This document shows, piece after piece, positions 1-64,000 of a stretch of 64,000 nucleotides of DNA. This DNA comes from Microbulbifer sp. HZ11. GTDB taxonomy: Bacteria > Pseudomonadota > Gammaproteobacteria > Pseudomonadales > Cellvibrionaceae. Each line of letters begins with the position of its first letter. Within the stretch, counting starts at the first letter, position 1. The translations under genes and the position numbers were made by a program. The notes under the pieces were generated by a model. The model did no database searches. It worked only from the letters and a program-made list of their open reading frames with translations, and had not been told where the DNA came from. The stretch covers positions 62,001 through 126,000 of the forward strand of contig NZ_JELR01000002.1 of NCBI RefSeq assembly GCF_000708675.1, given 5' to 3'.

Positions 1-112
1 CGCCACTGGCCGTTTCCTGAGCGGAAGACAGTGTGCTCCAGCCCGTAAACACACTTACAAGCAGCAGGAACAACAAGGGAAATAGAGTGCGGTGCACGTA
101 CGTATTCGACAA
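1..112 (-). CDS. N-terminus of an exported protein, cut by the window edge
   Basis: Only the first 37 codons lie in the window. Read from a TTG at 112, the peptide begins with a short polar stretch containing His and Arg, then a leucine/valine-rich hydrophobic core (LFPLLFLLLVSVF), then a small-residue stretch ending LSSAQE. This is a typical Sec signal peptide with a likely signal peptidase I site after SSA. The TTG start is chosen because AGGTGGAG sits at good spacing before it. A GTG at 124 is an in-frame alternative but has poorer spacing. The function cannot be told from the part that is visible. It is transcribed in the same direction as the catalase gene, about 190 bp away. Confidence 0.55.
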   Translation of the reverse strand, partial: MSNTYVHRTLFPLLFLLLVSVFTGWSTLSSAQETASG

Positions 113-260
113 AAGAGACTCCACCTGACAGCCAGAACCGGTCGACCGGTCATATTGTTATACGCGCCGATCATTCAAATAGATTGTCGGCCCGGCTGCA
201 AGGGGGGATTCGATAAGGTGAGAACGGGTGCGATAAGCGGATGCTGAGGGGAGCCGGGTA

Positions 261-277
261 GCCGGGCTCAGCCCGGC
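261..277. terminator. Hairpin downstream of the catalase gene
   Basis: Perfect 7-bp GC-rich stem with a 3-nt loop (GCCGGGC / GCCCGGC), 27 bp past the catalase stop. There is no T-run on the minus strand after the stem, so it may be a weak terminator or an mRNA-stabilising hairpin. Confidence 0.35.
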
Positions 278-303
278 GGAAAAACAGAGGGCCCGCACCT
301 TGA

Positions 304-1749
304 TCACTGCCCTTTCACGCCCTTCTCAATACGGTCACCGATGTCCCTGTCCACGTTGCGCCAGTACTCGAAAGCGCGCTTCAGGACTTCTTCGGAGACG
401 CCAGCGGAGAGGTGCCCCACGACATTGGACACCAGGCGTTCCCTGCCCCCATCGTCCATGACCTCACGCACCAGCGTACCTGCCTGCACAAAATCGTCAT
501 CCTCTTTGTGGGGGATATAGGCAGCGTGCATAAATTCACCACTGGCTTCCCATTTCTCGGTGTAGCTATGGTTTGCACTGGGCCCTCCTTTGCTATTGGG
601 GGCATATACTGGATCGGTAACATTGTCGACCCGCAACGCACCATCCTTGCTGTAGCTGTGTACCGGGCATTTTGGCCGGTTTACCGGGATCTGTTTGTAG
701 TTGACCCCCATACGCGCGCGGTGGGCGTCCGCATATGAGAACACCCGTGCCTGCAGCATCTTGTCTGGACTGAAACCGATACCCGGTACCACGTTGTTGG
801 GCTCAAACGCCGCCTGTTCGATCTCGGTGTGGAAATCCGTCGGATTGCGATCCAGCACCAGTTTGCCAACTTCGTGCAGCGGATAGTCTCCGTGCGGCCA
901 TACTTTGGTCAGATCAAAAGGGTTGAAGCGATAGTTCGCGGCTTCCTCATAGGGCATGATCTGCACGTGTAGTGTCCAGCTGGGGTGATCTCCGCTGGCG
1001 ATAGCCTCAAACAGGTCGCGACGGTGTGCATCAGAATCCTGCCCGGCAATACGATCCGCCTCTTCCTGAGTCAGGCACTCCACACCCTGGTCGCACTTGA
1101 AGTGATATTTCACCCAGAAGCGTTCTCCTTTGGCATTCACCCACATATAGGTATGGCTGGAATAGCCATTCATATGTCGATAAGACTTGGGAATACCCCG
1201 GTCACCCATCAACCAGGTCACCTGATGGGCTGATTCCGGCGATAGGGTCCAGAAGTCCCACTGCATATCATGGTCGCGCAAGCCGTTGTCGGCGCGGCGT
1301 TTCTGAGATCGGATAAAGTGTTGAAACTTCATCGGGTCGCGGATAAAGAACACCGGCGTGTTATTTCCCACCAGATCGTAGTTACCCTGAGAGGTATAAA
1401 ATTTAAGTGCAAAACCCCGTGGGTCGCGCCAGGTGTCCGGGCTGCCCTTCTCTCCAGCCACGGTAGAAAACCGGATCAGTGTGTCGGTTTTGGTATTGGG
1501 TTGAAATACCGCAGCCTTGGTATATGCACTCACGTCCCGGGTAACCGTAAAGTGCCCGAAAGCACCGGAACCTTTCGCGTGGGGCTGGCGCTCTGGAATA
1601 TGCTCCCGATTGAAATTGGCCATCTGCTCGATCAGATAGTGATCCTGCAGAATGATGGGGCCCTGGGCGCCCACTGTCAGAGAGTATTCGTCACTGGCTA
1701 CCGGAATACCGGCGTCATTGGTCGTGCGCTTCGAGTCGTCTTTTTTCAC
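304..1749 (-). CDS. katA: Monofunctional haem catalase (small-subunit clade)
   Basis: Catalase, converting hydrogen peroxide to water and oxygen; 481 aa, the size of small-subunit (clade 3) bacterial and animal-like enzymes. Distal haem-pocket residues are visible: His57 in [14 protein letters not shown] and the Asn of [10 protein letters not shown] (about residue 130). The proximal haem-ligand Tyr339 lies in [14 protein letters not shown]. There is no signal peptide, so it is predicted cytoplasmic. The start is GTG at 1749, supported by GAGGAG six bases upstream. It diverges from selD across 186 bp. A perfect palindrome TATCGCGATA lies just upstream of the ribosome-binding site. The gene symbol is a family-level assignment; katA, katB and similar names cannot be separated from sequence alone. 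Confidence 0.95.
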
Positions 1750-1765
1750 GTTCTGCTCCTCAGAT

Positions 1766-1775
1766 TATCGCGATA
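1766..1775. promoter_or_regulatory. Palindrome TATCGCGATA upstream of catalase
   Basis: Perfect 10-bp palindrome 17 bp upstream of the catalase start codon, in the catalase/selD divergent gap. The position would suit a repressor site, but I do not recognise it as an OxyR or Fur motif. Confidence 0.2.
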
Positions 1776-1935
1776 TTGGATCCGGATACCGCGCACCGGA
1801 ATCATTAGGAAACAGAGGAAACCATAGTGCACTCATGCCCACATTGAATGAACCCAGACACACCCACTGCTAAAATGAACGCCAATTGACACCAACTGCT
1901 CCAACTTACAGGGTGCGAAGCAAAATGAGACCAGT

Positions 1936-2988
1936 ATGCCAGCTTCCAATATCGACAAAGCCATTCGTCTGACACAGTACAGTCATGGCGCAGGCTGCGG
2001 CTGTAAGATCGCTCCCGCGGTGCTGGACAGGATTCTGGCAAACAGTGGAAGCAGCGCGGATCCCCTCCTCTGGGTAGGTAATGATTCCCGCGACGATGCG
2101 GCCGTATACGCCCTTGATGAATCCCGTGGCGTGGTATCCACCACCGACTTTTTTATGCCCATCGTAGACGACCCCTACGACTTTGGCCGCATTGCCGCCA
2201 CCAATGCCATCAGTGACATCTACGCCATGGGGGCAGCCCCTATGATGGCTATCGCCATACTCGGTTGGCCAGTCAGCCTTTTGCCGCCGGAAGTGGCACG
2301 AGAAGTCATTCGCGGCGCGCGAGCCGTATGCGCAGACGCTGGTATTCCACTTGCCGGAGGTCACTCCATTGATGCACCGGAGCCTATTTTCGGACTCGCG
2401 GTAACCGGAATCGTCGACAAACAGCAATTGAAACGAAATAACACCGCAACCGCTGGTTGCGCGCTGTACCTCACCAAACCACTGGGCATCGGCATTTTCA
2501 CCACAGCGGAAAAGCAGGGAAAGCTGCGAGAACAAGATATCGGCAGCGCATTGCAGCAAATGTGCACCCTTAACCGTGCTGGCAGCGTGTTTGCAAAACT
2601 CCCGCAGGTTAGAGCCATGACCGACGTCACCGGCTTTGGTTTACTCGGCCACCTGGTGGAAATGGCGGATGGCAGCAGGCTCTGCGCGCGTATCAATTAC
2701 GATGCCGTGCCGCGACTTGATGGAGTGGAATACTACGTGGATCAGGGGTGTATCCCCGGTGGTACCGAGCGCAATTTCGACAGTTACGGCAAGCGGGTAC
2801 GACTTGCCAGTGAGTTACAAAAACCTCTACTGGCCGACCCGCAGACCAGTGGTGGCCTGTTGCTTGCCGTAGAACCTGAAGGCAACGCGGAATTTCTCTC
2901 CACGGCGGCTCAGAATGGACTGCAATTATTGCCGATCGGAACGCTGGAAAATTCGTACACCGGCGGCCCGGCTGTAATTGTGGAATGA
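1936..2988 (+). CDS. selD: Selenide, water dikinase
   Basis: Makes selenophosphate from selenide and ATP, the selenium donor for tRNA 2-selenouridine and for selenocysteine. At 350 aa it has normal SelD length. The N-terminal catalytic motif is HGAGCGCK with Cys21 and Lys24, so this is the cysteine form and not the selenocysteine form. Further AIRS/PurM-like signatures are visible, including [21 protein letters not shown] and [12 protein letters not shown], with PQTSGGLL in the C-terminal domain. It lies 11 bp before selU, which strongly suggests an operon. No selA, selB or tRNA-Sec is visible in this window, so here the selenophosphate is at least destined for tRNA modification. Confidence 0.97.
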
Positions 2989-2999
2989 GGCAATAAGCG

Positions 3000-4106
3000 G
3001 TGCGAGAAAATCATCGGTCCGATACCGCAGACTACCGGTCAGTCTTTCTAGACGACCGGCCACTGATTGATACCCGTGCACCCACGGAATTCATCAAAGG
3101 GTCCTTTCCCACCGCTATCAATCTACCATTGATGAGCGACAACGAGCGCGAAGCGGTGGGCACCTGTTACAAACAGCGGGGCCAACAGGCAGCCATTGCT
3201 CTTGGGCACGAATTGGTGTCCGGCAAGACCAAGGAAGCACGAGTATCCGCCTGGGTACAATACGCCCGAGACAACCCAGACGGCTACTTATTCTGCTTTC
3301 GCGGTGGCCTGCGCTCCCAAATCAGCCAGCATTGGCTGCACGAAGCCGGTATTGATTACCCGCGGATTACCGGTGGCTACAAAGCCATGCGAAACTTCCT
3401 GATTGATGAACTGGAAATTGCCGCACACGATTGCCGGTTTACCATCCTGAGCGGCATGACTGGCACTGGAAAAACAGAAATCATCGCGCAACTATCGAAT
3501 GCCATAGATCTTGAAGGGCATGCCAATCACCGCGGCTCCAGTTTCGGCAAAAAGGCCACGCCCCAACCGACGCAGATCAACTTTGAGAATGGACTGGCCA
3601 TTGACCTGTTAAAGCGCCGCGCCCGTAAACAGAATCACTTTGTCTTGGAAGACGAGAGTCGCCTGATCGGGAAATGCTCCATCCCTTTTTCCCTTCACCG
3701 AAAAATGCAGCAAAGCCCCATCGTATGGCTTGAAGACGATTTCGAACAACGGGTTGATCGTATCCTTGACGACTATGTCATTAAACTCTGTGACGCATTT
3801 ATTCGAGCGCACGGTCGTGAACGTGGCGCAGAGATTTACGCGGCATCGCTCCGTCAAAACCTGTTCAGGATTGCTAAACGCCTCGGCGGAAAACGTTTTC
3901 AGGAAGTCGATGCCATTATGCAGGAGGCGCTGCGGCAACAACTCGATTGCGGCGACACCAGCAGACACCGGTGTTGGATCACCCTCTTGCTACGGGACTA
4001 CTACGACCCAATGTATCAGCACCAGATAGCAAGCAAAGCCGAGCGCACCCTGTATCGGGGTCGTCGCCATGAGGTAATTGAATACCTTCAGGCGGGAAGT
4101 GATTAG
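3000..4106 (+). CDS. selU: tRNA 2-selenouridine synthase
   Basis: Replaces sulfur by selenium in 2-thiouridine at the wobble position of Lys, Glu and Gln tRNAs (also called MnmH or YbbB). At 368 aa it has the usual two-part layout. The N-terminal rhodanese domain carries Cys99 in YLFCFRGGLRSQ. The C-terminal P-loop domain carries the Walker A motif GMTGTGKT at residues 152-159. The start is GTG at 3000, 11 bp after the selD stop, and the two genes are almost certainly co-transcribed. A strong hairpin terminator follows. Confidence 0.96.
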   Translation: MRENHRSDTADYRSVFLDDRPLIDTRAPTEFIKGSFPTAINLPLMSDNEREAVGTCYKQRGQQAAIALGHELVSGKTKEARVSAWVQYARDNPDGYLFCFRGGLRSQISQHWLHEAGIDYPRITGGYKAMRNFLIDELEIAAHDCRFTILSGMTGTGKTEIIAQLSNAIDLEGHANHRGSSFGKKATPQPTQINFENGLAIDLLKRRARKQNHFVLEDESRLIGKCSIPFSLHRKMQQSPIVWLEDDFEQRVDRILDDYVIKLCDAFIRAHGRERGAEIYAASLRQNLFRIAKRLGGKRFQEVDAIMQEALRQQLDCGDTSRHRCWITLLLRDYYDPMYQHQIASKAERTLYRGRRHEVIEYLQAGSD

Positions 4107-4114
4107 AGCGCACA

Positions 4115-4147
4115 TAAAAAAACGGGCCTCGATGAGGCCCGTTTTTC
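4115..4147. terminator. Bidirectional terminator between selU and sucD
   Basis: Stem CGGGCCTC/GAGGCCCG with a 3-nt loop, flanked by an A-run on the left and a T-run on the right. It can therefore act as a Rho-independent terminator for both convergent transcripts. Confidence 0.9.
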
Positions 4148-4169
4148 GAAAGAACACAAATGGCAAAAC

Positions 4170-5042
4170 TTACCAGCCGGTTACTTCCTTCAGTGCATCG
4201 CCAATTTGCGCCAGGGAGCGTACGGTTTTAACACCGGCATCTTCCAGAGCAGCAAATTTCTCGTCCGCGGTACCTTTACCACCGGAGATGATCGCACCGG
4301 CGTGGCCCATGCGCTTTCCGGGAGGAGCGGTTACACCCGCGATGTAGGAAACGACCGGCTTGGTGACGTTTTCCTTGATGTAAGCAGCCGCTTCTTCTTC
4401 AGCGGAACCGCCGATCTCACCGATCATAACGATCGCTTCGGTCTGTGGATCGTTCTGGAACAGTTCCAGAATGTCGATGAAGTTGGAGCCCGGGATGGGG
4501 TCGCCGCCAATGCCCACACAGGTGGACTGGCCGAAGCCGTGGTCAGTAGTCTGCTTTACGGCTTCGTAAGTCAGAGTACCGGAGCGGGAAACGATGCCCA
4601 CTTTACCCGGCTTGTGGATGTGACCCGGCATAATACCGATTTTGCACTCACCGGGAGTGATCACGCCCGGGCAGTTCGGGCCGATCAGGCGTACGCCCAG
4701 CTCGTCACACTTAACCTTGGCGTCCAGCATGTCCATAGTAGGGATGCCTTCGGTGATGCACACGATCAGCTTGATGCCGCCGTTGGCTGCTTCCAGGATG
4801 GAATCCTTACAGAAAGGCGCCGGCACGTAGATGACCGAGGCTTCTGCCCCGGTAGCTTCTACAGCTTCTTTCACAGTATCGAATACTGGCAGGCCCAGGT
4901 GAGTCTGGCCGCCTTTGCCCGGGGTTACACCGCCGACCATTTTTGTACCGTACTCGATCGCCTGCTCGGAGTGGAAAGTACCCTGAGAGCCGGTGAAGCC
5001 CTGACAGATTACTTTAGTGTCTTTGTTAATCAAAACGCTCAT
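4170..5042 (-). CDS. sucD: Succinyl-CoA ligase, alpha subunit
   Basis: Alpha subunit of succinyl-CoA synthetase (succinyl-CoA to succinate with substrate-level phosphorylation), acting with SucC; 290 aa, the normal length. It has the N-terminal CoA-binding Rossmann fold ([20 protein letters not shown]) and the active-site histidine region [17 protein letters not shown] near residue 245. The ATG at 5042 is chosen because it begins the conserved [11 protein letters not shown]-terminus and has GAGGA at good spacing. An upstream in-frame start at 5147 would add 35 unconserved residues. It is the last gene of the minus-strand suc operon. Confidence 0.97.
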
Positions 5043-5105
5043 TGATGAGTCCTCAAATTCTTGCTCGCTACGGAGTGATATCCATCCCTGGAGCCGCATT
5101 CCGGC

Positions 5106-5123
5106 CCGGCCATCCATGGCCGG
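5106..5123. repeat. Intercistronic hairpin between sucC and sucD
   Basis: Perfect inverted repeat CCGGCCAT-CC-ATGGCCGG in the 122-bp sucC-sucD spacer, with a second hairpin (GGAAAC/GTTTCC) just beside it. There is no T-run, so an mRNA-processing or stabilising role is more likely than termination. Confidence 0.4.
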
Positions 5124-5164
5124 TCGCTGACAAAGCTGCGGAAACACTCAGTTTCCGGACTATG

Positions 5165-6325
5165 TCAGCCCGCAGCTTTAACCACTTGCTCTGCAGCATC
5201 GGTCAGGCTGGTTGCAGCGATGATGTTAAGGCCGCTGTCGCTCAGAACCTTGGCACCCAGGTCTGCGTTGTTACCTTCGAGGCGAACAACTACCGGAATC
5301 TTAACGCCCACTTCTTTCACAGCGCCGATTACGCCTTCTGCGATCATGTCGCAACGCACGATACCGCCGAAGATGTTGATCAGAACGGCTTTTACGTTCT
5401 CGTCAGACAGGATGATTTTAAACGCTTCAACAACGCGCTCTTTGGTCGCACCGCCACCAACGTCCAGGAAGTTGGCCGGCTTGCCGCCGTGCAGGTTGAC
5501 GATGTCCATGGTACCCATTGCCAGGCCAGCACCGTTTACCATGCAGCCGATGTTGCCATCCAGCGCTACGTAGTTCAGGTCCCACTTGGCTGCGTGTGCT
5601 TCGCGCTCGTCTTCCTGAGACGGGTCGTGCATTTCACGCAGGTCCGGGTGACGGTACAGCGCGTTACTGTCGATCACGATCTTGGCGTCCAGACAGTGCA
5701 GGTTCTTCTCTGGAGTGATGACCAGCGGGTTGATTTCCAGCAGCGCCAGATCTTTTTCTTCAAACATTTTCGCCAGACCCAGGAAGATCTTGGTGAATTG
5801 CTTGATCTGGTCGCCTTCGAGGCCCAGCTTGAACGCCAGTTCACGGCCCTGATAAGGCTGAGCACCTACCAGCGGATCAACGGTGGCTTTCAGGATTTTT
5901 TCCGGAGTCTCTTCCGCGACTTTTTCGATCTCGACACCACCTTCGGTGGAGGCCATGAAAACGATACGACGGGTAGAGCGGTCTACCACCGCACCCAGGT
6001 ACAGTTCCTGTTCGATGTCGGTGCAGCTTTCCACAAGGATGCGGGAAACCGGCTGGCCGTTTTCGTCTGTCTGATACGTTACCAGGTTGTTACCCAGCCA
6101 CTTCTTCGCAAATTCTTCAATTTCCGCTTTGGAATCTACCAGCTTTACGCCGCCCGCTTTACCGCGGCCACCAGCGTGTACCTGGGCTTTAACAACCCAC
6201 TTGTCGCCGCCGATTTCGTCTGCTGCCGCTGCTGCCGCTGCCGGGGTTTCCGCTGCAATGCCTTTGGAAACCGGCAATCCGTATGCTGCAAACAGTTGTT
6301 TGCCCTGATACTCATGCAAGTTCAT
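5165..6325 (-). CDS. sucC: Succinyl-CoA ligase, beta subunit
   Basis: Beta subunit of succinyl-CoA synthetase, which carries the nucleotide-binding ATP-grasp domain; 386 aa, very close to the E. coli protein. It begins with the conserved [12 protein letters not shown]. It has the glycine-rich nucleotide loop [11 protein letters not shown] near residue 55 and the C-terminal CoA-ligase motif [15 protein letters not shown]. The ATG at 6325 is preferred over an in-frame start four codons upstream because it matches the family N-terminus exactly. It lies between lpdA and sucD in the suc operon. Confidence 0.97.
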
Positions 6326-6436
6326 AGTCAATACCAATTCACATTTGAAATGTGTTTACCAATTGCAGATTGCTCTGCACCTTTAGACAGGATTCTGACT
6401 CTGCTTCATTACAAAAATCAGCACCCTGAAATGAAT

Positions 6437-6464
6437 CCGGGGCGGAAACTGCTTTCCGCCCCGG
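6437..6464. terminator. Hairpin between lpdA and sucC
   Basis: Perfect 12-bp stem CCGGGGCGGAAA with a CTGC loop and its complement, starting 14 bp past the lpdA stop. The downstream minus-strand sequence is only mildly T-rich. This could be partial termination or a stabilising hairpin that sets the expression of lpdA relative to sucCD. Confidence 0.5.
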
Positions 6465-6477
6465 TATAACGGGTCGC

Positions 6478-7944
<1,467 letters not shown>

Positions 7945-7972
7945 TCAACGTATGCGAGTATTTACCCGCATA

Positions 7973-7989
7973 ACCGGGGAGCTCCCGGT
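7973..7989. repeat. Small hairpin between sucB and lpdA
   Basis: Stem ACCGGG/CCCGGT around GAGCT in the 171-bp sucB-lpdA spacer. There is no T-run. Nothing else is recognisable in this spacer. Confidence 0.3.
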
Positions 7990-8091
7990 ATTCCCTGAGA
8001 CGGTCTTGATGCCGTTGATGCCAGCGCGAATGGCTGACTCATTGTTTAGGGCAGCAGCAACGACTGCCACCCCATCTCCAAAATACTCTGC

Positions 8092-9294
8092 TTACACTTC
8101 CAGCAGGATGCGCGCAGGATCTTCGATCATTTCCTTGATCGCAACCAGGAAGCCAACCGCTTCCTTGCCGTCGATCAGGCGGTGATCGTAAGACAGCGCC
8201 AGGTACATCATCGGCAGGATTTCTACCTTGCCGTCGACCGCCATCGGGCGCTCCTGGATTTTGTGCATACCCAGGATCGCTGTCTGCGGTGGATTCAGGA
8301 TCGGGGTGGACAGCAGGGAGCCGAACACACCACCGTTAGTGATGGTGAAGGTACCACCAGTCATCTCTTCGATGGACAGTTTGCCATCGCGGGCACGAAC
8401 GCCCAGATCACGGATATTGTTTTCCATATCCGCCAGCCCCATGTTTTCCGCGTTACGCAGAATCGGGACCACCAGACCTTTCGGGGAGGAAACCGCAACA
8501 CCGATATCCTGGTAGCCGTGGTAAACAATATCGTCACCATCGATGGACGCGTTCACCGCTGAGTAGCGCTTCAGTGCTTCTACGGCCGCTTTTACGAAGA
8601 AGCCCATAAAGCCCAGGCGAGTACCGTTGTGGGTTTTCTCGAACAGGTCTTTGTAGTTCTTGCGCAGATCCATGATCGGCTTCATGTTCACTTCGTTGAA
8701 GGTAGTGAGCATGGCGGTGGACTGGGACGCGTCGAGCAGACGCTCGGCGATGCGCTTGCGCATACGGGTCATGGGTACACGCTTCTCAACGCGCTCACCC
8801 GCAGCAACTTCAACCTGGGCGGCAGCCGCCGGTGCGCTCGCCGCAGGGGCGGAGCCGGCTTTCATCACGTCTTCTTTCAGAACGCGACCACCTTTACCAG
8901 TGCCTTCAACACCGGCCAGGTCTACGCCTTTTTCCGCCGCCATTTTCTTGGCAGACGGCATGGCAATTTTTTCGCCGCTGGCAGCCGGGGCTTCCGCGGC
9001 CGGTGCTTCGGCTGGAGCCGGTGCGGCTTCAGAGGAATCACCAGCGCTGCCGCCGGCACCTTCCTCAAATTTGGCGATAACTTCATTGGACAGAACGGTA
9101 TCGCCCTCGCCCTTGATAATTTCGCTAATGGCGCCGTCAGCCGGTGCAACTACTTCCAGCACAACTTTGTCAGTTTCGATATCCACGATCAGTTCATCGC
9201 GGGACACAGCTTCACCCGGTTGTTTGTGCCAGGTAGCAACGGTGCCGTCCTGTACAGATTCCGGGAATGTTGGCGCTTTAATCTCGATGGTCAT
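8092..9294 (-). CDS. sucB: 2-oxoglutarate dehydrogenase E2, dihydrolipoyl succinyltransferase
   Basis: Core subunit of the 2-oxoglutarate dehydrogenase complex; transfers the succinyl group from lipoamide to CoA. It is 400 aa in three parts. The lipoyl domain (1-80) carries the lipoylated Lys43 in [11 protein letters not shown]. An Ala/Pro/Glu-rich flexible linker follows. The peripheral-subunit-binding domain is at about 109-147 ([15 protein letters not shown]). The catalytic domain carries the motif [16 protein letters not shown] with His371 and Asp375. The single lipoyl domain and the [15 protein letters not shown]-terminus mark it as SucB rather than AceF. It lies 70 bp after sucA in the same operon. 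Confidence 0.97.
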
Positions 9295-9364
9295 TGTTCC
9301 TGTTTCCTGAGATTGTCTTGGGCGCCAGATTGACCAACGCCCTGCTCTTCGTTGTACTGCTGCC

Positions 9365-12190
9365 TTATTCGACAGTCAGCGCCTCGTTGATGAACTTATT
9401 CTGTTCTTCCAGATGGGTGGACATATAGCCCGCCGCCGGTGCAGCGGAGGCTGCGCGGCCGACATATTCCAGTTCCAGCTTGGGATGTGCTTCTTTCAGC
9501 AAGCGACGCAGGTGGTGCTGGCTGGAGTACCAGGCGCCCTGATTCATGGGCTCCTCCTGACACCAGGCGACACTCTTGATGTTCTTGAATGCGGAAACCG
9601 CAGACAGGAACTCATCGTCCGGGAAGGGGTACAGCTGCTCAAGTCGAACCAGAGCAACATCCTCCTGCTCGCGCTCCATGCGCGCTTCCAGCAGATGGTA
9701 GTAGACCTTACCGGAGCAGATCACCAAGCGCTTCACCTTGGCGGGATCCACAGCGTCATCCTGGATAACATTGTGGAACTTGCCATTGGCCAGCTCGTCC
9801 AGGCTGGAAGTGGCCAGCTTGTGCCGCAGAATCCACTTGGGACTCATGATGACCAGCGGACGACGCATCGGGCGAATGGCCTGACGGCGCAGCAGGTGGA
9901 AGATCTGAGCCGGGGTAGTGGCGTTACACACCTGGATATTGTGCTCGGCACACAGCTGCATAAAGCGCTCGAGACGGGCGGAGGAGTGCTCCGGTCCCTG
10001 GCCCTCATAACCGTGCGGCAACAGCATCACCAGGCCGCACATACGACCCCACTTGTGTTCACCGGAAGTGATGAACTGGTCAATCACCACCTGGGCACCA
10101 TTGGCGAAGTCACCGAACTGCGCTTCCCAGACCACCAGGGATTTAGGCGTGGTGGTGGCATAGCCGTATTCGAACGCCAGCACCGCTTCTTCGGACAGCA
10201 GTGAGTCGTACATATCGAAGCGCGGCTGACCTTCGTACATGTGCTGCAAAGGCACATAACTCTGACCATCTTTCTGGCTGTGGATAACCGCGTGGCGGTG
10301 GGAGAAGGTTCCGCGCCCCACGTCCTCACCGGTGAAGCGGACCATATAGCCCTCTTCCAACAACGTGCCGTAAGCCAGGGTTTCTGCCATACCCCAGTTC
10401 AGCGGCAGGCCACCACCGGCCATCTTGCGGCGGTCATCGTAAATTTTGGCAACCTGGCGCTGCATGACAATGCCATCGGGCACGGTGGTCATGCGGGTGG
10501 CCACGTCTTTCAGCTTCTTCATCGGGAAGCTGGTGTCGCCCTCGGCGGTCCACTCGTGATTTAGATACGGGCGCCAGTCCACAAACATGGAAGAGTCCGG
10601 CTCTTTCACCAGGCCGGTGGCCACATCTTCACCGCGGTCCAGTTTGTCCCGGTAATCGTTGGCCAGTTTGTCCGCCGCCGCCTTGTCCAGTACACCCTCG
10701 GCAATCAGCTTTTCCGCGTACAGGGTACGGGTGGTCTTGTGCTTGCGGATGGTCTGGTACATCAGTGGCTGAGTGCCAGACGGGTCGTCGGTCTCGTTGT
10801 GGCCGCGACGGCGGTAGCACACCAGGTCGATGACGATGTCTTTCTTGAATTCGTAGCGGTAATCCACCGCCAGCAGACCGGCCAGCACTACCGCTTCCGG
10901 ATCGTCGCCATTAACGTGCAGTACCGGGGCGTCGATCATCTTCGCCACGTCGGTACAATACTCGGTAGAGCGGGCGTCTTCGCGCTTGCTGGTGGTGAAG
11001 CCCACCTGGTTGTTCAATACCAGGTGAATGGTACCGCCGGTGTAGTATCCGCGGGTCTGGGACATCTGCAGGGTTTCCTGCACAACACCCTGACCAGCAA
11101 AGGCCGCATCACCGTGAATATTGATCGGCATCACCTTCTCGCCGGTACTGTCGCCACGACGGTCCTGACGGGCACGTACGGAGCCTTCGACCACCGGCGC
11201 ACAGATTTCCAGGTGCGAGGGGTTGAATGCCAGTGCCAGATGCACTTCGCCACCGGGGGTCATCACATTGGAAGAGAAACCCTGGTGGTATTTAACATCA
11301 CCGGAAGTATCCAGGGTCTTCTTGCCCTCGAACTCTTCAAACAGGTCTGCCGGGTTCTTACCCAGAATATTGACCAGTGTGTTCAGACGACCGCGGTGGG
11401 CCATGCCGATGACAATTTCCTTGACCGCATAGGTACCTGAGCGACGGATCAGCGCATCCATCAGCGGAATCAGGCTCTCGCCACCTTCCACGCCGAAACG
11501 TTTGGTACCGGGGTATTTGGAGTCCAGGTGGCGCTCGAGACCTTCTGCCGCTGACAGGCGCTGCAGAATTTCGACGCGAATATCATTGCCGAAGGTCGGC
11601 TTGGACTGGCTGCGCTCAAGGCGCTGCTGGAACCACTGCTGCTCGTCGAGATTCGACAGGTGCATGATCTCGGCACCGAGATTACGGCAGTAGGTGTTTT
11701 CCAGGCCCTCAACGATTTCGCGCAACGTGGCTTCGCCGTTGCCGAAGAACAGATCTCCGGTCTGGAAGGTGGTATCGAAGTCACCTTCGGTGAGGCCGTG
11801 ATAATTCAGTTGCAGATCCGGCACCTGCTCGCGGGCCATGATGCCCAGCGGGTCAAGGGTGGCCTTTTTGTGGCCGCGGTGACGGTAGGAATTGATCAGT
11901 TGCAGAACTTTAATCTGCTTGCGCTCGTGTTCAATATTGACCGAGCCGGCGCCGGGAGCGGCGAGTGGGCGGGTACGGTTTTTCGCCAGCAGCTCAAAAT
12001 GCTGACGAATCGCGGCATGTGAGACATCACCGCCATTTACCCGCGGCAGACTGTCAAAGTAGCTGCGCCATTCTTCCGGTACACCACTGGGGTCGTGCAG
12101 ATAGGTCTCGTACAGATCTTCCACGTATCCGGCGTTGCCACCAGAGATATGCGAAGTCCGCCAGAGCGCCTCCATAGAGCTTTCGTGCAT
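9365..12190 (-). CDS. sucA: 2-oxoglutarate dehydrogenase E1
   Basis: Thiamine-diphosphate-dependent decarboxylase of the 2-oxoglutarate dehydrogenase complex; 941 aa, as expected. It has the N-terminal E1 segment ([22 protein letters not shown]) and the [16 protein letters not shown] region. The thiamine-diphosphate fold is marked by [11 protein letters not shown] followed by [10 protein letters not shown]. The C-terminal transketolase-like half has [20 protein letters not shown]. The start ATG at 12190 has AGGTAGG upstream. It is the first gene of sucAB-lpdA-sucCD and is separated from sdhB by a hairpin terminator, so it may have its own promoter or depend on read-through. Confidence 0.97.
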
Positions 12191-12259
12191 TAATGCCTAC
12201 CTCAATTGACGGCGCGCACCCTTGAATTTTGCGCCGCTCTTTCCTGTCTTTTCACTCAC

Positions 12260-12296
12260 AAAAGGGGAGGTGCTGAAAAGACACCTCCCCTTTTTC
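12260..12296. terminator. Terminator or attenuator between sdhB and sucA
   Basis: 13-bp perfect stem AAAAGGGGAGGTG with its complement and a 9-nt loop. T-runs follow in both orientations (TTTTT on plus, TTTT on minus). On the minus strand it lies after sdhB and before sucA, so it divides the sdh and suc transcripts or attenuates read-through. Confidence 0.75.
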
Positions 12297-12380
12297 GTAT
12301 AGACCTGACACCTGCGCTGCTGTCGGCCTAATTGTGATTATTTTTGGTGGGAAACCCGCGTTCCCCAAGAGGGAAATTCC

Positions 12381-13085
12381 CTACACGGCGCGGGTTATCA
12401 GCATGTTGCGGATATGTCCGATCGCCCGGGTAGGATTCAAACCTTTGGGGCAAACGTTGACGCAGTTCTGAATACCGTGGCAACGGAATACGCTAAACGG
12501 GTCATCCAGGTTGCCGAGACGCTCGTCGGTGGCGTCATCGCGGCTGTCCGCCAGGAAGCGGTAAGCCTGCAACAGGCCCGCCGGGCCGATGAACTTGTCC
12601 GGGTTCCACCAGAAAGAAGGACAAGACGTGGAACAACAGGCGCAGAGAATACACTCGTACAGGCCATCCAGTTTTGCACGGTCTTCCGGGGACTGCAGGC
12701 GCTCGATGGCCGGAGCCGGCGAGCTGTTCTGCAGATAAGGTTCAATCTTCTTGTACTGGGTGTAAAACTGCTCCATATCTACCACCAGGTCGCGAATGAC
12801 CGGCAGTCCGGGCAGCGGACGCAGTACCAGCTTGCCTTTCGGCGCTGCTTCAGAGATCGGCATGATACAGGCAAGACCGTTCTTACCGGAAATATTCATG
12901 CCGTCGGAGCCACAAACACCTTCGCGACAGGAGCGACGGAAAGCCAGGGTCGGGTCCTCGGCTTTCAGCAGTTCCAGTACGTCCAGCACCATCAGGTCTT
13001 TACCCTGGGTGTCAAGCTCGTAGTCCTGCATATAGGGTGCAGAATCAGTCTCCGGGTTGTAACGGTAAATGCTTACTTTCAACAT
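12381..13085 (-). CDS. sdhB: Succinate dehydrogenase iron-sulfur subunit
   Basis: Electron-transfer subunit of respiratory complex II, on the cytoplasmic face of the inner membrane; 234 aa. The N-terminal [2Fe-2S] ferredoxin domain has CREGVCGSDG and the following Cys in GKNGLAC. The C-terminal domain has the [4Fe-4S] motif CILCACCSTSCP and the [3Fe-4S]/second cluster motif CHGIQNCVNVCPKGLNP. It lies 18 bp after sdhA and ends the sdhCDAB operon. Confidence 0.98.
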   Translation of the reverse strand: MLKVSIYRYNPETDSAPYMQDYELDTQGKDLMVLDVLELLKAEDPTLAFRRSCREGVCGSDGMNISGKNGLACIMPISEAAPKGKLVLRPLPGLPVIRDLVVDMEQFYTQYKKIEPYLQNSSPAPAIERLQSPEDRAKLDGLYECILCACCSTSCPSFWWNPDKFIGPAGLLQAYRFLADSRDDATDERLGNLDDPFSVFRCHGIQNCVNVCPKGLNPTRAIGHIRNMLITRAV

Positions 13086-13103
13086 ATTCTTTCCGCTCCC
13101 GAA

Positions 13104-14876
13104 TTAGTAGGTACGCGCTTTCGGCTCGAAAGCGTCTACGGTGTTGGGCGCAAAGTTGACCGCGCGCTTACCCACACGCTTTTCCGCCGGGAAGAACATG
13201 GAGTGACACAGCCAGTTTTCGTCGTCGCGCTCCTGGAAATCTTCGCGGGCGTGAGCGCCGCGACTCTCGGTGCGTACCTCTGCTGCGATGGCAGTGGCTT
13301 CGGCCACTTCCAGCAGGTTCTGCAATTCCAGCGCTTCGATACGCGCGGTGTTGAACGCTCTGGACTTGTCATCCAGACGCACATTCGCGATACGCTCGCG
13401 CAGGCTTTCCAGTTTCTTCACGCCTTCGGCCATGTAGTCGCCGCGACGGAATACACCGAAGTGGTTCTGCATCACGCCCTGCAGCTCGGTGCGCAGGTCG
13501 GCCGCTTTCTCACCGTCGTTAGTGGTCTCGAGGCGGTTCAGACGATCCATGGCCGCTTCGATATCGGACTCGGACGCTTCGCGGTTTTCGATACCTTCCC
13601 GCAGGGCTTTCTCGATGAACAGGCCAGAAGCGCGGCCGAAGACCACCAGGTCCAGCAGGGAGTTGCCCCCCAGACGATTGGCGCCGTGCACGGATACACA
13701 GGCAACTTCACCACAGGCGTAGAAGCCGTCGATCACCTGGTCGTTACCGGAAGCGTCCTGGGTCAGGGCCTGACCGTGCACATTGGTGGGAATACCACCC
13801 ATCATGTAGTGACAGGTCGGCACAACCGGAATCGGCTCTTTTACCGGATCGGTGTGAGCGAAGGTCTTGGCCAGCTCACAGATACCAGGCAGGCGGCTGT
13901 GCAGCAGTTCTTCACCCAGGTGATCCAGCTTCAGGAATACGTGGTCGCCATTGGGTCCGGCACCGCGGCCATCCAGGATTTCCAGAACCATGGAGCGGGC
14001 AACAACGTCGCGGGATGCCAGGTCTTTGGCATTCGGTGCGTAACGCTCCATAAAGCGCTCGCCATCCTTGTTGATCAGGTAACCGCCTTCACCGCGACAA
14101 CCTTCCGTGACCAGTACACCTGCACCGGCGATACCGGTGGGGTGGAACTGCCACATCTCGATGTCCTGCACCGGCATACCAGCGCGCAGCGCCATACCAA
14201 CACCGTCACCAGTATTGATGTGCGCATTGGTGGTAGAGGCGAAAATACGACCCGCACCACCGGTGGCGAATACGGTCGCCTTGGACTTGATGAATACCAC
14301 TTCGCCGTCTTCGATACAGATGGCGATAACACCAACCACCGCACCGTCCTGGTTCTTCACCAGATCCACCGCGAACCATTCGTTCAGGAATACGGTGTTG
14401 TGCTTGACATTGTTCTGATAAAGCGTGTGCAGCAGGGCATGGCCGGTACGGTCCGCCGCCGCACAGGTACGCGCAGCCTGGCCGCCGCGTCCATAGTCCT
14501 TGGACTGACCGCCGAACGGACGCTGATAGATACGCCCTTCTTTAGTACGGGAGAACGGCAGGCCCATGTGCTCGAGCTCGAACACGGCTTCGGGGCCGAC
14601 GGAGCACATATACTCGATCGCGTCCTGGTCACCGATATAGTCGGAACCCTTGACGGTGTCGTACATATGCCAGCGCCAATCGTCATTGGGGTCATCACTG
14701 GCAATCGCACAAGTGATACCACCCTGGGCAGACACCGTGTGAGAACGGGTCGGGAATACCTTGGTGATTACCGCGGTCTTGAAGCCGGACTGGGCCATCT
14801 GCAGCGCCGCGCGCATACCTGCGCCGCCGCCACCGATCACGATACCGTCAAAGGTTATTGTTCGCATATTCGACAT
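13104..14876 (-). CDS. sdhA: Succinate dehydrogenase flavoprotein subunit
   Basis: Catalytic subunit of complex II; oxidises succinate to fumarate with covalently bound FAD; 590 aa. It has the FAD Rossmann motif [17 protein letters not shown] near residue 16. The covalent flavin histidine is His46 in [12 protein letters not shown]. The substrate region [15 protein letters not shown] and the C-terminal cap end [11 protein letters not shown] are also clear. It starts only 3 bp after the sdhD stop, so translation is likely coupled. Confidence 0.98.
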
Positions 14877-14879
14877 GGT

Positions 14880-15248
14880 TTACACACCCCACAGAATTTC
14901 AAAGCCCCACACCGCGTAGAACACGGCGACCGCGCCCAACAGCACTTCAACCAGGATGCGCAAAACAGTGGCTTTGCCGCCCATCATCCGGTTTGTGAGG
15001 TAATCGGTAACCACGGACCAGAGGCCGATCCAGGCATGAGCAAGGGTGGAAATCAGGGCAACCAGACTGAAAACGCGTACCCAGCGCTGTTCAAACAGCG
15101 CGGACCAGCTGGCGTAGCCAAAATCTTTGGAGAGAAAAATGAAACCCACTATAAAGAAGGTATAAGCCACCAGCACTACGGCACTGATGCGCTGAATAAA
15201 CCAGTCGTACAGACCACTGCGGCCAAAGCCAGTAACAGCCTTTACCAT
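14880..15248 (-). CDS. sdhD: Succinate dehydrogenase membrane anchor subunit
   Basis: Small membrane anchor of complex II with three predicted helices; 122 aa. The likely haem b ligand is the His in ISTLAHAWIGLWSVVTDYL in the second helix. The N-terminus includes the conserved GLYDWFIQRISAVVL. The gene overlaps the sdhC end by 7 bp, and the next gene, sdhA, starts 3 bp downstream. Confidence 0.95.
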   Translation of the reverse strand: MVKAVTGFGRSGLYDWFIQRISAVVLVAYTFFIVGFIFLSKDFGYASWSALFEQRWVRVFSLVALISTLAHAWIGLWSVVTDYLTNRMMGGKATVLRILVEVLLGAVAVFYAVWGFEILWGV

Positions 15249-15616
15249 ACCAGAACCCCCGCTAGCAGGATGAGCACAATAGAAAGCACCAAGACGATGA
15301 CCGCGCCGCGACGACCACCTTCCAGGCTCTCACCCACACCCAGATCCATGATCAGGTGACGCACACCGGCGATCAGGTGATAGATCAGTGCGGCCAGTGA
15401 AGCCCACAGCACGAGCTTGGCCGGAACGCTGGTAAAAAACTCAGCTACTTTATTAAAACCCTGCTCGGATTCCAGACTGGAGTCCAGCATGCACAATAGA
15501 AGTGCAACTACAGCGAAAAGCACCACACCGGAAATACGGTGCAGAATTGAAACCAACGCTGGTGCAGGGAGCTTGATAGTAGAAATGTCTAAATTGACAG
15601 GTCTGTTTTTGTTCAC
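15242..15616 (-). CDS. sdhC: Succinate dehydrogenase cytochrome b556 subunit
   Basis: Second membrane anchor and haem-binding subunit of complex II; 124 aa with three hydrophobic helices. The quinone-site motif SILHRISGVVLF and the haem histidine in ALIYHLIAGVRHLIMDLG are clear. The start is GTG at 15616 (MNKNRPVNLDI). It is first in the sdh operon, with a good sigma70 promoter about 137 bp upstream. Confidence 0.95.
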   Translation of the reverse strand: MNKNRPVNLDISTIKLPAPALVSILHRISGVVLFAVVALLLCMLDSSLESEQGFNKVAEFFTSVPAKLVLWASLAALIYHLIAGVRHLIMDLGVGESLEGGRRGAVIVLVLSIVLILLAGVLVW

Positions 15617-15752
15617 AGGAAAAACACCTTGTTGCCCTGAAAGACGGGGCGCCCGTTAGTTTTCTGTTTACCGGGCGAGCTTGCTGTTCACTATCCACGC
15701 AACCTGACGAGGTCTTGTACAAAGTGGCCTTACCAAGGCGCAAGCCGCGCGG

Positions 15753-15781
15753 ATTATAGGCATTCAAAATTCAAAACACAA
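15753..15781 (-). promoter_or_regulatory. Sigma70-type promoter for sdhCDAB
   Basis: On the minus strand TTGTGT is followed after exactly 17 bp by a perfect TATAAT. It lies about 137 bp upstream of the sdhC GTG, implying a 5' leader of roughly 130 nt that could host post-transcriptional control. Confidence 0.6.
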
Positions 15782-15963
15782 CGAACCGAAAGTCGCCAGT
15801 GACGGCTTTGTACCAGTTGCAATTCACGACACACACCAGACCATGGTATGAGACACGATACCGCCCCGGCTCCCAGCGCGCCCAAATTTACACGCCAGAA
15901 TCCCTCCCCAAGCAGGCAAAATCCCTGCCACCTATGCCCTGAGCGGAAGATCCTGCGGGCACA

Positions 15964-15981
15964 GAATTGGTCAACCAATTC
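15964..15981. promoter_or_regulatory. Palindrome in the sdh/gltA gap
   Basis: Inverted repeat GAATTGGT-CA-ACCAATTC with perfect 8-bp arms, ending 8 bp before the -35 hexamer of the putative gltA promoter. It is a candidate operator for coordinated TCA control; the cognate regulator is unknown. Confidence 0.4.
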
Positions 15982-15989
15982 GATTTGGT

Positions 15990-16018
15990 TTGACAATTTG
16001 GGGCGCGGCACTTAAGTT
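15990..16018 (+). promoter_or_regulatory. Sigma70-type promoter candidate for gltA
   Basis: Consensus TTGACA, 17-bp spacer, then TAAGTT. It is about 255 bp upstream of gltA, leaving a long leader. Confidence 0.5.
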
Positions 16019-16273
16019 TGGCCGCGCTCAAAAGCCCGCTAGCCCCATATCCGCGTCCGGATGCCGCCAACGAAGGCCCTCCGAGCCCGCAGAATCCGGC
16101 ACTTTCCGGGTTTTGCTTGCGTACTGAAAACATCTGGATACACCTTGCCATAAAAAGGTGATCACAGATGCACGCGGATTGCGCCCCTCCCCGGGCCGTA
16201 GAATCACCGAATTCATTTAGTGATTTGTGTGGAAATAAAAAGCTGGCGAAAGAATAGTTTTTAGGAGTCCACA

Positions 16274-17563
16274 ATGTCCGACAAGAAAGCTCAACTCACG
16301 GTCGACGGTATCGACGCACCTTACGACCTGCCGGTCTACTCAGGCACTGCCGGTCCCGACGTTGTAGACGTCAGCAGCCTGGCCAGCAAAGGCCTGTTCA
16401 CCTACGACCCGGGCTTCATGTCCACCGCCTCCTGCGAATCCAAGATCACCTACATCGATGGCGCCAAAGGCGTACTGCTGCACCGCGGCTACCCCATCGA
16501 ACAGCTGGCAGAAAAATCCGACTACCTGGAAACCTGCTACCTGCTGATGAATGGCGAACTGCCGAACGCCGAGCAGAAGAAAGAATACGTAAACAGCATC
16601 ATGAACCACACCATGGTGCACGAGTCTCTGGTCAACTTCTTCAAGGGCTTCCGTTACGACGCCCACCCCATGGCCATGATGTGTGGCGTGGTTGGCGCCC
16701 TCGCCTCTTTCTATCACGACTCCCTGGACATCACTGATCCGGAGCACCGCAAGATCTCCGCGGACCGCCTGATCGCCAAGATGCCAACCCTGGCCGCCAT
16801 GTGCTACAAGCACAGCAAAGGCCAGCCGTTCATGTATCCGGACAATAGCCTGAGCTACTCCGAGAACTTCCTGCACATGATGTTCGGCAACCCCTGCGAG
16901 CCGAGCAAGATCGATCCGGTTGTGGCCAAGGCCATGGACGTGATCTTCCTGCTGCACGCAGACCACGAGCAGAACGCGTCTACTTCTACCGTGCGCCTGG
17001 CCGGCTCCTCCGGTGCCAACCCCTTCGCCTGTATCTCCTCCGGTATTGCCACCCTGTGGGGCCCGGCACACGGCGGCGCCAACGAAGCGGTTCTGAACAT
17101 GCTGGAAGAGATCGGCGACGAGAGCCGTATCGACGAGTACGTTGCCAAGGCCAAAGACAAGAACGATCCGTTCCGTCTGATGGGCTTCGGTCACCGCGTT
17201 TACAAAAACTTCGACCCGCGCTCCCGCGTAATGCAGGGCATTTGCGACGAAGTTCTGGGTGCTATGGGTGCCGAAAACGACCCGCTGCTGCGCATCGCCA
17301 AGAAGCTGGAAAAGATCGCCCTGGAAGACGAGTACTTCGTCGAGAAGAAGCTCTACCCGAACGTAGACTTCTACTCCGGCATCATCATGAAGGCCATCGG
17401 TATTCCTACCGACATGTTCACTGTGATCTTCGCCACCGGCCGTACCGCCGGCTGGATCGCCCACTGGAACGAAATGATCTCCAATCCTTACAAGATTGGC
17501 CGTCCGCGTCAGCTGTACACCGGCTACACCGCACGCGACTACGTATCCCTGGACAACCGCTAA
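16274..17563 (+). CDS. gltA: Citrate synthase (type II, hexameric class)
   Basis: Condenses acetyl-CoA and oxaloacetate to citrate; 429 aa, the length of the NADH-sensitive gammaproteobacterial enzyme. The catalytic triad is visible: His266 in [12 protein letters not shown], His307 in [12 protein letters not shown] and Asp365 in NVDFYSG. The ATG has AGGAG seven bases upstream. It diverges from sdhCDAB, an arrangement shared with many gammaproteobacteria, and is followed by a strong terminator. Confidence 0.98.
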
Positions 17564-17581
17564 GCGGCTACTCCAGAACAG

Positions 17582-17608
17582 AAAACCCGGCAAACGCCGG
17601 GTTTTTTT
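17582..17608 (+). terminator. Rho-independent terminator of gltA
   Basis: 10-bp stem AAAACCCGGC / GCCGGGTTTT with an AAAC loop, running into seven T residues. Confidence 0.92.
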
Positions 17609-17766
17609 ATGTCCTCACTTCAGGTTTTTTTCCTGATTAGCCCGCATAAAAAAAATAATGGCGTTTCACACCTCGAGTCTGTGACCAAGCGTTCACCTAT
17701 TTATTGTATAACCCGGGGCACCGGCACATAGCACGGTATTTCGAACACCAACCCAGGAATACATAC

Positions 17767-19287
17767 ATGAAAATAGGGATGTTACTCCGTGCAGTGCTTT
17801 GCGGCACCGCACTGGCTTTTTGCGCTTTAAATACCCAGGCCCAACCCACTACGCCACCGCCAGTGGATCTCGATAATGGCAACGCCGCAATTGAAGCGGT
17901 TATTCCATACGTCGCTCCGGTCACATTTGAGTACGTCTCCGCCACCGGCGGCGACGCCACCCTGGTGCTGCGGATCACCACCCAGATAACCAACGCCTGG
18001 TTTGATGCCAGCGCCCCCTACCATCCCACTGCAGTGGGTGTTTACTCACGACTCGGGCGGCGCCCGGCGAACGAATCGGCAAACAACCGCAACATCAATA
18101 TCGCACTGCTGTTCGCCAGTTATCGGGTTCTGAACACCTTGCTGCCGCTGCAACACGCGACCTGGCGCGCCATGCTGGAAGCACAGGGATTGGACCCGGA
18201 CGATAACAGCACAGACCTCACTAGCCCTATCGGCATTGGCAATGCCGCCGGTGCGGCCGTTGCCAAGGGGCGACTGCGGGATGGCATGAACCAGGTGGGC
18301 GATGAAACCCGATCGGGCCCCCTGCGCGCAGCCAACCCAATGCCCTATATGGATTACACAGGCTACCAGCCGATCAATACCGCCTATACCCTCTTCAACC
18401 CGTCCCGCTGGCAGCCGGATATTCAGCGTAAGGGGATGGGCCTGTATAAAATCCAGCAGTTTGTCACCCCACAATATGCATTGACCGAACCTTACTCATA
18501 CAAGTCGCCGCGCAAATACCGCGCCCTTCCGCCGTTCGCGAGCTTCCACTGGAACTTTGCCGCCTACAAACAGCAAGCGGACGAGGTTCTCGCCGCATCA
18601 GCCAACCTCACTGATGAACAAAAGCTGATGGCAGAACTGTTCGATAACAAAATCGAATCTCTGGGGTTCTCCGCAGGGTTTGCCGCACTGTCACAGGGAC
18701 TCAGCTTAATGGAGTTTATCCATTTCGACTTCCTGACCAACATGGCCGCCCATGACGCAGGCATTTTTGTGTGGCAGGAGAAGCGCCGCTACGATGCCGT
18801 GCGTCCGTTCAGCGCCATTCAATATATTTACGGCAAGCAGCCAGTCACCGCCTGGGGTGGTCCGGGGCAAGGCACTCAGAGCATTCCTGCGAACACCTGG
18901 AAGTCTTACCTGGAAGAGGCCGACCATCCCGAGTACCCCTCTGCGTCTACATGCTTTTGCACCGCCCATGCGCAGTCCGCGCGGCAGTACTTGGGCAGCG
19001 ACGCGCTGAACTGGAGTGTCCCCTACACCGCAGGGTCTTCCCGTATCGAGCCTGGGGTCACCCCCGCCAATGATATGACCCTGAAATTCCCTACCTGGAC
19101 GTCCCTGGAAGAGAACTGTGGTCAGAGCCGGGTATGGGCAGGCGTACACTTCCAGGCCGCTGTCGATGAAGGACGTCGCATCTGCGGTGTATTCGGAGAC
19201 AATGCCTACAACTACCTACAGACTTTGGTTGCAGGTACTGCGCCGGAGCGGGAGCCGGCTGATAGACTGCGCGGGCGCCGTAAGTAA
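17767..19287 (+). CDS. Secreted vanadium-haloperoxidase/PAP2-superfamily protein
   Basis: 506-aa exported protein with a clear signal peptide (MKIGMLLRAVLCGTALAFCA...TQAQ, cleavage near residue 26). The C-terminal half has PAP2/vanadium-haloperoxidase phosphate-site signatures in order: KRRYDAVRP (K-x6-RP, from residue 339), PSAS in EYPSASTCFC (residue 391), and SRVWAGVHFQAAVD (SR-x5-H, from residue 454). The middle motif is normally PSGH; here the Gly and His are replaced by Ala and Ser. It could therefore be a haloperoxidase relative, a phosphatase-like protein or a degenerate member. The ATG at 17767 is chosen over an in-frame start 21 codons upstream because it begins the signal peptide and has AGGAA before it. 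It stands alone between gltA and the hemerythrin operon. Confidence 0.75.
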   Translation: MKIGMLLRAVLCGTALAFCALNTQAQPTTPPPVDLDNGNAAIEAVIPYVAPVTFEYVSATGGDATLVLRITTQITNAWFDASAPYHPTAVGVYSRLGRRPANESANNRNINIALLFASYRVLNTLLPLQHATWRAMLEAQGLDPDDNSTDLTSPIGIGNAAGAAVAKGRLRDGMNQVGDETRSGPLRAANPMPYMDYTGYQPINTAYTLFNPSRWQPDIQRKGMGLYKIQQFVTPQYALTEPYSYKSPRKYRALPPFASFHWNFAAYKQQADEVLAASANLTDEQKLMAELFDNKIESLGFSAGFAALSQGLSLMEFIHFDFLTNMAAHDAGIFVWQEKRRYDAVRPFSAIQYIYGKQPVTAWGGPGQGTQSIPANTWKSYLEEADHPEYPSASTCFCTAHAQSARQYLGSDALNWSVPYTAGSSRIEPGVTPANDMTLKFPTWTSLEENCGQSRVWAGVHFQAAVDEGRRICGVFGDNAYNYLQTLVAGTAPEREPADRLRGRRK

Positions 19288-19308
19288 TCGCTTAGCCCAC
19301 GCTAAAAA

Positions 19309-19334
19309 TCCCTGCGCCGGTAACGGTGCGGGGA
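19309..19334 (+). terminator. Imperfect hairpin after the haloperoxidase-like gene
   Basis: 11-bp stem (TCCCTGCGCCG with CGGTGCGGGGA, two G-T pairs) and a 4-nt loop, 21 bp past the stop. There is no T-run, so it is only a possible terminator. Confidence 0.35.
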
Positions 19335-19440
19335 TGTCCGGCAAATACAAAACAAGTACAAAAATGAAAGCTGCCGATTTTTAAATTCGCGCGTCTGTAC
19401 CTCAGTACCGATTGCACCCCGTTATCGGCTTTAATTTTTT

Positions 19441-19456
19441 TGTGACGAGCCTCACA
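19441..19456. promoter_or_regulatory. CRP/Vfr-type binding site
   Basis: TGTGACGAGCCTCACA is a perfect TGTGA-N6-TCACA palindrome. It is centred about 144 bp upstream of the hemerythrin-like gene. It suggests cAMP-CRP (Vfr) control of the redox operon; a CRP/FNR-family paralogue is also possible. Confidence 0.55.
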
Positions 19457-19592
19457 GTCAGAACAACTAAGAGGCACATCTGTTCAAGAAATAAGTTAAA
19501 AAAAGCGCCTATGGTAAAAAGTTCCCGAAGAACAGCCTTTGAGCCGAACTTTATTCTCAAAACCACCAATTCCAGTAGTGAGACAGGCCTCC

Positions 19593-20093
19593 ATGTTCCG
19601 ACTCTTTTCCAACAAGTCCCGCGATACCGACAAAGAGCAGGATAGTAGCAGTAATAGTCGGCGCACGATCAAGTACGATCCCTCACTTATTCTGGCCCTG
19701 AAAAACGACCACCACGAGTTGATCAACATCTATCAGCGCATATGGTCGGAAGGATACGAGCAACAGAACTATCGCAAACTCTCGGAACTACTTGGGGTCT
19801 TCAAGTCGACATTCCAGGCGCATCTGATTAAAGAAAACGTCAGCTTCTATGTGTACCTTGAACAATCCCTTGCCGAGGATCGTCACACGCTCCAGATCGT
19901 CAAGGACTTCCGCACCGATATGAACGATATCGCGAATGCGGTAGTCCAGTTCTGCAAACGTTATTCGCGGGATAATCTCACTCGTGAAGACCTGGTTCGG
20001 TTTAAAGGGGAGTACGAGAAGATTGGTGAAGCACTCACCCGCCGGGTATCGCTAGAGGAAAAAGAACTTTACACCTTATACAACCCAAACTGA
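19593..20093 (+). CDS. Hemerythrin-like HHE-domain protein
   Basis: 166-aa soluble, mostly helical protein. Candidate di-iron ligands fit the hemerythrin pattern: His40/His41 in KNDHHELI, His77 and Glu81 in AHLIKE (HxxxE), and acidic residues near the C-terminus (EEKELY). Proteins of this family bind O2 or NO or act as redox sensors. Similar small HHE proteins with a polar N-terminal tail accompany regulators and respiratory genes. The ATG at 19593 is preferred because the homologous part starts soon after it; the in-frame alternative at 19539 adds 18 low-complexity residues. It precedes the FAD/BFD/membrane oxidoreductase gene by 169 bp on the same strand, so shared function is likely but co-transcription is unproven. 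Confidence 0.75.
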   Translation: MFRLFSNKSRDTDKEQDSSSNSRRTIKYDPSLILALKNDHHELINIYQRIWSEGYEQQNYRKLSELLGVFKSTFQAHLIKENVSFYVYLEQSLAEDRHTLQIVKDFRTDMNDIANAVVQFCKRYSRDNLTREDLVRFKGEYEKIGEALTRRVSLEEKELYTLYNPN

Positions 20094-20128
20094 CAGGCCG
20101 ATTACCAGTAGTCTGGCAGTAGCTTTTC

Positions 20129-20146
20129 AGGAGTATGCTCACTCCT
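20129..20146 (+). terminator. Weak hairpin between the hemerythrin gene and the oxidoreductase
   Basis: 6-bp stem AGGAGT/ACTCCT with a 6-nt loop and only TT after it. It may attenuate read-through; it is not a strong terminator. Confidence 0.3.
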
Positions 20147-20206
20147 TTAGGGTAGATCAGGGACGATCAACCCAGCACAACTAAAACAATAACAACGGGT
20201 AAAGAC

Positions 20207-20266
20207 ATGGCTCGAGGTATGGCTTCACTGAGTGAAGCGAAGAACTACTCGGGAGGCGAACCGTGA
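20207..20266 (+). CDS. Possible 19-aa leader peptide overlapping the oxidoreductase start
   Basis: ATG at 20207 opens a 19-codon frame whose TGA overlaps the GTG start of the next gene (GTGA). The short peptide MARGMASLSEAKNYSGGEP has no family I know. Its interest lies only in the overlap, which is typical of translational coupling. It could equally be chance. Confidence 0.25.
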   Translation: MARGMASLSEAKNYSGGEP

Positions 20267-22293
20267 CTAATAACCTTCCAGAACTTGATCACGAGCAACA
20301 TCCGCTCGAGGTAGGTAAGCCGTTTTCTGAAACGCAGGGCTACCAGACTTTTGTCGTTGTCGGAGCGGGGCCGGTCGGTGTTCGTTGCGCGCAGCGTTTG
20401 CTCGAATACAGTAGCGATGCTCAGGTCGTACTGATCGGGGGCGAAGACACTCAGCCATATAATCGTGTGCGCCTGTCTCAGTATCTGGCGGACAACCTGG
20501 AGTCGTCCGAGCTGGACAACCCCGTCTCTCGTGAACCCCATCCACGTCTCGCAGAGTTTTACGGTCGCAATATTGTCGAAATCGACAGAACACGAAAGCT
20601 TCTGATAGATCGAGACGGACAGCACCAACCCTACAGCAAGCTCATACTGGCAACCGGGTCAACACCGATCTTGCCGGAACTTCCAGGCATTGGGCTGAAA
20701 AATGTCGTCGGGTTCCGCAACCTTCAAGATGCACGTGACCTGATCAAGTTACGAGAAACGGTGCAAACCTTCGTTGTTGTTGGTGCCGGAGCCCTCGGAC
20801 TGGAGGCCGCCGCTGCGCTCAAAACCAGTAATAATCGTGTGGTACTGCTGGCGCGGAGAGGGCTGTTGGGAAATCGCCTCTCCAGCACTGCCAATAGCTA
20901 CTTGAGCGCCGCTCTTTGTGCACTGCAGGTTGAAGTAATCGAAGGCGTCGGACTGGTCGGCTGTTCTGGCAGCCACGCTGTGGAACAGATTAACCTGTCA
21001 GATGGCAGCAGCCTAAGCACCGACTGTGTGGTTCTCTGCACTGGGATCAACCCGGAAACTACCCTTGCTACCCGATCGGGACTCGACACTAAGCGCGGCA
21101 TCCTGGTTTCTCCCTATATGCAAACCAGTGACCCGGACATTTATGCGGTGGGGGAATGCGCTGAGTATGACGAGCAGCTTTATCAGTTGGTACGCCCTGG
21201 GTTTGAGCAGGCTGAAATTTGCAGCAGACATATCTGCGCAACCACAGAACAAGCCAGGAATGCGCCGTCGTATCACGGCAGCCGCAACGATATCCAACTG
21301 AAGATTTCCCATATTCCGTGCCTCGTGATCGGGGAAACCGAACCAGACAATCTGCAGGAGGTCCAGGTAGACACCTTTGAAAACCGCTTCAAGGGTCATT
21401 ACCGGGAGCTGTATGTGCGCAATGGCCGGCTTATAGGCGCGGTCATGGTGGGGAGCTGGGATGAGTCACACTTACTGAAGCAGGCCATCGAAGATGGTGC
21501 CAGTGTCAGCGAGCGACAACTGGCAAATTTCCGCGAGCATGGCAATCTCTGGCAGAAAGCTGCCGTGCAGACCATCAAGCAACAGCCTGACAACTATCTG
21601 GTCTGTCAGTGTAATGGTGTAAGTAAAGGGGAGCTCTGCGGCGTAATCGCCCGTGGCAAGCGCACCCTGCAGGACTTGGAGCTGGAGACCAATGCTGGCT
21701 CGGCCTGTGGCAGTTGCCGTCCGCTGATGGCCGAACTGTTGGATATTCCGGCACCAAACCTGGTGATGCGCCACGCACGCGGTATTCTGATTATCTCGAT
21801 ACTTTCCCTCATTCTGATAGCCATTGCGGTAATCGCTCCTCCCCCACCCATTTCCGACAGTGTGCAGGTCAGCTGGTATCTGAAAAAAATCTGGTATGAC
21901 AGTTTCTGGAAACAGGTCAGTGGCTATACCTTGCTGACACTTTGCCTGTTGACGGCGAGCCTTTCGATGCGCAAACGCCTGCAGAGCATCAACCTGGGGC
22001 ACCTCGACCACTGGCGCTATCTCCACAGTGTTATCGGTTTCGCAGCACTGCTTGTTCTATTGGTACATACCGGGTTTCGCCTGGGAGAAAATCTGAATCT
22101 GGTGTTGATGCTGGTATTTCTTGCCGCCACCTGTACCGGCTCCCTGGTAGGCGTATTCATGGCCCGCAATCACCATTGGACGGACCTGAAACTGCGCGAA
22201 CACCGCAAGTGGTGGTCAAGAGTCCATTACGCGTTGCTCTGGACCCTGCCGGTTTTGCTTTTCTATCATATTTTCGCCGTGTATTACTTCTAG
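20263..22293 (+). CDS. Fused NAD(P)H/FAD oxidoreductase, BFD [2Fe-2S] and dihaem-b-type membrane protein
   Basis: 676-aa three-part fusion. Residues 25-330 are a NirB-like pyridine-nucleotide-disulfide oxidoreductase with two Rossmann motifs (FVVVGAGPVG for FAD and FVVVGAGALG for NAD(P)H). Residues 445-490 are a BFD-like [2Fe-2S] domain with Cys448, Cys450, Cys482 and Cys485 (CxC-x31-CxxC). Residues 505-676 form a membrane domain of about five helices. Two of these helices each carry a His pair 14 apart (His588/His602 and His655/His669), the geometry of two stacked b haems in ferric-reductase/NOX-type bundles. It lacks the sirohaem domain of nitrite reductase. Inferred role: move electrons from cytoplasmic NAD(P)H through FAD and [2Fe-2S] into membrane haems. 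GTG at 20263 has GGGAGG upstream. The cytochrome gene starts directly after its stop. Confidence 0.8.
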   Translation: MTNNLPELDHEQHPLEVGKPFSETQGYQTFVVVGAGPVGVRCAQRLLEYSSDAQVVLIGGEDTQPYNRVRLSQYLADNLESSELDNPVSREPHPRLAEFYGRNIVEIDRTRKLLIDRDGQHQPYSKLILATGSTPILPELPGIGLKNVVGFRNLQDARDLIKLRETVQTFVVVGAGALGLEAAAALKTSNNRVVLLARRGLLGNRLSSTANSYLSAALCALQVEVIEGVGLVGCSGSHAVEQINLSDGSSLSTDCVVLCTGINPETTLATRSGLDTKRGILVSPYMQTSDPDIYAVGECAEYDEQLYQLVRPGFEQAEICSRHICATTEQARNAPSYHGSRNDIQLKISHIPCLVIGETEPDNLQEVQVDTFENRFKGHYRELYVRNGRLIGAVMVGSWDESHLLKQAIEDGASVSERQLANFREHGNLWQKAAVQTIKQQPDNYLVCQCNGVSKGELCGVIARGKRTLQDLELETNAGSACGSCRPLMAELLDIPAPNLVMRHARGILIISILSLILIAIAVIAPPPPISDSVQVSWYLKKIWYDSFWKQVSGYTLLTLCLLTASLSMRKRLQSINLGHLDHWRYLHSVIGFAALLVLLVHTGFRLGENLNLVLMLVFLAATCTGSLVGVFMARNHHWTDLKLREHRKWWSRVHYALLWTLPVLLFYHIFAVYYF

Positions 22294-23640
22294 ATGAAAA
22301 ATTATAAATTCAAATTCTGGCACTACGGCTTGATGGTCACTCTCGCTGCGGCAGTGTTGATCACCTACAACCTCCAGGCTGACGACAAATCGTTTTTTCT
22401 CAGTGGCGAGGTCACCCATGGGCACCATCAGATCGAAATGGCCTGTTCTACCTGTCACGGTGATGGTTTTGCTGGACAGAAATTTATTCAGAACGCCTGC
22501 TTGGGTTGTCACCAGGAAGAGCTGATCCAGGCAAACGATAGCCATCCCCGCAGTAAGTTTCTGGATCCGCGCAACGCCGGCCTACTGGCACACCTGGATG
22601 CACGCCAGTGTATTTCCTGTCACACCGAGCACAAACCTGAAATCACCCATGAGATGGGCGTGTCTCTTGCGGGAGATTTTTGTTTCCACTGCCATAGTGA
22701 TATCGCCGAAAACCGACCCAACCATTCCGGTCTGGGTTTTGAAACCTGTGCCAGCGCTGGTTGCCATAATTATCACGATAACCGTTACCTGTACGAGGAA
22801 TTCCTTGCTTCGCGCATTGACAGCCCGGCATTGATTCCCGGAGGCCAGCTGCCGATGAGGTCACTTGTACTCAAATGGCAGGCTGAAGACGCCGACGGCC
22901 TCGCGCTCAGCGCAACCGATGCCGACTTCCCTGTGGATGTTGCCAATTCACAGCAGGGTGTATCGCTTGCGTCTGCCACCCAGGCCTGGGGCAATTCAGC
23001 CCACGCGCATTCCGGGACCAACTGCAGTGCCTGTCACCAAAACGGAGGGACAGGGATGGAGACGGCAGTCGTCGTGGAGAGCTGTGGCGACTGCCACAGC
23101 AGCCAGCTCGCACAGTTCACCCGCGGCAAGCACGGCATGCGGCTTTCTGCGGACCTTCCACAATCACTCCCCATGAATGTTCAGGAAGCGAAACTGCCAA
23201 TGCACCCCCACGCCATCGAATTGGCGAAGGAACTGAGCTGCACCAGTTGCCATAACCCCCATGATCTCGATACCCGTGTTGCCTCGGTGGAGGCCTGCCT
23301 GGGCTGTCACAACGACACTCATAGCCTGGCGTACCAGGAATCACAGCACTTCCGTCTCTGGAGTGACCAGCAGTCGGGTGGCGTCAGCTGTGCAAATTGT
23401 CATATGCCAAGGGAAGAGCATGATGGGCAGATTCTGGTAAATCACAACCAGAATCATAACCTGCGTCCAAATGAAAAAATGTTGCCGGTGTGCCTGAGCT
23501 GTCACGGTGTTGAATTCGCTGTGGCCGCATTGGCGGACAAGGCATTGATTGAGAATAATTTTTCCGACGCGCCAGCAATGGAACACAAGACTTTCGAGCT
23601 GATTCGCGAGCGTATAGCCCGGATTAAAACCACTCAGTAA
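22294..23640 (+). CDS. Membrane-anchored multihaem (11-haem) cytochrome c
   Basis: 448 aa. An N-terminal hydrophobic segment (about residues 10-28) acts as signal/anchor, so the rest is periplasmic. I count ten CxxCH motifs (CSTCH, CLGCH, CISCH, CFHCH, CSACH, CGDCH, CTSCH, CLGCH, CANCH, CLSCH) and one expanded CASAGCH (CX4CH), giving eleven probable c-haems. Many additional His residues are available as distal ligands. It resembles doubled-CxxCH and cytochrome c3-type families more than NrfA or NapC; I cannot place it in a named subfamily. Its ATG follows the stop codon of the oxidoreductase with no spacer, implying tight coupling. It is the natural periplasmic electron acceptor of that membrane protein. 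Confidence 0.82.
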   Translation: MKNYKFKFWHYGLMVTLAAAVLITYNLQADDKSFFLSGEVTHGHHQIEMACSTCHGDGFAGQKFIQNACLGCHQEELIQANDSHPRSKFLDPRNAGLLAHLDARQCISCHTEHKPEITHEMGVSLAGDFCFHCHSDIAENRPNHSGLGFETCASAGCHNYHDNRYLYEEFLASRIDSPALIPGGQLPMRSLVLKWQAEDADGLALSATDADFPVDVANSQQGVSLASATQAWGNSAHAHSGTNCSACHQNGGTGMETAVVVESCGDCHSSQLAQFTRGKHGMRLSADLPQSLPMNVQEAKLPMHPHAIELAKELSCTSCHNPHDLDTRVASVEACLGCHNDTHSLAYQESQHFRLWSDQQSGGVSCANCHMPREEHDGQILVNHNQNHNLRPNEKMLPVCLSCHGVEFAVAALADKALIENNFSDAPAMEHKTFELIRERIARIKTTQ

Positions 23641-23658
23641 TCCCATCAGGAGGGGAAC

Positions 23659-24207
23659 ATGCGTAGTCTCATTTCCATCGTTATTTCAGCCGCCCTTTTA
23701 TCAGGCTGTGGAGAAAAAAGTGGTATCGCACCGGAAAGAATGGCGGATGCCATTTTTGCTGTTATCGAGGCAGACAGAGCCAGCTACACCAACTATGTAG
23801 TGAATCGCCTCGCCAATGAGGAAAAGGTTATTAAAGCGGAGGAGCACTGGAAGGACAGTAAAGCACTACCACTCCCCGCGCAAATGATGCGCATGGGTGC
23901 CGAGCGTGTGGCGGAACAGGAATCAGGTTTCAACTATGCTCTGCTATCTGAATGGGCGATCAATAAACAGAACAAGCCTCGCACGGAACTGGAACAACAG
24001 GGCCTGGAGTTTATCAATGAGAACCCCGGGCAGAATTTCTACGGCACCGAAACCCTGGGTGACACCGAGTATTTCACTGCCATATACCCTGACGTCGCCG
24101 TATCCCCGGCCTGTGTCAGTTGCCACAATGAGCATGTCGACAGTCCTCGCACCGATTTCGAGATTGGCGACACTATGGGCGGCGTTGTTATTCGATTCCC
24201 GCTCTGA
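23659..24207 (+). CDS. DUF3365-type mono-haem c lipoprotein
   Basis: 182 aa. The N-terminus MRSLISIVISAALLSGC is a lipoprotein signal with lipobox LLSGC, Cys17. The body matches the DUF3365/Tll0287-like haem domain, with a single CVSCH motif near residue 153 and the end TMGGVVIRFPL. The same fold occurs as a sensor or redox domain. It is probably anchored in a membrane facing the periplasm. It starts 18 bp after the 11-haem cytochrome with a strong AGGAGGGG ribosome-binding site, and is the last gene of the redox operon. It could be an electron carrier or a redox sensor for the chain. Confidence 0.78.
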   Translation: MRSLISIVISAALLSGCGEKSGIAPERMADAIFAVIEADRASYTNYVVNRLANEEKVIKAEEHWKDSKALPLPAQMMRMGAERVAEQESGFNYALLSEWAINKQNKPRTELEQQGLEFINENPGQNFYGTETLGDTEYFTAIYPDVAVSPACVSCHNEHVDSPRTDFEIGDTMGGVVIRFPL

Positions 24208-24240
24208 GCAATCTCTCTATTCAGACTCTCAGTACCACTG

Positions 24241-24277
24241 AAATGAAAAGCCCCGGAAATTCCGGGGCTTTTCATTT
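24241..24277. terminator. Strong bidirectional terminator
   Basis: Perfect 17-bp stem from AAATGAAAAGCCCCGGA and its complement with an AAT loop, A-rich on one side and T-rich on the other. It serves both the redox operon (plus) and the chitinase gene (minus). Confidence 0.93.
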
Positions 24278-24291
24278 TTATCTCGGGTCTG

Positions 24292-25869
24292 TCACGGCAG
24301 GTTGTGCACGTGGCTACCTACGGGCCCGGAGAAAATACCCCCGTCGTGCATATCCCAGTTAATGGACCAGGTCATAACGCCATTGAAGGTCGGGTATGAC
24401 TGTGACGGTGTGAGTGTGTCACAGTTCAGCTGCTGGGTCAGGCAATCCAGGGCGCGGTTAATATCCGCTGGCGTTGCATGGCCACTGCCCGCTGCACTGG
24501 GACCGGATGGCAGTGCAAGTCCAACCTGATCCGGACGCAAGCCTTCAAAGAATCCCGCATCACCATATCCCAGGGGAAATCCTTCGATCAGCATCAACGC
24601 TGAGGCCACCATCATATCCACGGTACCAGCCGCATAGGCCTGGCCGCGATAGGGAGTTGCGAGACCGCCGTTGTTGTACAGCTGCACATGCAGTAGATCC
24701 AGGTCGTCGCGCAGCTGGTCAATCATGGGTAGGTATGCCCCCCAGATTCCGGTATAGGAGACGTAGCCACCCTGAACATAGGGATGCTCCGGCGCCATGG
24801 ACAGGTACATTCCGGGATAACGCTGCTTCAACTGTTTGACCGCATTGACCATATTCTGGATCACCGGAGCACCATGCATGACACCGGCACCGGACTCCAG
24901 ATCAATATCGATTCCATCAAAGCCATACTCATCAATCATCGCCGCGGTGCTGTTGACGAAGTTGGTGACGTTTTCTTCGGTGTTGAGGGTCACGGTGCCC
25001 TTCTCACCACCGTAGGATGCGATCACTATTTTCCCTGCGGCACGCTTGGCGGCAATGTCGGCAATAAACTGCTGCTTATCGAGGCCCGGATCGAGGTTGA
25101 ATTCGATACTGCCATTGCCCGCGTCGTCAACAAAAGCCACCACAATCACGTCCCAGACATCAGAAACCTCACTAATACGGTACAAACCGGATCCGTTGTC
25201 AAAATTGTGCCAGTAACCCACTAGCGCATGTTTCGGCAGCAGGCCACTGTTCCCCCCTGAAGAGCTGCCACCGGACGAACCGCTGGAACTGGATGACGAG
25301 CTCGAGCCACCACTGGATGAACTACTGGAAGATGAGGAGCTACCGCAGTCACCGACCTGGCTCCAGGCGTCCTGCCAGTGCGCACCCACCCCGGGCTCAT
25401 AGGCCCAGGCGGCACTGGAAGAACACCACCCGGCAATGTTGCACTGAAATTCCAGACCAACATTCTGCACCAGTTGGCCCGCGGTGTAGCTGGTACCCGC
25501 CACGTACTCTATAGAGGTACAGGATCCGCCGCCGGATCCACCGCTGGAGCTCGATGAAGAGCTGGAAGAAGAACTCGATGACGAAGAACTGGAGGAGCTG
25601 GATGAGGAACTTGACGAAGAGCTGGATGAGGACGAGCCGCCATCACAGGCACCGTCGTAAGCCCACACATCCCAAGTACCTGAGTGGGTCGCCGGATTTT
25701 CGTTTTGTGTCCACCATTTGGCGGTATAGGCGTTGCCCAGGTGCTGAACCGAATCGTCTCCTACATAAATACCGGCACTCTGCCAATCCGGTCGCGCACT
25801 ACAGTCTACTGCCGCGGCCTCGATCGAAAACAACCCGAGCGCAAGCAGGCTCATTAATTGCCTTTTCAT
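24292..25869 (-). CDS. Secreted GH18 chitinase with two small chitin-binding modules and poly-Ser linkers
   Basis: 525 aa. A signal peptide ends near AAAVDC (about 21). Residues 22-76 are a CBM5/12-like module (AKWWTQNENPA). Residues 79-109 are an uninterrupted run of 31 serines. Residues 117-176 are a second carbohydrate-binding module (CSSSAAWAYEPGVGAHWQDAW). Residues 177-206 are a Ser/Gly linker. The GH18 catalytic domain runs from about 210 to the end, with DGIDIDLE giving the catalytic acid Glu325. The substrate-assisted mechanism of the family and the linker style typical of Cellvibrionales secreted hydrolases support an extracellular chitinase. Compared with its larger neighbour it has a GH18 domain of ChiD/bacterial class type with a compact barrel. 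Confidence 0.92.
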   Translation of the reverse strand: MKRQLMSLLALGLFSIEAAAVDCSARPDWQSAGIYVGDDSVQHLGNAYTAKWWTQNENPATHSGTWDVWAYDGACDGGSSSSSSSSSSSSSSSSSSSSSSSSSSSSSSSGGSGGGSCTSIEYVAGTSYTAGQLVQNVGLEFQCNIAGWCSSSAAWAYEPGVGAHWQDAWSQVGDCGSSSSSSSSSSGGSSSSSSSSGSSGGSSSGGNSGLLPKHALVGYWHNFDNGSGLYRISEVSDVWDVIVVAFVDDAGNGSIEFNLDPGLDKQQFIADIAAKRAAGKIVIASYGGEKGTVTLNTEENVTNFVNSTAAMIDEYGFDGIDIDLESGAGVMHGAPVIQNMVNAVKQLKQRYPGMYLSMAPEHPYVQGGYVSYTGIWGAYLPMIDQLRDDLDLLHVQLYNNGGLATPYRGQAYAAGTVDMMVASALMLIEGFPLGYGDAGFFEGLRPDQVGLALPSGPSAAGSGHATPADINRALDCLTQQLNCDTLTPSQSYPTFNGVMTWSINWDMHDGGIFSGPVGSHVHNLP

Positions 25870-25921
25870 AGCGTTTTCCTAAGTTATTTTTGGAAGGTTT
25901 GCTTACACAGACATCGAAAAG

Positions 25922-25949
25922 AACAGAGGGCGCCGTGGCGCCCTCTGTT
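25922..25949. terminator. Terminator between the two chitinase genes
   Basis: 13-bp stem AACAGAGGGCGCC and its complement with a tight loop. On the minus strand it is followed by C and TTTT, suitable for ending the transcript of the larger chitinase gene. Confidence 0.8.
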
Positions 25950-25963
25950 TACAGCTTTAACAC

Positions 25964-28849
<2,886 letters not shown>

Positions 28850-28890
28850 TCACCTTGTCGTTATCTTTTATTGATCAGGATCTATCAATG

Positions 28891-28906
28891 AGAGCAGCGG
28901 TGTAAT
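28891..28906. promoter_or_regulatory. Degenerate third copy of the chitinase operator
   Basis: AGAGCAGCGGTGTAAT agrees at 12 of 16 positions with the operator at 29043-29058. It is close to the start codon, where a bound repressor could block or loop. Confidence 0.3.
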
Positions 28907-29013
28907 GTCCGTCTTACCTCAACGGGCAGCGCTGCCCCCGATTGAACGGCATTCAGTAATATCTGGATACCGGTACTTCATTTGTTATTTCTTTAACAGT
29001 ACCTCTTTTCGCC

Positions 29014-29029
29014 ATGACACCGCTGTCAT
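29014..29029. promoter_or_regulatory. LacI-type operator, copy 1
   Basis: ATGACACCGCTGTCAT: arms ATGACA/TGTCAT with central CG, the shape of LacI-family operators such as those proposed for GlcNAc/chitin regulators in gammaproteobacteria. It is the exact reverse complement of copy 2. Confidence 0.6.
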
Positions 29030-29042
29030 TCTTCATGAAATC

Positions 29043-29058
29043 ATGACAGCGGTGTCAT
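29043..29058. promoter_or_regulatory. LacI-type operator, copy 2
   Basis: ATGACAGCGGTGTCAT, centred 29 bp from copy 1. The pair therefore also forms one large inverted repeat. Confidence 0.6.
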
Positions 29059-29202
29059 TACTCTTTCACAATACCCCCGGACCCTTCCCTTGACCAGCCC
29101 CCTAAGGCAGTCCTGAGAGGTAAGTCACACAGAAGATTGCGTTTCTGGCGGTATTTTTCGCTTCTGCGACCTGCGGGAATGAAGAAAGAAGGCACAGGAA
29201 AA

Positions 29203-29229
29203 GAAAAGCGGCCGAACGCTGTCGACCGC
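29203..29229 (-). terminator. Terminator-like hairpin on the minus strand
   Basis: AAGCGG-C-CGA pairs with TCG-A-CCGCTT, leaving one internal mismatch. On the minus strand the stem is followed by TTTTCTTTT. It lies about 120 bp downstream of the small minus-strand frame 29347-29490, so it may end that transcript. Confidence 0.45.
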
Positions 29230-29346
29230 TTCACCCCATTTTCCCAATCAAGCTGACTGAAACTTCCCGCTCGTTCACTCGCTGAAATCCATCAATCTCA
29301 GATCAGTGGTCACCCGCTGTGGGCCTATTTACGGTCATGTTCAGTC

Positions 29347-29490
29347 CTAGTTACGGACCGCTTGTTGTTGGCACTCCACCTCGTCTTGCGATGGGGGAGT
29401 CTTCCCGGGACTGATACCAGTGTAGAGTGGCTCGGGCTGCTCCCAAGTCTTTTTTACACATCGGGCTCTGACTGCTTTTAATGAATACAT
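29347..29490 (-). CDS. Possible small protein of 47 aa
   Basis: An ATG at 29490 opens a 47-codon frame (begins MYSLKAVRARCVKKTWEQPE) ending at TAG. AAGGTAGG lies at usable spacing upstream, and a T-tailed hairpin lies downstream on the same strand. The peptide is basic at the start, with two cysteines and a Pro/Gly-containing centre. I do not recognise it. The features argue for a real small gene, but only conservation in relatives could show it. Confidence 0.35.
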   Translation of the reverse strand: MYSLKAVRARCVKKTWEQPEPLYTGISPGKTPPSQDEVECQQQAVRN

Positions 29491-29620
29491 TGTCTACCTA
29501 CCTTCTTCCCGGTTCAGTCTTCCCCATCACTTCCTAACCACCACCCCCTGACATCCGGGGTTACTGGCCGGTACTTGGTAATCCTACACTCGCGCTATCC
29601 ATCCATTGAGGAGGTCAACC

Positions 29621-29851
29621 ATGCCCTACGACAGCCGCTCAGAACTGCCCGACAATGTCAGAAGTGTGCTGCCCCCACACGCCCAGGATATTTACCAATC
29701 CGCTTTCAATAGCGCGTGGGACCAATATGCGGACCCCGACGACCGGAAGGGAGACAAAAGCCGGGAAGAAGTCGCTCACGCAGTGGCCTGGTCTGCGGTG
29801 AGGGAAAAGTACGAGAAAGGCGACGACGATCAGTGGCACAAAAAACACTGA
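29621..29851 (+). CDS. ChaB family protein
   Basis: 76-aa protein matching the ChaB family (MPYDSRSELPDNVRSVLPPHAQDIYQSAFNSAWDQY), a small helical fold once named as a cation-transport regulator but of uncertain function. The highly charged C-terminus contains the conserved AVAWSAVREKY. The ATG at 29621 has a perfect GAGGAGG before it; a start five codons upstream is less likely. It appears to be monocistronic. Confidence 0.85.
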   Translation: MPYDSRSELPDNVRSVLPPHAQDIYQSAFNSAWDQYADPDDRKGDKSREEVAHAVAWSAVREKYEKGDDDQWHKKH

Positions 29852-29935
29852 CCCCCTGCGAATTTCAGTTGGGAGCCGGATGCCGGCACCATACACTCCA
29901 AGCGCTATGTCAGAGCAAGTACAAGCGGAGTATTT

Positions 29936-30205
29936 ATGCAATTCCAGACACTAAAACGCGCCGGTGTAACATGTGCCCTGGCGCTCTCCCTAACGACTGC
30001 CGGCTGTGCCAATATGAGTGACACGGATCGCCGGGTAGGTACCGGTATCGGTATTGGTGCGGTGACCGGAGCACTGGTGACCGGCGGTGATATTGGCGGT
30101 GCCGCTGTTGGTGCTGCGTTAGGTGGTGCTGGTGGCTGGCTTTACGATCGCGAGAAGAAAAAGCATTACTACTATGACAGCCGCGGTCGTCGGGTCTACC
30201 GTTAA
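29936..30205 (+). CDS. Glycine-zipper lipoprotein
   Basis: 89 aa. The lipoprotein signal ends with LTTAGC (lipidated Cys24). It is followed by a glycine-zipper segment rich in GxxxG (GTGIGIGAVTGALVTGG, then GGAAVGAALGGAGGWLYD), then a basic/aromatic tail (KKKHYYYDSRGRRVYR). It resembles the OmpA-associated SlyB/YMGG-type outer-membrane lipoproteins without their C-terminal domains. The likely place is the outer membrane, inner leaflet; the function is unknown. It is followed by its own terminator. Confidence 0.8.
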   Translation: MQFQTLKRAGVTCALALSLTTAGCANMSDTDRRVGTGIGIGAVTGALVTGGDIGGAAVGAALGGAGGWLYDREKKKHYYYDSRGRRVYR

Positions 30206-30215
30206 TCAGACTCAG

Positions 30216-30248
30216 ACAGTGGGCTCCTCAGGAGCTCACTGTTTTTTT
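30216..30248 (+). terminator. Rho-independent terminator after the glycine-zipper gene
   Basis: 12-bp stem ACAGTGGGCTCC with its complement (one mismatch), a short loop and seven T residues. It overlaps the end of the convergent DUF3820 gene. Confidence 0.88.
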
Positions 30249-30451
30249 AGCGGTTTTACCAATCCCTCCAGTCCTTCGACCTTTATTTCAAGGGTCAGCG
30301 CCATCAGGTAGCCAAGCCGCCCCTCGGGGAAAGCTTTTCTGGCAAACCACAGCAGATACTCTTCAGGCAGATCAATCAGTACACGCCCTGCATACTTGCC
30401 AAAGGGCATTTCCGTGCGTGCGATATCGACCAGATCCTGCTTATCAAGCAT
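30236..30451 (-). CDS. DUF3820 family small protein
   Basis: 71-aa protein with the family signature MPFGKYAGRVLIDLPEEYLLWFARKAFPEG. The Pfam entry is labelled as a quorum-sensing-regulated virulence factor in Pseudomonas, but its activity is unknown. Its GKYxG...LP..YL.W pattern is also found near DNA metabolism genes. The start may be the ATG at 30451 (MLDKQDL) or 30472 (MEVFGAN); neither has a strong ribosome-binding site. It is convergent with the glycine-zipper lipoprotein. Confidence 0.75.
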   Translation of the reverse strand: MLDKQDLVDIARTEMPFGKYAGRVLIDLPEEYLLWFARKAFPEGRLGYLMALTLEIKVEGLEGLVKPLKKQ

Positions 30452-30578
30452 GTTTGCCCCAAAAACTTCCATCCGTTTCCCGCTGGATTCTACACTGGAA
30501 CAAACTTGGCCCGGTATCGGCTCCTCTGGGCGCACGATCAATTTTTGTGCCTAAGGATCTATGGCAGTATGTAGGGCA

Positions 30579-30594
30579 GGCCACCTCTGTGGCC
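30579..30594 (+). repeat. Hairpin in the S46 peptidase leader
   Basis: GGCCAC-CTCT-GTGGCC followed 5 bp later by six T residues, upstream of the S46 peptidase gene. It could be a weak intrinsic terminator or attenuator. Confidence 0.3.
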
Positions 30595-30671
30595 GACCAT
30601 TTTTTGTGCAGCCGGGAAGATCCCCCAATAACCACAAAAACGATCCTGATAAATCCGCTGAAGGAATGACA

Positions 30672-32969
30672 GTGAACAACATAAAGCTCACACAAAAATT
30701 CGGGCTGGCGCTATCCATTGCCCTGCTCACCGCCTGTGGCAAACCCACAGAGGAAGATGCCTCTTCCGCAGAGGCTAGCACCGAGAAGAGTGCCCCTGTA
30801 GCCGAGACCGTCTCCACCGAAGGCATGTGGATGCCGCGCCAGCTACCGGAAATCGGTGACAAACTCAAAGGCCTCGGCCTGGAGCTGGATCCGAAAACCA
30901 TGACGGATCTGACCAAATTCCCGATGAATGCCGTGGTGAGCCTGGGTGGCTGCTCCGCAAGCTTCGTCTCCCCGCAGGGCCTGGTCGCCACCAACCACCA
31001 CTGCGCCTACGGCTCCATTTCCTACAACTCCACCGAAGACAACGACCTGTTGGCCAACGGCTTCCTCGCCAAAACCCTGGAAGAGGAGGTGCCTGCCGCA
31101 CCGGGGTCGCGTATCTATGTCACCGTGGACATGAACGAAGTTACGGACAAGATCAACAGCAAACTCAGCGATGACATGGACGGCGCCACCCGCTTCAAAG
31201 CCATCGAAGATGCGGAAAAAGCGCTGGTGGCCGAGTGTGAATCCGACCCGGGTCACCGCTGCGAGGTCTACAGCTATTACGGCGGCGCCAGCTACTACCT
31301 GGTCAAGCAGCTGGCCATTCGCGATGTGCGCCTGGTACACGCGCCAGCGGCCTCCATCGGCAAATTCGGTGGCGACATCGACAACTGGATGTGGCCGCGT
31401 CATACCGGCGACTACTCCTTCCTCCGCGCCTATGTGGGCCCGGACGGAAAACCTGCCGACTTCTCCAAAGACAATGTGCCTTACAAACCCAAGCACCACC
31501 TGACCGTCGCTACCGAAGGGCCGAAAGAAGGCGATTTCGTGATGGTTGCGGGCTACCCGGGGCGCACCAACCGCTACCGCACCGCGGAAGAAGTCAGCAA
31601 CAATTTCAGCTGGTATTACCCCACCATGCAGAAAGTGCTGGCGGAGTGGTCTGAGGTGATCGGCTCAGCCACCGAGGACAACAAGGATGCCGCGCTCAAG
31701 TACGCAAGCCTGGTTGCCGGCCTCAATAACTACGCGAAAAATTTCACCGGTATGATGGAAGGCTACGAGCGCAGCGATCTGCTACAGCGCAAGCAGCAGC
31801 TGGAAAAAGATCTGCAGGCCTGGATCGAAGCCAATCCGGAATCCAAGAAGAAGTACGCTTCGGTCATCGCGGACCTGAAACAGTTAATCGCCGAAGAGCA
31901 ATCCACTCAGGAGCGCGATCTGCTGCTGGGCTACATGAACCGCTCGGCCATGCTGAGTAGCGCACAGCGCCTCTACCGTCTCAGCCTCGAGAAACAAAAG
32001 CCGAACATGGAGCGTGAACCCGGTTACCAGGAGCGCGACATGACCCGTTTTAGCGAGAGCATGAAACGCATCGAACGGAGCTTTGAGCCAAGTGTGGACC
32101 AGGCCATCTGGACCTACTTCCTCGAGCGCTATAACGCCCTGCCCCAGGATCAGCACCTGGAAAGTTTCGACAATTTCTTTGATGGGGAATTGAGTGGCGA
32201 CGCTCTGCAGAGCAAGCTTTCTGCCATGTACGAAGAAACCGGGCTCACAGATACCGAAACCCGCCTCGCGTGGATGGAAAAATCACCGGAAGACTTCCGC
32301 AACAGCGATGATCCGTTCATCCAGCTGGCGGTAGCCACCTATGACGACCGGCTCGCGATAGAACAGCATGAGAAAACCATGGCCGGCCGTTTTGCCGAAC
32401 TGCGCCCGCAGTATATGGACCTGCTGATTGCCTATTACAACGAGCAGGGCAAACCGGTTTACCCGGATGCCAACAGCTCCCTGCGCCTCACCTACGGTCT
32501 GGTAAAAGGCTACACCCCGCCCGCAGGCACCATCAAAGGCGCAGCTGACGGCAACGATGGCAAGGACGGCTTTGTGCCTTTCACGACCCTGCGCGGTATC
32601 GAGGCCAAGTACACCGGTGAAGACCCCTTCGATGCACCCCAGGCACAACTGGACGCGATCAAAAACAAGGAGTACGGCCGTTTCTATGATGAAAACCTGG
32701 ACTCCGTTCCGGTGAACTTCCTCACCACCGTAGACATCACCGGCGGTAATTCAGGCTCCGCCACCATGAACGGTAAGGGTGAATTTATCGGCCTGGTATT
32801 TGATGGCACCTACGACAGCATCAACGCGGACTGGGACTTCAATGACAATACCCGCGCGATTCACGTAGATGTGGAATATATGCTGTGGGTGATGGAAAAC
32901 GTCGACCACGCAGATAATCTGCTGGAAGAGATGGGGGTTGCTGCACCAGAGGGACAAAAACCACAGTAA
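30672..32969 (+). CDS. S46 family dipeptidyl-peptidase (DPP7-like), lipoprotein
   Basis: 765-aa exported serine peptidase that removes dipeptides from oligopeptides. The N-terminal signal has lipobox LLTAC (Cys22). The catalytic triad is visible: His in ATNHHCAYG (109/110), Asp in FGGDIDNW (235), Ser694 in GGNSGSATMNG. The position 18 residues after the catalytic serine, Arg673 in Asp/Glu-specific DPP11, is Gly712 here, as in DPP7, predicting preference for hydrophobic P1 residues. The GTG start at 30672 is chosen because AAGGA lies six bases before it; the ATG at 30666 would leave no spacing. It suits a lifestyle of degrading protein as well as chitin. Confidence 0.88.
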   Translation: MNNIKLTQKFGLALSIALLTACGKPTEEDASSAEASTEKSAPVAETVSTEGMWMPRQLPEIGDKLKGLGLELDPKTMTDLTKFPMNAVVSLGGCSASFVSPQGLVATNHHCAYGSISYNSTEDNDLLANGFLAKTLEEEVPAAPGSRIYVTVDMNEVTDKINSKLSDDMDGATRFKAIEDAEKALVAECESDPGHRCEVYSYYGGASYYLVKQLAIRDVRLVHAPAASIGKFGGDIDNWMWPRHTGDYSFLRAYVGPDGKPADFSKDNVPYKPKHHLTVATEGPKEGDFVMVAGYPGRTNRYRTAEEVSNNFSWYYPTMQKVLAEWSEVIGSATEDNKDAALKYASLVAGLNNYAKNFTGMMEGYERSDLLQRKQQLEKDLQAWIEANPESKKKYASVIADLKQLIAEEQSTQERDLLLGYMNRSAMLSSAQRLYRLSLEKQKPNMEREPGYQERDMTRFSESMKRIERSFEPSVDQAIWTYFLERYNALPQDQHLESFDNFFDGELSGDALQSKLSAMYEETGLTDTETRLAWMEKSPEDFRNSDDPFIQLAVATYDDRLAIEQHEKTMAGRFAELRPQYMDLLIAYYNEQGKPVYPDANSSLRLTYGLVKGYTPPAGTIKGAADGNDGKDGFVPFTTLRGIEAKYTGEDPFDAPQAQLDAIKNKEYGRFYDENLDSVPVNFLTTVDITGGNSGSATMNGKGEFIGLVFDGTYDSINADWDFNDNTRAIHVDVEYMLWVMENVDHADNLLEEMGVAAPEGQKPQ

Positions 32970-32987
32970 CCGTCCAATTTAGAATAT

Positions 32988-33084
32988 CGTCATCCCGGAC
33001 GCGTTCCGGGGTCCAGCAGCAAGAGGGTGGCAAGAGAGCACAAAGTCTCTGCACAACTGGATACCGGCATTCGCCGGTATGACG
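32988..33084. repeat. Dispersed REP-like element
   Basis: Begins CGTCATCCCGGACG and ends ACTGGATACCGGCATTCGCC...GGTATGACG. Its terminal parts match the 124-bp tandem repeats at 37956-38412, and it has two internal hairpins of its own. It lies between convergent genes, a usual site for such elements. Confidence 0.75.
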
Positions 33085-33089
33085 ATTGA

Positions 33090-33275
33090 CTACACGAGCT
33101 CTGTTTTCGTTTTTCCACAGCGCTGGCAGCGATATTCCGTTACCAGCTTCCCCTGTTTCACATCAAACTTGCGCTCGGTCACCACCTTCCACTTGTGAAA
33201 ACCCTCGCGGCACAAACTGCTACCCTTGTGTTTTTCCCAAGCGGTTTTCCGCTTAAATGGCAGCACGTCACCCAT
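33090..33275 (-). CDS. Small zinc-ribbon-like protein
   Basis: 61-aa basic protein with possible metal ligands Cys22, His27, Cys50 and Cys53 (LCREGFHKW and YRCQRCGKTK). It is a conserved gammaproteobacterial hypothetical of unknown function. The ATG overlaps the stop codon of the upstream flavoprotein gene (TGATG), a sign of translational coupling. The start follows from that overlap; an in-frame start 14 codons upstream lies inside the neighbour and is unlikely. Confidence 0.75.
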   Translation of the reverse strand: MGDVLPFKRKTAWEKHKGSSLCREGFHKWKVVTERKFDVKQGKLVTEYRCQRCGKTKTELV

Positions 33276-34480
33276 CAGACCTCCCCGCCAGCCGCGTGGG
33301 CAGACGCCCAGGCCCATTGAAAGTTAAACCCGCCCAACCAGCCTGTCACGTCGAGCACTTCACCAATAAAGTAGAGCCCCGCTTGCTTCATACTTTGCAT
33401 ACTCCGGGATGACACCTCATTGGTATCCACGCCACCAAGGGTGACTTCTGCGGTGCGGTAGCCTTCCGTGCCCTCGGGGATCAGCGTCCAGATCTGCAGC
33501 TTTTCGCCTACATCCTTTAGCGCCTGTTCGCTGTACTGCTTGAGTGGTTTGCTTTCCAGGCCATTTCTCTGCAGGAAAAACTGTACCAGCTTTTTGCTCC
33601 ACAACTCCGCCAGCACCGTATGCAGAAAGCTCTCCTGCTTTTTGCCGCGCTGCTCACAGAGCCACCCGGACAGATCCAGCCCCGGTGCGAGGTTGAAGCT
33701 GACCGGCATCCCCTCTTTCCAGTGGCTGGAGATCTGTAACACCGCCGGGCCACTCAGGCCCTTGTGGGTAAACAGCATCTGCTCGTGGAAATGGCCCTCG
33801 GCACAGCTGGCATTCACTGCCAGTGAGGTCCCGGGTAATTCCTGCTGCCGCGCCAGTGCACGCTTGTTCAATGTGAAAGGCACCAGTGCGGCGCGAGTGG
33901 GAATAATGTTGTGGCCGAACTGCTTGGCGAGGTCGTAGCCAAATCCGGTGGCGCCCATGGTGGGGATCGACAGGCCGCCGGTGGCGACTACCAGGGATTC
34001 ACACACCACTTTGCCAAGAGAGGTGTGCACCTCAAAGCCTTTCGCACCCTCTTCATTAAGAGGCTCAACACGCTGGATCTCACAGCGGGTGCGAATCTGG
34101 GCTTTCGCTTCGCGGCACTCCGCCAGCAGCAGATCCACGATGTCGCGGGATTTGTTATCGCAGAACAGCTGGCCGAGGGTTTTCTCGTGATACGGAATGC
34201 CGTGTTTTTCCACCAGGGCAATAAAGTCCCACTGGGTATAGCGGGCCAGGGCGGATTTACAGAAGTGCGGATTTTCGCTGTAGAAGTTGTCCGGCGCCGT
34301 GTACAGGTTGGTGAAGTTGCAGCGACCGCCGCCGGACATCAGGATCTTTTTGCCGACCTTGTTGGCGTGGTCCAGCACCAGCACGCTGCGGCCACGCTTG
34401 CCCGCCACCGCGGCACACATCAGGCCGGCGGCGCCGGCGCCGATGATCAGTACATCGGCCTGGGTGGGAAGGTCTGTCAT
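33275..34480 (-). CDS. BaiN/HI0933-type NAD(P)/FAD-dependent oxidoreductase
   Basis: 401-aa flavoprotein of the HI0933-like family (YhiN, BaiN/RdsA). The FAD motif is ADVLIIGAGAAGLMCAAVAG. The family hallmark KKILMSGGGRCNFTN follows, with VATGGLSIPTMGATGFGYDLA in the middle and the C-terminal GEVLDVTGWLGGFNFQWAWASG-type motif. The substrate is unknown; relatives act on bile-acid intermediates or are annotated as aminoacetone oxidases. It is cytoplasmic and coupled by overlap to the zinc-ribbon protein gene. Confidence 0.9.
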   Translation of the reverse strand: MTDLPTQADVLIIGAGAAGLMCAAVAGKRGRSVLVLDHANKVGKKILMSGGGRCNFTNLYTAPDNFYSENPHFCKSALARYTQWDFIALVEKHGIPYHEKTLGQLFCDNKSRDIVDLLLAECREAKAQIRTRCEIQRVEPLNEEGAKGFEVHTSLGKVVCESLVVATGGLSIPTMGATGFGYDLAKQFGHNIIPTRAALVPFTLNKRALARQQELPGTSLAVNASCAEGHFHEQMLFTHKGLSGPAVLQISSHWKEGMPVSFNLAPGLDLSGWLCEQRGKKQESFLHTVLAELWSKKLVQFFLQRNGLESKPLKQYSEQALKDVGEKLQIWTLIPEGTEGYRTAEVTLGGVDTNEVSSRSMQSMKQAGLYFIGEVLDVTGWLGGFNFQWAWASAHAAGGEV

Positions 34481-34498
34481 TTGCTGGTGGTCTAAGGA

Positions 34499-35068
34499 TC
34501 AGGTCTTCGGCAGAGTAACGCCGCGCTGGCCCTGGTATTTACCACCGCGGTCTTTATACGACACATCGCAGATTTCATCGGATTCGAAGAACAGCATCTG
34601 TGCCACGCCTTCATTCGCGTAGATCTTCGCCGGCAGGTTGGTGGTGTTGGAGAATTCCAGGGTCACATGCCCTTCCCACTCCGGCTCCAGCGGCGTCACA
34701 TTCACGATGATGCCGCAGCGGGCGTAGGTGGACTTGCCCAGGCAGATGGTCAGCACCGAACGCGGGATGCGGAAGTACTCCACGGTGCGCGCCAGGGCGA
34801 AAGAGTTGGGCGGGATGACACAGTAGTCGCCCTGCACATCCACGAAGCTGTCTTCATCAAACGCCTTCGGGTCCACGGTGGCGGAGTGCACGTTGGTGAA
34901 GATTTTGAACTCGTTGGCACAGCGCACATCGTAGCCGTAACTGGAGGTGCCGTAGGAGATCAGGCGATCGCCGGAGGCCCCGTGGCGTACCTGGCCCGGT
35001 TCGAAGGGCTCGATCATGCCTTCATTCTCAGCCATACGACGAATCCACTTATCGGATTTGATGCTCAC
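34499..35068 (-). CDS. dcd: dCTP deaminase
   Basis: Deaminates dCTP to dUTP, feeding thymidylate synthesis; 189 aa, the usual length. Signature regions are [40 protein letters not shown] and [20 protein letters not shown], with the catalytic Glu in the last. GTG at 35068 is chosen because it begins the conserved start and has AGGGGACAGG upstream; a longer frame to 35332 would run through the imuA promoter. It is divergent from imuA across a shared control region. Confidence 0.95.
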
Positions 35069-35203
35069 CCTGTCCCCTCGCTTATCTGGTATTGGTCCAT
35101 TTCTGGCGGTCATTTGAAGAGGCCGAATCATAGCCGTTTTACCTTGTTCAAAAAAGTGCCACAGAGGCGTGTCGAATTTGACGCACACAGACCTGGTGCG
35201 GGC

Positions 35204-35232
35204 TTGCCGACACTGGACGACTACTGTATAAA
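35204..35232 (+). promoter_or_regulatory. SOS-controlled promoter of imuA
   Basis: TTGCCG, 17-bp spacer, TATAAA. LexA box 1 overlaps the -10 element and box 2 lies just downstream of the expected transcription start, so LexA binding would block both RNA-polymerase binding and escape. Confidence 0.7.
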
Positions 35233-35239
35233 TTACCAG
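35224..35239. promoter_or_regulatory. LexA box 1 (near-consensus)
   Basis: CTGTATAAATTACCAG; one deviation from CTGT-N8-ACAG. Confidence 0.6.
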
Positions 35240-35245
35240 TAGACG

Positions 35246-35261
35246 CTGTATACCCATACAG
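35246..35261. promoter_or_regulatory. LexA box 2 (perfect)
   Basis: CTGTATACCCATACAG exactly fits CTGT-N8-ACAG with symmetric arms. Centred 22 bp from box 1, about two helical turns. Confidence 0.85.
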
Positions 35262-35300
35262 CAAAGCCCTATCAGACCACCCGTGTGGAGCGAGCCGATC

Positions 35301-36020
35301 GTGAACAGCGCCGAAAACTTTTTGCAAAACAAGCAGTTAGGTGATCAGCCAGCCAAGCAGGCCAGTGACGAGCCGCTGCAGCAACTGCTGACCCGCCCGG
35401 ACATCTGGCAACTGGCCAGTGGCCAGCGCCGTCCCCGCACCGGAATCAGTACCGGCTACCGCGGGCTGGATGCCTTGCTGGTCGGGCACGGATGGCCCCG
35501 CGCGGCCAGCACGGAGTTTTTGGTCGACAAGGCTGGTATCGGCGAGATGTCACTGATCCTGCCGACCCTCGCGGAACTCACCCGTCAGGGGCGCATGGTG
35601 ATCCTGATCAACCCGCCGCATATCCCCTACGCCCCGGCACTGGTACAGGCCGGCGTGCAACTGGAGAAACTGCTGATCCTGCACCCCAGAGGACAGCGGG
35701 ATCAGCTGTGGGCGGCAGAGCAGTCCCTGCAATCCGGCGCCTGCGGTGCGCTGATCCAGTGGCAGAACAGGGAAGCCCCGGCCGACAAAGACCTGCGTCG
35801 GCTGCAGATAGCCGCCCGCGATGGCGACTGCCTGCACTTCCACTTCCGCCCCGGCTCCTGTGCACAAACCCCGTCTCCGGCAGCACTGCGCCTGCAACTG
35901 AAGAGCGACGGCGAGCAGCTGGCGCTGCACCTGTTCAAACAACTGAGTGGCAAGTCCGGCCAGCGCGTGCATCTGGCGCGCAACCCGGACCTGGTGCGGC
36001 GAGACCAGCCGCTGCACTGA
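35301..36020 (+). CDS. imuA: ImuA, SOS mutasome accessory protein
   Basis: About 239-aa RecA/SulA-like protein that works with ImuB and DnaE2 in DNA-damage-induced mutagenesis. The family pattern is visible: [13 protein letters not shown] near the N-terminus, [24 protein letters not shown] (the degenerate ATP-site region), and the mid region [20 protein letters not shown]. The start may be GTG at 35283 or 35301; the second is taken because GGAG precedes it, though with long spacing. The two LexA boxes upstream fit SOS induction. It is followed by a REP-like inverted repeat and then imuB on the same strand. Confidence 0.9.
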
Positions 36021-36036
36021 ATCAACGGCGTGCCCC

Positions 36037-36119
36037 TGGTGGATGCGCTGCGCTTATCCACCCTACAAACGGCCACCAGCAACAAGGCCGTAGGGTAGAT
36101 AAGCGCAGCGCATCTACCA
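36037..36119. repeat. REP-like inverted repeat between imuA and imuB
   Basis: Long imperfect inverted repeat. The left arm, 36037-36074, holds GGATGCGCTGCGCTTATCC followed by ACCCTAC; the right arm, 36086-36119, holds GTAGGGTAGATAAGCGCAGC followed by GCATCTACCA. This GGATAAGCGCAGCGCATCC-type sequence is a dispersed element seen in many gammaproteobacteria. It could fold in the imuAB transcript and alter the amount of ImuB made. Confidence 0.8.
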
Positions 36120-36149
36120 ATTAACCAGGCTCCGACAGGAGATCCCAAC

Positions 36150-37655
36150 ATGCTCTGGCTCTGCATCCAGCTCCCCAAACTTCCCCTGGAAGCCTTGACC
36201 CGCGCCCACCGCGCCGGTGACAGTGCCGCGGTGGCCGTGGCCCAGAACAGTCTCATCATTGAAGCCAACCCCGCGGCCAATGCCCACAATGTGGAACCCG
36301 GACTCAGCATCGCCACCGCCTGCGCCTACTGCGCCGAACTGCAATTGCTGGAGCGGGACCCGCAGCGGGAAGAACAGCTGTTACAGCAACTGGCCCTGTG
36401 GGCCTACAGCTTTACCCCGGTGGTTTCCCCACGCAACGCCGAGCGCGAACAGAACCAGGCAGACAACAATTTCGCCTGCCTGTATCTGGAAATCAGTGGC
36501 AGCCTCAAGGCACACCACGGCCTGGCGCCCCTGCTGCAACAACTGGGCAAAGAGCTGCGCAAGATGCGCATCCATCATTTTATGGGCCTGGGCCACAGCC
36601 CCAGCGCCGCACACCTGCTCAGCCAGTTGCCGGAACACCGCCAGTGGCTGGCAGAAGCCAAAACCGCCCCGGCCCCTCAACAGTGGCGCCAGTGGATCAG
36701 CTTCGCCCCCAGCAAACTGCTCGATTGTAATCACAAGGCCATCGCCAAGCTGTATGCCTGCGGTATCAAGCGCGTCAGCCAGTTGCTGGCAATTCCACTG
36801 TCGGAGGTGGGCAGTCGCTTCGGTCGCGGATTCATCGACTACCTCGCCCGCCTGAACGGCACCCGCCCGGATCCGGTACCTAGCTTCGAGCCGCCGGCAG
36901 AATTTCACAGCGAGCTGTTTTTCCCGAGCCCACTGGATAACAGTGAGCAACTGCTATTCCCCGCCGGCCGTCTGGTGCGTGAGCTGTGCCGGCAGTTGCA
37001 GCGTCGGCAGTTATACAGTCAGCAGTTGTGCTGGGTTCTGGATTACGGCAGCCGCGGTCACCAGCAGGTCCATGTGGATATCTCCCGCCCGCTGCTCGAC
37101 CCCCAACGCCTGATCGCACTGACAAAATTACAGTTTGAACGGGTAGAACTGAAAGAGCCGGTGCAGGCATTGACCCTCAAGTGCCAGCAGTTGCGTCCCA
37201 TTGAAAGTCACAGCCTGCGGGAGGATTTTTTTGACGAGGGCAGCAAGCTGCACGAAAGCTACCAGCTGATCGACAAGCTCAAGGCCCGCCTCGGGCACCA
37301 GGCCCTCTCCGGCGTCACCCTCAAGGAAAGCTACCTGCCGGAACAAGCCTGGCAAAACGCCGACAGCCTCACCCTGCAGAGTAAATCCCGCAGCCACCAG
37401 CTCACCCCGGTAAACGCTCCCCGCCCCAACTGGCTGCTGCCGAGGCCCGACCGCATCCAGCAGCGCGATCACAAACTGTTTTACGACGGCGAGCTGCATT
37501 TGCTGCAGGGTCCGGAACGCATCGACGGCTACTGGTGGCAACACCGCCGCCACGCCCGCGATTACTACATCGCCCGCGGCGCCCACGGCAGTCTCTACTG
37601 GGTATACCAGGATCTGGCGTCAGAGGACTGGTATCTGCACGGGGTTTATTCATGA
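36150..37655 (+). CDS. imuB: ImuB, Y-family polymerase-like mutasome hub
   Basis: 501-aa Y-family-like protein. It keeps the family fold (MLWLCIQLPKLPLEAL, NAHNVEPGLSIATACAYC, FMGLGHSPSAAHLLSQ, and a helix-hairpin-like KLYACGIKRVSQLL). It lacks the catalytic acidic residues of active Y-family polymerases: no DxDxF at the N-terminus, LYLEIS in place of the second site. As known for this family, it should bind the beta clamp and recruit DnaE2 rather than synthesise DNA itself. The following GIY-YIG gene overlaps its stop by 4 bp. Confidence 0.93.
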   Translation: MLWLCIQLPKLPLEALTRAHRAGDSAAVAVAQNSLIIEANPAANAHNVEPGLSIATACAYCAELQLLERDPQREEQLLQQLALWAYSFTPVVSPRNAEREQNQADNNFACLYLEISGSLKAHHGLAPLLQQLGKELRKMRIHHFMGLGHSPSAAHLLSQLPEHRQWLAEAKTAPAPQQWRQWISFAPSKLLDCNHKAIAKLYACGIKRVSQLLAIPLSEVGSRFGRGFIDYLARLNGTRPDPVPSFEPPAEFHSELFFPSPLDNSEQLLFPAGRLVRELCRQLQRRQLYSQQLCWVLDYGSRGHQQVHVDISRPLLDPQRLIALTKLQFERVELKEPVQALTLKCQQLRPIESHSLREDFFDEGSKLHESYQLIDKLKARLGHQALSGVTLKESYLPEQAWQNADSLTLQSKSRSHQLTPVNAPRPNWLLPRPDRIQQRDHKLFYDGELHLLQGPERIDGYWWQHRRHARDYYIARGAHGSLYWVYQDLASEDWYLHGVYS

Positions 37656-37948
37656 CTGGGTTAACACAACCCTGTGTTTACCTTCTTGCAAACCAGCGTA
37701 ATGGCACACTTTATACGGGTGTTACATCCAACCTTGTGCAGCGTATCTGGCAACACAAGGAAGGCGTTGTCGAAGGTTTCACTCGGGAGTATGGAGTGAA
37801 AAACCTTGCATGGTACGAGCTACATGACACGATGGAAAGTGCCATTCGAAAAGAGAAAGCGATAAAGAACTGGCGGCGAAGCTGGAAGCTGAACCTGATT
37901 GAAAGTAGCAATCCAGAGTGGCGAGATCTGTACTACGACATCCTCTAA
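37652..37948 (+). CDS. GIY-YIG nuclease-domain protein (UPF0213-like)
   Basis: 98-aa single-domain protein. The GIY-YIG elements are CVYLL (Tyr10) and LYTGVT (Tyr21), with Arg31 in LVQRIWQHK and Glu68 in IRKEKAIKNW, then the conserved tail LIESSNPEWRDLYYDIL. Such stand-alone proteins are predicted nucleases, often found beside repeats, with function unproven. Its ATG lies in the imuB stop (ATGA overlap), so it is in the SOS transcript. Tandem 124-bp repeats begin 8 bp after its stop. Confidence 0.9.
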   Translation: MTGLTQPCVYLLANQRNGTLYTGVTSNLVQRIWQHKEGVVEGFTREYGVKNLAWYELHDTMESAIRKEKAIKNWRRSWKLNLIESSNPEWRDLYYDIL

Positions 37949-37955
37949 TCGCCCC

Positions 37956-38412
37956 CGTCATCCCGGACTTGATCCGGGATCCAGCTGCAGGAGCCTAACG
38001 ACCACCGAGCAATTGGATGCCGGCCTACGCCGGCATGACAGGCGATGGGGTTTCACGTAAACACTTCAACCATTCACCTCGTCATCCCGGACTTGATCCG
38101 GGATCCAGCTGCAGGAGTCTAACGACCACCGAGCAACTGGATACCGGCCTACGCCGGCATGACAGGCGATGGGGTTTCACGTAAACACTCCAACTATTCA
38201 CCTCGTCATCCCGGACTTGATCCGGGATCCAGCTGCAGGAGTCTAACGACCACCGAGCAACTGGATACCGGCCTACGCTGGCATGACGAGCGATGGGGTT
38301 TCACGTAAACACTTCAACCATTCACCTCGTCATCCCGGACTTGATCCGGGATCCAGGTTACAGGAGGCCAACGAATCCACCGAGCAACTGATACCGGAAT
38401 ACACCGGTATGA
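37956..38412. repeat. Four tandem copies of a 124-bp REP-like repeat
   Basis: Copies start at 37956, 38080, 38204 and 38328 with an exact 124-bp period; the last is diverged and shorter. Each unit holds an imperfect hairpin (CCCGGACTTGATCCGGG) and a second one (ACCGGCCTACGCCGGCATG). Copies 1-3 differ only by few bases, so the expansion is recent or kept uniform. This stretch of about 480 bp separates the GIY-YIG gene from dnaE2 and holds no gene. Confidence 0.92.
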
Positions 38413-38432
38413 CGTATCGGATATTTATCGGT

Positions 38433-41400
38433 ATGCAGTACGCCGAACTTTTTTGTCAGAGTAACTTTTCATTTCTGCAGGGTGCCTCGCATCCACAGGA
38501 GCTGATTGCGGCCGCACATCAACTCGGTTATTGCGCAATTGCGATTACCGATGAATGCTCCATGGCGGGGGTGGTGCGGGCTTATGCAGAGTTGGAGAAA
38601 CTTCAAGCCGAGGGCAGTCAGTTAAAGCTGATTTGTGGCAGTTTCTTTCGCCTGGAGGAAGAATCGCAGCAAGTGGTTTTACTCGCACCGGACAGGCTTG
38701 CCTACAGCGAAATCTGCCAGCTGATTTCCACTTCGTGCCTGCGCGCCGAAAAAGGCCAGTACCGGACGTTTATTCAGGACCTCCTCAATCACTGCAAACA
38801 TGCACTGTGCCTGTGGCTTCCAGGCAGCGAGCCCTTCACACTTCCCGATACGCTGAAACAACATTTCGGCGGGCGGCTCTCTATCGCCCTGAGCCATCAC
38901 CTGCTCCCTAGTGAAAACCAGAGGCTGCACAAGCTACTGGCTTTTGCCAGATCCCAGCGGCTACCGCTGGTTGCTACCAACGCGGTACTTATGCACAACC
39001 GTAGCCGCAAACCACTGCAGGATGTATTGAACGCAAACTACCACAACTGTACCCTGGACCAGCTGGGCTACCGCCTGCAGCAAAATGCGGAACGCTACCT
39101 GCGCAGCCTGCCGGAAATCACTGCACTTTATCCACAGAGTGCCATCGACAACACACTGAAAATTGCTGAGCAATGCACCTTCAGTCTGAAAGAACTGCAA
39201 TACCACTACCCGTCAGAAGTAGTTGCGCAAAACAAAAGTGCCAGTGACTACCTGCGAGACCTGGTGGAAACCGGTATCCCGATCCGTTGGCCTCATGGGC
39301 CAGCAGCGCATATTCGTCAGCAAATCGAAACCGAGCTGGCGTTGATCGCCGAGCTTCAGTACGAGCACTATTTCCTCACCATTTACGACATCGTCCAGTA
39401 CGCGCGCAAACAGCACATCCTCTACCAGGGGCGCGGTTCCGCGGCCAACTCGGTGGTGTGTTACTGCCTGTTTATCACCGAGATTGATCCACACAAGATC
39501 GGCCTGTTGTTCGAACGGTTTATTTCCCGCGAACGCAATGAACCGCCGGATATCGATGTGGACTTCGAGCACGAGCGGCGCGAGGAAATCATCCAGTACA
39601 TCTACCGCAAGTACGGCCGCGAGCGCGCCGGGCTCGCAGCCACCAAAATCACCTATCGTTTTAAAAGTGCACTGCGGGATATCGGCAAGGCACTGGGGCT
39701 CGGGGCAGCAGTTATTGAACAGTTGCAGGCGGAACGCAGCTGGTGGGACAAGCTGGAGGATTTTCCACAGCAGATGAAAAAGGTTGGCATCGCTCCAGAG
39801 AGCGTAGCCGGGCGCATGCTGCCCAGGCTACTGGAGCAGATTTACGGTTTCCCCCGCCACCTGTCCCAGCATGTGGGCGGCTTTGTGATTACCGAGCTGC
39901 CGCTGAGCCAGCTGGTGCCCATCGAAAATGCGGCCATGGATGACCGCACCATCATTCAGTGGGACAAGGAAGATATCGAAGACCTGAAGCTGATGAAGGT
40001 GGATATTCTCGCCCTCGGCATGCTCACCGCCCTGCGCAAGTCCCTTAGCTATATGGCACTGTACGGCAAGCGCATGCGCCTGCAGGATATTCCCGCCGAC
40101 GACCCGGCGGTGTATGCAATGATGTGCCACGCGGATACAGTGGGGGTATTCCAGATCGAATCCCGCGCGCAGATGAGCATGCTGCCGCGCCTGCAGCCGC
40201 AGACCTTTTACGAGCTGGTAATAGAAATTGCCATCGTGCGCCCGGGCCCGATTCAGGGAGGCATGGTGCACCCCTATCTGCGCCGCAAGCAGAAACTCGA
40301 GCCCGTCAACTACCCCCATGAAAACCTGCGCCCGGTACTGGAGCGCACCTTGGGTGTGCCGATTTTCCAGGAGCAGGTGATCAAGCTCTCCATGGTGGCC
40401 GCCGGCTTCAGCGGCGGTGAGGCGGATGCCCTGCGCCGCGCCATGGCTAGCTGGGGCAAGAACGGCAACCTGCTGCAGTTTCGTGAAAAACTGATCAACG
40501 GCATGCTGGCCAATGGCTACGAGCACAGCCTTGCAGAGCGGCTGTTCGAGCAGATGAAAGGTTTCGGCTCTTACGGTTTTCCGGAATCCCACTCCGCCAG
40601 CTTCGGCCTGCTCGCCTACTTTTCCGCGTGGATCAAATGCCACCACCCCGCCGCTTTCTACAGCGGGCTATTGAACAGCCAACCCATGGGGTTTTACGCC
40701 CCGGCGCAACTGGTATACGACGCCCAGCGTCACAATGTGAAGGTCCTACCGCTGGATGTGAATCACAGCAGCTGGCACCACAGCCTGGCGCTGGCCGATG
40801 GCACAAAGGGTACCGATGGCAAAACTCCGGTGGCCCCCGCCATCCGCCTGGGCTTGCGCCTGGTAAAAGGGTTGGCCGAAGAAACCGTGGAAACTATTGA
40901 GACAGAGCGAGTTCAGGGCAACTTCCAGTCACTGCAGGACTTTGCCCAACGGGTCGATATCCCCCAACAGCAGAGCGCCATCCTCGCCCATGCCAACTGT
41001 TTTTACAGTATTGGCGAGAACCGTTTCCACAGCACCTGGCAGGCACTGAACACACAACTGGAACACGCGACCCCGCCACAACATCAGCCGGAGACCAGCC
41101 AGGAAGACAATATCTACAGCGATTATCAGAGTACCGGCCTGACCCTGCGCGAACACCCGGTGGCACTGCTGCGCAGGCAGAAGCGCTTTAACAATCTTGT
41201 CCGCGCCTGCGATCTGGAAAGGCGCAGGGATGGCGACAGAATACGGGTGCTCGGTCTGGTCACCTGCCGACAGCGCCCAGGCAGTGCGGCCGGTGTGCTG
41301 TTTCTGACCCTGGAGGATGAGACCGGTGTAATCAATGTGGTGCTGTGGCAGCAGGTACAGGAGCGCTACCGCAAGGAAATTCTCAGCGGAAAAATTCTAT

Positions 41401-41528
41401 TGATTGAAGGCAACCTGCAGATCAGCCGGGACGCGAAACAGCAGCAATTTTCTGTGATCCATCTGATCGGGAAAAAGCTCGACGGTATTGTCTGGAAAGA
41501 AATCCAGCACGTACGTAGCTTTCACTGA
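38433..41528 (+). CDS. dnaE2: Error-prone DNA polymerase DnaE2 (ImuC)
   Basis: 1031-aa C-family polymerase for SOS translesion synthesis. The N-terminal PHP domain starts YAELFCQSNFSFLQGASHP. The polymerase core includes YFLTIYDIVQYARKQHILYQ, GRGSAANSVVCYCL and PPDIDVDFEHERREEIIQY, carrying catalytic aspartates. The C-terminal OB-fold region is LTLEDETGVINVVLWQQV. The ATG at 38433 is chosen because it begins the family N-terminus; the longer frame back to 38283 is translated repeat sequence. The ribosome-binding site is weak. Its only visible upstream DNA is the tandem repeats, so it may depend on read-through from the imuAB promoter. Confidence 0.95.
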   Translation: MQYAELFCQSNFSFLQGASHPQELIAAAHQLGYCAIAITDECSMAGVVRAYAELEKLQAEGSQLKLICGSFFRLEEESQQVVLLAPDRLAYSEICQLISTSCLRAEKGQYRTFIQDLLNHCKHALCLWLPGSEPFTLPDTLKQHFGGRLSIALSHHLLPSENQRLHKLLAFARSQRLPLVATNAVLMHNRSRKPLQDVLNANYHNCTLDQLGYRLQQNAERYLRSLPEITALYPQSAIDNTLKIAEQCTFSLKELQYHYPSEVVAQNKSASDYLRDLVETGIPIRWPHGPAAHIRQQIETELALIAELQYEHYFLTIYDIVQYARKQHILYQGRGSAANSVVCYCLFITEIDPHKIGLLFERFISRERNEPPDIDVDFEHERREEIIQYIYRKYGRERAGLAATKITYRFKSALRDIGKALGLGAAVIEQLQAERSWWDKLEDFPQQMKKVGIAPESVAGRMLPRLLEQIYGFPRHLSQHVGGFVITELPLSQLVPIENAAMDDRTIIQWDKEDIEDLKLMKVDILALGMLTALRKSLSYMALYGKRMRLQDIPADDPAVYAMMCHADTVGVFQIESRAQMSMLPRLQPQTFYELVIEIAIVRPGPIQGGMVHPYLRRKQKLEPVNYPHENLRPVLERTLGVPIFQEQVIKLSMVAAGFSGGEADALRRAMASWGKNGNLLQFREKLINGMLANGYEHSLAERLFEQMKGFGSYGFPESHSASFGLLAYFSAWIKCHHPAAFYSGLLNSQPMGFYAPAQLVYDAQRHNVKVLPLDVNHSSWHHSLALADGTKGTDGKTPVAPAIRLGLRLVKGLAEETVETIETERVQGNFQSLQDFAQRVDIPQQQSAILAHANCFYSIGENRFHSTWQALNTQLEHATPPQHQPETSQEDNIYSDYQSTGLTLREHPVALLRRQKRFNNLVRACDLERRRDGDRIRVLGLVTCRQRPGSAAGVLFLTLEDETGVINVVLWQQVQERYRKEILSGKILLIEGNLQISRDAKQQQFSVIHLIGKKLDGIVWKEIQHVRSFH

Positions 41529-41539
41529 AACCCTTAACA

Positions 41540-41567
41540 AAACAGGCCTCCCGAGGGAGGCCTGTTT
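41540..41567. terminator. Bidirectional terminator after dnaE2
   Basis: 13-bp perfect stem AAACAGGCCTCCC with its complement and a 2-nt centre; A-rich before and TTT after. It serves dnaE2 and the convergent TonB-receptor gene. Confidence 0.82.
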
Positions 41568-41591
41568 ACCGTCAATGAAATTGTAACGGAA

Positions 41592-44192
41592 TCAGAATTC
41601 CGCGCTGGCTCTCAGATACCAGAAACCACCATTGAAACCAAACGGTGAGGTCAGTGACTGGCGCACACCGAGAAACTGCAGTGTCGGGTCCGCTTCATCA
41701 TCCGGGCGCACATCGAAGATATTCTCGCCACCCAGGGAGAGCTTGTAGTTCTCCGCCAGAGTAATCGTCGCTTCGAGGTCGACCAGGATCTCACCGTCGT
41801 AAGCAGAAGCATCGGAAGCATCACCGGGGCCGAACAGACCGAAAGTGCTCTCCCAACCGCTGTAACGGTTAAAACGCAGGTAGCCGTTGAACAGGTCACC
41901 GGAGTCGTAATCGAAGGTCAGGGTGGTACGATCGCTGGGCACCTGGTTTTCCAGATCAAAGACCCGGGACTGATTGATGGTGTCCGGGGCAACCTTGTCC
42001 ACCTTCTGTTGATTGTGGTTATGACGCAGGTCCATCACCAGAAGGCCACCGGCCACATCAAAATCACTGGTGACCGCCAGATCAATACCAGAAACATCGG
42101 AATCAAAGGCATTGACGAAATAGTTGGCGTTACTGCCATTCAGCAGGGACGCATTGGCTACACCGGCATTTTCCAGCAGCGCCACTTCTGCATCACCAAT
42201 GGTGTTGTTGCGCAGTGCCAGGCGGTCTTCAATCTCAATGTTGTAGTAATCGATGGTCACACTGGTGTTATCCAGCGGACTCCACACCGCACCCAGGGTA
42301 AAGCTGGTGGACTCTTCCGGTGTCAGCTCCTTGGCCCCCAGCGCCATTGCCACCGGGTGATTCACCGGATAGGTGCCGTTTGGAATCAGATTGCCATCCG
42401 CATCTGAAGTGGTCGTCACGTTCAGGGTATTCACCTGCCCCGGGGTTGGCGCACGGAAGCCGGTATTCGCGGTGCCGCGCAGGGCAAAGTTTTCGGTGAA
42501 GTCGTAGCGGGCAGACAGTTTCCAGTCGAAGGTGGAGCCGAACTCTTCAAAGTTTTCAAAACGTAGCGCCGCACCCAGCAGCAACTTGTCGGTAACATCC
42601 GCCTCCAGATCCACATAGGCCGCGGTACTTACACTGCTGTACTCACCGGCCGCCTCCACCGGGAAACCCTGGAAACCATCGGAGCCAACACCGAACACCG
42701 AGGCGGTCGGGCCCACGGCAATGGAGGCCTCGTCACCGGCACCGATCTCGTAGGTTTCATCCCGCCACTCCATACCAAATGCGAGATTCAGCGGTGAGGC
42801 GAATGCGGTAACGTCGATAGGTTTTACAAAGTCCGCATTTACGCTGGTCTCGGACTGGGTGAGTGTGCCGGGATTGAAAGTGAGCGGGGAATTGATCCCC
42901 AGGCTCGGGTTGATGGAGTTTTCCAGAACGTAGGAAACCTCGTTCTCGGCACTGCGCGCACGCAGGTCCCAGCTGATACCGTTGGCCCATTCACCACGGG
43001 CACCAATCACTGCAGAGAAATCCGTAATATCCGCACCGAAGGCCGGGTTATAGCCACCGGGGAACTGGGTGTAGATGGGGTTACGCAGTACGAAGCCACT
43101 ATCGCTACTGCTATCCGCCACCAGATAGTCTGCCGGGTTCAGGCCCTGGGCAATAATATCGTCCACCAGAGACTGGGGGGCATCGTCCGGCATATAGTCG
43201 CCGTCTGCGTCTGCCTGCAATGTTTCACGGGCGGTGAATTCTGCAGACGGATCCAGTACCGGGCCGCGGTAGAAGAAATCGGAAATGGTCTCGTTTTTGG
43301 AATATCCCAGGTTGCCGTACAGCTCGGTGGCGTCATTCAGCTCGAAGCCCGTGTTTACGAAGAACTTGAGCGCTTCCACTTCCGGGTCACCCCAGCGCTG
43401 ACCGAGTCCATCCAGCGGTACGTTTTCCACACCGACCTCTTCAGCGACCGCAACCGCATCCGGACGCGCAGCACCGCGCCAGGTTTTGTCGGCGGTGGAA
43501 TGTTCGATGGTGGCGTTAACAAAACCCTGGTCGCCCAAAGCAAAACCGCCGTTCGCCGCCAGCGTGGTACGGGCACCGTCACCGTCGAAGTATTCACCGG
43601 TCTGAGCGGAAAGCGCGATGCCCTCTGCGTCGTCTTTCAGAATCACGTTGACCACACCGGCAATGGCGTCAGAGCCGTACTGTGCGGAAGCACCGTCGCG
43701 CAGCACTTCAACACGCTCGATGGCCATGGAAGGCAGCGCCGCAAAGTCCACCGCCTGCGCACCCTGATTTGTGGTGCCCAGCGGTGCCAGCTGCAGGTTC
43801 ACCAGTGCAGAGCGGTGACGGCGGGTGCCATTGACCAGAACCAGAGTCTGATCCGGAGAAAGGTTGCGCAGTGTCACCGGACGAATGAACGCGGTGCCAT
43901 CGGCAATGGGAAAACGCTGGGTATTGAACGATGGTGCCACTTTAGCCAGGGACTCGGTGAGATCAAAACTGCCCTGAGCGGAAAATTTACTGCCGCCGAG
44001 CACATCCACCGGTGAAAGAGTCTCGGTAGGAGACACCCCCTCTTTGCGGGTGCCCGTGGTGATGACCTCTTCCATCACCCCGTGATCACTGCTTGCGGGA
44101 TCGCCCTGCTCCTGGGAAAACGCCGGTGATACCGGCAGTGCCGCTGCCGCCATTACTGCCAGGGTCAGTGCCTTGGTTCTGAATTCTCGCAT
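41592..44192 (-). CDS. TonB-dependent outer-membrane receptor 1
   Basis: 866-aa outer-membrane receptor. The signal peptide ends near SPAFSQE (about 27). The TonB-box-like EEVITTGTR is at about residue 41. The plug domain has TLVLVNGTRRHRS and IERVEVLRDGASAQYGSDAIAGVVNVILK. The beta-barrel ends with ...YLRASAEF and its terminal Phe, the usual assembly signal. The substrate is not known. The plug type (NGTRRHRSA...DFAALPSMAIERVEVLRDG) is common among receptors for peptides, glycans or their breakdown products. It belongs to the minus-strand island with an amidase and an aminotransferase. Confidence 0.92.
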   Translation of the reverse strand: MREFRTKALTLAVMAAAALPVSPAFSQEQGDPASSDHGVMEEVITTGTRKEGVSPTETLSPVDVLGGSKFSAQGSFDLTESLAKVAPSFNTQRFPIADGTAFIRPVTLRNLSPDQTLVLVNGTRRHRSALVNLQLAPLGTTNQGAQAVDFAALPSMAIERVEVLRDGASAQYGSDAIAGVVNVILKDDAEGIALSAQTGEYFDGDGARTTLAANGGFALGDQGFVNATIEHSTADKTWRGAARPDAVAVAEEVGVENVPLDGLGQRWGDPEVEALKFFVNTGFELNDATELYGNLGYSKNETISDFFYRGPVLDPSAEFTARETLQADADGDYMPDDAPQSLVDDIIAQGLNPADYLVADSSSDSGFVLRNPIYTQFPGGYNPAFGADITDFSAVIGARGEWANGISWDLRARSAENEVSYVLENSINPSLGINSPLTFNPGTLTQSETSVNADFVKPIDVTAFASPLNLAFGMEWRDETYEIGAGDEASIAVGPTASVFGVGSDGFQGFPVEAAGEYSSVSTAAYVDLEADVTDKLLLGAALRFENFEEFGSTFDWKLSARYDFTENFALRGTANTGFRAPTPGQVNTLNVTTTSDADGNLIPNGTYPVNHPVAMALGAKELTPEESTSFTLGAVWSPLDNTSVTIDYYNIEIEDRLALRNNTIGDAEVALLENAGVANASLLNGSNANYFVNAFDSDVSGIDLAVTSDFDVAGGLLVMDLRHNHNQQKVDKVAPDTINQSRVFDLENQVPSDRTTLTFDYDSGDLFNGYLRFNRYSGWESTFGLFGPGDASDASAYDGEILVDLEATITLAENYKLSLGGENIFDVRPDDEADPTLQFLGVRQSLTSPFGFNGGFWYLRASAEF

Positions 44193-44329
44193 AATTACCC
44201 GTCCTATTATTTTTATGAAATCGGGACCGATAGATCGCTTTGTACTTCGTCACGAAATTCTATCGTGACCCAAATCTCATTATTGTTTTCTGGATTGAAG
44301 CTGCACCAGAGTAGGGCAATTAAGGGGTC

Positions 44330-44346
44330 GCATCAATATTCAATGC
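44330..44346. promoter_or_regulatory. Imperfect palindrome upstream of TonB receptor 1
   Basis: GCATCAATATTCAATGC, 17 bp with AATATT centre and GCAT/ATGC ends, about 140 bp upstream of the receptor start. A possible operator; the regulator is unknown. Confidence 0.25.
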
Positions 44347-44442
44347 AAAAAATAAAAATGGCGTCATGAAACCGCCCCGGCAAGCCATAAGAAAAAGCTT
44401 GCGGGCGGGTCGACGACACTCGGCTCGGCCGAATATCTCTGC

Positions 44443-45651
44443 TCAGCCAAAATCCTGCTTTTCCATCCACGGAATAATCCGCTCGAAAGCGCGCTCGATA
44501 TTTTCGATGGAGGTGGCGTAACTGAACCGCAAGGCATTGCGACAGCTATCTCCAAAGGTATCACCGGCAATCGTGCACACGCCGGTTTCCCGGAGCAGCC
44601 GCAGTGCCACATTGTTGCCATTTACCCCTTCGGGCAATGCGGGAAACATATAGAAAGCACCTTCCGGTACATAGCCTTCCAGAAACGGCGTTTCATCTAC
44701 CAGTTCCACCAGGCGATTGCGGCGTTTTTTGTAGGTATTCACCGTATCTTTGACAAAGCTTCGGTCTCCCTTCAGAGCGGCCACGCCTCCCCACTGGCAC
44801 GGGGTGTTAGCCACCGTTGTCGTGAACATATGGTAGCGGCGCAACTTGCGGATGGCGCCCTGACTCGCAATCAACCAGCCGACCCGCATACCCGCCATAC
44901 TGAACGTTTTGGAAAAACTGCTCATGACCATGACATGATCCAGATCCGAACAGCAGGACAGTACACTGGCGTAACTGTCGAGGCCGCGCTCGTCGTAGAT
45001 CAGATGATCGTATACCTCGTCGCTGATCACATAAATTCCACGGTAGGCCGCTTCCTGCACAATGGTTTCCACGGTTTCCCGCGGATAAACCGTGCCGGTG
45101 GGGTTGCTCGGAGAATTCAGAATAATGGCGTGGGTATTGGTGTCGATCGCATCGATAACTTCCTGCGGGTCCAGCTGATGATTGTTTTCCGCCCGCGTGG
45201 GAATGTATTTTACTTCCCCACCATTCATACGAATCAATGGCGCATACAACATAAATGAGGGGTCAGGCACGATGAATTCACGACCTGGCGCGGAGACAGC
45301 GGTCAGCGCCAGATAAATTGCCTCGGTGGCTCCGGTGGTAATCAGAATATTTTCCGGGCTGATTGTGCGCCCCGAACGCTCTCCGTAATATTCCGCCAGT
45401 GCGTCGAGCAATTCCGGCAAACCCGCATCCATGGTGTAGCCAGTCTGCCCCGCATTCAAAGCATCCACCGTTGCCTGAACCACATGAGGTGGTGTAGGCG
45501 CATCAGGCTGCCCGATGGACAGATGGATAACATCCTCCATGGACGCCGCCATATTGACCATCTTGCGAATTCCCGGCACCGGTATCGTTAACAGTGCGGG
45601 GTTCCAGACCGGATCTTCCGATTCGTAAAAGTCAAAATCTATGCGACTCAT
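44443..45651 (-). CDS. PLP-dependent aminotransferase, class I/II
   Basis: 402-aa fold-type I aminotransferase. The PLP Schiff-base lysine is Lys248 in SSFSKTFSMAGMRVGW. Other cofactor and substrate residues are Asn183 in NSPSNPTG, Asp211 in ISDEVY, and the C-terminal Arg in NALRFSYA. The family includes aspartate and broad aromatic/branched-chain aminotransferases; the substrate cannot be read from sequence. Its start overlaps the amidase stop by 4 bp (ATGA), so the two are co-translated and likely act in sequence: the amidase frees an amino compound, the aminotransferase deaminates it. Confidence 0.92.
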   Translation of the reverse strand: MSRIDFDFYESEDPVWNPALLTIPVPGIRKMVNMAASMEDVIHLSIGQPDAPTPPHVVQATVDALNAGQTGYTMDAGLPELLDALAEYYGERSGRTISPENILITTGATEAIYLALTAVSAPGREFIVPDPSFMLYAPLIRMNGGEVKYIPTRAENNHQLDPQEVIDAIDTNTHAIILNSPSNPTGTVYPRETVETIVQEAAYRGIYVISDEVYDHLIYDERGLDSYASVLSCCSDLDHVMVMSSFSKTFSMAGMRVGWLIASQGAIRKLRRYHMFTTTVANTPCQWGGVAALKGDRSFVKDTVNTYKKRRNRLVELVDETPFLEGYVPEGAFYMFPALPEGVNGNNVALRLLRETGVCTIAGDTFGDSCRNALRFSYATSIENIERAFERIIPWMEKQDFG

Positions 45652-47102
45652 GAACCGGCCCCTTCGGTGGTATCTGCCGCAGAATTCGCAAAGAAAAGCT
45701 CGGGGCGCTTGTCGGTGAGCGGCGCTGCCAGCTGGTATGCCTGGGCCGCGCGCAGAACCGAGCGATCATCAAAGCGCGCTCCCACAAGCTGCAAACCAAT
45801 GGGCAGACCGGCACTGTCAAAGCCACAGGGAACCGAAATAGCCGGTTGTCCTGTCATGTTGAACGGATAAGTAAAAGGCGTCCATGAGGGCCAGCGAGTG
45901 CTAGGCCAGTCCTCGGGCACTTCGCGACCGGCGGTAAATGCCGTAATCGGCAATGTGGGTGTCAGCAACAAATCATATTTTCCGTGAAAGGCCGCCATAC
46001 GCTCACATAACGCAGCGCGTTCGTTCGCCGCCTCCAGATAATCCAGCATGGAAAGCTGCGCGGCTTTTTCAGATACCGCAACCAGCTGAGGGTCCATGAT
46101 CATGCGCTGTTTTTTGCTGATATTGCGCAGAACATTGGCGGCCCCGCCGTAAAACAGATGACCGAAAGCCGCAAGCGGATCATCAAAGCCGGGGGCCACT
46201 TCGGTGATTTCCGCGCCAAGTGACTGCAATAACTCCGCTGCAGCGCGCACTCTCTCTTCCACCTCGCGGTCCACCTGCACATACCCGAGGGTTGCGCTGA
46301 ATGCGATATGCACACCGCGTAGCAAATCCTGCGGTTCACCTTCCAGGGCCGCGAGGTAATCGATATTACGGCGGGGAATAGCGTTGGTATCCCGGTAGTC
46401 CGCTTCAGAAAGTACGTTCATCAGCAGTGCACAGTCCGCCACCGTCCAGGTCATGGGGCCCGCGTGTGCGAGTGTGCCGAATGGGCTCGCGGGCCAGTGC
46501 GGTACCTCGCCGAAGCTTGGTTTGAGCCCCACCAGGCCGCTGAATCCGGCGGGAATCCGGATGGAGCCTCCCGCATCGGTACCCAGCGCCAAAGGTCCCA
46601 TTCCAAGGGGAACTGCAGCGGCACTGCCGCCACTTGAGCCACCGGCCGTCTTGTCCGGGTTCCACGGGTTTCGGGTAATGCCATCTACCGGGTTGTCGGT
46701 CACCCCTTTCCAGCCAAACTCCGGCGTGGTGGTTTTGCCCAATGGCACGGCGCCGTGGCGATTGAGTGCCGCGACACTCGGCGCTTCCTTGCCAAGAGTA
46801 GAGTTCGGGTCAATGGTTTTGGAGCCCTTGATGGTGGGCCACTGCGGAGTGAGGAATACATCTTTAATGGCGACGGGCACTCCATCAAGAGTCCCCTTAG
46901 GATTCCCCTGCTGATAGCGTTGCTCAGATTCTTTTGCAAAAGTGAGTGTGGTTTCTTCATCAACTAGGTTGTAGGCGTTCACCAGCGGATTACAGCGCTC
47001 TATCTGCGAGAGCATGGCCTGGGTTACTTCAACCGGAGAGAATTGTTTTTCCTTGTACCCCTTGAGCAATTCCAGTGCAGACAGTCGAAGGAACTCGGTC
47101 AT
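45648..47102 (-). CDS. Amidase-signature family hydrolase
   Basis: 484-aa amidase-signature enzyme with a complete triad: Lys80 in VAIKDVFLT, cis-Ser156 in GGSSGGSAAAV and nucleophile Ser180 in TDAGGSIRIPAG (24 apart, as in FAAH). No signal peptide, so it is cytoplasmic. It hydrolyses a C-N amide bond; GatA is unlikely because gatB and gatC are absent and the C-terminal part is of the free-standing amidase type. It overlaps the aminotransferase gene by 4 bp. A perfect 14-bp palindrome lies 83 bp upstream. Confidence 0.9.
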   Translation of the reverse strand: MTEFLRLSALELLKGYKEKQFSPVEVTQAMLSQIERCNPLVNAYNLVDEETTLTFAKESEQRYQQGNPKGTLDGVPVAIKDVFLTPQWPTIKGSKTIDPNSTLGKEAPSVAALNRHGAVPLGKTTTPEFGWKGVTDNPVDGITRNPWNPDKTAGGSSGGSAAAVPLGMGPLALGTDAGGSIRIPAGFSGLVGLKPSFGEVPHWPASPFGTLAHAGPMTWTVADCALLMNVLSEADYRDTNAIPRRNIDYLAALEGEPQDLLRGVHIAFSATLGYVQVDREVEERVRAAAELLQSLGAEITEVAPGFDDPLAAFGHLFYGGAANVLRNISKKQRMIMDPQLVAVSEKAAQLSMLDYLEAANERAALCERMAAFHGKYDLLLTPTLPITAFTAGREVPEDWPSTRWPSWTPFTYPFNMTGQPAISVPCGFDSAGLPIGLQLVGARFDDRSVLRAAQAYQLAAPLTDKRPELFFANSAADTTEGAGS

Positions 47103-47184
47103 CGGCGCTATTCTCCGTGTTGTGTATTCGCCTAACGTCGCTGGGAAACGGTCTTTTTAAGACACGTCCCCCTAATGTAGACCT

Positions 47185-47198
47185 AAACGGCGCCGTTT
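47185..47198. promoter_or_regulatory. Perfect palindrome upstream of the amidase gene
   Basis: AAACGGCGCCGTTT, fully symmetric 14 bp in the 137-bp gap upstream of the amidase-aminotransferase operon. Its shape suits a LacI- or TetR-family repressor. Confidence 0.4.
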
Positions 47199-47239
47199 CG
47201 GCAAAATACACGTCGAACAACCCGCCCCGATGCCGCCGT

Positions 47240-48166
47240 TCAATCCTGGCTGAACTGTCCGGGACCACGTATCTGACTGCCGATCGCGGCGTCAACTGGC
47301 GCCGTCACTAGCGGAACCTGCATGCGGAATACCTTGCGATCCTGCTTGCGGATCCCCCAGATCTCTCGCTGGCGACTACTGCGATCCCAGGCAATTCCCT
47401 GCCCGTGTATTTCCGGTGCCTCAATTGTTGCGACCCAGCGCAGTTCCGATCCATGGGCCGGAATCTGCATAACATAAATTTCCGGATGATCGTGACCAGT
47501 CAGATAGAGATACCCGTCCGGGCCCCAACTGCCCCCAGAATTGCTCATTGGCGCAATGCGTCTGAGCACATTTTCCGGCAGTGTCCAGCGCGCAAGAACC
47601 TGAAAACGCTCATCCATTTTCACTACCTGTGTGCGTATGGTCTGACCGTAGGCGATCTCCTGCCCTTTTTGTACCTTGTCGTAATTTCCAAAGGCACCCC
47701 ACCAGTAACCGTTATGGCGATCCAACCAGGTAAAGGACCCGAGCTCGATGCCAAAACTGTGGGTTGCGATATGCTCCATGGTCTCGGTATCCCATACTTC
47801 CACCGAACTGGTCATTGGCCATTCTGGATAATTTGAGTGGGATGCGTAAAGTTTTCCTTTCCACACCATTCCGCTATCCATATGTATCAACGGCCCCTGT
47901 TCACTGATACCATCCCACTGCAGTATCGGTGCGCCATCGGACTTGCGGTGCTTGGTGATACGGAAATTGTTCACCGCATAAAAAAATTGCTTATCCACTG
48001 CAATTCCCTGCCTTGCATCGAAAGTATCGAATGTCTCCAGGGTGGTTGCACGCAATCGCTCATCCGCAGTAACCGATATTGCTACTATCCACAGCAGCAA
48101 CAGCTGCATGACACTTGTTAGCCTGACGTTGCTTGTCGACCCTGTAAAATACTCTGCCAATTTCAT
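47240..48166 (-). CDS. Unrecognised exported protein, probable beta-propeller
   Basis: 308 aa. A hydrophobic signal-like segment (MQLLLLWIVAISVTA) lies about 19 residues in and predicts export. The body has repeated short strand-like units with aspartate turns (AVDKQFFYAVNN, MVWKGKLYASHS, SVEVWDTETM, WGPDGYLYLTGHDHPEIYVM, IAWDRSSRQREIWGIRKQDR), reminiscent of NHL or SMP-30-like propellers. I cannot name a family with confidence. The ATG at 48166 has AAGG before it; the ATG at 48109 starts the hydrophobic segment but lacks a ribosome-binding site. It sits between TonB receptor 2 and the amidase on the same strand, so a role in binding or cleaving the imported substrate is possible. Confidence 0.6.
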   Translation of the reverse strand: MKLAEYFTGSTSNVRLTSVMQLLLLWIVAISVTADERLRATTLETFDTFDARQGIAVDKQFFYAVNNFRITKHRKSDGAPILQWDGISEQGPLIHMDSGMVWKGKLYASHSNYPEWPMTSSVEVWDTETMEHIATHSFGIELGSFTWLDRHNGYWWGAFGNYDKVQKGQEIAYGQTIRTQVVKMDERFQVLARWTLPENVLRRIAPMSNSGGSWGPDGYLYLTGHDHPEIYVMQIPAHGSELRWVATIEAPEIHGQGIAWDRSSRQREIWGIRKQDRKVFRMQVPLVTAPVDAAIGSQIRGPGQFSQD

Positions 48167-48240
48167 GCCAACCTTTTTTCTCAGAATGTAGAAACAAAAA
48201 AAGGCTCTCCCAGGGAGAGCCCATTAACCCACCAAATACG

Positions 48241-50841
48241 TCAGAAGGCGTAAGTGGCACCCAGGTAATAGGTGGAGCCAACATATTCGTATTCTGTATT
48301 CATACTCTCATCCCCCCCCTGGAATTCGGTGGTGGGTTCATTGTTCAGGTTATTGATATCCAGATAGACCGAGAAGCTGTCGGTTGCCGCATAAGAGGCA
48401 CGGAAATCCCAGCGTCCAAACTCACCCTGCTCAATATCATCCGCCACATTTTCCAGGCTGTTGAGGTCGGTCAGGAATGAGGCGTTATAGTTGTAAGTAA
48501 GCCCCGCATAGAAACCGTAGTTTTCAAAGAAAAAGGTAAAGCTTTGAATTTCCTCCGGCTGCCCTTCCAGCTTGCGGTTTACCCCCAGGTTACTGTCAAA
48601 GAAGGTCGCGTCGATATCCGTGTAGGAGTAACTGGCCCCCAATCCATTAAACGGCGCGGGCAGGTTGACCAGCTGATGCTGCAGATTGAATTCGTAGCCG
48701 GTAATCTCTGCGGTATCCGCGTTTTTGACGGTGCGCACGGTTAACTCTTCCACACCGTAGTCACTGCCCAGATACACCCCGCCGTCAATTACCTGCTCAT
48801 CATTGACGATGATGTTATCAATATCTTTACGGAACCAGGCCAGGGAGATGACGCTGGACTCACTGGGGTACCACTCCATGGATAGGTCATAGTTGTCCGC
48901 TTCATAGGGCAACAGGTCCGGGTTGCCAATGGACAGCACCGCGTCCCCGTCATCGTTAACACCAAATTGGGAGCTGGCGCTGAGGTCGGCATAATCCGGG
49001 CGCCCGAGGCTGGTAGTGAAAGATGCGCGGGCGATCAGGTCATCGCGGATCAGATATTTGGCCACCAGGGACGGCAGCAGCACATCACTGTCACCCTCAA
49101 TCGACACGGTGGAGTAGTTGCCTTCCGCATCCTGTTGCGAGGCACTGGAGGCGAGATCGGTCTGCTCGTAGCGCAGGCCCGCAATCACATCCAGGCGATC
49201 GAAACGCAGGGTATTCATCACATAGGCCGCAGAGGTGGTCTCTTCCACAGTGCGGTCGCTCCCCAGCTGGGCAGCGACATTGCCGCTGTCGGCATCAAAC
49301 AGGCCGGGGTTGCTGCCATACAGTGCATTCAGTGCGTCGAGATCAAACCAGAGATTGTCCTGGCGCATGCCATTGACATCGTTCTGGAAGCTGCCATCGG
49401 TCACTGGATAGTTACTCAGCGTATCGCGGATCACACCGTAATCCCGATTGCCGAAATCAAAGTGCTTTTCGTTGGCGGTCACCTTCAGGCCGAATTTCAC
49501 GCTCGACTCGGATCCGGCAAAGTCGTACAAACGCTCCACATCGAAACGCGCACTCTGGATGTCCTGCTCTGCGCGATCATTCTGATAACCGACCGAGTCA
49601 AAGCGCAGGTTCTCGGCCACGTTGTGCACGGCCGCGCCTGGATTGATCTCGACAACGCCATCGCCGTTAACGACAAAACTGTCCGGGCCCATCACCACAG
49701 AATCGTCCTGACGGAAAGACCAGTCCGAATTGGTTTCGTGCAGCTCACTGCGGCTCAGGTTGACACCGTAATCCAGTTTCCACAGATCCAGATCCGTGTT
49801 GCCCGCGAGACTGAAGTTGGTCAGGGTTTTCTCCACATCCTCACGGCGCAGGTCAGCGCGGATATAAGTGCCGCCCTCGGCCATATACACCCTGTCACCC
49901 TCTATACGGTCGATCAGGTCCGCATCCTGCTCGATACCCTGACGGAATCGATTGCGGTGCTGGAACTCTTCGAATTCACTGTAAAAACCCTGAGCGAGAA
50001 TATCGGTGGTGTCATTGAGGCGGTATTCCAGGCCACCGATCAGGGTTACGCGGTCGCGTCCGATCACGTAGTAGTTGTTTTTTGTCTGCTCCGGGAACAT
50101 CAGGCCATCCACTTCGGCCCAGTCGTCCTGATAGATACCCTGCGCCAGATACTCCCGTTCCGTTGAAGAAGCCCCCAGGTTCCAGCCCAGTTTTTCACTG
50201 ATTTTTCCGGAGACGGCCAAGTCGAAGTTCTGAGGGTTTTTACCGTCGTAGTACGGATTTTCCTGATCCGCCTCTTCCAATCCCATGCGCAGGTTTGCGG
50301 TTGCATTGAATTCGTCGCCTTCCAGAGGGCGCTTGGTCACGATATTGATGGCGCCGCCGATGCCCTCACCGTCCATATCCGCGGTCTTCGCCTTGTACAC
50401 TTCCACGCGCTGCAACAACTCACCGCCGAGAAGGTCCAACGGCATGGAGCGACCGCTGCCATCTTTTTCCGGAGATCCGGTGACAAAGCCATTGACGTTC
50501 ACCCGGTTCCAGTCAGGTTTGATACCGCGAATAGACGCGAAGCGACCTTCACCTTTTTCAATGAGAATGGAGACACCGGGCAGGCGATTCAGGGATTCCG
50601 CCGCGTTCTTGTCCGGCAGGCGGCCAAGGTCATCGGTTGCCAGGGCTTCCATTACCACCGGCATGTCCCGCTTGATATCCAGCGCCCGCGTACGGGACAG
50701 ACGCTGACCGGTGACTGCCACCTCTTCGAGCCCGGTCGTTTCCGTTGTCACAGTGGCATCCTGTGCACTGGCGATATTGGTGCTGGCAAGGACTGCCAGG
50801 GTGAGAGTTGATACAGGAAATAGGTGACGCAAAGACGCCAT
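48241..50841 (-). CDS. TonB-dependent outer-membrane receptor 2
   Basis: 866-aa receptor. The signal peptide ends near NIASAQDA (about 25). The TonB box is LEEVAVTGQR. The plug has SLNRLPGVSILIEKGEGRFASIRGIKPDWNRVNVNG-like sequence and GEGIGGAINIVTKRPL. The barrel ends YYLGATYAF with terminal Phe. This plug type (LPGVSILIEKGEGRF..IRGI) is that of receptors such as those for maltodextrin, chito-oligomers or nucleosides in marine gammaproteobacteria; the substrate is not determined. The ATG at 50841 is chosen because the signal peptide begins there; an earlier in-frame start adds 28 unlikely residues. Operator-like palindromes lie upstream. Confidence 0.92.
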   Translation of the reverse strand: MASLRHLFPVSTLTLAVLASTNIASAQDATVTTETTGLEEVAVTGQRLSRTRALDIKRDMPVVMEALATDDLGRLPDKNAAESLNRLPGVSILIEKGEGRFASIRGIKPDWNRVNVNGFVTGSPEKDGSGRSMPLDLLGGELLQRVEVYKAKTADMDGEGIGGAINIVTKRPLEGDEFNATANLRMGLEEADQENPYYDGKNPQNFDLAVSGKISEKLGWNLGASSTEREYLAQGIYQDDWAEVDGLMFPEQTKNNYYVIGRDRVTLIGGLEYRLNDTTDILAQGFYSEFEEFQHRNRFRQGIEQDADLIDRIEGDRVYMAEGGTYIRADLRREDVEKTLTNFSLAGNTDLDLWKLDYGVNLSRSELHETNSDWSFRQDDSVVMGPDSFVVNGDGVVEINPGAAVHNVAENLRFDSVGYQNDRAEQDIQSARFDVERLYDFAGSESSVKFGLKVTANEKHFDFGNRDYGVIRDTLSNYPVTDGSFQNDVNGMRQDNLWFDLDALNALYGSNPGLFDADSGNVAAQLGSDRTVEETTSAAYVMNTLRFDRLDVIAGLRYEQTDLASSASQQDAEGNYSTVSIEGDSDVLLPSLVAKYLIRDDLIARASFTTSLGRPDYADLSASSQFGVNDDGDAVLSIGNPDLLPYEADNYDLSMEWYPSESSVISLAWFRKDIDNIIVNDEQVIDGGVYLGSDYGVEELTVRTVKNADTAEITGYEFNLQHQLVNLPAPFNGLGASYSYTDIDATFFDSNLGVNRKLEGQPEEIQSFTFFFENYGFYAGLTYNYNASFLTDLNSLENVADDIEQGEFGRWDFRASYAATDSFSVYLDINNLNNEPTTEFQGGDESMNTEYEYVGSTYYLGATYAF

Positions 50842-50949
50842 GATTGCCCCCAGAGAGTGTGTCGTTGAAAAGTCGACGGAATCTCTTGGCCCCGCCGTGT
50901 AGTTGACAGCACCATACGGGGGCAAAGTGACACTAAGGTGCCACTAAAA

Positions 50950-50959
50950 TGACCGGTCA
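50950..50959. promoter_or_regulatory. Palindrome TGACCGGTCA upstream of TonB receptor 2
   Basis: Perfect 10-bp palindrome about 110 bp upstream of the receptor start; TetR-like operator shape. Confidence 0.3.
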
Positions 50960-50995
50960 GTGAACAGTAAGTTACCAGCTATCCCGGTAACCCAT

Positions 50996-51014
50996 ATTTC
51001 ACCAGTGGTGAAAT
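50996..51014. promoter_or_regulatory. 19-bp palindrome between the Ldh_2 gene and TonB receptor 2
   Basis: ATTTCACCAGTGGTGAAAT, perfect 9-bp arms around one base, 13 bp past the dehydrogenase stop. It may be an operator of the receptor or a hairpin in the upstream transcript. A second inverted repeat, GTTACC-N9-GGTAAC, lies at 50971-50991. Confidence 0.4.
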
Positions 51015-51026
51015 TGAAAATGGTTT

Positions 51027-52082
51027 TCAGTCACCTATCACCGCCGGCATGGGAATGGCGTATTCACTGGAAAGCTTCTGCAAATCTTCTTCGATGGTGG
51101 GATAAAGTGAAACGCCCTGTGCCATCTGCTCGCGACGCAGATCCCAGGCCCGCTTGCCGGGTACCCGTGGGGCCCCGCCGCCATCCGTCTCACAGGACTC
51201 CCATAGATGGGTGAGTGCTGCGGTCTGGCGAAGAAAGCTCTGCTCACTGCCAAATGCTTTAGGGTCGATAATCTGCAGAAATACAGAATTGGCTTCATCA
51301 TCCGCTGCCACATCATCTGCGCGACCATAGCCGCCAAGCCCCATGGTGAGAATTTCCAACATGGCGGACAAAGCCGCGCCCTTGTAACCGTGATCTGCTC
51401 CCCCCACGGGCAGAATACTACCGCCCTCGGCAAAGACTGCCGGATCAGCAGACAGCTTACCGTCACTGTCTTTGAGATATCTTTCCGGCAACTGCTTACC
51501 TTCTCGCTCCGCACGTGCGACATAGCCACCGGCGGTCACCGACATACTGATATCAAATAACAGGGGGTAGTCTGCGGCAGGCGCGCAGAAAGCGAGAGGG
51601 TTGGCGGAAAACAGGGGCGTTTTACAGCCCTGTGGAGAAACGGTTTCTTCTGCGGGGGTGGAGCAGGTGAGAATTCCTACGCAATTGCGCTCGATAATCT
51701 TTGGAAGGTAGGCGGCCAGACAGGCAATATGCTGGCTGCGGCGAATGGTTGCGGTCACAACGCCGTGTTCCTGGACCCGCTCGAGCGCCTGGTCAATGGC
51801 CAGACTGACAATCCAGGGACCGGGTAAGAATTCCGCATCCCAGTTAAAGCAGTTTCCGCGGTCCGACAGTACATGAGGGTTACCCTCAATGCGTGAAGCA
51901 CCGCTTTCCAGCCAATTGAGATTGCTCGCCACACGGTGCAACCCATGGGTAGTAAACCCCATCAGATCCGCCTGCAAAAACGTTTCCGCCATCACATCGG
52001 CACGTACGCGAGCGAGGCCCGTTGATGCAAACAGATCGCTGGCAAATTGTTTCAGGTCACGCGCGCTGTATCGGGTGGGCAT
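51027..52082 (-). CDS. Ldh_2 family malate/lactate-type dehydrogenase
   Basis: 351-aa NAD(P)-dependent oxidoreductase of the type-2 malate/L-lactate dehydrogenase family (AllD, YlbC, DpkA relatives). Conserved residues are His46 in FTTHGLHRV and the catalytic His118 in SQHIACL; PLFSANPLAFCAP and HGYKGAALSAMLEILTMGLGG follow. Family members reduce 2-oxo acids or cyclic imines such as piperideine-2-carboxylate; which one cannot be read here. AGAAGGAG lies well placed before the ATG. It lies 26 bp downstream of arfB on the same strand and upstream of TonB receptor 2. Confidence 0.88.
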   Translation of the reverse strand: MPTRYSARDLKQFASDLFASTGLARVRADVMAETFLQADLMGFTTHGLHRVASNLNWLESGASRIEGNPHVLSDRGNCFNWDAEFLPGPWIVSLAIDQALERVQEHGVVTATIRRSQHIACLAAYLPKIIERNCVGILTCSTPAEETVSPQGCKTPLFSANPLAFCAPAADYPLLFDISMSVTAGGYVARAEREGKQLPERYLKDSDGKLSADPAVFAEGGSILPVGGADHGYKGAALSAMLEILTMGLGGYGRADDVAADDEANSVFLQIIDPKAFGSEQSFLRQTAALTHLWESCETDGGGAPRVPGKRAWDLRREQMAQGVSLYPTIEEDLQKLSSEYAIPMPAVIGD

Positions 52083-52108
52083 GAATTCTCCTTCTGATAT
52101 ATGGGCGT

Positions 52109-52525
52109 TCAGTGATCGGTGATTTTTCCACGCAGAGACTTTATCTTCCCCCTCTGGGACTTGTGCTGCAAGCGACGCTCTCTGGAGCCGCGAGTGGGCT
52201 TGGTGGGTACCCGCTTTTTCGGGGCTTTCGCCACGCTGACAATCAGCTCACTCAAGCGCTCCAGTACATCCGCCCGGTTTTTTTCCTGGGTACGGAAGCG
52301 CTGCCCCTTGATGATCACCACGCCATCGGCGGTAATCCGCTGATCGCGCAAGCCAAGCAAGCGCTCCTTTATTACGGGGGGAAGGCTGGAGGCCTGAATG
52401 TCAAAGCGCAGGTGAATCGCCGTGGACACCTTGTTGACATTCTGGCCGCCGGCGCCACCGGACCGCATCGCGTGCATCTCGACTTCTTCCAGAGGAATTT
52501 CGACAGTTTGAGAAATTTTCCACAT
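52109..52525 (-). CDS. arfB: Alternative ribosome-rescue factor B
   Basis: 138-aa peptidyl-tRNA hydrolase that frees stalled ribosomes (YaeJ/ArfB/ICT1). The catalytic GGQ loop is RSGGAGGQNVNKVST (GGQ near residue 28). The typical basic C-terminal tail (KKRVPTKPTRGSRERR, then a Lys/Arg-rich end) inserts into the empty mRNA channel. The ATG at 52525 is taken; a TTG four codons upstream is possible. It is short enough to exclude RF1/RF2. Confidence 0.95.
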   Translation of the reverse strand: MWKISQTVEIPLEEVEMHAMRSGGAGGQNVNKVSTAIHLRFDIQASSLPPVIKERLLGLRDQRITADGVVIIKGQRFRTQEKNRADVLERLSELIVSVAKAPKKRVPTKPTRGSRERRLQHKSQRGKIKSLRGKITDH

Positions 52526-52638
52526 ATCAACCGGCAATAATATGAGCTGTGTTTATAAGGCTAACTTTCGTCTATGCTGTGAGCAATCGGCGCAAAATTA
52601 TACCTCTACGTAGGGGTGGTACATTTTAGGACTCGGGA

Positions 52639-54630
52639 ATGCCTGACACTATCGACAGTAGTAAACAACCGGCTCATTTCAATCCACCGGTATTTTACTC
52701 GGCCACCGCGGTACTGCTGATGATGGTCGCCTATGCCGTTCTGGCTCCCGACCACGCGACATCCACGTTTAAAACCATGCAGACGTGGATCGTAACGCAT
52801 ATGAGCTGGTACTACGTGTTAACGGTGGCGGTGATTCTGATTGGCACCATCATTATTGCCATGTCCCGATTCGGCGAAATTAAAATGGGGCCGGAGCACG
52901 CGGAGCCCGAGTACGATTTTACCTCCTGGTTCGCCATGCTGTTTTCCGCTGGTATGGGGATAGGATTACTGTTTTTCGGCGTGGCCGAGCCGGTCATGCA
53001 CTACCTGCAGCCACCGGTTGGCGAAACGGGTACCGTATTTGCCGCCCGCGAAGCCATGGTGCTGACCTTTTTCCACTGGGGCTTCCACGCCTGGGCCATC
53101 TACGCCATTGTGGCCCTGATACTCGCCTACTTCAGCTATCGCCATAAACTCCCTCTCACCCTGCGCTCCGCCCTGTATCCACTGATCGGCGAGCGTATAT
53201 ACGGCCCCATTGGCCACGCGGTGGATGTATTCGCTATTGTCGGTACCGTGTGCGGTGTCGCCACTACGCTCGGCTACGGCGTATTGCAGATCAACTCCGG
53301 GCTCAATCACCTGTTCGGGCTACCAGTGGGACAGTCGGTGCAGGTCGTATTGATTGTGGTTACCACCATTCTCGCCACAGTCTCGGTAGTTCTCGGGCTG
53401 GATGCCGGGATCAAGCGCCTCTCACAGCTCAATATGACCCTCGCCGCGATACTTCTGATCATGGTGTTGTTACTGGGCAGTACGGTATACCTGCTGCAGG
53501 CGTTCGTGCAAAACTTCGGAAGTTACGTATCGGAAATCGTCAGCAAGACATTCAACCTGTTTGCCTACGAGCCCACCGACTGGCTCGGAGGCTGGACAAT
53601 TCTCTACTGGGGCTGGTGGATGTCCTGGTCCCCCTTTGTGGGCCTGTTTATTGCGCGCATATCCCGGGGCAGGACCATTCGTGAGTTCGTCATTGGCGCC
53701 ATGCTGGTTCCGGCACTGGTGACCATGCTATGGATGACCTTTTTTGGCAACTCCGCCATCCACATGATTCTCGATCAGGGGATGACACAGTTGGGGGAAA
53801 TCGTTGCGAAAGATCAGTCGGTAGCACTCTTCCAGTTTCTGGAGCAGTTCCCCTTCTCGTCGGTTTTCTCCTTTGTCGCGGTCATCATGGTGATCGTATT
53901 CTTTGTCACCTCAGCCGACTCCGGTGCCCTGGTCGTCAACATGCTCTCTTCTCACGGAAAAGATGAAACTCCACTCTGGCAGCGGATTTTCTGGTGTGCA
54001 CTGATCGGCGTTGTTGCTATCGCACTGCTTCTTGCGGGAGGCCTGGGTTCGCTCCAGACCGCGGTTATCGCCAGCGCATTGCCTTTCTCGGCCATTCTGT
54101 TATGCGCGATGTACGGGCTGGTCAAGGCATTGCGTACAGACACCGTTAAACGCACCACCCAATCCGCCATTGTCGCGCCTATCAGTGCTAGAAACCCCGT
54201 AGTCTGGCAGCGGCGACTGAAAAATGCGCTCAAACTGCCGTCTCTGGCGGAGGTCCACGAATATATTCGGGACGTGGGTAAGCCCGCGCTGGAGGAGTTC
54301 GCCGAGGAAATACGGAAAAACGGCTACGAGACCACCGTCACGGAGAAACACAACCAGTGGGTCCAGCTGACCGTATGCCAGGGGGATGAAACCGGGTTTG
54401 TTTACGGCATCTATCCCAAGGCCACGCTCAAGCCCGATGCCAGTCAGCCCGACAAGGAACTGGCAGACGATTACGATGACGGCTCCCCGGATACGTATTT
54501 CCGCGCGGAAGTCCATCTCTATGAAGGTGGCCAGGACTACGATGTCATGGGCTGGACCAAAGATCAGTTGCTTACGGATATGGTGACCCAGTACGAACGC
54601 CACCTGCAATTTCTGCACACCTTACGCTAG
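52639..54630 (+). CDS. BCCT-family osmolyte transporter 1 (BetT-like)
   Basis: 663-aa inner-membrane transporter of the betaine/choline/carnitine family with 12 helices in about residues 15-500. The glycine-rich stretch in helix 3 is FSAGMGIGLLFFGVAEPV, and the helix-8 signature is ILYWGWWMSWSPFVGLFIARISRGRTIREF-like. A soluble C-terminal region of about 150 residues follows (DVMGWTKDQLLTDMVTQYERHL), as in BetT, where it affects osmotic control. The substrate may be choline, betaine or ectoine-type osmolytes. It is followed 62 bp later by a close paralogue. Confidence 0.9.
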   Translation: MPDTIDSSKQPAHFNPPVFYSATAVLLMMVAYAVLAPDHATSTFKTMQTWIVTHMSWYYVLTVAVILIGTIIIAMSRFGEIKMGPEHAEPEYDFTSWFAMLFSAGMGIGLLFFGVAEPVMHYLQPPVGETGTVFAAREAMVLTFFHWGFHAWAIYAIVALILAYFSYRHKLPLTLRSALYPLIGERIYGPIGHAVDVFAIVGTVCGVATTLGYGVLQINSGLNHLFGLPVGQSVQVVLIVVTTILATVSVVLGLDAGIKRLSQLNMTLAAILLIMVLLLGSTVYLLQAFVQNFGSYVSEIVSKTFNLFAYEPTDWLGGWTILYWGWWMSWSPFVGLFIARISRGRTIREFVIGAMLVPALVTMLWMTFFGNSAIHMILDQGMTQLGEIVAKDQSVALFQFLEQFPFSSVFSFVAVIMVIVFFVTSADSGALVVNMLSSHGKDETPLWQRIFWCALIGVVAIALLLAGGLGSLQTAVIASALPFSAILLCAMYGLVKALRTDTVKRTTQSAIVAPISARNPVVWQRRLKNALKLPSLAEVHEYIRDVGKPALEEFAEEIRKNGYETTVTEKHNQWVQLTVCQGDETGFVYGIYPKATLKPDASQPDKELADDYDDGSPDTYFRAEVHLYEGGQDYDVMGWTKDQLLTDMVTQYERHLQFLHTLR

Positions 54631-54692
54631 TCTCTTCGGTAAAAACCCTGAGAGATTGATTCAACCCGACATTTCCCGACCGAGTCAGACCA

Positions 54693-56681
54693 ATGCAATC
54701 GCACACCACGGAAGACGGAAAAGCAAAATTTGATCCCCCGGTGTTCTATACCGCCACCGGCCTACTGCTTTTACTGGTGGCGTACGCGGTGTTTTTTCCA
54801 GAGGATGCAACCACTCGCTTCCAGAGCATGCAGAGCGGCATCGTCACTTACATGGGCTGGTACTACGTGTTGATTGTCGCGGTGTTACTGGTGACGGTAG
54901 TCATCATCAGCATGTCGCGGCTCGGTGACATCAAACTCGGGCCGGAACATGAAAAACCCGAATACGGATTCTGGTCCTGGCTCGCCATGCTGTTTTCCGC
55001 CGGCATCGGTATCGGGCTGCTGTTTTTTGGTGTGGCCGAGCCGGTAATGCACTATATAAACCCGCCGGATGCCGAGCCGGGTACAATCGAGGCGGCTCGT
55101 GAGGCGATGATCCTGAGTATCTTCCACTGGGGTTTTCACGTCTGGGCTATTTTTGCCGGCGTTGCGCTGATTCTCGGTTACTTCAGCTACCGCCACAACC
55201 TTCCCCTGACTCTGCGCTCGGCACTCTACCCGATGATTGGCGAACGAATTCACGGGCCAATCGGACACGCCATTGATGTATTTGCCATTGTCAGTACTGT
55301 ATGCGGTGTTGCCACGACACTAGGCTTCGGCGTGCTGCAAATGAACTCGGGGCTGAATCATTTGTTTGGTATTCCCGTGGGCGAGGTAACCCAGGTCATA
55401 CTGATCGTGGTGACCACCTCCCTTGCCACAGTCTCCGTGGTAGTGGGGCTGGATGCAGGTATCAAGCGACTTTCACAACTGAATATGGGGTTGGCGGCGC
55501 TGCTGTGCCTGACCATTCTGGTTCTGGGCAGTACTGTATTTCTGTTTCAGGCGTTCGTGCAGAACCTCGGCAGCTATCTTTCTGTTCTGGTCAACCGCAC
55601 TTTCAATCTCTACGCCTACGCCCCCACAGACTGGATCGGTGGCTGGACCATTTTCTACTGGGGCTGGTGCCTGAGCTGGTCCCCCTTTGTCGGGTTATTT
55701 ATCGCGCGTATTTCCCGCGGCCGCACCATCCGGGAATTCGCTGTGGGCACCCTGCTGATGCCTACACTGATTACCATCATCTGGCTGACGGTATTTGGCA
55801 ACTCAGCGATCAAATTGATTCGGGACGACGGCTTGCAGTCTCTCGCCGATATGATTCAGAAAGACCAGTCTCTGGCACTGTTCCAGTTTCTGGAGCAATT
55901 TCCCTTCTCCCAGGCGCTATCCGGCCTCGCTATTATTCTGGTGGTGATATTTTTTATCACCTCTGCAGATTCCGGAGCCATGGTAATGAACATGCTTTCT
56001 TCTCACGGGCGTGACGACACCCCCGCCTGGCAACGGATATTCTGGTCAGCAATTATCGGGGTCGTGGCCATCGCACTGCTTCTTGCCGGCGGGCTCGCAT
56101 CATTACAAACCGCCGCCATTGCCAGTGCACTCCCCTTCTCCATCATTTTATTGGTAGCCATATACGGCCTGGTCAAGGCACTGCGCATGGACTCAGCGAA
56201 AAAAGATGCACAGTCAGCACCGGTGGCTCCTATCAGTGCACGCAACCCGGTCTCCTGGGAGCGTCGATTGCGCAACCTGGTGCAGTTGCCTTCGCTTCAG
56301 GAGGTACACGAGTATATCCGAGAGATTGCCGAACCGGCTCTGCACAAATTTGCCGCGCAGATGCAGAAGAATGGATTTGTTGCAGAAGTCACCGAAGACG
56401 AGAACGCAGTTATTCATCTCACCGTCTACCAAGGTGATGAAGTGGATTTTCTCTACAGTATTTACCCCAAAGCACACCTGAAACCCAATGCCAGCAATGC
56501 GGATACGGTGCTGGACGACAACCACGACAATGGCTCCCCGGATATTTATTTTCGCGCTGAAGTGCACCTGAGTGAGGGAGGCCAGGATTACGATGTAATG
56601 GGCTGGACCAGCGATCAGTTATTGACCGACATTCTGTCCCAGTACGAACGGCACCTGCAGTTCCTCCACTCTCTACGCTAA
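54693..56681 (+). CDS. BCCT-family osmolyte transporter 2 (BetT-like paralogue)
   Basis: 662-aa paralogue of the preceding transporter, alignable along its full length, including the C-terminal domain ending DVMGWTSDQLLTDILSQYERHL. The helix-3 stretch reads FSAGIGIGLLFF, so Met in the first copy is replaced by Ile at a position near the substrate and ion path. Other differences cluster in the extra-membrane loops. Tandem duplication with possible substrate divergence is the simplest reading. The start ATG at 54693 matches the beginning of the first copy. Confidence 0.9.
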   Translation: MQSHTTEDGKAKFDPPVFYTATGLLLLLVAYAVFFPEDATTRFQSMQSGIVTYMGWYYVLIVAVLLVTVVIISMSRLGDIKLGPEHEKPEYGFWSWLAMLFSAGIGIGLLFFGVAEPVMHYINPPDAEPGTIEAAREAMILSIFHWGFHVWAIFAGVALILGYFSYRHNLPLTLRSALYPMIGERIHGPIGHAIDVFAIVSTVCGVATTLGFGVLQMNSGLNHLFGIPVGEVTQVILIVVTTSLATVSVVVGLDAGIKRLSQLNMGLAALLCLTILVLGSTVFLFQAFVQNLGSYLSVLVNRTFNLYAYAPTDWIGGWTIFYWGWCLSWSPFVGLFIARISRGRTIREFAVGTLLMPTLITIIWLTVFGNSAIKLIRDDGLQSLADMIQKDQSLALFQFLEQFPFSQALSGLAIILVVIFFITSADSGAMVMNMLSSHGRDDTPAWQRIFWSAIIGVVAIALLLAGGLASLQTAAIASALPFSIILLVAIYGLVKALRMDSAKKDAQSAPVAPISARNPVSWERRLRNLVQLPSLQEVHEYIREIAEPALHKFAAQMQKNGFVAEVTEDENAVIHLTVYQGDEVDFLYSIYPKAHLKPNASNADTVLDDNHDNGSPDIYFRAEVHLSEGGQDYDVMGWTSDQLLTDILSQYERHLQFLHSLR

Positions 56682-56736
56682 GCCTATCGCGTAATTGCCG
56701 TTACAATGGCCGGATCAACCATGGAGTGCTCCGGTC

Positions 56737-57249
56737 ATGCCCCCACTAATTACAACCCGCCTGCAGCTTCGTGAGCTCACGCAAAGCGACGACGATGCCC
56801 GTTTCACCCTCGCGTTGGTGAACGATCCAGATTTTCACCGTTTTATTGGCGACCGCGGTGTGCGGACCCTGGAAGATGCCCGCGAGTACCTCAAAAAAGG
56901 CCCGCTAACCATGTACAAGACCCATGGCTTTGGCATGTACTGTGTGGAGCTGCACAATGGCACACCCATCGGTCAGGCAGGACTGATTCGCCGCGATGGA
57001 CTGGACGATGTAGATATCGGCTTTGCATTTCTTCCGCAGTATCGCGGACAGGGATTCGCGCGAGAAGCTGCCCACGCGGTAATGGCCTGGGCGCAAGAGC
57101 AACTGGGGCTACAACGTATCGTCGCTATTGCATCTCCGGAAAATCATCCATCCATTGGGGTGTTGGAGGAAATAGGGCTCAAGAAGCAAGGTCGAATTAC
57201 CCTACCTGGAAGTAATGACCCACTGCTACTGATGGTCTGGGAAGTTTGA
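56737..57249 (+). CDS. GNAT-family N-acetyltransferase (RimJ/RimL type)
   Basis: 170-aa GNAT acetyltransferase. N-terminal LITTRLQLRELTQSDDDARF and the acetyl-CoA loop LPQYRGQGFAREAAHAVMAWA (Q/RxxGxG/A near residue 107), then the ASPENHPSIGVLEEIGLKKQGR motif typical of RimJ/RimL-like enzymes. The substrate, protein N-terminus or small amine, is unknown. The ATG at 56737 starts at the family boundary; a 14-codon longer form is unlikely. Confidence 0.88.
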   Translation: MPPLITTRLQLRELTQSDDDARFTLALVNDPDFHRFIGDRGVRTLEDAREYLKKGPLTMYKTHGFGMYCVELHNGTPIGQAGLIRRDGLDDVDIGFAFLPQYRGQGFAREAAHAVMAWAQEQLGLQRIVAIASPENHPSIGVLEEIGLKKQGRITLPGSNDPLLLMVWEV

Positions 57250-57663
57250 CAAAGCGGCACTCAAAATCTAATCCGCGGTTTCTCTGAAACCGCTTGCCCC
57301 CACCGAACCAACTTCCTGCCACTACCGGTTTCTGTATCTTTCTGCCCCTACTAAACGCTACACATTACCTCACCAGTGGTCGCGGCATCGTGTGGTAACC
57401 GAAAAAATAAACTTCAGCCACATAAAACGCTCTACCAGTAACGCGGCTCAACGTGGAAACCAGAGCCAGACGAAAAGTCATACCTCCCAAAACAACGGCA
57501 GACTAACTGTGCCTTCCATTTCGTTTTCCTTCTGCTGGCGCTTTTTGGCGTGAATAATCTTCAAATTCATCTACCAAGGAAGTTTTCAGCGCATTCCCGG
57601 ATGAAGACATGGTCTAGGCTTTCCGCATATTCGCAAATTGGCTTACGGAACCAGCAGATACTT
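57250..57663. other. 414-bp gap with one hairpin
   Basis: Contains an 8-bp hairpin GCGGTTTC-TCT-GAAACCGC (57275-57293) without T-run, likely a weak end of the GNAT transcript. The rest shows no gene or clear promoter. Confidence 0.5.
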
Positions 57664-59646
57664 ATGAGAAATTCACGCCAACTCAATCCCCCAATGCGCG
57701 CGTTGCTCGGTGCATTTTTACTACTGCAGATGGCAGCGGTATCCAGCGAAGAGCCCAAACCTGCATCGGCGGCCACCAAAGCCGCCAATGCCCAGGTACT
57801 GAAAGAATTACCATTCAATGACAAGGCCGACTTTGAAAATGCCCAACGTGGTTTGATCGCACGACCGGAGAGCCTGACGATTAAAGATGCCAAAGGCAAT
57901 GTGGTATGGGATATGGAGGCCTACAAAAAATTCATCGGTCTCGACAAATCGGCCCCGGACACTGTCAATCCGAGCCTTTGGCGCAATGCACAACTGAATA
58001 TGCTGTACGGACTTTACAAGGTAACCGATAACATCTTTCAGGTCCGCGGTTATGACATTACCAATATCACCTATGTGAAAACCAATAGCGGCTGGATCGT
58101 TTTCGACCCGTTGATTTCTACCGAAACCGCCAGGGCGGCGCACGAGCTGGTCACAAAAGAACTTGGCGAACGCCCGATCCAGGCCGTGGTATACAGCCAC
58201 TCCCATGTGGATCACTACGCGGGAATCAAAGGCATTGTCAGTCAGGCCGATGTTGACGCGGGCAAGGTGAAAATCATTGCGCCGGAGGGCTTTATGGAGC
58301 ACGCCGTCAGCGAAATGATTCTGGCGGGTAATGCCATGTCACGGCGCGCGGTCTTTATGTATGGCGCGGTACTACCACGCAACGCCCAGGGCAGTGTGAA
58401 TGCAGGCTTGGGGCAGTCTAATTCCACCGGCACCATCACAATGATTCCCCCTACGGAGATCGTTTCCAAAACCGGTACAGAAATCACTGTTGACGGCGTG
58501 AAAATGATATTCCAGATGACCCCGGGGACCGAGGCACCGGCAGAAATGAACACCTGGTTCCCGCAATGGGATGCCATGTGGATGGCCGAGAACACAACCA
58601 ACACTATGCACAATATCCTGACTTTGCGCGGCGCTCAGGTACGGGATCCGCTGGTATGGGCAAAATATCTGAATGAGACCATCGCCCTGTATGGCGGCAA
58701 GGTCAAAGTGAAATTCCAGAGCCATCACTGGCCCATGTGGGGCAACAGGGAAATTGTGGATTACTGGAAAAAGCAGCGGGATCTGTACAAATACATCCAC
58801 GATCAAACGGTAAACCTGTTGAACAAGGGGTACACCGGGCCGGAAATTGCCGACATGATCGAGCTGCCGCCAGAGCTGAACGACTTCTGGCCAAACCGCG
58901 GCTACTATGGCACCTTGCGCCACAATTCCCGCGCCGTGTACCAGCGTTACATGGGCTGGTACGACAGCAATCCCGCCCATCTGGACCGACTGCCGCCGGA
59001 AAAAGCTTCGAAGAAGTATGTCGAGTACATGGGCGGTGCTGACGCCATCATGAAGCGCGCCAAAGCAGATTTTGACAAGGGCGATTACCGCTGGGTGGCA
59101 GAAGCACTCAACCAGCTGGTGTTTGCCGAACCCGACAATACCGCAGCGAAAAACCTGCTGGCAGATACCTACGAACAGCTCGGTTACCAGGCGGAAGCCG
59201 GCACTTGGCGTTCGGAGTATTTGCAGGCCGCCTTCGAATTACGCAATGGCACTCCCTCATCCGGCGGTGTCAACGCCGCCAGTCCGGACACTATACGTGC
59301 CATGTCACCGGAAATGCTGTTTGACTACCTCGCGGTCAGGCTCAATGGTCCAAAAGCTGCCGGTAAGAGAATCGCACTGAATATGAATTTCCCGGATTTG
59401 AAAAAGGAATACGCGGTCATCGTTGAAAATGGCGTACTGAATTACTTCCCTACGCCGATGACTAAACCGGATGCCACCATCAATATCCCGAAAACCGTAC
59501 TGGATTCCATTCAGCTGGGTGAGACCGACCTGAAATCAGCGGTGAATCAGGGTGATGTCAAGATTGATGGTGACTCCGATAGTTTTGTCCAATTTGTGGG
59601 CTTACTGGATAACTTCCCCTTCTGGTTCAATATTGTGACCCCTTAA
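57664..59646 (+). CDS. Exported alkyl-sulfatase-type metallo-beta-lactamase protein
   Basis: 660-aa member of the SdsA1/BDS1-like alkyl-sulfatase family. The signal peptide is about residues 1-27 (MRALLGAFLLLQMAAVSS core). The metallo-beta-lactamase domain has the zinc motif HSHVDHYAG (His179, His181, Asp183, His184) and later FQSHHWPMWG. A helical dimerisation domain and the C-terminal SCP2-like domain (ending FVGLLDNFPFWFNIVTP) complete the family layout. It hydrolyses primary or secondary alkyl sulfates such as SDS. The ATG at 57664 is chosen because it leads into the signal peptide; no good ribosome-binding site is visible at any candidate start. Confidence 0.88.
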   Translation: MRNSRQLNPPMRALLGAFLLLQMAAVSSEEPKPASAATKAANAQVLKELPFNDKADFENAQRGLIARPESLTIKDAKGNVVWDMEAYKKFIGLDKSAPDTVNPSLWRNAQLNMLYGLYKVTDNIFQVRGYDITNITYVKTNSGWIVFDPLISTETARAAHELVTKELGERPIQAVVYSHSHVDHYAGIKGIVSQADVDAGKVKIIAPEGFMEHAVSEMILAGNAMSRRAVFMYGAVLPRNAQGSVNAGLGQSNSTGTITMIPPTEIVSKTGTEITVDGVKMIFQMTPGTEAPAEMNTWFPQWDAMWMAENTTNTMHNILTLRGAQVRDPLVWAKYLNETIALYGGKVKVKFQSHHWPMWGNREIVDYWKKQRDLYKYIHDQTVNLLNKGYTGPEIADMIELPPELNDFWPNRGYYGTLRHNSRAVYQRYMGWYDSNPAHLDRLPPEKASKKYVEYMGGADAIMKRAKADFDKGDYRWVAEALNQLVFAEPDNTAAKNLLADTYEQLGYQAEAGTWRSEYLQAAFELRNGTPSSGGVNAASPDTIRAMSPEMLFDYLAVRLNGPKAAGKRIALNMNFPDLKKEYAVIVENGVLNYFPTPMTKPDATINIPKTVLDSIQLGETDLKSAVNQGDVKIDGDSDSFVQFVGLLDNFPFWFNIVTP

Positions 59647-59665
59647 GCAGGGGTCACACCATTGA

Positions 59666-61366
59666 TCAGTGCGCGCTGGCCTGGCCAGCGCCTTGCGGGA
59701 AGCGAATGCTCTCGACCATTTCCTGCACATCTTTCGGGGCCTCACGGGTCACTTTCGCCACCGCGATCGCCACCGCGAAGTTGATAATCATACCGAGAGT
59801 ACCGATGCCTTCCGGGGAGATACCAAACCACCAGTTGTCCGGGGTGTTGGCCGCCGGGTTGATGAACTTGAAGTAGCAGATATAGGCCGCGGTAAACAGG
59901 ATACCGGAAACCATACCGGCGATAGCGCCTTCCTTGTTCATCCGCTTGGAGAAGATCCCCATGATGATCGCCGGGAAGAAGGACGACGCCGCAAGCCCGA
60001 AGGCAAAGGCGACCACCTGCGCCACGAAGCCCGGTGGATTGATCCCGAGATAGCCGGCAATACAGATGGCCACCGCGGCCGCACCGCGAGCGTAGAGCAG
60101 CTCCTTCTTCTCACTGATATTCGGCATCAGGTTGCGCTTCAACAGGTCGTGAGAAATCGATGTAGAAATTACCAGTAACAGACCTGCAGAGGTGGACAGC
60201 GCTGCCGCCACGCCACCGGCGGCCACCAGGGCAATTACCCAGGCCGGCAGATTGGCAATTTCCGGGTTCGCCAGCACCATGATGTCGCGGTCGACGCTCA
60301 TCTCGTTGCGCTCGTCACCGGAGTAGAACATGTTGCCATCGCCGTTCTTGTCTTCCCATTTGATCAGACCGGTTTCTTCCCAGTTGGAAATCCAGCTCGG
60401 CGCTTCAGCGTGGGCGGTGCCATTGCCGTCCGGACCGTTGATGGTGTCGATCATGTTCACACGGGCGAAGGAGGCAATGGCCGGTGCGGTGGTGTAAAGC
60501 AGTGCAATAAACAATAGTGCCCAGCCCGCCGATTTACGCGCGTCGCGTACCTTCGGCACGGTGAAGAAGCGCACAATCACGTGGGGCAGACCCGCGGTAC
60601 CCACCATCAATGCGGCGGTGATAAAGAACACATCGATGGTACTTTTCGTCCCCGAGGTGTATTCCGCAAACCCGAGTTCCGCAGAAAGTCCGTCGAGTTT
60701 ATCCAACAGATAGGTTCCGTCCGACAGCATGCCACCGAAACCGGTCTGCGGCAGTACATGGCCGGTCATCATGATGGAGATAAAGATCGCCGGCACCATG
60801 TAGGCAAAGATCAGTACGCAGTACTGGGCAACCTGGGTGTAGGTAATGCCCTTCATACCGCCGAGGACCGCGTAGAAGAACACCACCCCCATGCCGATCA
60901 CAACACCGGTGGCGATATCCACTTCCAGGAAGCGGGAGAAGACCACGCCCACACCGCGCATCTGCCCGGCCACATAGGTAAAGCACACAAAAATGGCGCA
61001 GATCACGGCCACGGTACGGGCAGCCTGGGAGTAGTAACGGTCGCCAATAAAGTCCGGTACGGTAAATTTACCGAACTTACGCAGGTAAGGCGCGAGGCAC
61101 AGTGCCAGCAGCACGTAACCGCCGGTCCAGCCCAGCAGGTATACCGCACCGTCATAACCCATAAAGGAAATCAGGCCGGCCATGGAAATAAACGAGGCCG
61201 CCGACATCCAGTCCGCCGCCGTGGCCATGCCGTTGGCCACCGGGTGTACGCCGCCGCCGGCGACGTAAAAGTCGTTAGTGGAGCCGGCACGGGCCCAGAG
61301 GGCGATGCCGATATAGAGAACGAAAGTCGCACCGACTATCAGGAAGGTAAGGCTCTGTACGTCCAT
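59666..61366 (-). CDS. actP: Sodium:solute symporter of the ActP (acetate) type
   Basis: 566-aa inner-membrane symporter of the SSS family with about 13 helices. It begins MDVQSLTFLIVGATFVLYIGIALWAR and carries the SSS/ActP region TAADWMSAASFISMAGLI, QYCVLIFAYMVPAI and AGGVAAALSTSAGLLLVIS. Two charged loops around residues 330-370 are larger than in E. coli ActP (WEDKNGDGNMFYSGDERNEM). It lies 3 bp after the DUF4212 small subunit gene, and the operon is opposite acs, so acetate or a short carboxylate is the probable substrate. The gene symbol is by analogy. Confidence 0.85.
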   Translation of the reverse strand: MDVQSLTFLIVGATFVLYIGIALWARAGSTNDFYVAGGGVHPVANGMATAADWMSAASFISMAGLISFMGYDGAVYLLGWTGGYVLLALCLAPYLRKFGKFTVPDFIGDRYYSQAARTVAVICAIFVCFTYVAGQMRGVGVVFSRFLEVDIATGVVIGMGVVFFYAVLGGMKGITYTQVAQYCVLIFAYMVPAIFISIMMTGHVLPQTGFGGMLSDGTYLLDKLDGLSAELGFAEYTSGTKSTIDVFFITAALMVGTAGLPHVIVRFFTVPKVRDARKSAGWALLFIALLYTTAPAIASFARVNMIDTINGPDGNGTAHAEAPSWISNWEETGLIKWEDKNGDGNMFYSGDERNEMSVDRDIMVLANPEIANLPAWVIALVAAGGVAAALSTSAGLLLVISTSISHDLLKRNLMPNISEKKELLYARGAAAVAICIAGYLGINPPGFVAQVVAFAFGLAASSFFPAIIMGIFSKRMNKEGAIAGMVSGILFTAAYICYFKFINPAANTPDNWWFGISPEGIGTLGMIINFAVAIAVAKVTREAPKDVQEMVESIRFPQGAGQASAH

Positions 61367-61369
61367 AGT

Positions 61370-61717
61370 TTAGTGACCTCCCTGCAGCTGTTGTGCTTGG
61401 GATTGTCGCGCTTCGGGTGCAGCGGCGGTACTCGTCTGCTCGGCAGGTTCGTCGTCTTCGTAGACGCCGTACTTTTTATCGAGCTGATTCATTTTGTAGA
61501 CGTAAACAAAAATCAGCGCGAGGAACATATAGATGGCGCCCTGCTGGGCAAACCAGAAGCCCAGTTTGAATCCACCCATGCGGATCTGGTTCAGTTCTTC
61601 CACAAACAGAATGCCGCAACCAAACGAAACCACAAACCACACCACCAGCAAGCTGAGCATCAGCTTGAGGTTCTCCCGCCAGTAATCACTGGCCTTCTGT
61701 TTACTCTCGAAACTCAT
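61370..61717 (-). CDS. DUF4212 small membrane partner of the symporter
   Basis: 115-aa protein with two hydrophobic helices (LMLSLLVVWFVVSFGCGILF and GAIYMFLALIFVYVYKM) and a polar Ala/Gln-rich C-terminus. It is a DUF4212 member, the usual partner of this symporter class (similar to the YjcH place beside ActP, but a different family). The ATG at 61717 has GGAG at the best spacing; an ATG three codons earlier is too close to it. Only 3 bp separate it from the symporter gene. Confidence 0.85.
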   Translation of the reverse strand: MSFESKQKASDYWRENLKLMLSLLVVWFVVSFGCGILFVEELNQIRMGGFKLGFWFAQQGAIYMFLALIFVYVYKMNQLDKKYGVYEDDEPAEQTSTAAAPEARQSQAQQLQGGH

Positions 61718-61775
61718 CGTCTTCACTCCACTTTATCGTTTACTTATTGTCGATTTGAATATGGAAACTATTCCC

Positions 61776-61799
61776 AAAAAAATATCAGAAAAGATATTT
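61776..61799 (-). terminator. AT-rich terminator after the porin gene
   Basis: Minus-strand AAATATC-TTTTCT-GATATTT followed by more T residues, right after the stop of the porin gene. Confidence 0.55.
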
Positions 61800-61803
61800 C
61801 CCG

Positions 61804-63141
61804 TCAGAAAACGTACTTCACAGAAAGCTGCATGCGCTGAAGGGATCCTTCATCGTCGGTGAGTAATCCACTCGCGTTCTCCACTTCCTTACTGGAAAAA
61901 ATATACTCACCACCCAGGGTCATTTTGGGTACCGGCGAATACATCAGGTTCAGGTGCAGGCTCTGGTAGGAAGACGGCGTCATATCGGAAACCATTTCAG
62001 GGTTGTCCGCCGCGGTAGCGGAAAGCACCAGATTGCTGCGCCACTGATCGCTCCAGAAATGGCGTAGGGCCACATAGCCGCCGTGCTGGTCGATCAGATC
62101 TATGCTGCCATCAACGGGATTGATAATACCGCCGCGGTAGCTGTTCAGCCCGAGGTAACGGCCCAGGGCATTGCCGTAGCTGTACATAAAGCGCAGGTCG
62201 TCGCGACCCAGTTGCCATTTACCGGCGAGACTGATGGCGTAGCCCTGCTCGGATTCGTTGCTGCCATCTGCGTGGTCGTAGGCCAGTTCGCGGCTCATGG
62301 AGGCAATGGAATAACTCAGGTCACCGATATTGTTGTCATAGCGCAACACCATATCCGGACGACTGTTGTCGTCGTAGGGGTTTTCGGCGCCGTTGTAGAG
62401 GGTCGTGGCCGGGTTTTCCGCAGCAATCATCACCTTGCCACTGCCGAAGCCCTGGGTATAGCGCAGTTGCGGCTGGCGCTCGAAAATCGTGCCCACCGGG
62501 CCGACAAAATCCAGCCCTTCCGGCAGGGTACCCACATTGAAAAACGTGGACCAGGCCTGACCGGCCAGCAGTGAACGGTCGCCATCGATATTCCAGTTCA
62601 CATAGGCGTGACGCAGGCGCTGGGCATAAGAGTTACTGATACGTTCATCCCCCTGCCCGCCCGCCATGGCATCGATCTCGATATGGGTATCCACACTGCC
62701 GGCACCGGCCTGAGTGGATGACTTGAAGAACAGGCGGGTGGATTTTGCGTGGGCGTTGTAGTGCACGCCCCCGCTCTCGCCACCGATTGGAATGGTGGAA
62801 GGCACCAGGAAATCTTCACCGATACCCGCGGTTGCCGCACTGCCATCGGAGTAATCACTGAAAATGCTGTCCAGTTTGATGTAACCACCAATCTGGATCT
62901 CGGTACTGCCAAAGGTGGCCGTTTTGGGCGGTTCCGGATTTTCCACAATCTGAGCCTGCTGACTGGCCGCCAACTGGTTCACCTGAGCCTGTAGCTGGGC
63001 AATGCGCTGCTGCAACTGTTCGGCGGTCATTGCTTGGGATGAAAGATTGTCTGACTCGGCCGCGGTTGCGGGTAAGCCATTCACCATCGCTGCCAGCGCG
63101 ATCGCACCGGCCAAACTGCTTTTTATTATTGTTACCGACAT
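61804..63141 (-). CDS. DcaP-like trimeric outer-membrane porin
   Basis: 445-aa porin. Signal peptide 1-26 (ending GLPATAAES). A coiled-coil-forming stretch follows at about 33-62 (AEQLQQRIAQLQAQVNQLAAS), typical for the periplasmic stalk of DcaP-type porins. The beta-barrel ends QRMQLSVKYVF with terminal Phe. DcaP relatives pass dicarboxylates and other small anions. Located beside the acetate-type symporter and acs, it may be their outer-membrane gate. The ATG at 63141 marks the signal peptide; earlier in-frame starts add 32 residues without signal character. Confidence 0.82.
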   Translation of the reverse strand: MSVTIIKSSLAGAIALAAMVNGLPATAAESDNLSSQAMTAEQLQQRIAQLQAQVNQLAASQQAQIVENPEPPKTATFGSTEIQIGGYIKLDSIFSDYSDGSAATAGIGEDFLVPSTIPIGGESGGVHYNAHAKSTRLFFKSSTQAGAGSVDTHIEIDAMAGGQGDERISNSYAQRLRHAYVNWNIDGDRSLLAGQAWSTFFNVGTLPEGLDFVGPVGTIFERQPQLRYTQGFGSGKVMIAAENPATTLYNGAENPYDDNSRPDMVLRYDNNIGDLSYSIASMSRELAYDHADGSNESEQGYAISLAGKWQLGRDDLRFMYSYGNALGRYLGLNSYRGGIINPVDGSIDLIDQHGGYVALRHFWSDQWRSNLVLSATAADNPEMVSDMTPSSYQSLHLNLMYSPVPKMTLGGEYIFSSKEVENASGLLTDDEGSLQRMQLSVKYVF

Positions 63142-63367
63142 AGTCTTTGTCCTTGCCGTCGTTTGTTGGAGTGAGCACTCCAAGCAAACAACTTCGCGGA
63201 TCAATCTGGTATTAACCAATGGTCTACATTCGACCAATGTCTAGATAGAAACACATGGTAACCATCTCCCTCCAGTACAGCCTTTCGACTTTTGTCTAAT
63301 ACGACCTGTCGCGGCGCCAGTGCCAGAATGCACTGCATAAGAAATTGCACTGATGAGAGGCCTATCC

Positions 63368-64000
63368 GTGACCAGTCAACCAGAGACATACCTCGTTCCC
63401 GATAGCTACGCCGCCAGTTCACTGCTGGACGAAGCGGGTTACTTTGAAATGTACAACCGCTCCGTGCAGGACCCGGATGGTTTCTGGCGCGAGCAGGCCC
63501 AGCGCATCGACTGGATCCAACCATTTACCCAGGTACAGGACACGTCGTTTGCGAAAGACGACCTGCATATCCGCTGGTTTGCCGACGGCAAGCTGAACGT
63601 GGCCGCCAACTGTCTGGACCGACATCTGGAAAAACACGGCGATGACACCGCCATCCTGTGGGTGGGCGACGAACCGGGCACCTCCCGCGAGATCAGCTAC
63701 CGCGAGCTGCACCGGGATGTCTGCCGCTTTGCCAACGGTCTCAAGAGCCTGGGGGTTCAGAAGGGCGATGTGGTGACCATCTACATGCCCATGGTGCCGG
63801 AAGCGGCGGTAGCGATGCTGGCCTGCGCCCGCATTGGTGCGGTGCATTCGGTGGTGTTTGCCGGCTTCTCACCGGAGGCCCTGGCCGGGCGCATGGACGA
63901 CGGTCAGTCCCGCATCCTGATCACCGCCAATGCCGGTCGCCGCGGCGGCCGCTCGGTGCCACTCAAACAGAACGTGGACCGCGCCGTTGCCCTGTGCAAG
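63368..64000 (+). CDS. acs: Acetyl-CoA synthetase, N-terminal part
   Basis: First 211 codons of Acs; the gene continues past the window. It activates acetate to acetyl-CoA via acetyl-AMP. Regions clearly like E. coli Acs: [55 protein letters not shown] and [20 protein letters not shown]. The GTG at 63368 is chosen because GAGAGG precedes it by 7 bases; an in-frame ATG at 63353 lacks one. It is divergent from the porin/symporter genes. Confidence 0.93.

Follow-up and report, generated by a model that had tools for sequence, protein, structure and literature searches.

I found that three adjacent genes of Microbulbifer sp. HZ11, here called FUS, CYT, and LIP, form a real conserved unit, which is well supported. 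They may encode a transmembrane electron module, running from NAD(P)H to the periplasm, that serves in defence against nitric oxide (NO) and other nitrogen oxides; I give this reading about an even chance, and the NO role is suggested by the neighbouring genes.

The conserved unit and its exchangeable neighbours

The genes lie on the plus strand of the window, that is, the whole 64,000-nucleotide stretch of DNA that was analysed. FUS (20263-22293; 676 amino acids, GTG start) encodes an NAD(P)H/FAD oxidoreductase with a [2Fe-2S] domain and a di-haem-b-type membrane domain. CYT (22294-23640; 448 amino acids) encodes an undecahaem cytochrome c, whose N-terminal helix (residues 2-28) is an anchor or an uncleaved signal, and LIP (23659-24207; 182 amino acids) encodes a Tll0287/DUF3365 (sCache_heme) haem lipoprotein, whose lipobox cysteine (Cys17) was read by eye. 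They are preceded by HEM (19593-20093, plus strand; 166 amino acids), the gene of a hemerythrin-domain protein with no recognised signal peptide. All four ORFs were found consecutively on this strand, as the initial annotation had it, and Pfam confirmed the identities of the four proteins. Its observation is confirmed, and its interpretation is partly supported.

Is the arrangement conserved? In a sample of 100 genomes of the family, FUS, CYT, and LIP are adjacent at all 24 loci with a full-length fusion (the window and 23 fetched loci). A locus outside the family and in another class (L077) also has CYT and LIP, together with a FUS variant carrying an FNR insert. The same was seen from the side of the cytochrome. 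At the loci of the best 80 of 463 CYT relatives, which cover about eight phyla, CYT is directly adjoined in 80/80 cases by an ORF with a membrane domain of the FUS type, this ORF also matches the flavin/BFD profile in 76, and LIP lies within -6/+4 kb in 78. Carriers known by name among the 463 include Cerasicoccus frondis, Sedimenticola hydrogenitrophicus, and Polyangium fumosum. Across the phylum sample, matches to CYT and strong matches to the membrane domain occur in the same three genomes, and no relative was found in the viral contigs. Short, weak membrane matches in the family and phylum searches (including G055 and G068) were excluded from the fusion count. Three of these matches (L078, L079, and L080) are a different cytochrome-b-like protein adjoining other multihaem clusters. 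The recurring adjacency supports the proposal of one conserved transmembrane unit for FUS-CYT-LIP. No description of the trio was found in the literature searched, nor in the parts of PMC9230427 and PMC13322032 covered here, in agreement with the initial remark that no named system has this layout.

The unit that recurs generally is FUS-CYT-LIP, with HEM as a local partner. The HEM protein matches Hemerythrin (PF01814) with 34.7 bits against a cut-off of 25.3, and more weakly Rsd_AlgQ, below its cut-off; no relative with a solved structure was found. Its homologues occur in 12 of the 100 family genomes, exactly the 12 that have HEM at the FUS locus. In two genera, HEM is present in 12/12 genomes with FUS and in 0/5 without it (Fisher p 1.6e-4, a value that ignores kinship). 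Among the 24 family loci, 12 have HEM (the window counted), and the other 12 have a truncated globin, a class I cytochrome c, and a Fer2/FNR reductase. Thus, HEM and the truncated globin with its flavin reductase replace each other within the family. The latter pair resembles a split form of the flavohaemoglobin Hmp, in that a truncated globin and a FAD_binding_6/NAD_binding_1 reductase adjoin the module; they differ from Hmp in being separate proteins, in the extra Fer2 domain of the reductase (Pfam on 3 of the 12), and in that they were not found at HEM-type loci. At the 80 wider loci, a hemerythrin was found by profile only once. The four-gene unit first proposed was abandoned because hemerythrin is present at only half of the family loci and at this one wider locus.

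A palindrome of the CRP/FNR-family type, TGTGA-N6-TCACA (19441-19456, no strand assigned), lies 5′ of the operon and is a possible promoter element. It is the sole exact match in the window, where 0.11 are expected, and at least one match arose in 11 of 100 shuffles. A matching dyad lies upstream of 4 of the 12 HEM-type loci (the window counted), two of them with other spacers, and is absent from the other eight.

Domains and haem ligands

The soluble part of FUS contains a FAD/NAD(P)H domain (Pyr_redox_2, residues 30-310; 20350-21192, plus strand; 168.2 bits), Rubredoxin_C (345-412), and a BFD-like [2Fe-2S] domain (Fer2_BFD, 446-494; 21598-21744, plus strand; 44.1 bits), all above the Pfam cut-offs. 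The BFD cysteines C448, C450, C482, and C485 are invariant in 82/82 aligned fusions. This alignment comprises 82 of 84 candidate fusions and was confined to lengths of 640-735 amino acids, with the near-duplicates L064 and L124 left out. With Pyr_redox_2, Fer2_BFD, and the four cysteines, FUS is a reductase module of the NirB type. It shares the domain order Pyr_redox_2, Rubredoxin_C, and BFD with the N-terminal half of NirB (TIGR02374; 305.6 bits over FUS residues 31-494), while the sirohaem half of NirB is swapped in FUS for a membrane cytochrome-b-like domain. A full NirB was rejected, since the score is below the cut-off of 578.35 and the match extends no further than position 466 in a profile of 794. 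The fold of the flavin domain is that of ferredoxin reductases (BphA4-type; best Foldseek E 6.2e-31), and the 50 Foldseek matches listed for FUS are all flavin-domain relatives, none being for the membrane fold.

The membrane domain (residues 503-676; 21769-22290, plus strand) has five helices in the AlphaFold2 model (505-524, 547-569, 581-603, 611-638, and 642-675), and H588/H655 and H602/H669 are its candidate haem ligands. The histidine pairs first noticed by their spacing of 14 residues, 588/602 and 655/669, each fall within one helix, the third and the fifth, respectively. They are not due to chance, since of the 10 histidines between residues 500 and 676 these four, and no others, are invariant in the 82 fusions. 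Transmembrane haem-b proteins of the NOX/FRE and cytochrome b561 types have two helices, each with two histidines 14 residues apart (13-14 in the NOX/FRE superfamily, where they pair across two haems). FUS agrees with them in this within-helix spacing only, its histidines being placed in helices and invariant. For its membrane part, Pfam gives only matches below the cut-offs, to DUF4405 at 15.1 bits and cytochrome b561 at 9.9 bits; Ferric_reduct is absent among the 24 Pfam rows for FUS (E up to 1), and no related PDB chain was found. Its flavin domain belongs to the NirB/BphA4 type rather than the FNR type. The likeness to ferric reductases and NOX claimed initially is one of histidine spacing only; neither Pfam nor the PDB gave a sequence match to these families.

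CYT belongs to Cytochrom_c3_2 and related multihaem families in Pfam. The count of 11 haems proved correct, with ten CXXCH motifs and one CX4CH motif (C152-H158; 22747-22767, plus strand). The CX4CH motif is present in 87/90 aligned relatives, and the remaining three have 11 CXXCH motifs instead. The alignment was confined to lengths of 430-500 amino acids and holds 90 of 95 such sequences (L064, L082, L124, L130, and L146 were left out). Besides the 11 haem motifs, exactly 11 further histidines are invariant (90/90). Since there is one invariant spare histidine per haem motif, CYT is read as a wire rather than a catalyst, and the pattern suits a chain in which all haems would have bis-histidine ligation. 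A cytochrome of this kind, with no obvious catalytic haem, counts against the NO-defence reading.

LIP is a Tll0287-like protein (PF11845, 67.4 bits against a cut-off of 24.1) with one CXXCH motif. In an alignment of 24 rows, this motif is invariant and the domain has no further conserved cysteine, leaving no conserved candidate for the Cys of the Cys/His axial ligation that marks the stand-alone Tll0287 type. Against the Tll0287 structure (5b82), there was no single-sequence match, and the profile match (E 1.2) is not strong enough for the axial ligand to be located. Since a conserved Cys ligand is absent, LIP is likeliest to provide the ligand-accessible haem of the module. The stand-alone sCache_heme/DUF3365 proteins described in the part of a preprint covered here (PMC12889525) are, like LIP, stand-alone forms of PF11845 with a covalent c haem motif. 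LIP and its relatives differ from these in having no conserved Cys ligand outside CXXCH and in being part, together with FUS and CYT, of a fixed trio.

Genomic context and a possible role

What is new here is the context: proteins that bind NO or O2, and nitrate-uptake genes, are often beside the trio, which suggests an unnamed defence against reactive nitrogen. The neighbours were counted by profile; an earlier, cruder count gave globins at 36/59 loci and nitrate genes at 18/49. Of the 56 loci flanked by at least 6 kb upstream and 4 kb downstream, 42 have a globin or hemerythrin nearby, and neither was detected by profile at the other 14. The density of single-domain globins is 0.071/kb near the locus and 0.0017/kb far from it, and that of class I cytochromes c is 0.047/kb and 0/kb, respectively. 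As a raw co-location count, genes of the nitrate-assimilation type occur in 21 of the 46 loci that extend 9 kb to both sides (at least two kinds in 16) and in 34/80 loci overall, the names of the transporters and nitrate reductases coming from Pfam or from NCBIfam matches that stay under the cut-off. Neither kind of neighbour is present at 17/80 loci, among them four of Poribacteria and three of Polyangium. No nitrate genes were found in the stretch read at the window locus; NirB of that genome lies elsewhere.

In two of the 80 loci (L093 and L099), a haem-NO-binding (H-NOX) domain is fused to FUS, and that of L093 aligns with entries named NO-binding sensors. An Rrf2 cluster is present in six loci, one representative being nearest to the NsrR model, below the cut-off. 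For one representative neighbour globin, the closest model is Hmp, also below the cut-off, and one representative neighbour NirB is above the cut-off of its model.

How might the module work? Electrons from NAD(P)H would enter the FAD of FUS and move on by way of the [2Fe-2S] BFD centre to a stack of two b haems spanning the membrane, the H588/H655 haem on the cytoplasmic side and the H602/H669 haem on the periplasmic side, and then to the 11 haems of CYT and to LIP. The module would serve against NO and related nitrogen oxides arising from nitrate/nitrite assimilation or coming from outside. Inside the cell, a cytoplasmic NO/O2-binding protein would handle NO: hemerythrin here, and elsewhere a single-domain globin, a truncated globin with its flavin reductase, or a fused H-NOX domain. 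In the periplasm, the CYT/LIP arm would supply electrons for reductive NO removal. What was observed is the adjacency of the genes, the domain make-up, the invariance of the ligand residues, and the association with the neighbours; the cofactor loading, the electron direction, NO as the substrate, and LIP as the terminal site I infer.

A functional precedent is the narK-bjgb-flp-nasC system of Bradyrhizobium. According to the part of PMC4724949 covered here, it places a FAD/NAD(P)H oxidoreductase (Flp) and a single-domain haemoglobin (Bjgb) among nitrate-assimilation genes under NasS-NasT control and copes with NO arising in nitrate assimilation, with the suggestion that Flp feeds both NasC and Bjgb. 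The oxidoreductase, globin, and nitrate genes are alike, but FUS has an extra [2Fe-2S]-linked membrane domain, the 11-haem cytochrome and the haem lipoprotein are added, and the globin is replaceable.

A more far-reaching version, which I regard as possible but hold only tentatively, is that the trio represents an undescribed, widely spread class of enzyme, namely a transmembrane NAD(P)H:undecahaem-cytochrome c oxidoreductase. It would run a periplasmic NO-reducing or N-oxide-scavenging shield, paired inside with the NO-binding protein of each lineage and often wired into nitrate assimilation. To my knowledge, it is poorly understood how nitrate-assimilating bacteria control NO at the periplasmic face of the inner membrane. 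If the reading is true, several hundred genomes (463 confirmed CYT relatives, 80 of them covered here) would share a dedicated electron route against NO whose parts match only general families. It would also be mechanistically unusual for one protein to link NAD(P)H to the c haems of the periplasm while bypassing the quinone pool. The recurrent exchange of unrelated NO/O2-binding folds next to one and the same trio makes for a sharp, testable prediction.

Further observations count against the preferred NO reading: the loci with neither globin nor hemerythrin, some of them also free of nitrate-type genes, the window locus with no nitrate genes in the stretch read, the O2 binding of globins and hemerythrins, the weak NO binding of the one stand-alone sCache_heme protein tested (PMC12889525, in the part covered here), and the lack of a significant anticorrelation with flavohaemoglobin. 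Flavohaemoglobin is present in 4/24 family genomes with FUS and 24/76 without it (p 0.20), and the idea that the module replaces it was dropped. NirB is above the cut-off in 24/24 and 65/76, respectively (p 0.06), which is uninformative since NirB is nearly universal in the family.

Alternative readings

In a reading linked to O2, FUS may be a NOX-like NAD(P)H oxidase or a redox valve, with the globin or hemerythrin supplying or sensing O2. Globins, whether truncated or not, and hemerythrins are O2-binding proteins, and many carriers of the module are aerobes. The sCache_heme proteins tested yield superoxide with O2, according to the part of PMC12889525 covered here. However, the H-NOX fusions, the Rrf2 cluster with its representative nearest to NsrR, and the nitrate-type genes point to nitrogen oxides, and I consider an O2-linked role unlikely.

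Electrons may also flow in reverse, from periplasmic donors or quinol through CYT and the haem-b domain, so that FUS hands them to a cytoplasmic assimilatory nitrate reductase or globin and spares NAD(P)H. The adjoining nitrate-assimilation-type genes agree with this, as does L083, whose membrane part follows a NarK-like transporter (285.5 bits against a cut-off of 311.7) and stands by itself. Yet the membrane ORF nearly always carries the flavin/BFD match, many loci show no nitrate genes, and transfer from c haems to centres at the NAD(P)H level is uphill without a drive, which makes this direction improbable. The role proposed for Flp, as described in the part of PMC4724949 covered here, is a point in its favour.

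Is CYT itself a periplasmic nitrite (or hydroxylamine) reductase for assimilation, like NrfA, ONR, or HAO? Its profile matches an eight-haem nitrite reductase at E 1.7e-10, the best stretch covering 70 positions (NrfA chains match more weakly), and HAO heads the Foldseek results. That fold match is not significant, however (best E 0.023, HAO-family TM-scores 0.14-0.31), and a catalyst of the HAO/NrfA kind was rejected. The catalytic-haem motif CXXCK of NrfA/ONR is found in 0/90 aligned sequences, there is one invariant spare histidine for each haem motif, and all 24 family genomes with FUS have NirB; a catalytic CYT is very improbable.

The context favours NO and other nitrogen oxides among the acceptors named initially, whereas nothing specific was seen for metals or extracellular acceptors, nor any evidence of respiration for the "respiratory" branch. 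Such a branch is very unlikely in spite of the multihaem c chain with its lipoprotein, a weak DmsE-family match (44 bits against 192.2), and an outer-membrane barrel (PF13372) in 9/80 loci: the barrel and outer-surface multihaem partner of Mtr/porin-cytochrome conduits were not seen among the ORFs adjoining the window operon, no second multihaem cluster is among the neighbour clusters occurring in at least 5 of the 80 loci, and the PF13372 barrel accompanies NrtA/NrtB/NasT-type genes in eight of its nine loci.

Gene cluster and conservation of its layout

As the initial annotation had claimed, the ORFs place four genes on one strand of the window (19593-24207, plus strand): HEM, a hemerythrin-domain protein of 166 aa; FUS, a fusion of 676 aa with FAD/NAD(P)H, Rubredoxin_C-like, BFD [2Fe-2S] and membrane parts; CYT, a cytochrome c of 448 aa; and LIP, a 182-aa lipoprotein that combines a PF11845 haem domain with a lipobox Cys (by eye). 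FUS and CYT abut (22293/22294), and LIP starts 18 bases after CYT. CYT does carry the 11 haem motifs ascribed to it, ten CXXCH and one CX4CH. All domains of the FUS-CYT-LIP trio are from known families, except for the membrane part, which has no Pfam family above the cut-off. No NCBIfam match was above the cut-off for FUS (best 25 of 72), CYT (5 matches) or LIP (a single match). The trio was not found as a named system in searches of an open-access paper collection, in agreement with the annotation. NAD(P)H-driven transmembrane haem electron transfer and NO handling tied to nitrate assimilation are kinds already known, and there is a fair chance that the module goes beyond them.

A 19-codon leader ORF (20207-20266) overlaps the GTG start of FUS as GTGA; it is near-identical in one related locus (L054), similar in another (L057), and not clear in the other loci compared. 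Between citrate synthase and HEM lies a vanadium-haloperoxidase-like protein (17758-19287; VCPO_2nd, DUF6851). Of the 23 family loci fetched, L054 alone was found to have a homologue. Downstream of the operon, two chitinase-like genes (named by eye) lie on the opposite strand (24292-28843, minus strand), the first with long polyserine linkers.

Is this layout common? The FUS membrane part, used as the query, matched 27 genomes among 100 from the family to which the window belongs, its own genome included; the full-length fusion is present in 24 of them, while the best match in the other three is short and weak. The fusion recurs with its neighbours: FUS, CYT and LIP adjoin in the same order in the window and in the 23 fetched family loci, and also in L077, a Magnetococcales record of another class with the same sequence as L082. 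Of 398 genomes sampled across the phylum, 16 match the membrane part, 13 of them weakly (E 1.5e-8 or worse). The three strong matches are the window, one congener already counted and the genome of L077, and CYT at E 1e-20 or better was found in these three alone of 396 genomes. In L077:19-1695, whose N-terminus is cut by the contig end, an FNR-type FAD/NAD module is inserted between BFD and the membrane domain. A related theme is seen in L078:8347-13572, L079:7076-11777 and L080:6101-12214, where a separate cytochrome-b-like protein (~280-300 aa) is encoded close to cytochromes of 10 to 21 haems and to a 4Fe-4S protein that has cNMP-binding and/or FAD domains.

For a wider view, a 13-row CYT alignment was run against one genome for each species, a search that is blind to fusions without CYT. 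It confirmed 463 CYT relatives, and the best 80, ranked by likeness to the first alignment row, are a non-random draw with several close kin. Their titles (phylum sorting is mine) include Pseudomonadota groups, Verrucomicrobia, Planctomycetes, Poribacteria, Myxococcales, Dadabacteria, Binatia and Bryobacterales. A membrane-domain ORF ends beside CYT in all of these best 80, and in 76 it also matches a flavin/BFD profile. As for the other four, L083 and L128 have short separate membrane ORFs, that of L139 has 290 aa and no Pfam family, and that of L094 is truncated at the contig end. In 78 of the same 80, LIP is found within -6/+4 kb; of the other two, the L130 locus runs off the contig, and in L095 LIP sits further upstream. 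The Polyangium fusions (L142:6128-9964; also L144 and L146) have about 1250-1300 aa, and L142, the one read, has a long proline/serine-rich stretch between BFD and the C-terminal membrane domain.

Predicted electron path

The His pairs singled out in the initial annotation, H588/H602 and H655/H669, are invariant in 82/82 aligned fusions (82 of 84 length-picked candidates); none of the other six His between residues 500 and 676 is. The same 82 fusions also all keep the four BFD cysteines. The AlphaFold2 model of FUS (mean pLDDT 88.8, pTM 0.67) has five long C-terminal helices, and each pair lies in one helix, as annotated (588/602 in 581-603; 655/669 in 642-675). The order of the helices, together with basic loops that follow helices 2 and 4 (judged by eye), suggests that helices 3 and 5 are parallel; on this topology, H588 and H655 would form the inner pair and H602 and H669 the outer one.

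Every one of the 90 aligned CYT sequences (90 of 95) retains the 11 haem motifs, as ten CXXCH and one CX4CH in 87 and as 11 CXXCH in 3; CXXCK was found in none of the 90. Exactly 11 further His are invariant (44, 84, 113, 144, 161, 237, 280, 323, 343, 352 and 384), the number of spare ligands that an all-bis-His wire of 11 haems would need. In the CYT model (mean pLDDT 83.7), residues 2-28 form an N-terminal helix, which may be an inner-membrane anchor or an uncleaved signal. Judging from the domain families, electrons would enter FUS from NAD(P)H via FAD to [2Fe-2S]; the invariant His and the gene adjacency suggest passage over two b haems of FUS to CYT.

Partner proteins and neighbouring genes

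HEM homologues occur in 12 of 100 family genomes, exactly the 12 with HEM at the FUS locus, and HEM is absent from five genomes of the same genus that lack FUS (Fisher p 1.6e-4 for HEM with FUS over 17 genomes of two genera, kinship ignored). The 12 HEM-less family loci all have, downstream, a class I cytochrome c, a truncated globin and a Fer2/FAD_binding_6/NAD_binding_1 reductase (Pfam on 3 of the 12 reductases). None of these three was found in the fetched stretch of 11 HEM loci, and the window's genome has no PF01152 match anywhere. In G003, a genome of the family sample, a second, distant HEM homologue (G003:C33:43920-44802; E 3.4e-14) is encoded apart from FUS, with about 100 bases between it and a gene for a truncated globin.

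In 2/80 loci, the methanotroph records of Crenothrix and Methylococcaceae (L093:7332-9914 and L099:1263-3854), an H-NOX (haem-NO-binding) domain is fused to the FUS N-terminus (HNOB 117.7 and 124.8 bits). The L093 domain can be aligned to bacterial H-NOX proteins of solved structure. Both seemingly have Phe at the putative site of the O2-stabilising distal Tyr. Four unrelated NO/O2-binding folds (hemerythrin, single-domain globin, truncated globin and H-NOX) thus partner one reductase, and this is the strongest clue to the function of the module.

Neighbour ORFs of the 80 loci were clustered, and one representative was named per cluster. Recurrent neighbours are a single-domain globin (PF00042; nearest NCBIfam model NO-inducible flavohaemoglobin, 63.6 bits, cut-off 432), a truncated globin (PF01152), a class I cytochrome c (PF13442), an NMT1_2 substrate-binding protein with an ABC permease (nearest nitrate permease, 160 bits, cut-off 209) and ATPase, an ANTAR regulator probably of the NasT type, an Rrf2 regulator (nearest NsrR, 136.5 bits, cut-off 182), a molybdenum reductase (nearest NasC, 811.8 bits, cut-off 1100) and NirB (958.7 bits, above cut-off). 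Because the other NCBIfam scores are below cut-off, the nitrate labels except NirB are given by nearest model, Pfam class and company.

In 56 loci the sequence reaches at least 6 kb upstream and 4 kb downstream; by profiles on all ORFs, 42 of these have a globin or hemerythrin nearby (36 single-domain globin, 5 truncated globin, 1 hemerythrin), and none was found in the other 14. The density is 0.071 per kb inside versus 0.0017 outside for the single-domain globin and 0.047 versus 0 for the class I cytochrome c, a contrast that is partly self-made because the profiles were built from the same loci, inside and outside members being equally eligible. Among the 46 loci flanked by 9 kb on each side, 21 carry one or more of the NrtA, NrtB, NasT, NirB and molybdenum-reductase types and 16 carry two or more, as raw, background-uncorrected counts. 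With a cruder tally of selected genes, the figures were 36/59 for globin and 18/49 for nitrate-type genes. Overall, 63/80 loci have globin/hemerythrin or nitrate-type genes and 17 have neither (short contigs included), L093 with its H-NOX fusion being among the 17. The window locus lies after citrate synthase, and the ORFs read around it include no nitrate genes. A PF13372 outer-membrane barrel, possibly a nitrate porin, lies near the module or nitrate-type genes in 9/80 loci (L087, on which Pfam was run, L119, L121, L126, L129, L131, L143, L159 and L160).

Putative role in NO defence

The neighbours point to NO/N-oxide defence as the purpose of the module, and there is a precedent: according to PMC4724949, the Bradyrhizobium flavoprotein Flp and single-domain haemoglobin Bjgb handle NO from nitrate assimilation and share one operon with NasC. 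Alternatively, the globins and hemerythrins near the module may serve O2. Against the NO role also stand the 14 well-flanked loci in which the profiles show no globin or hemerythrin, the absence of nitrate genes near the window's own module, and Hmp, which showed no significant inverse relation with FUS (4/24 vs 24/76 genomes).

LIP would be, as a guess, the reactive site. DUF3365 domains are sCache_heme proteins; in a preprint (PMC12889525), a signalling-type one binds NO tightly, and the sole stand-alone one tested there has weak NO binding and a Cys/His-ligated haem. In contrast to the latter, LIP relatives lack a conserved Cys ligand (24-row alignment), and thus the LIP-type haem may be more open than a Cys/His-ligated one.
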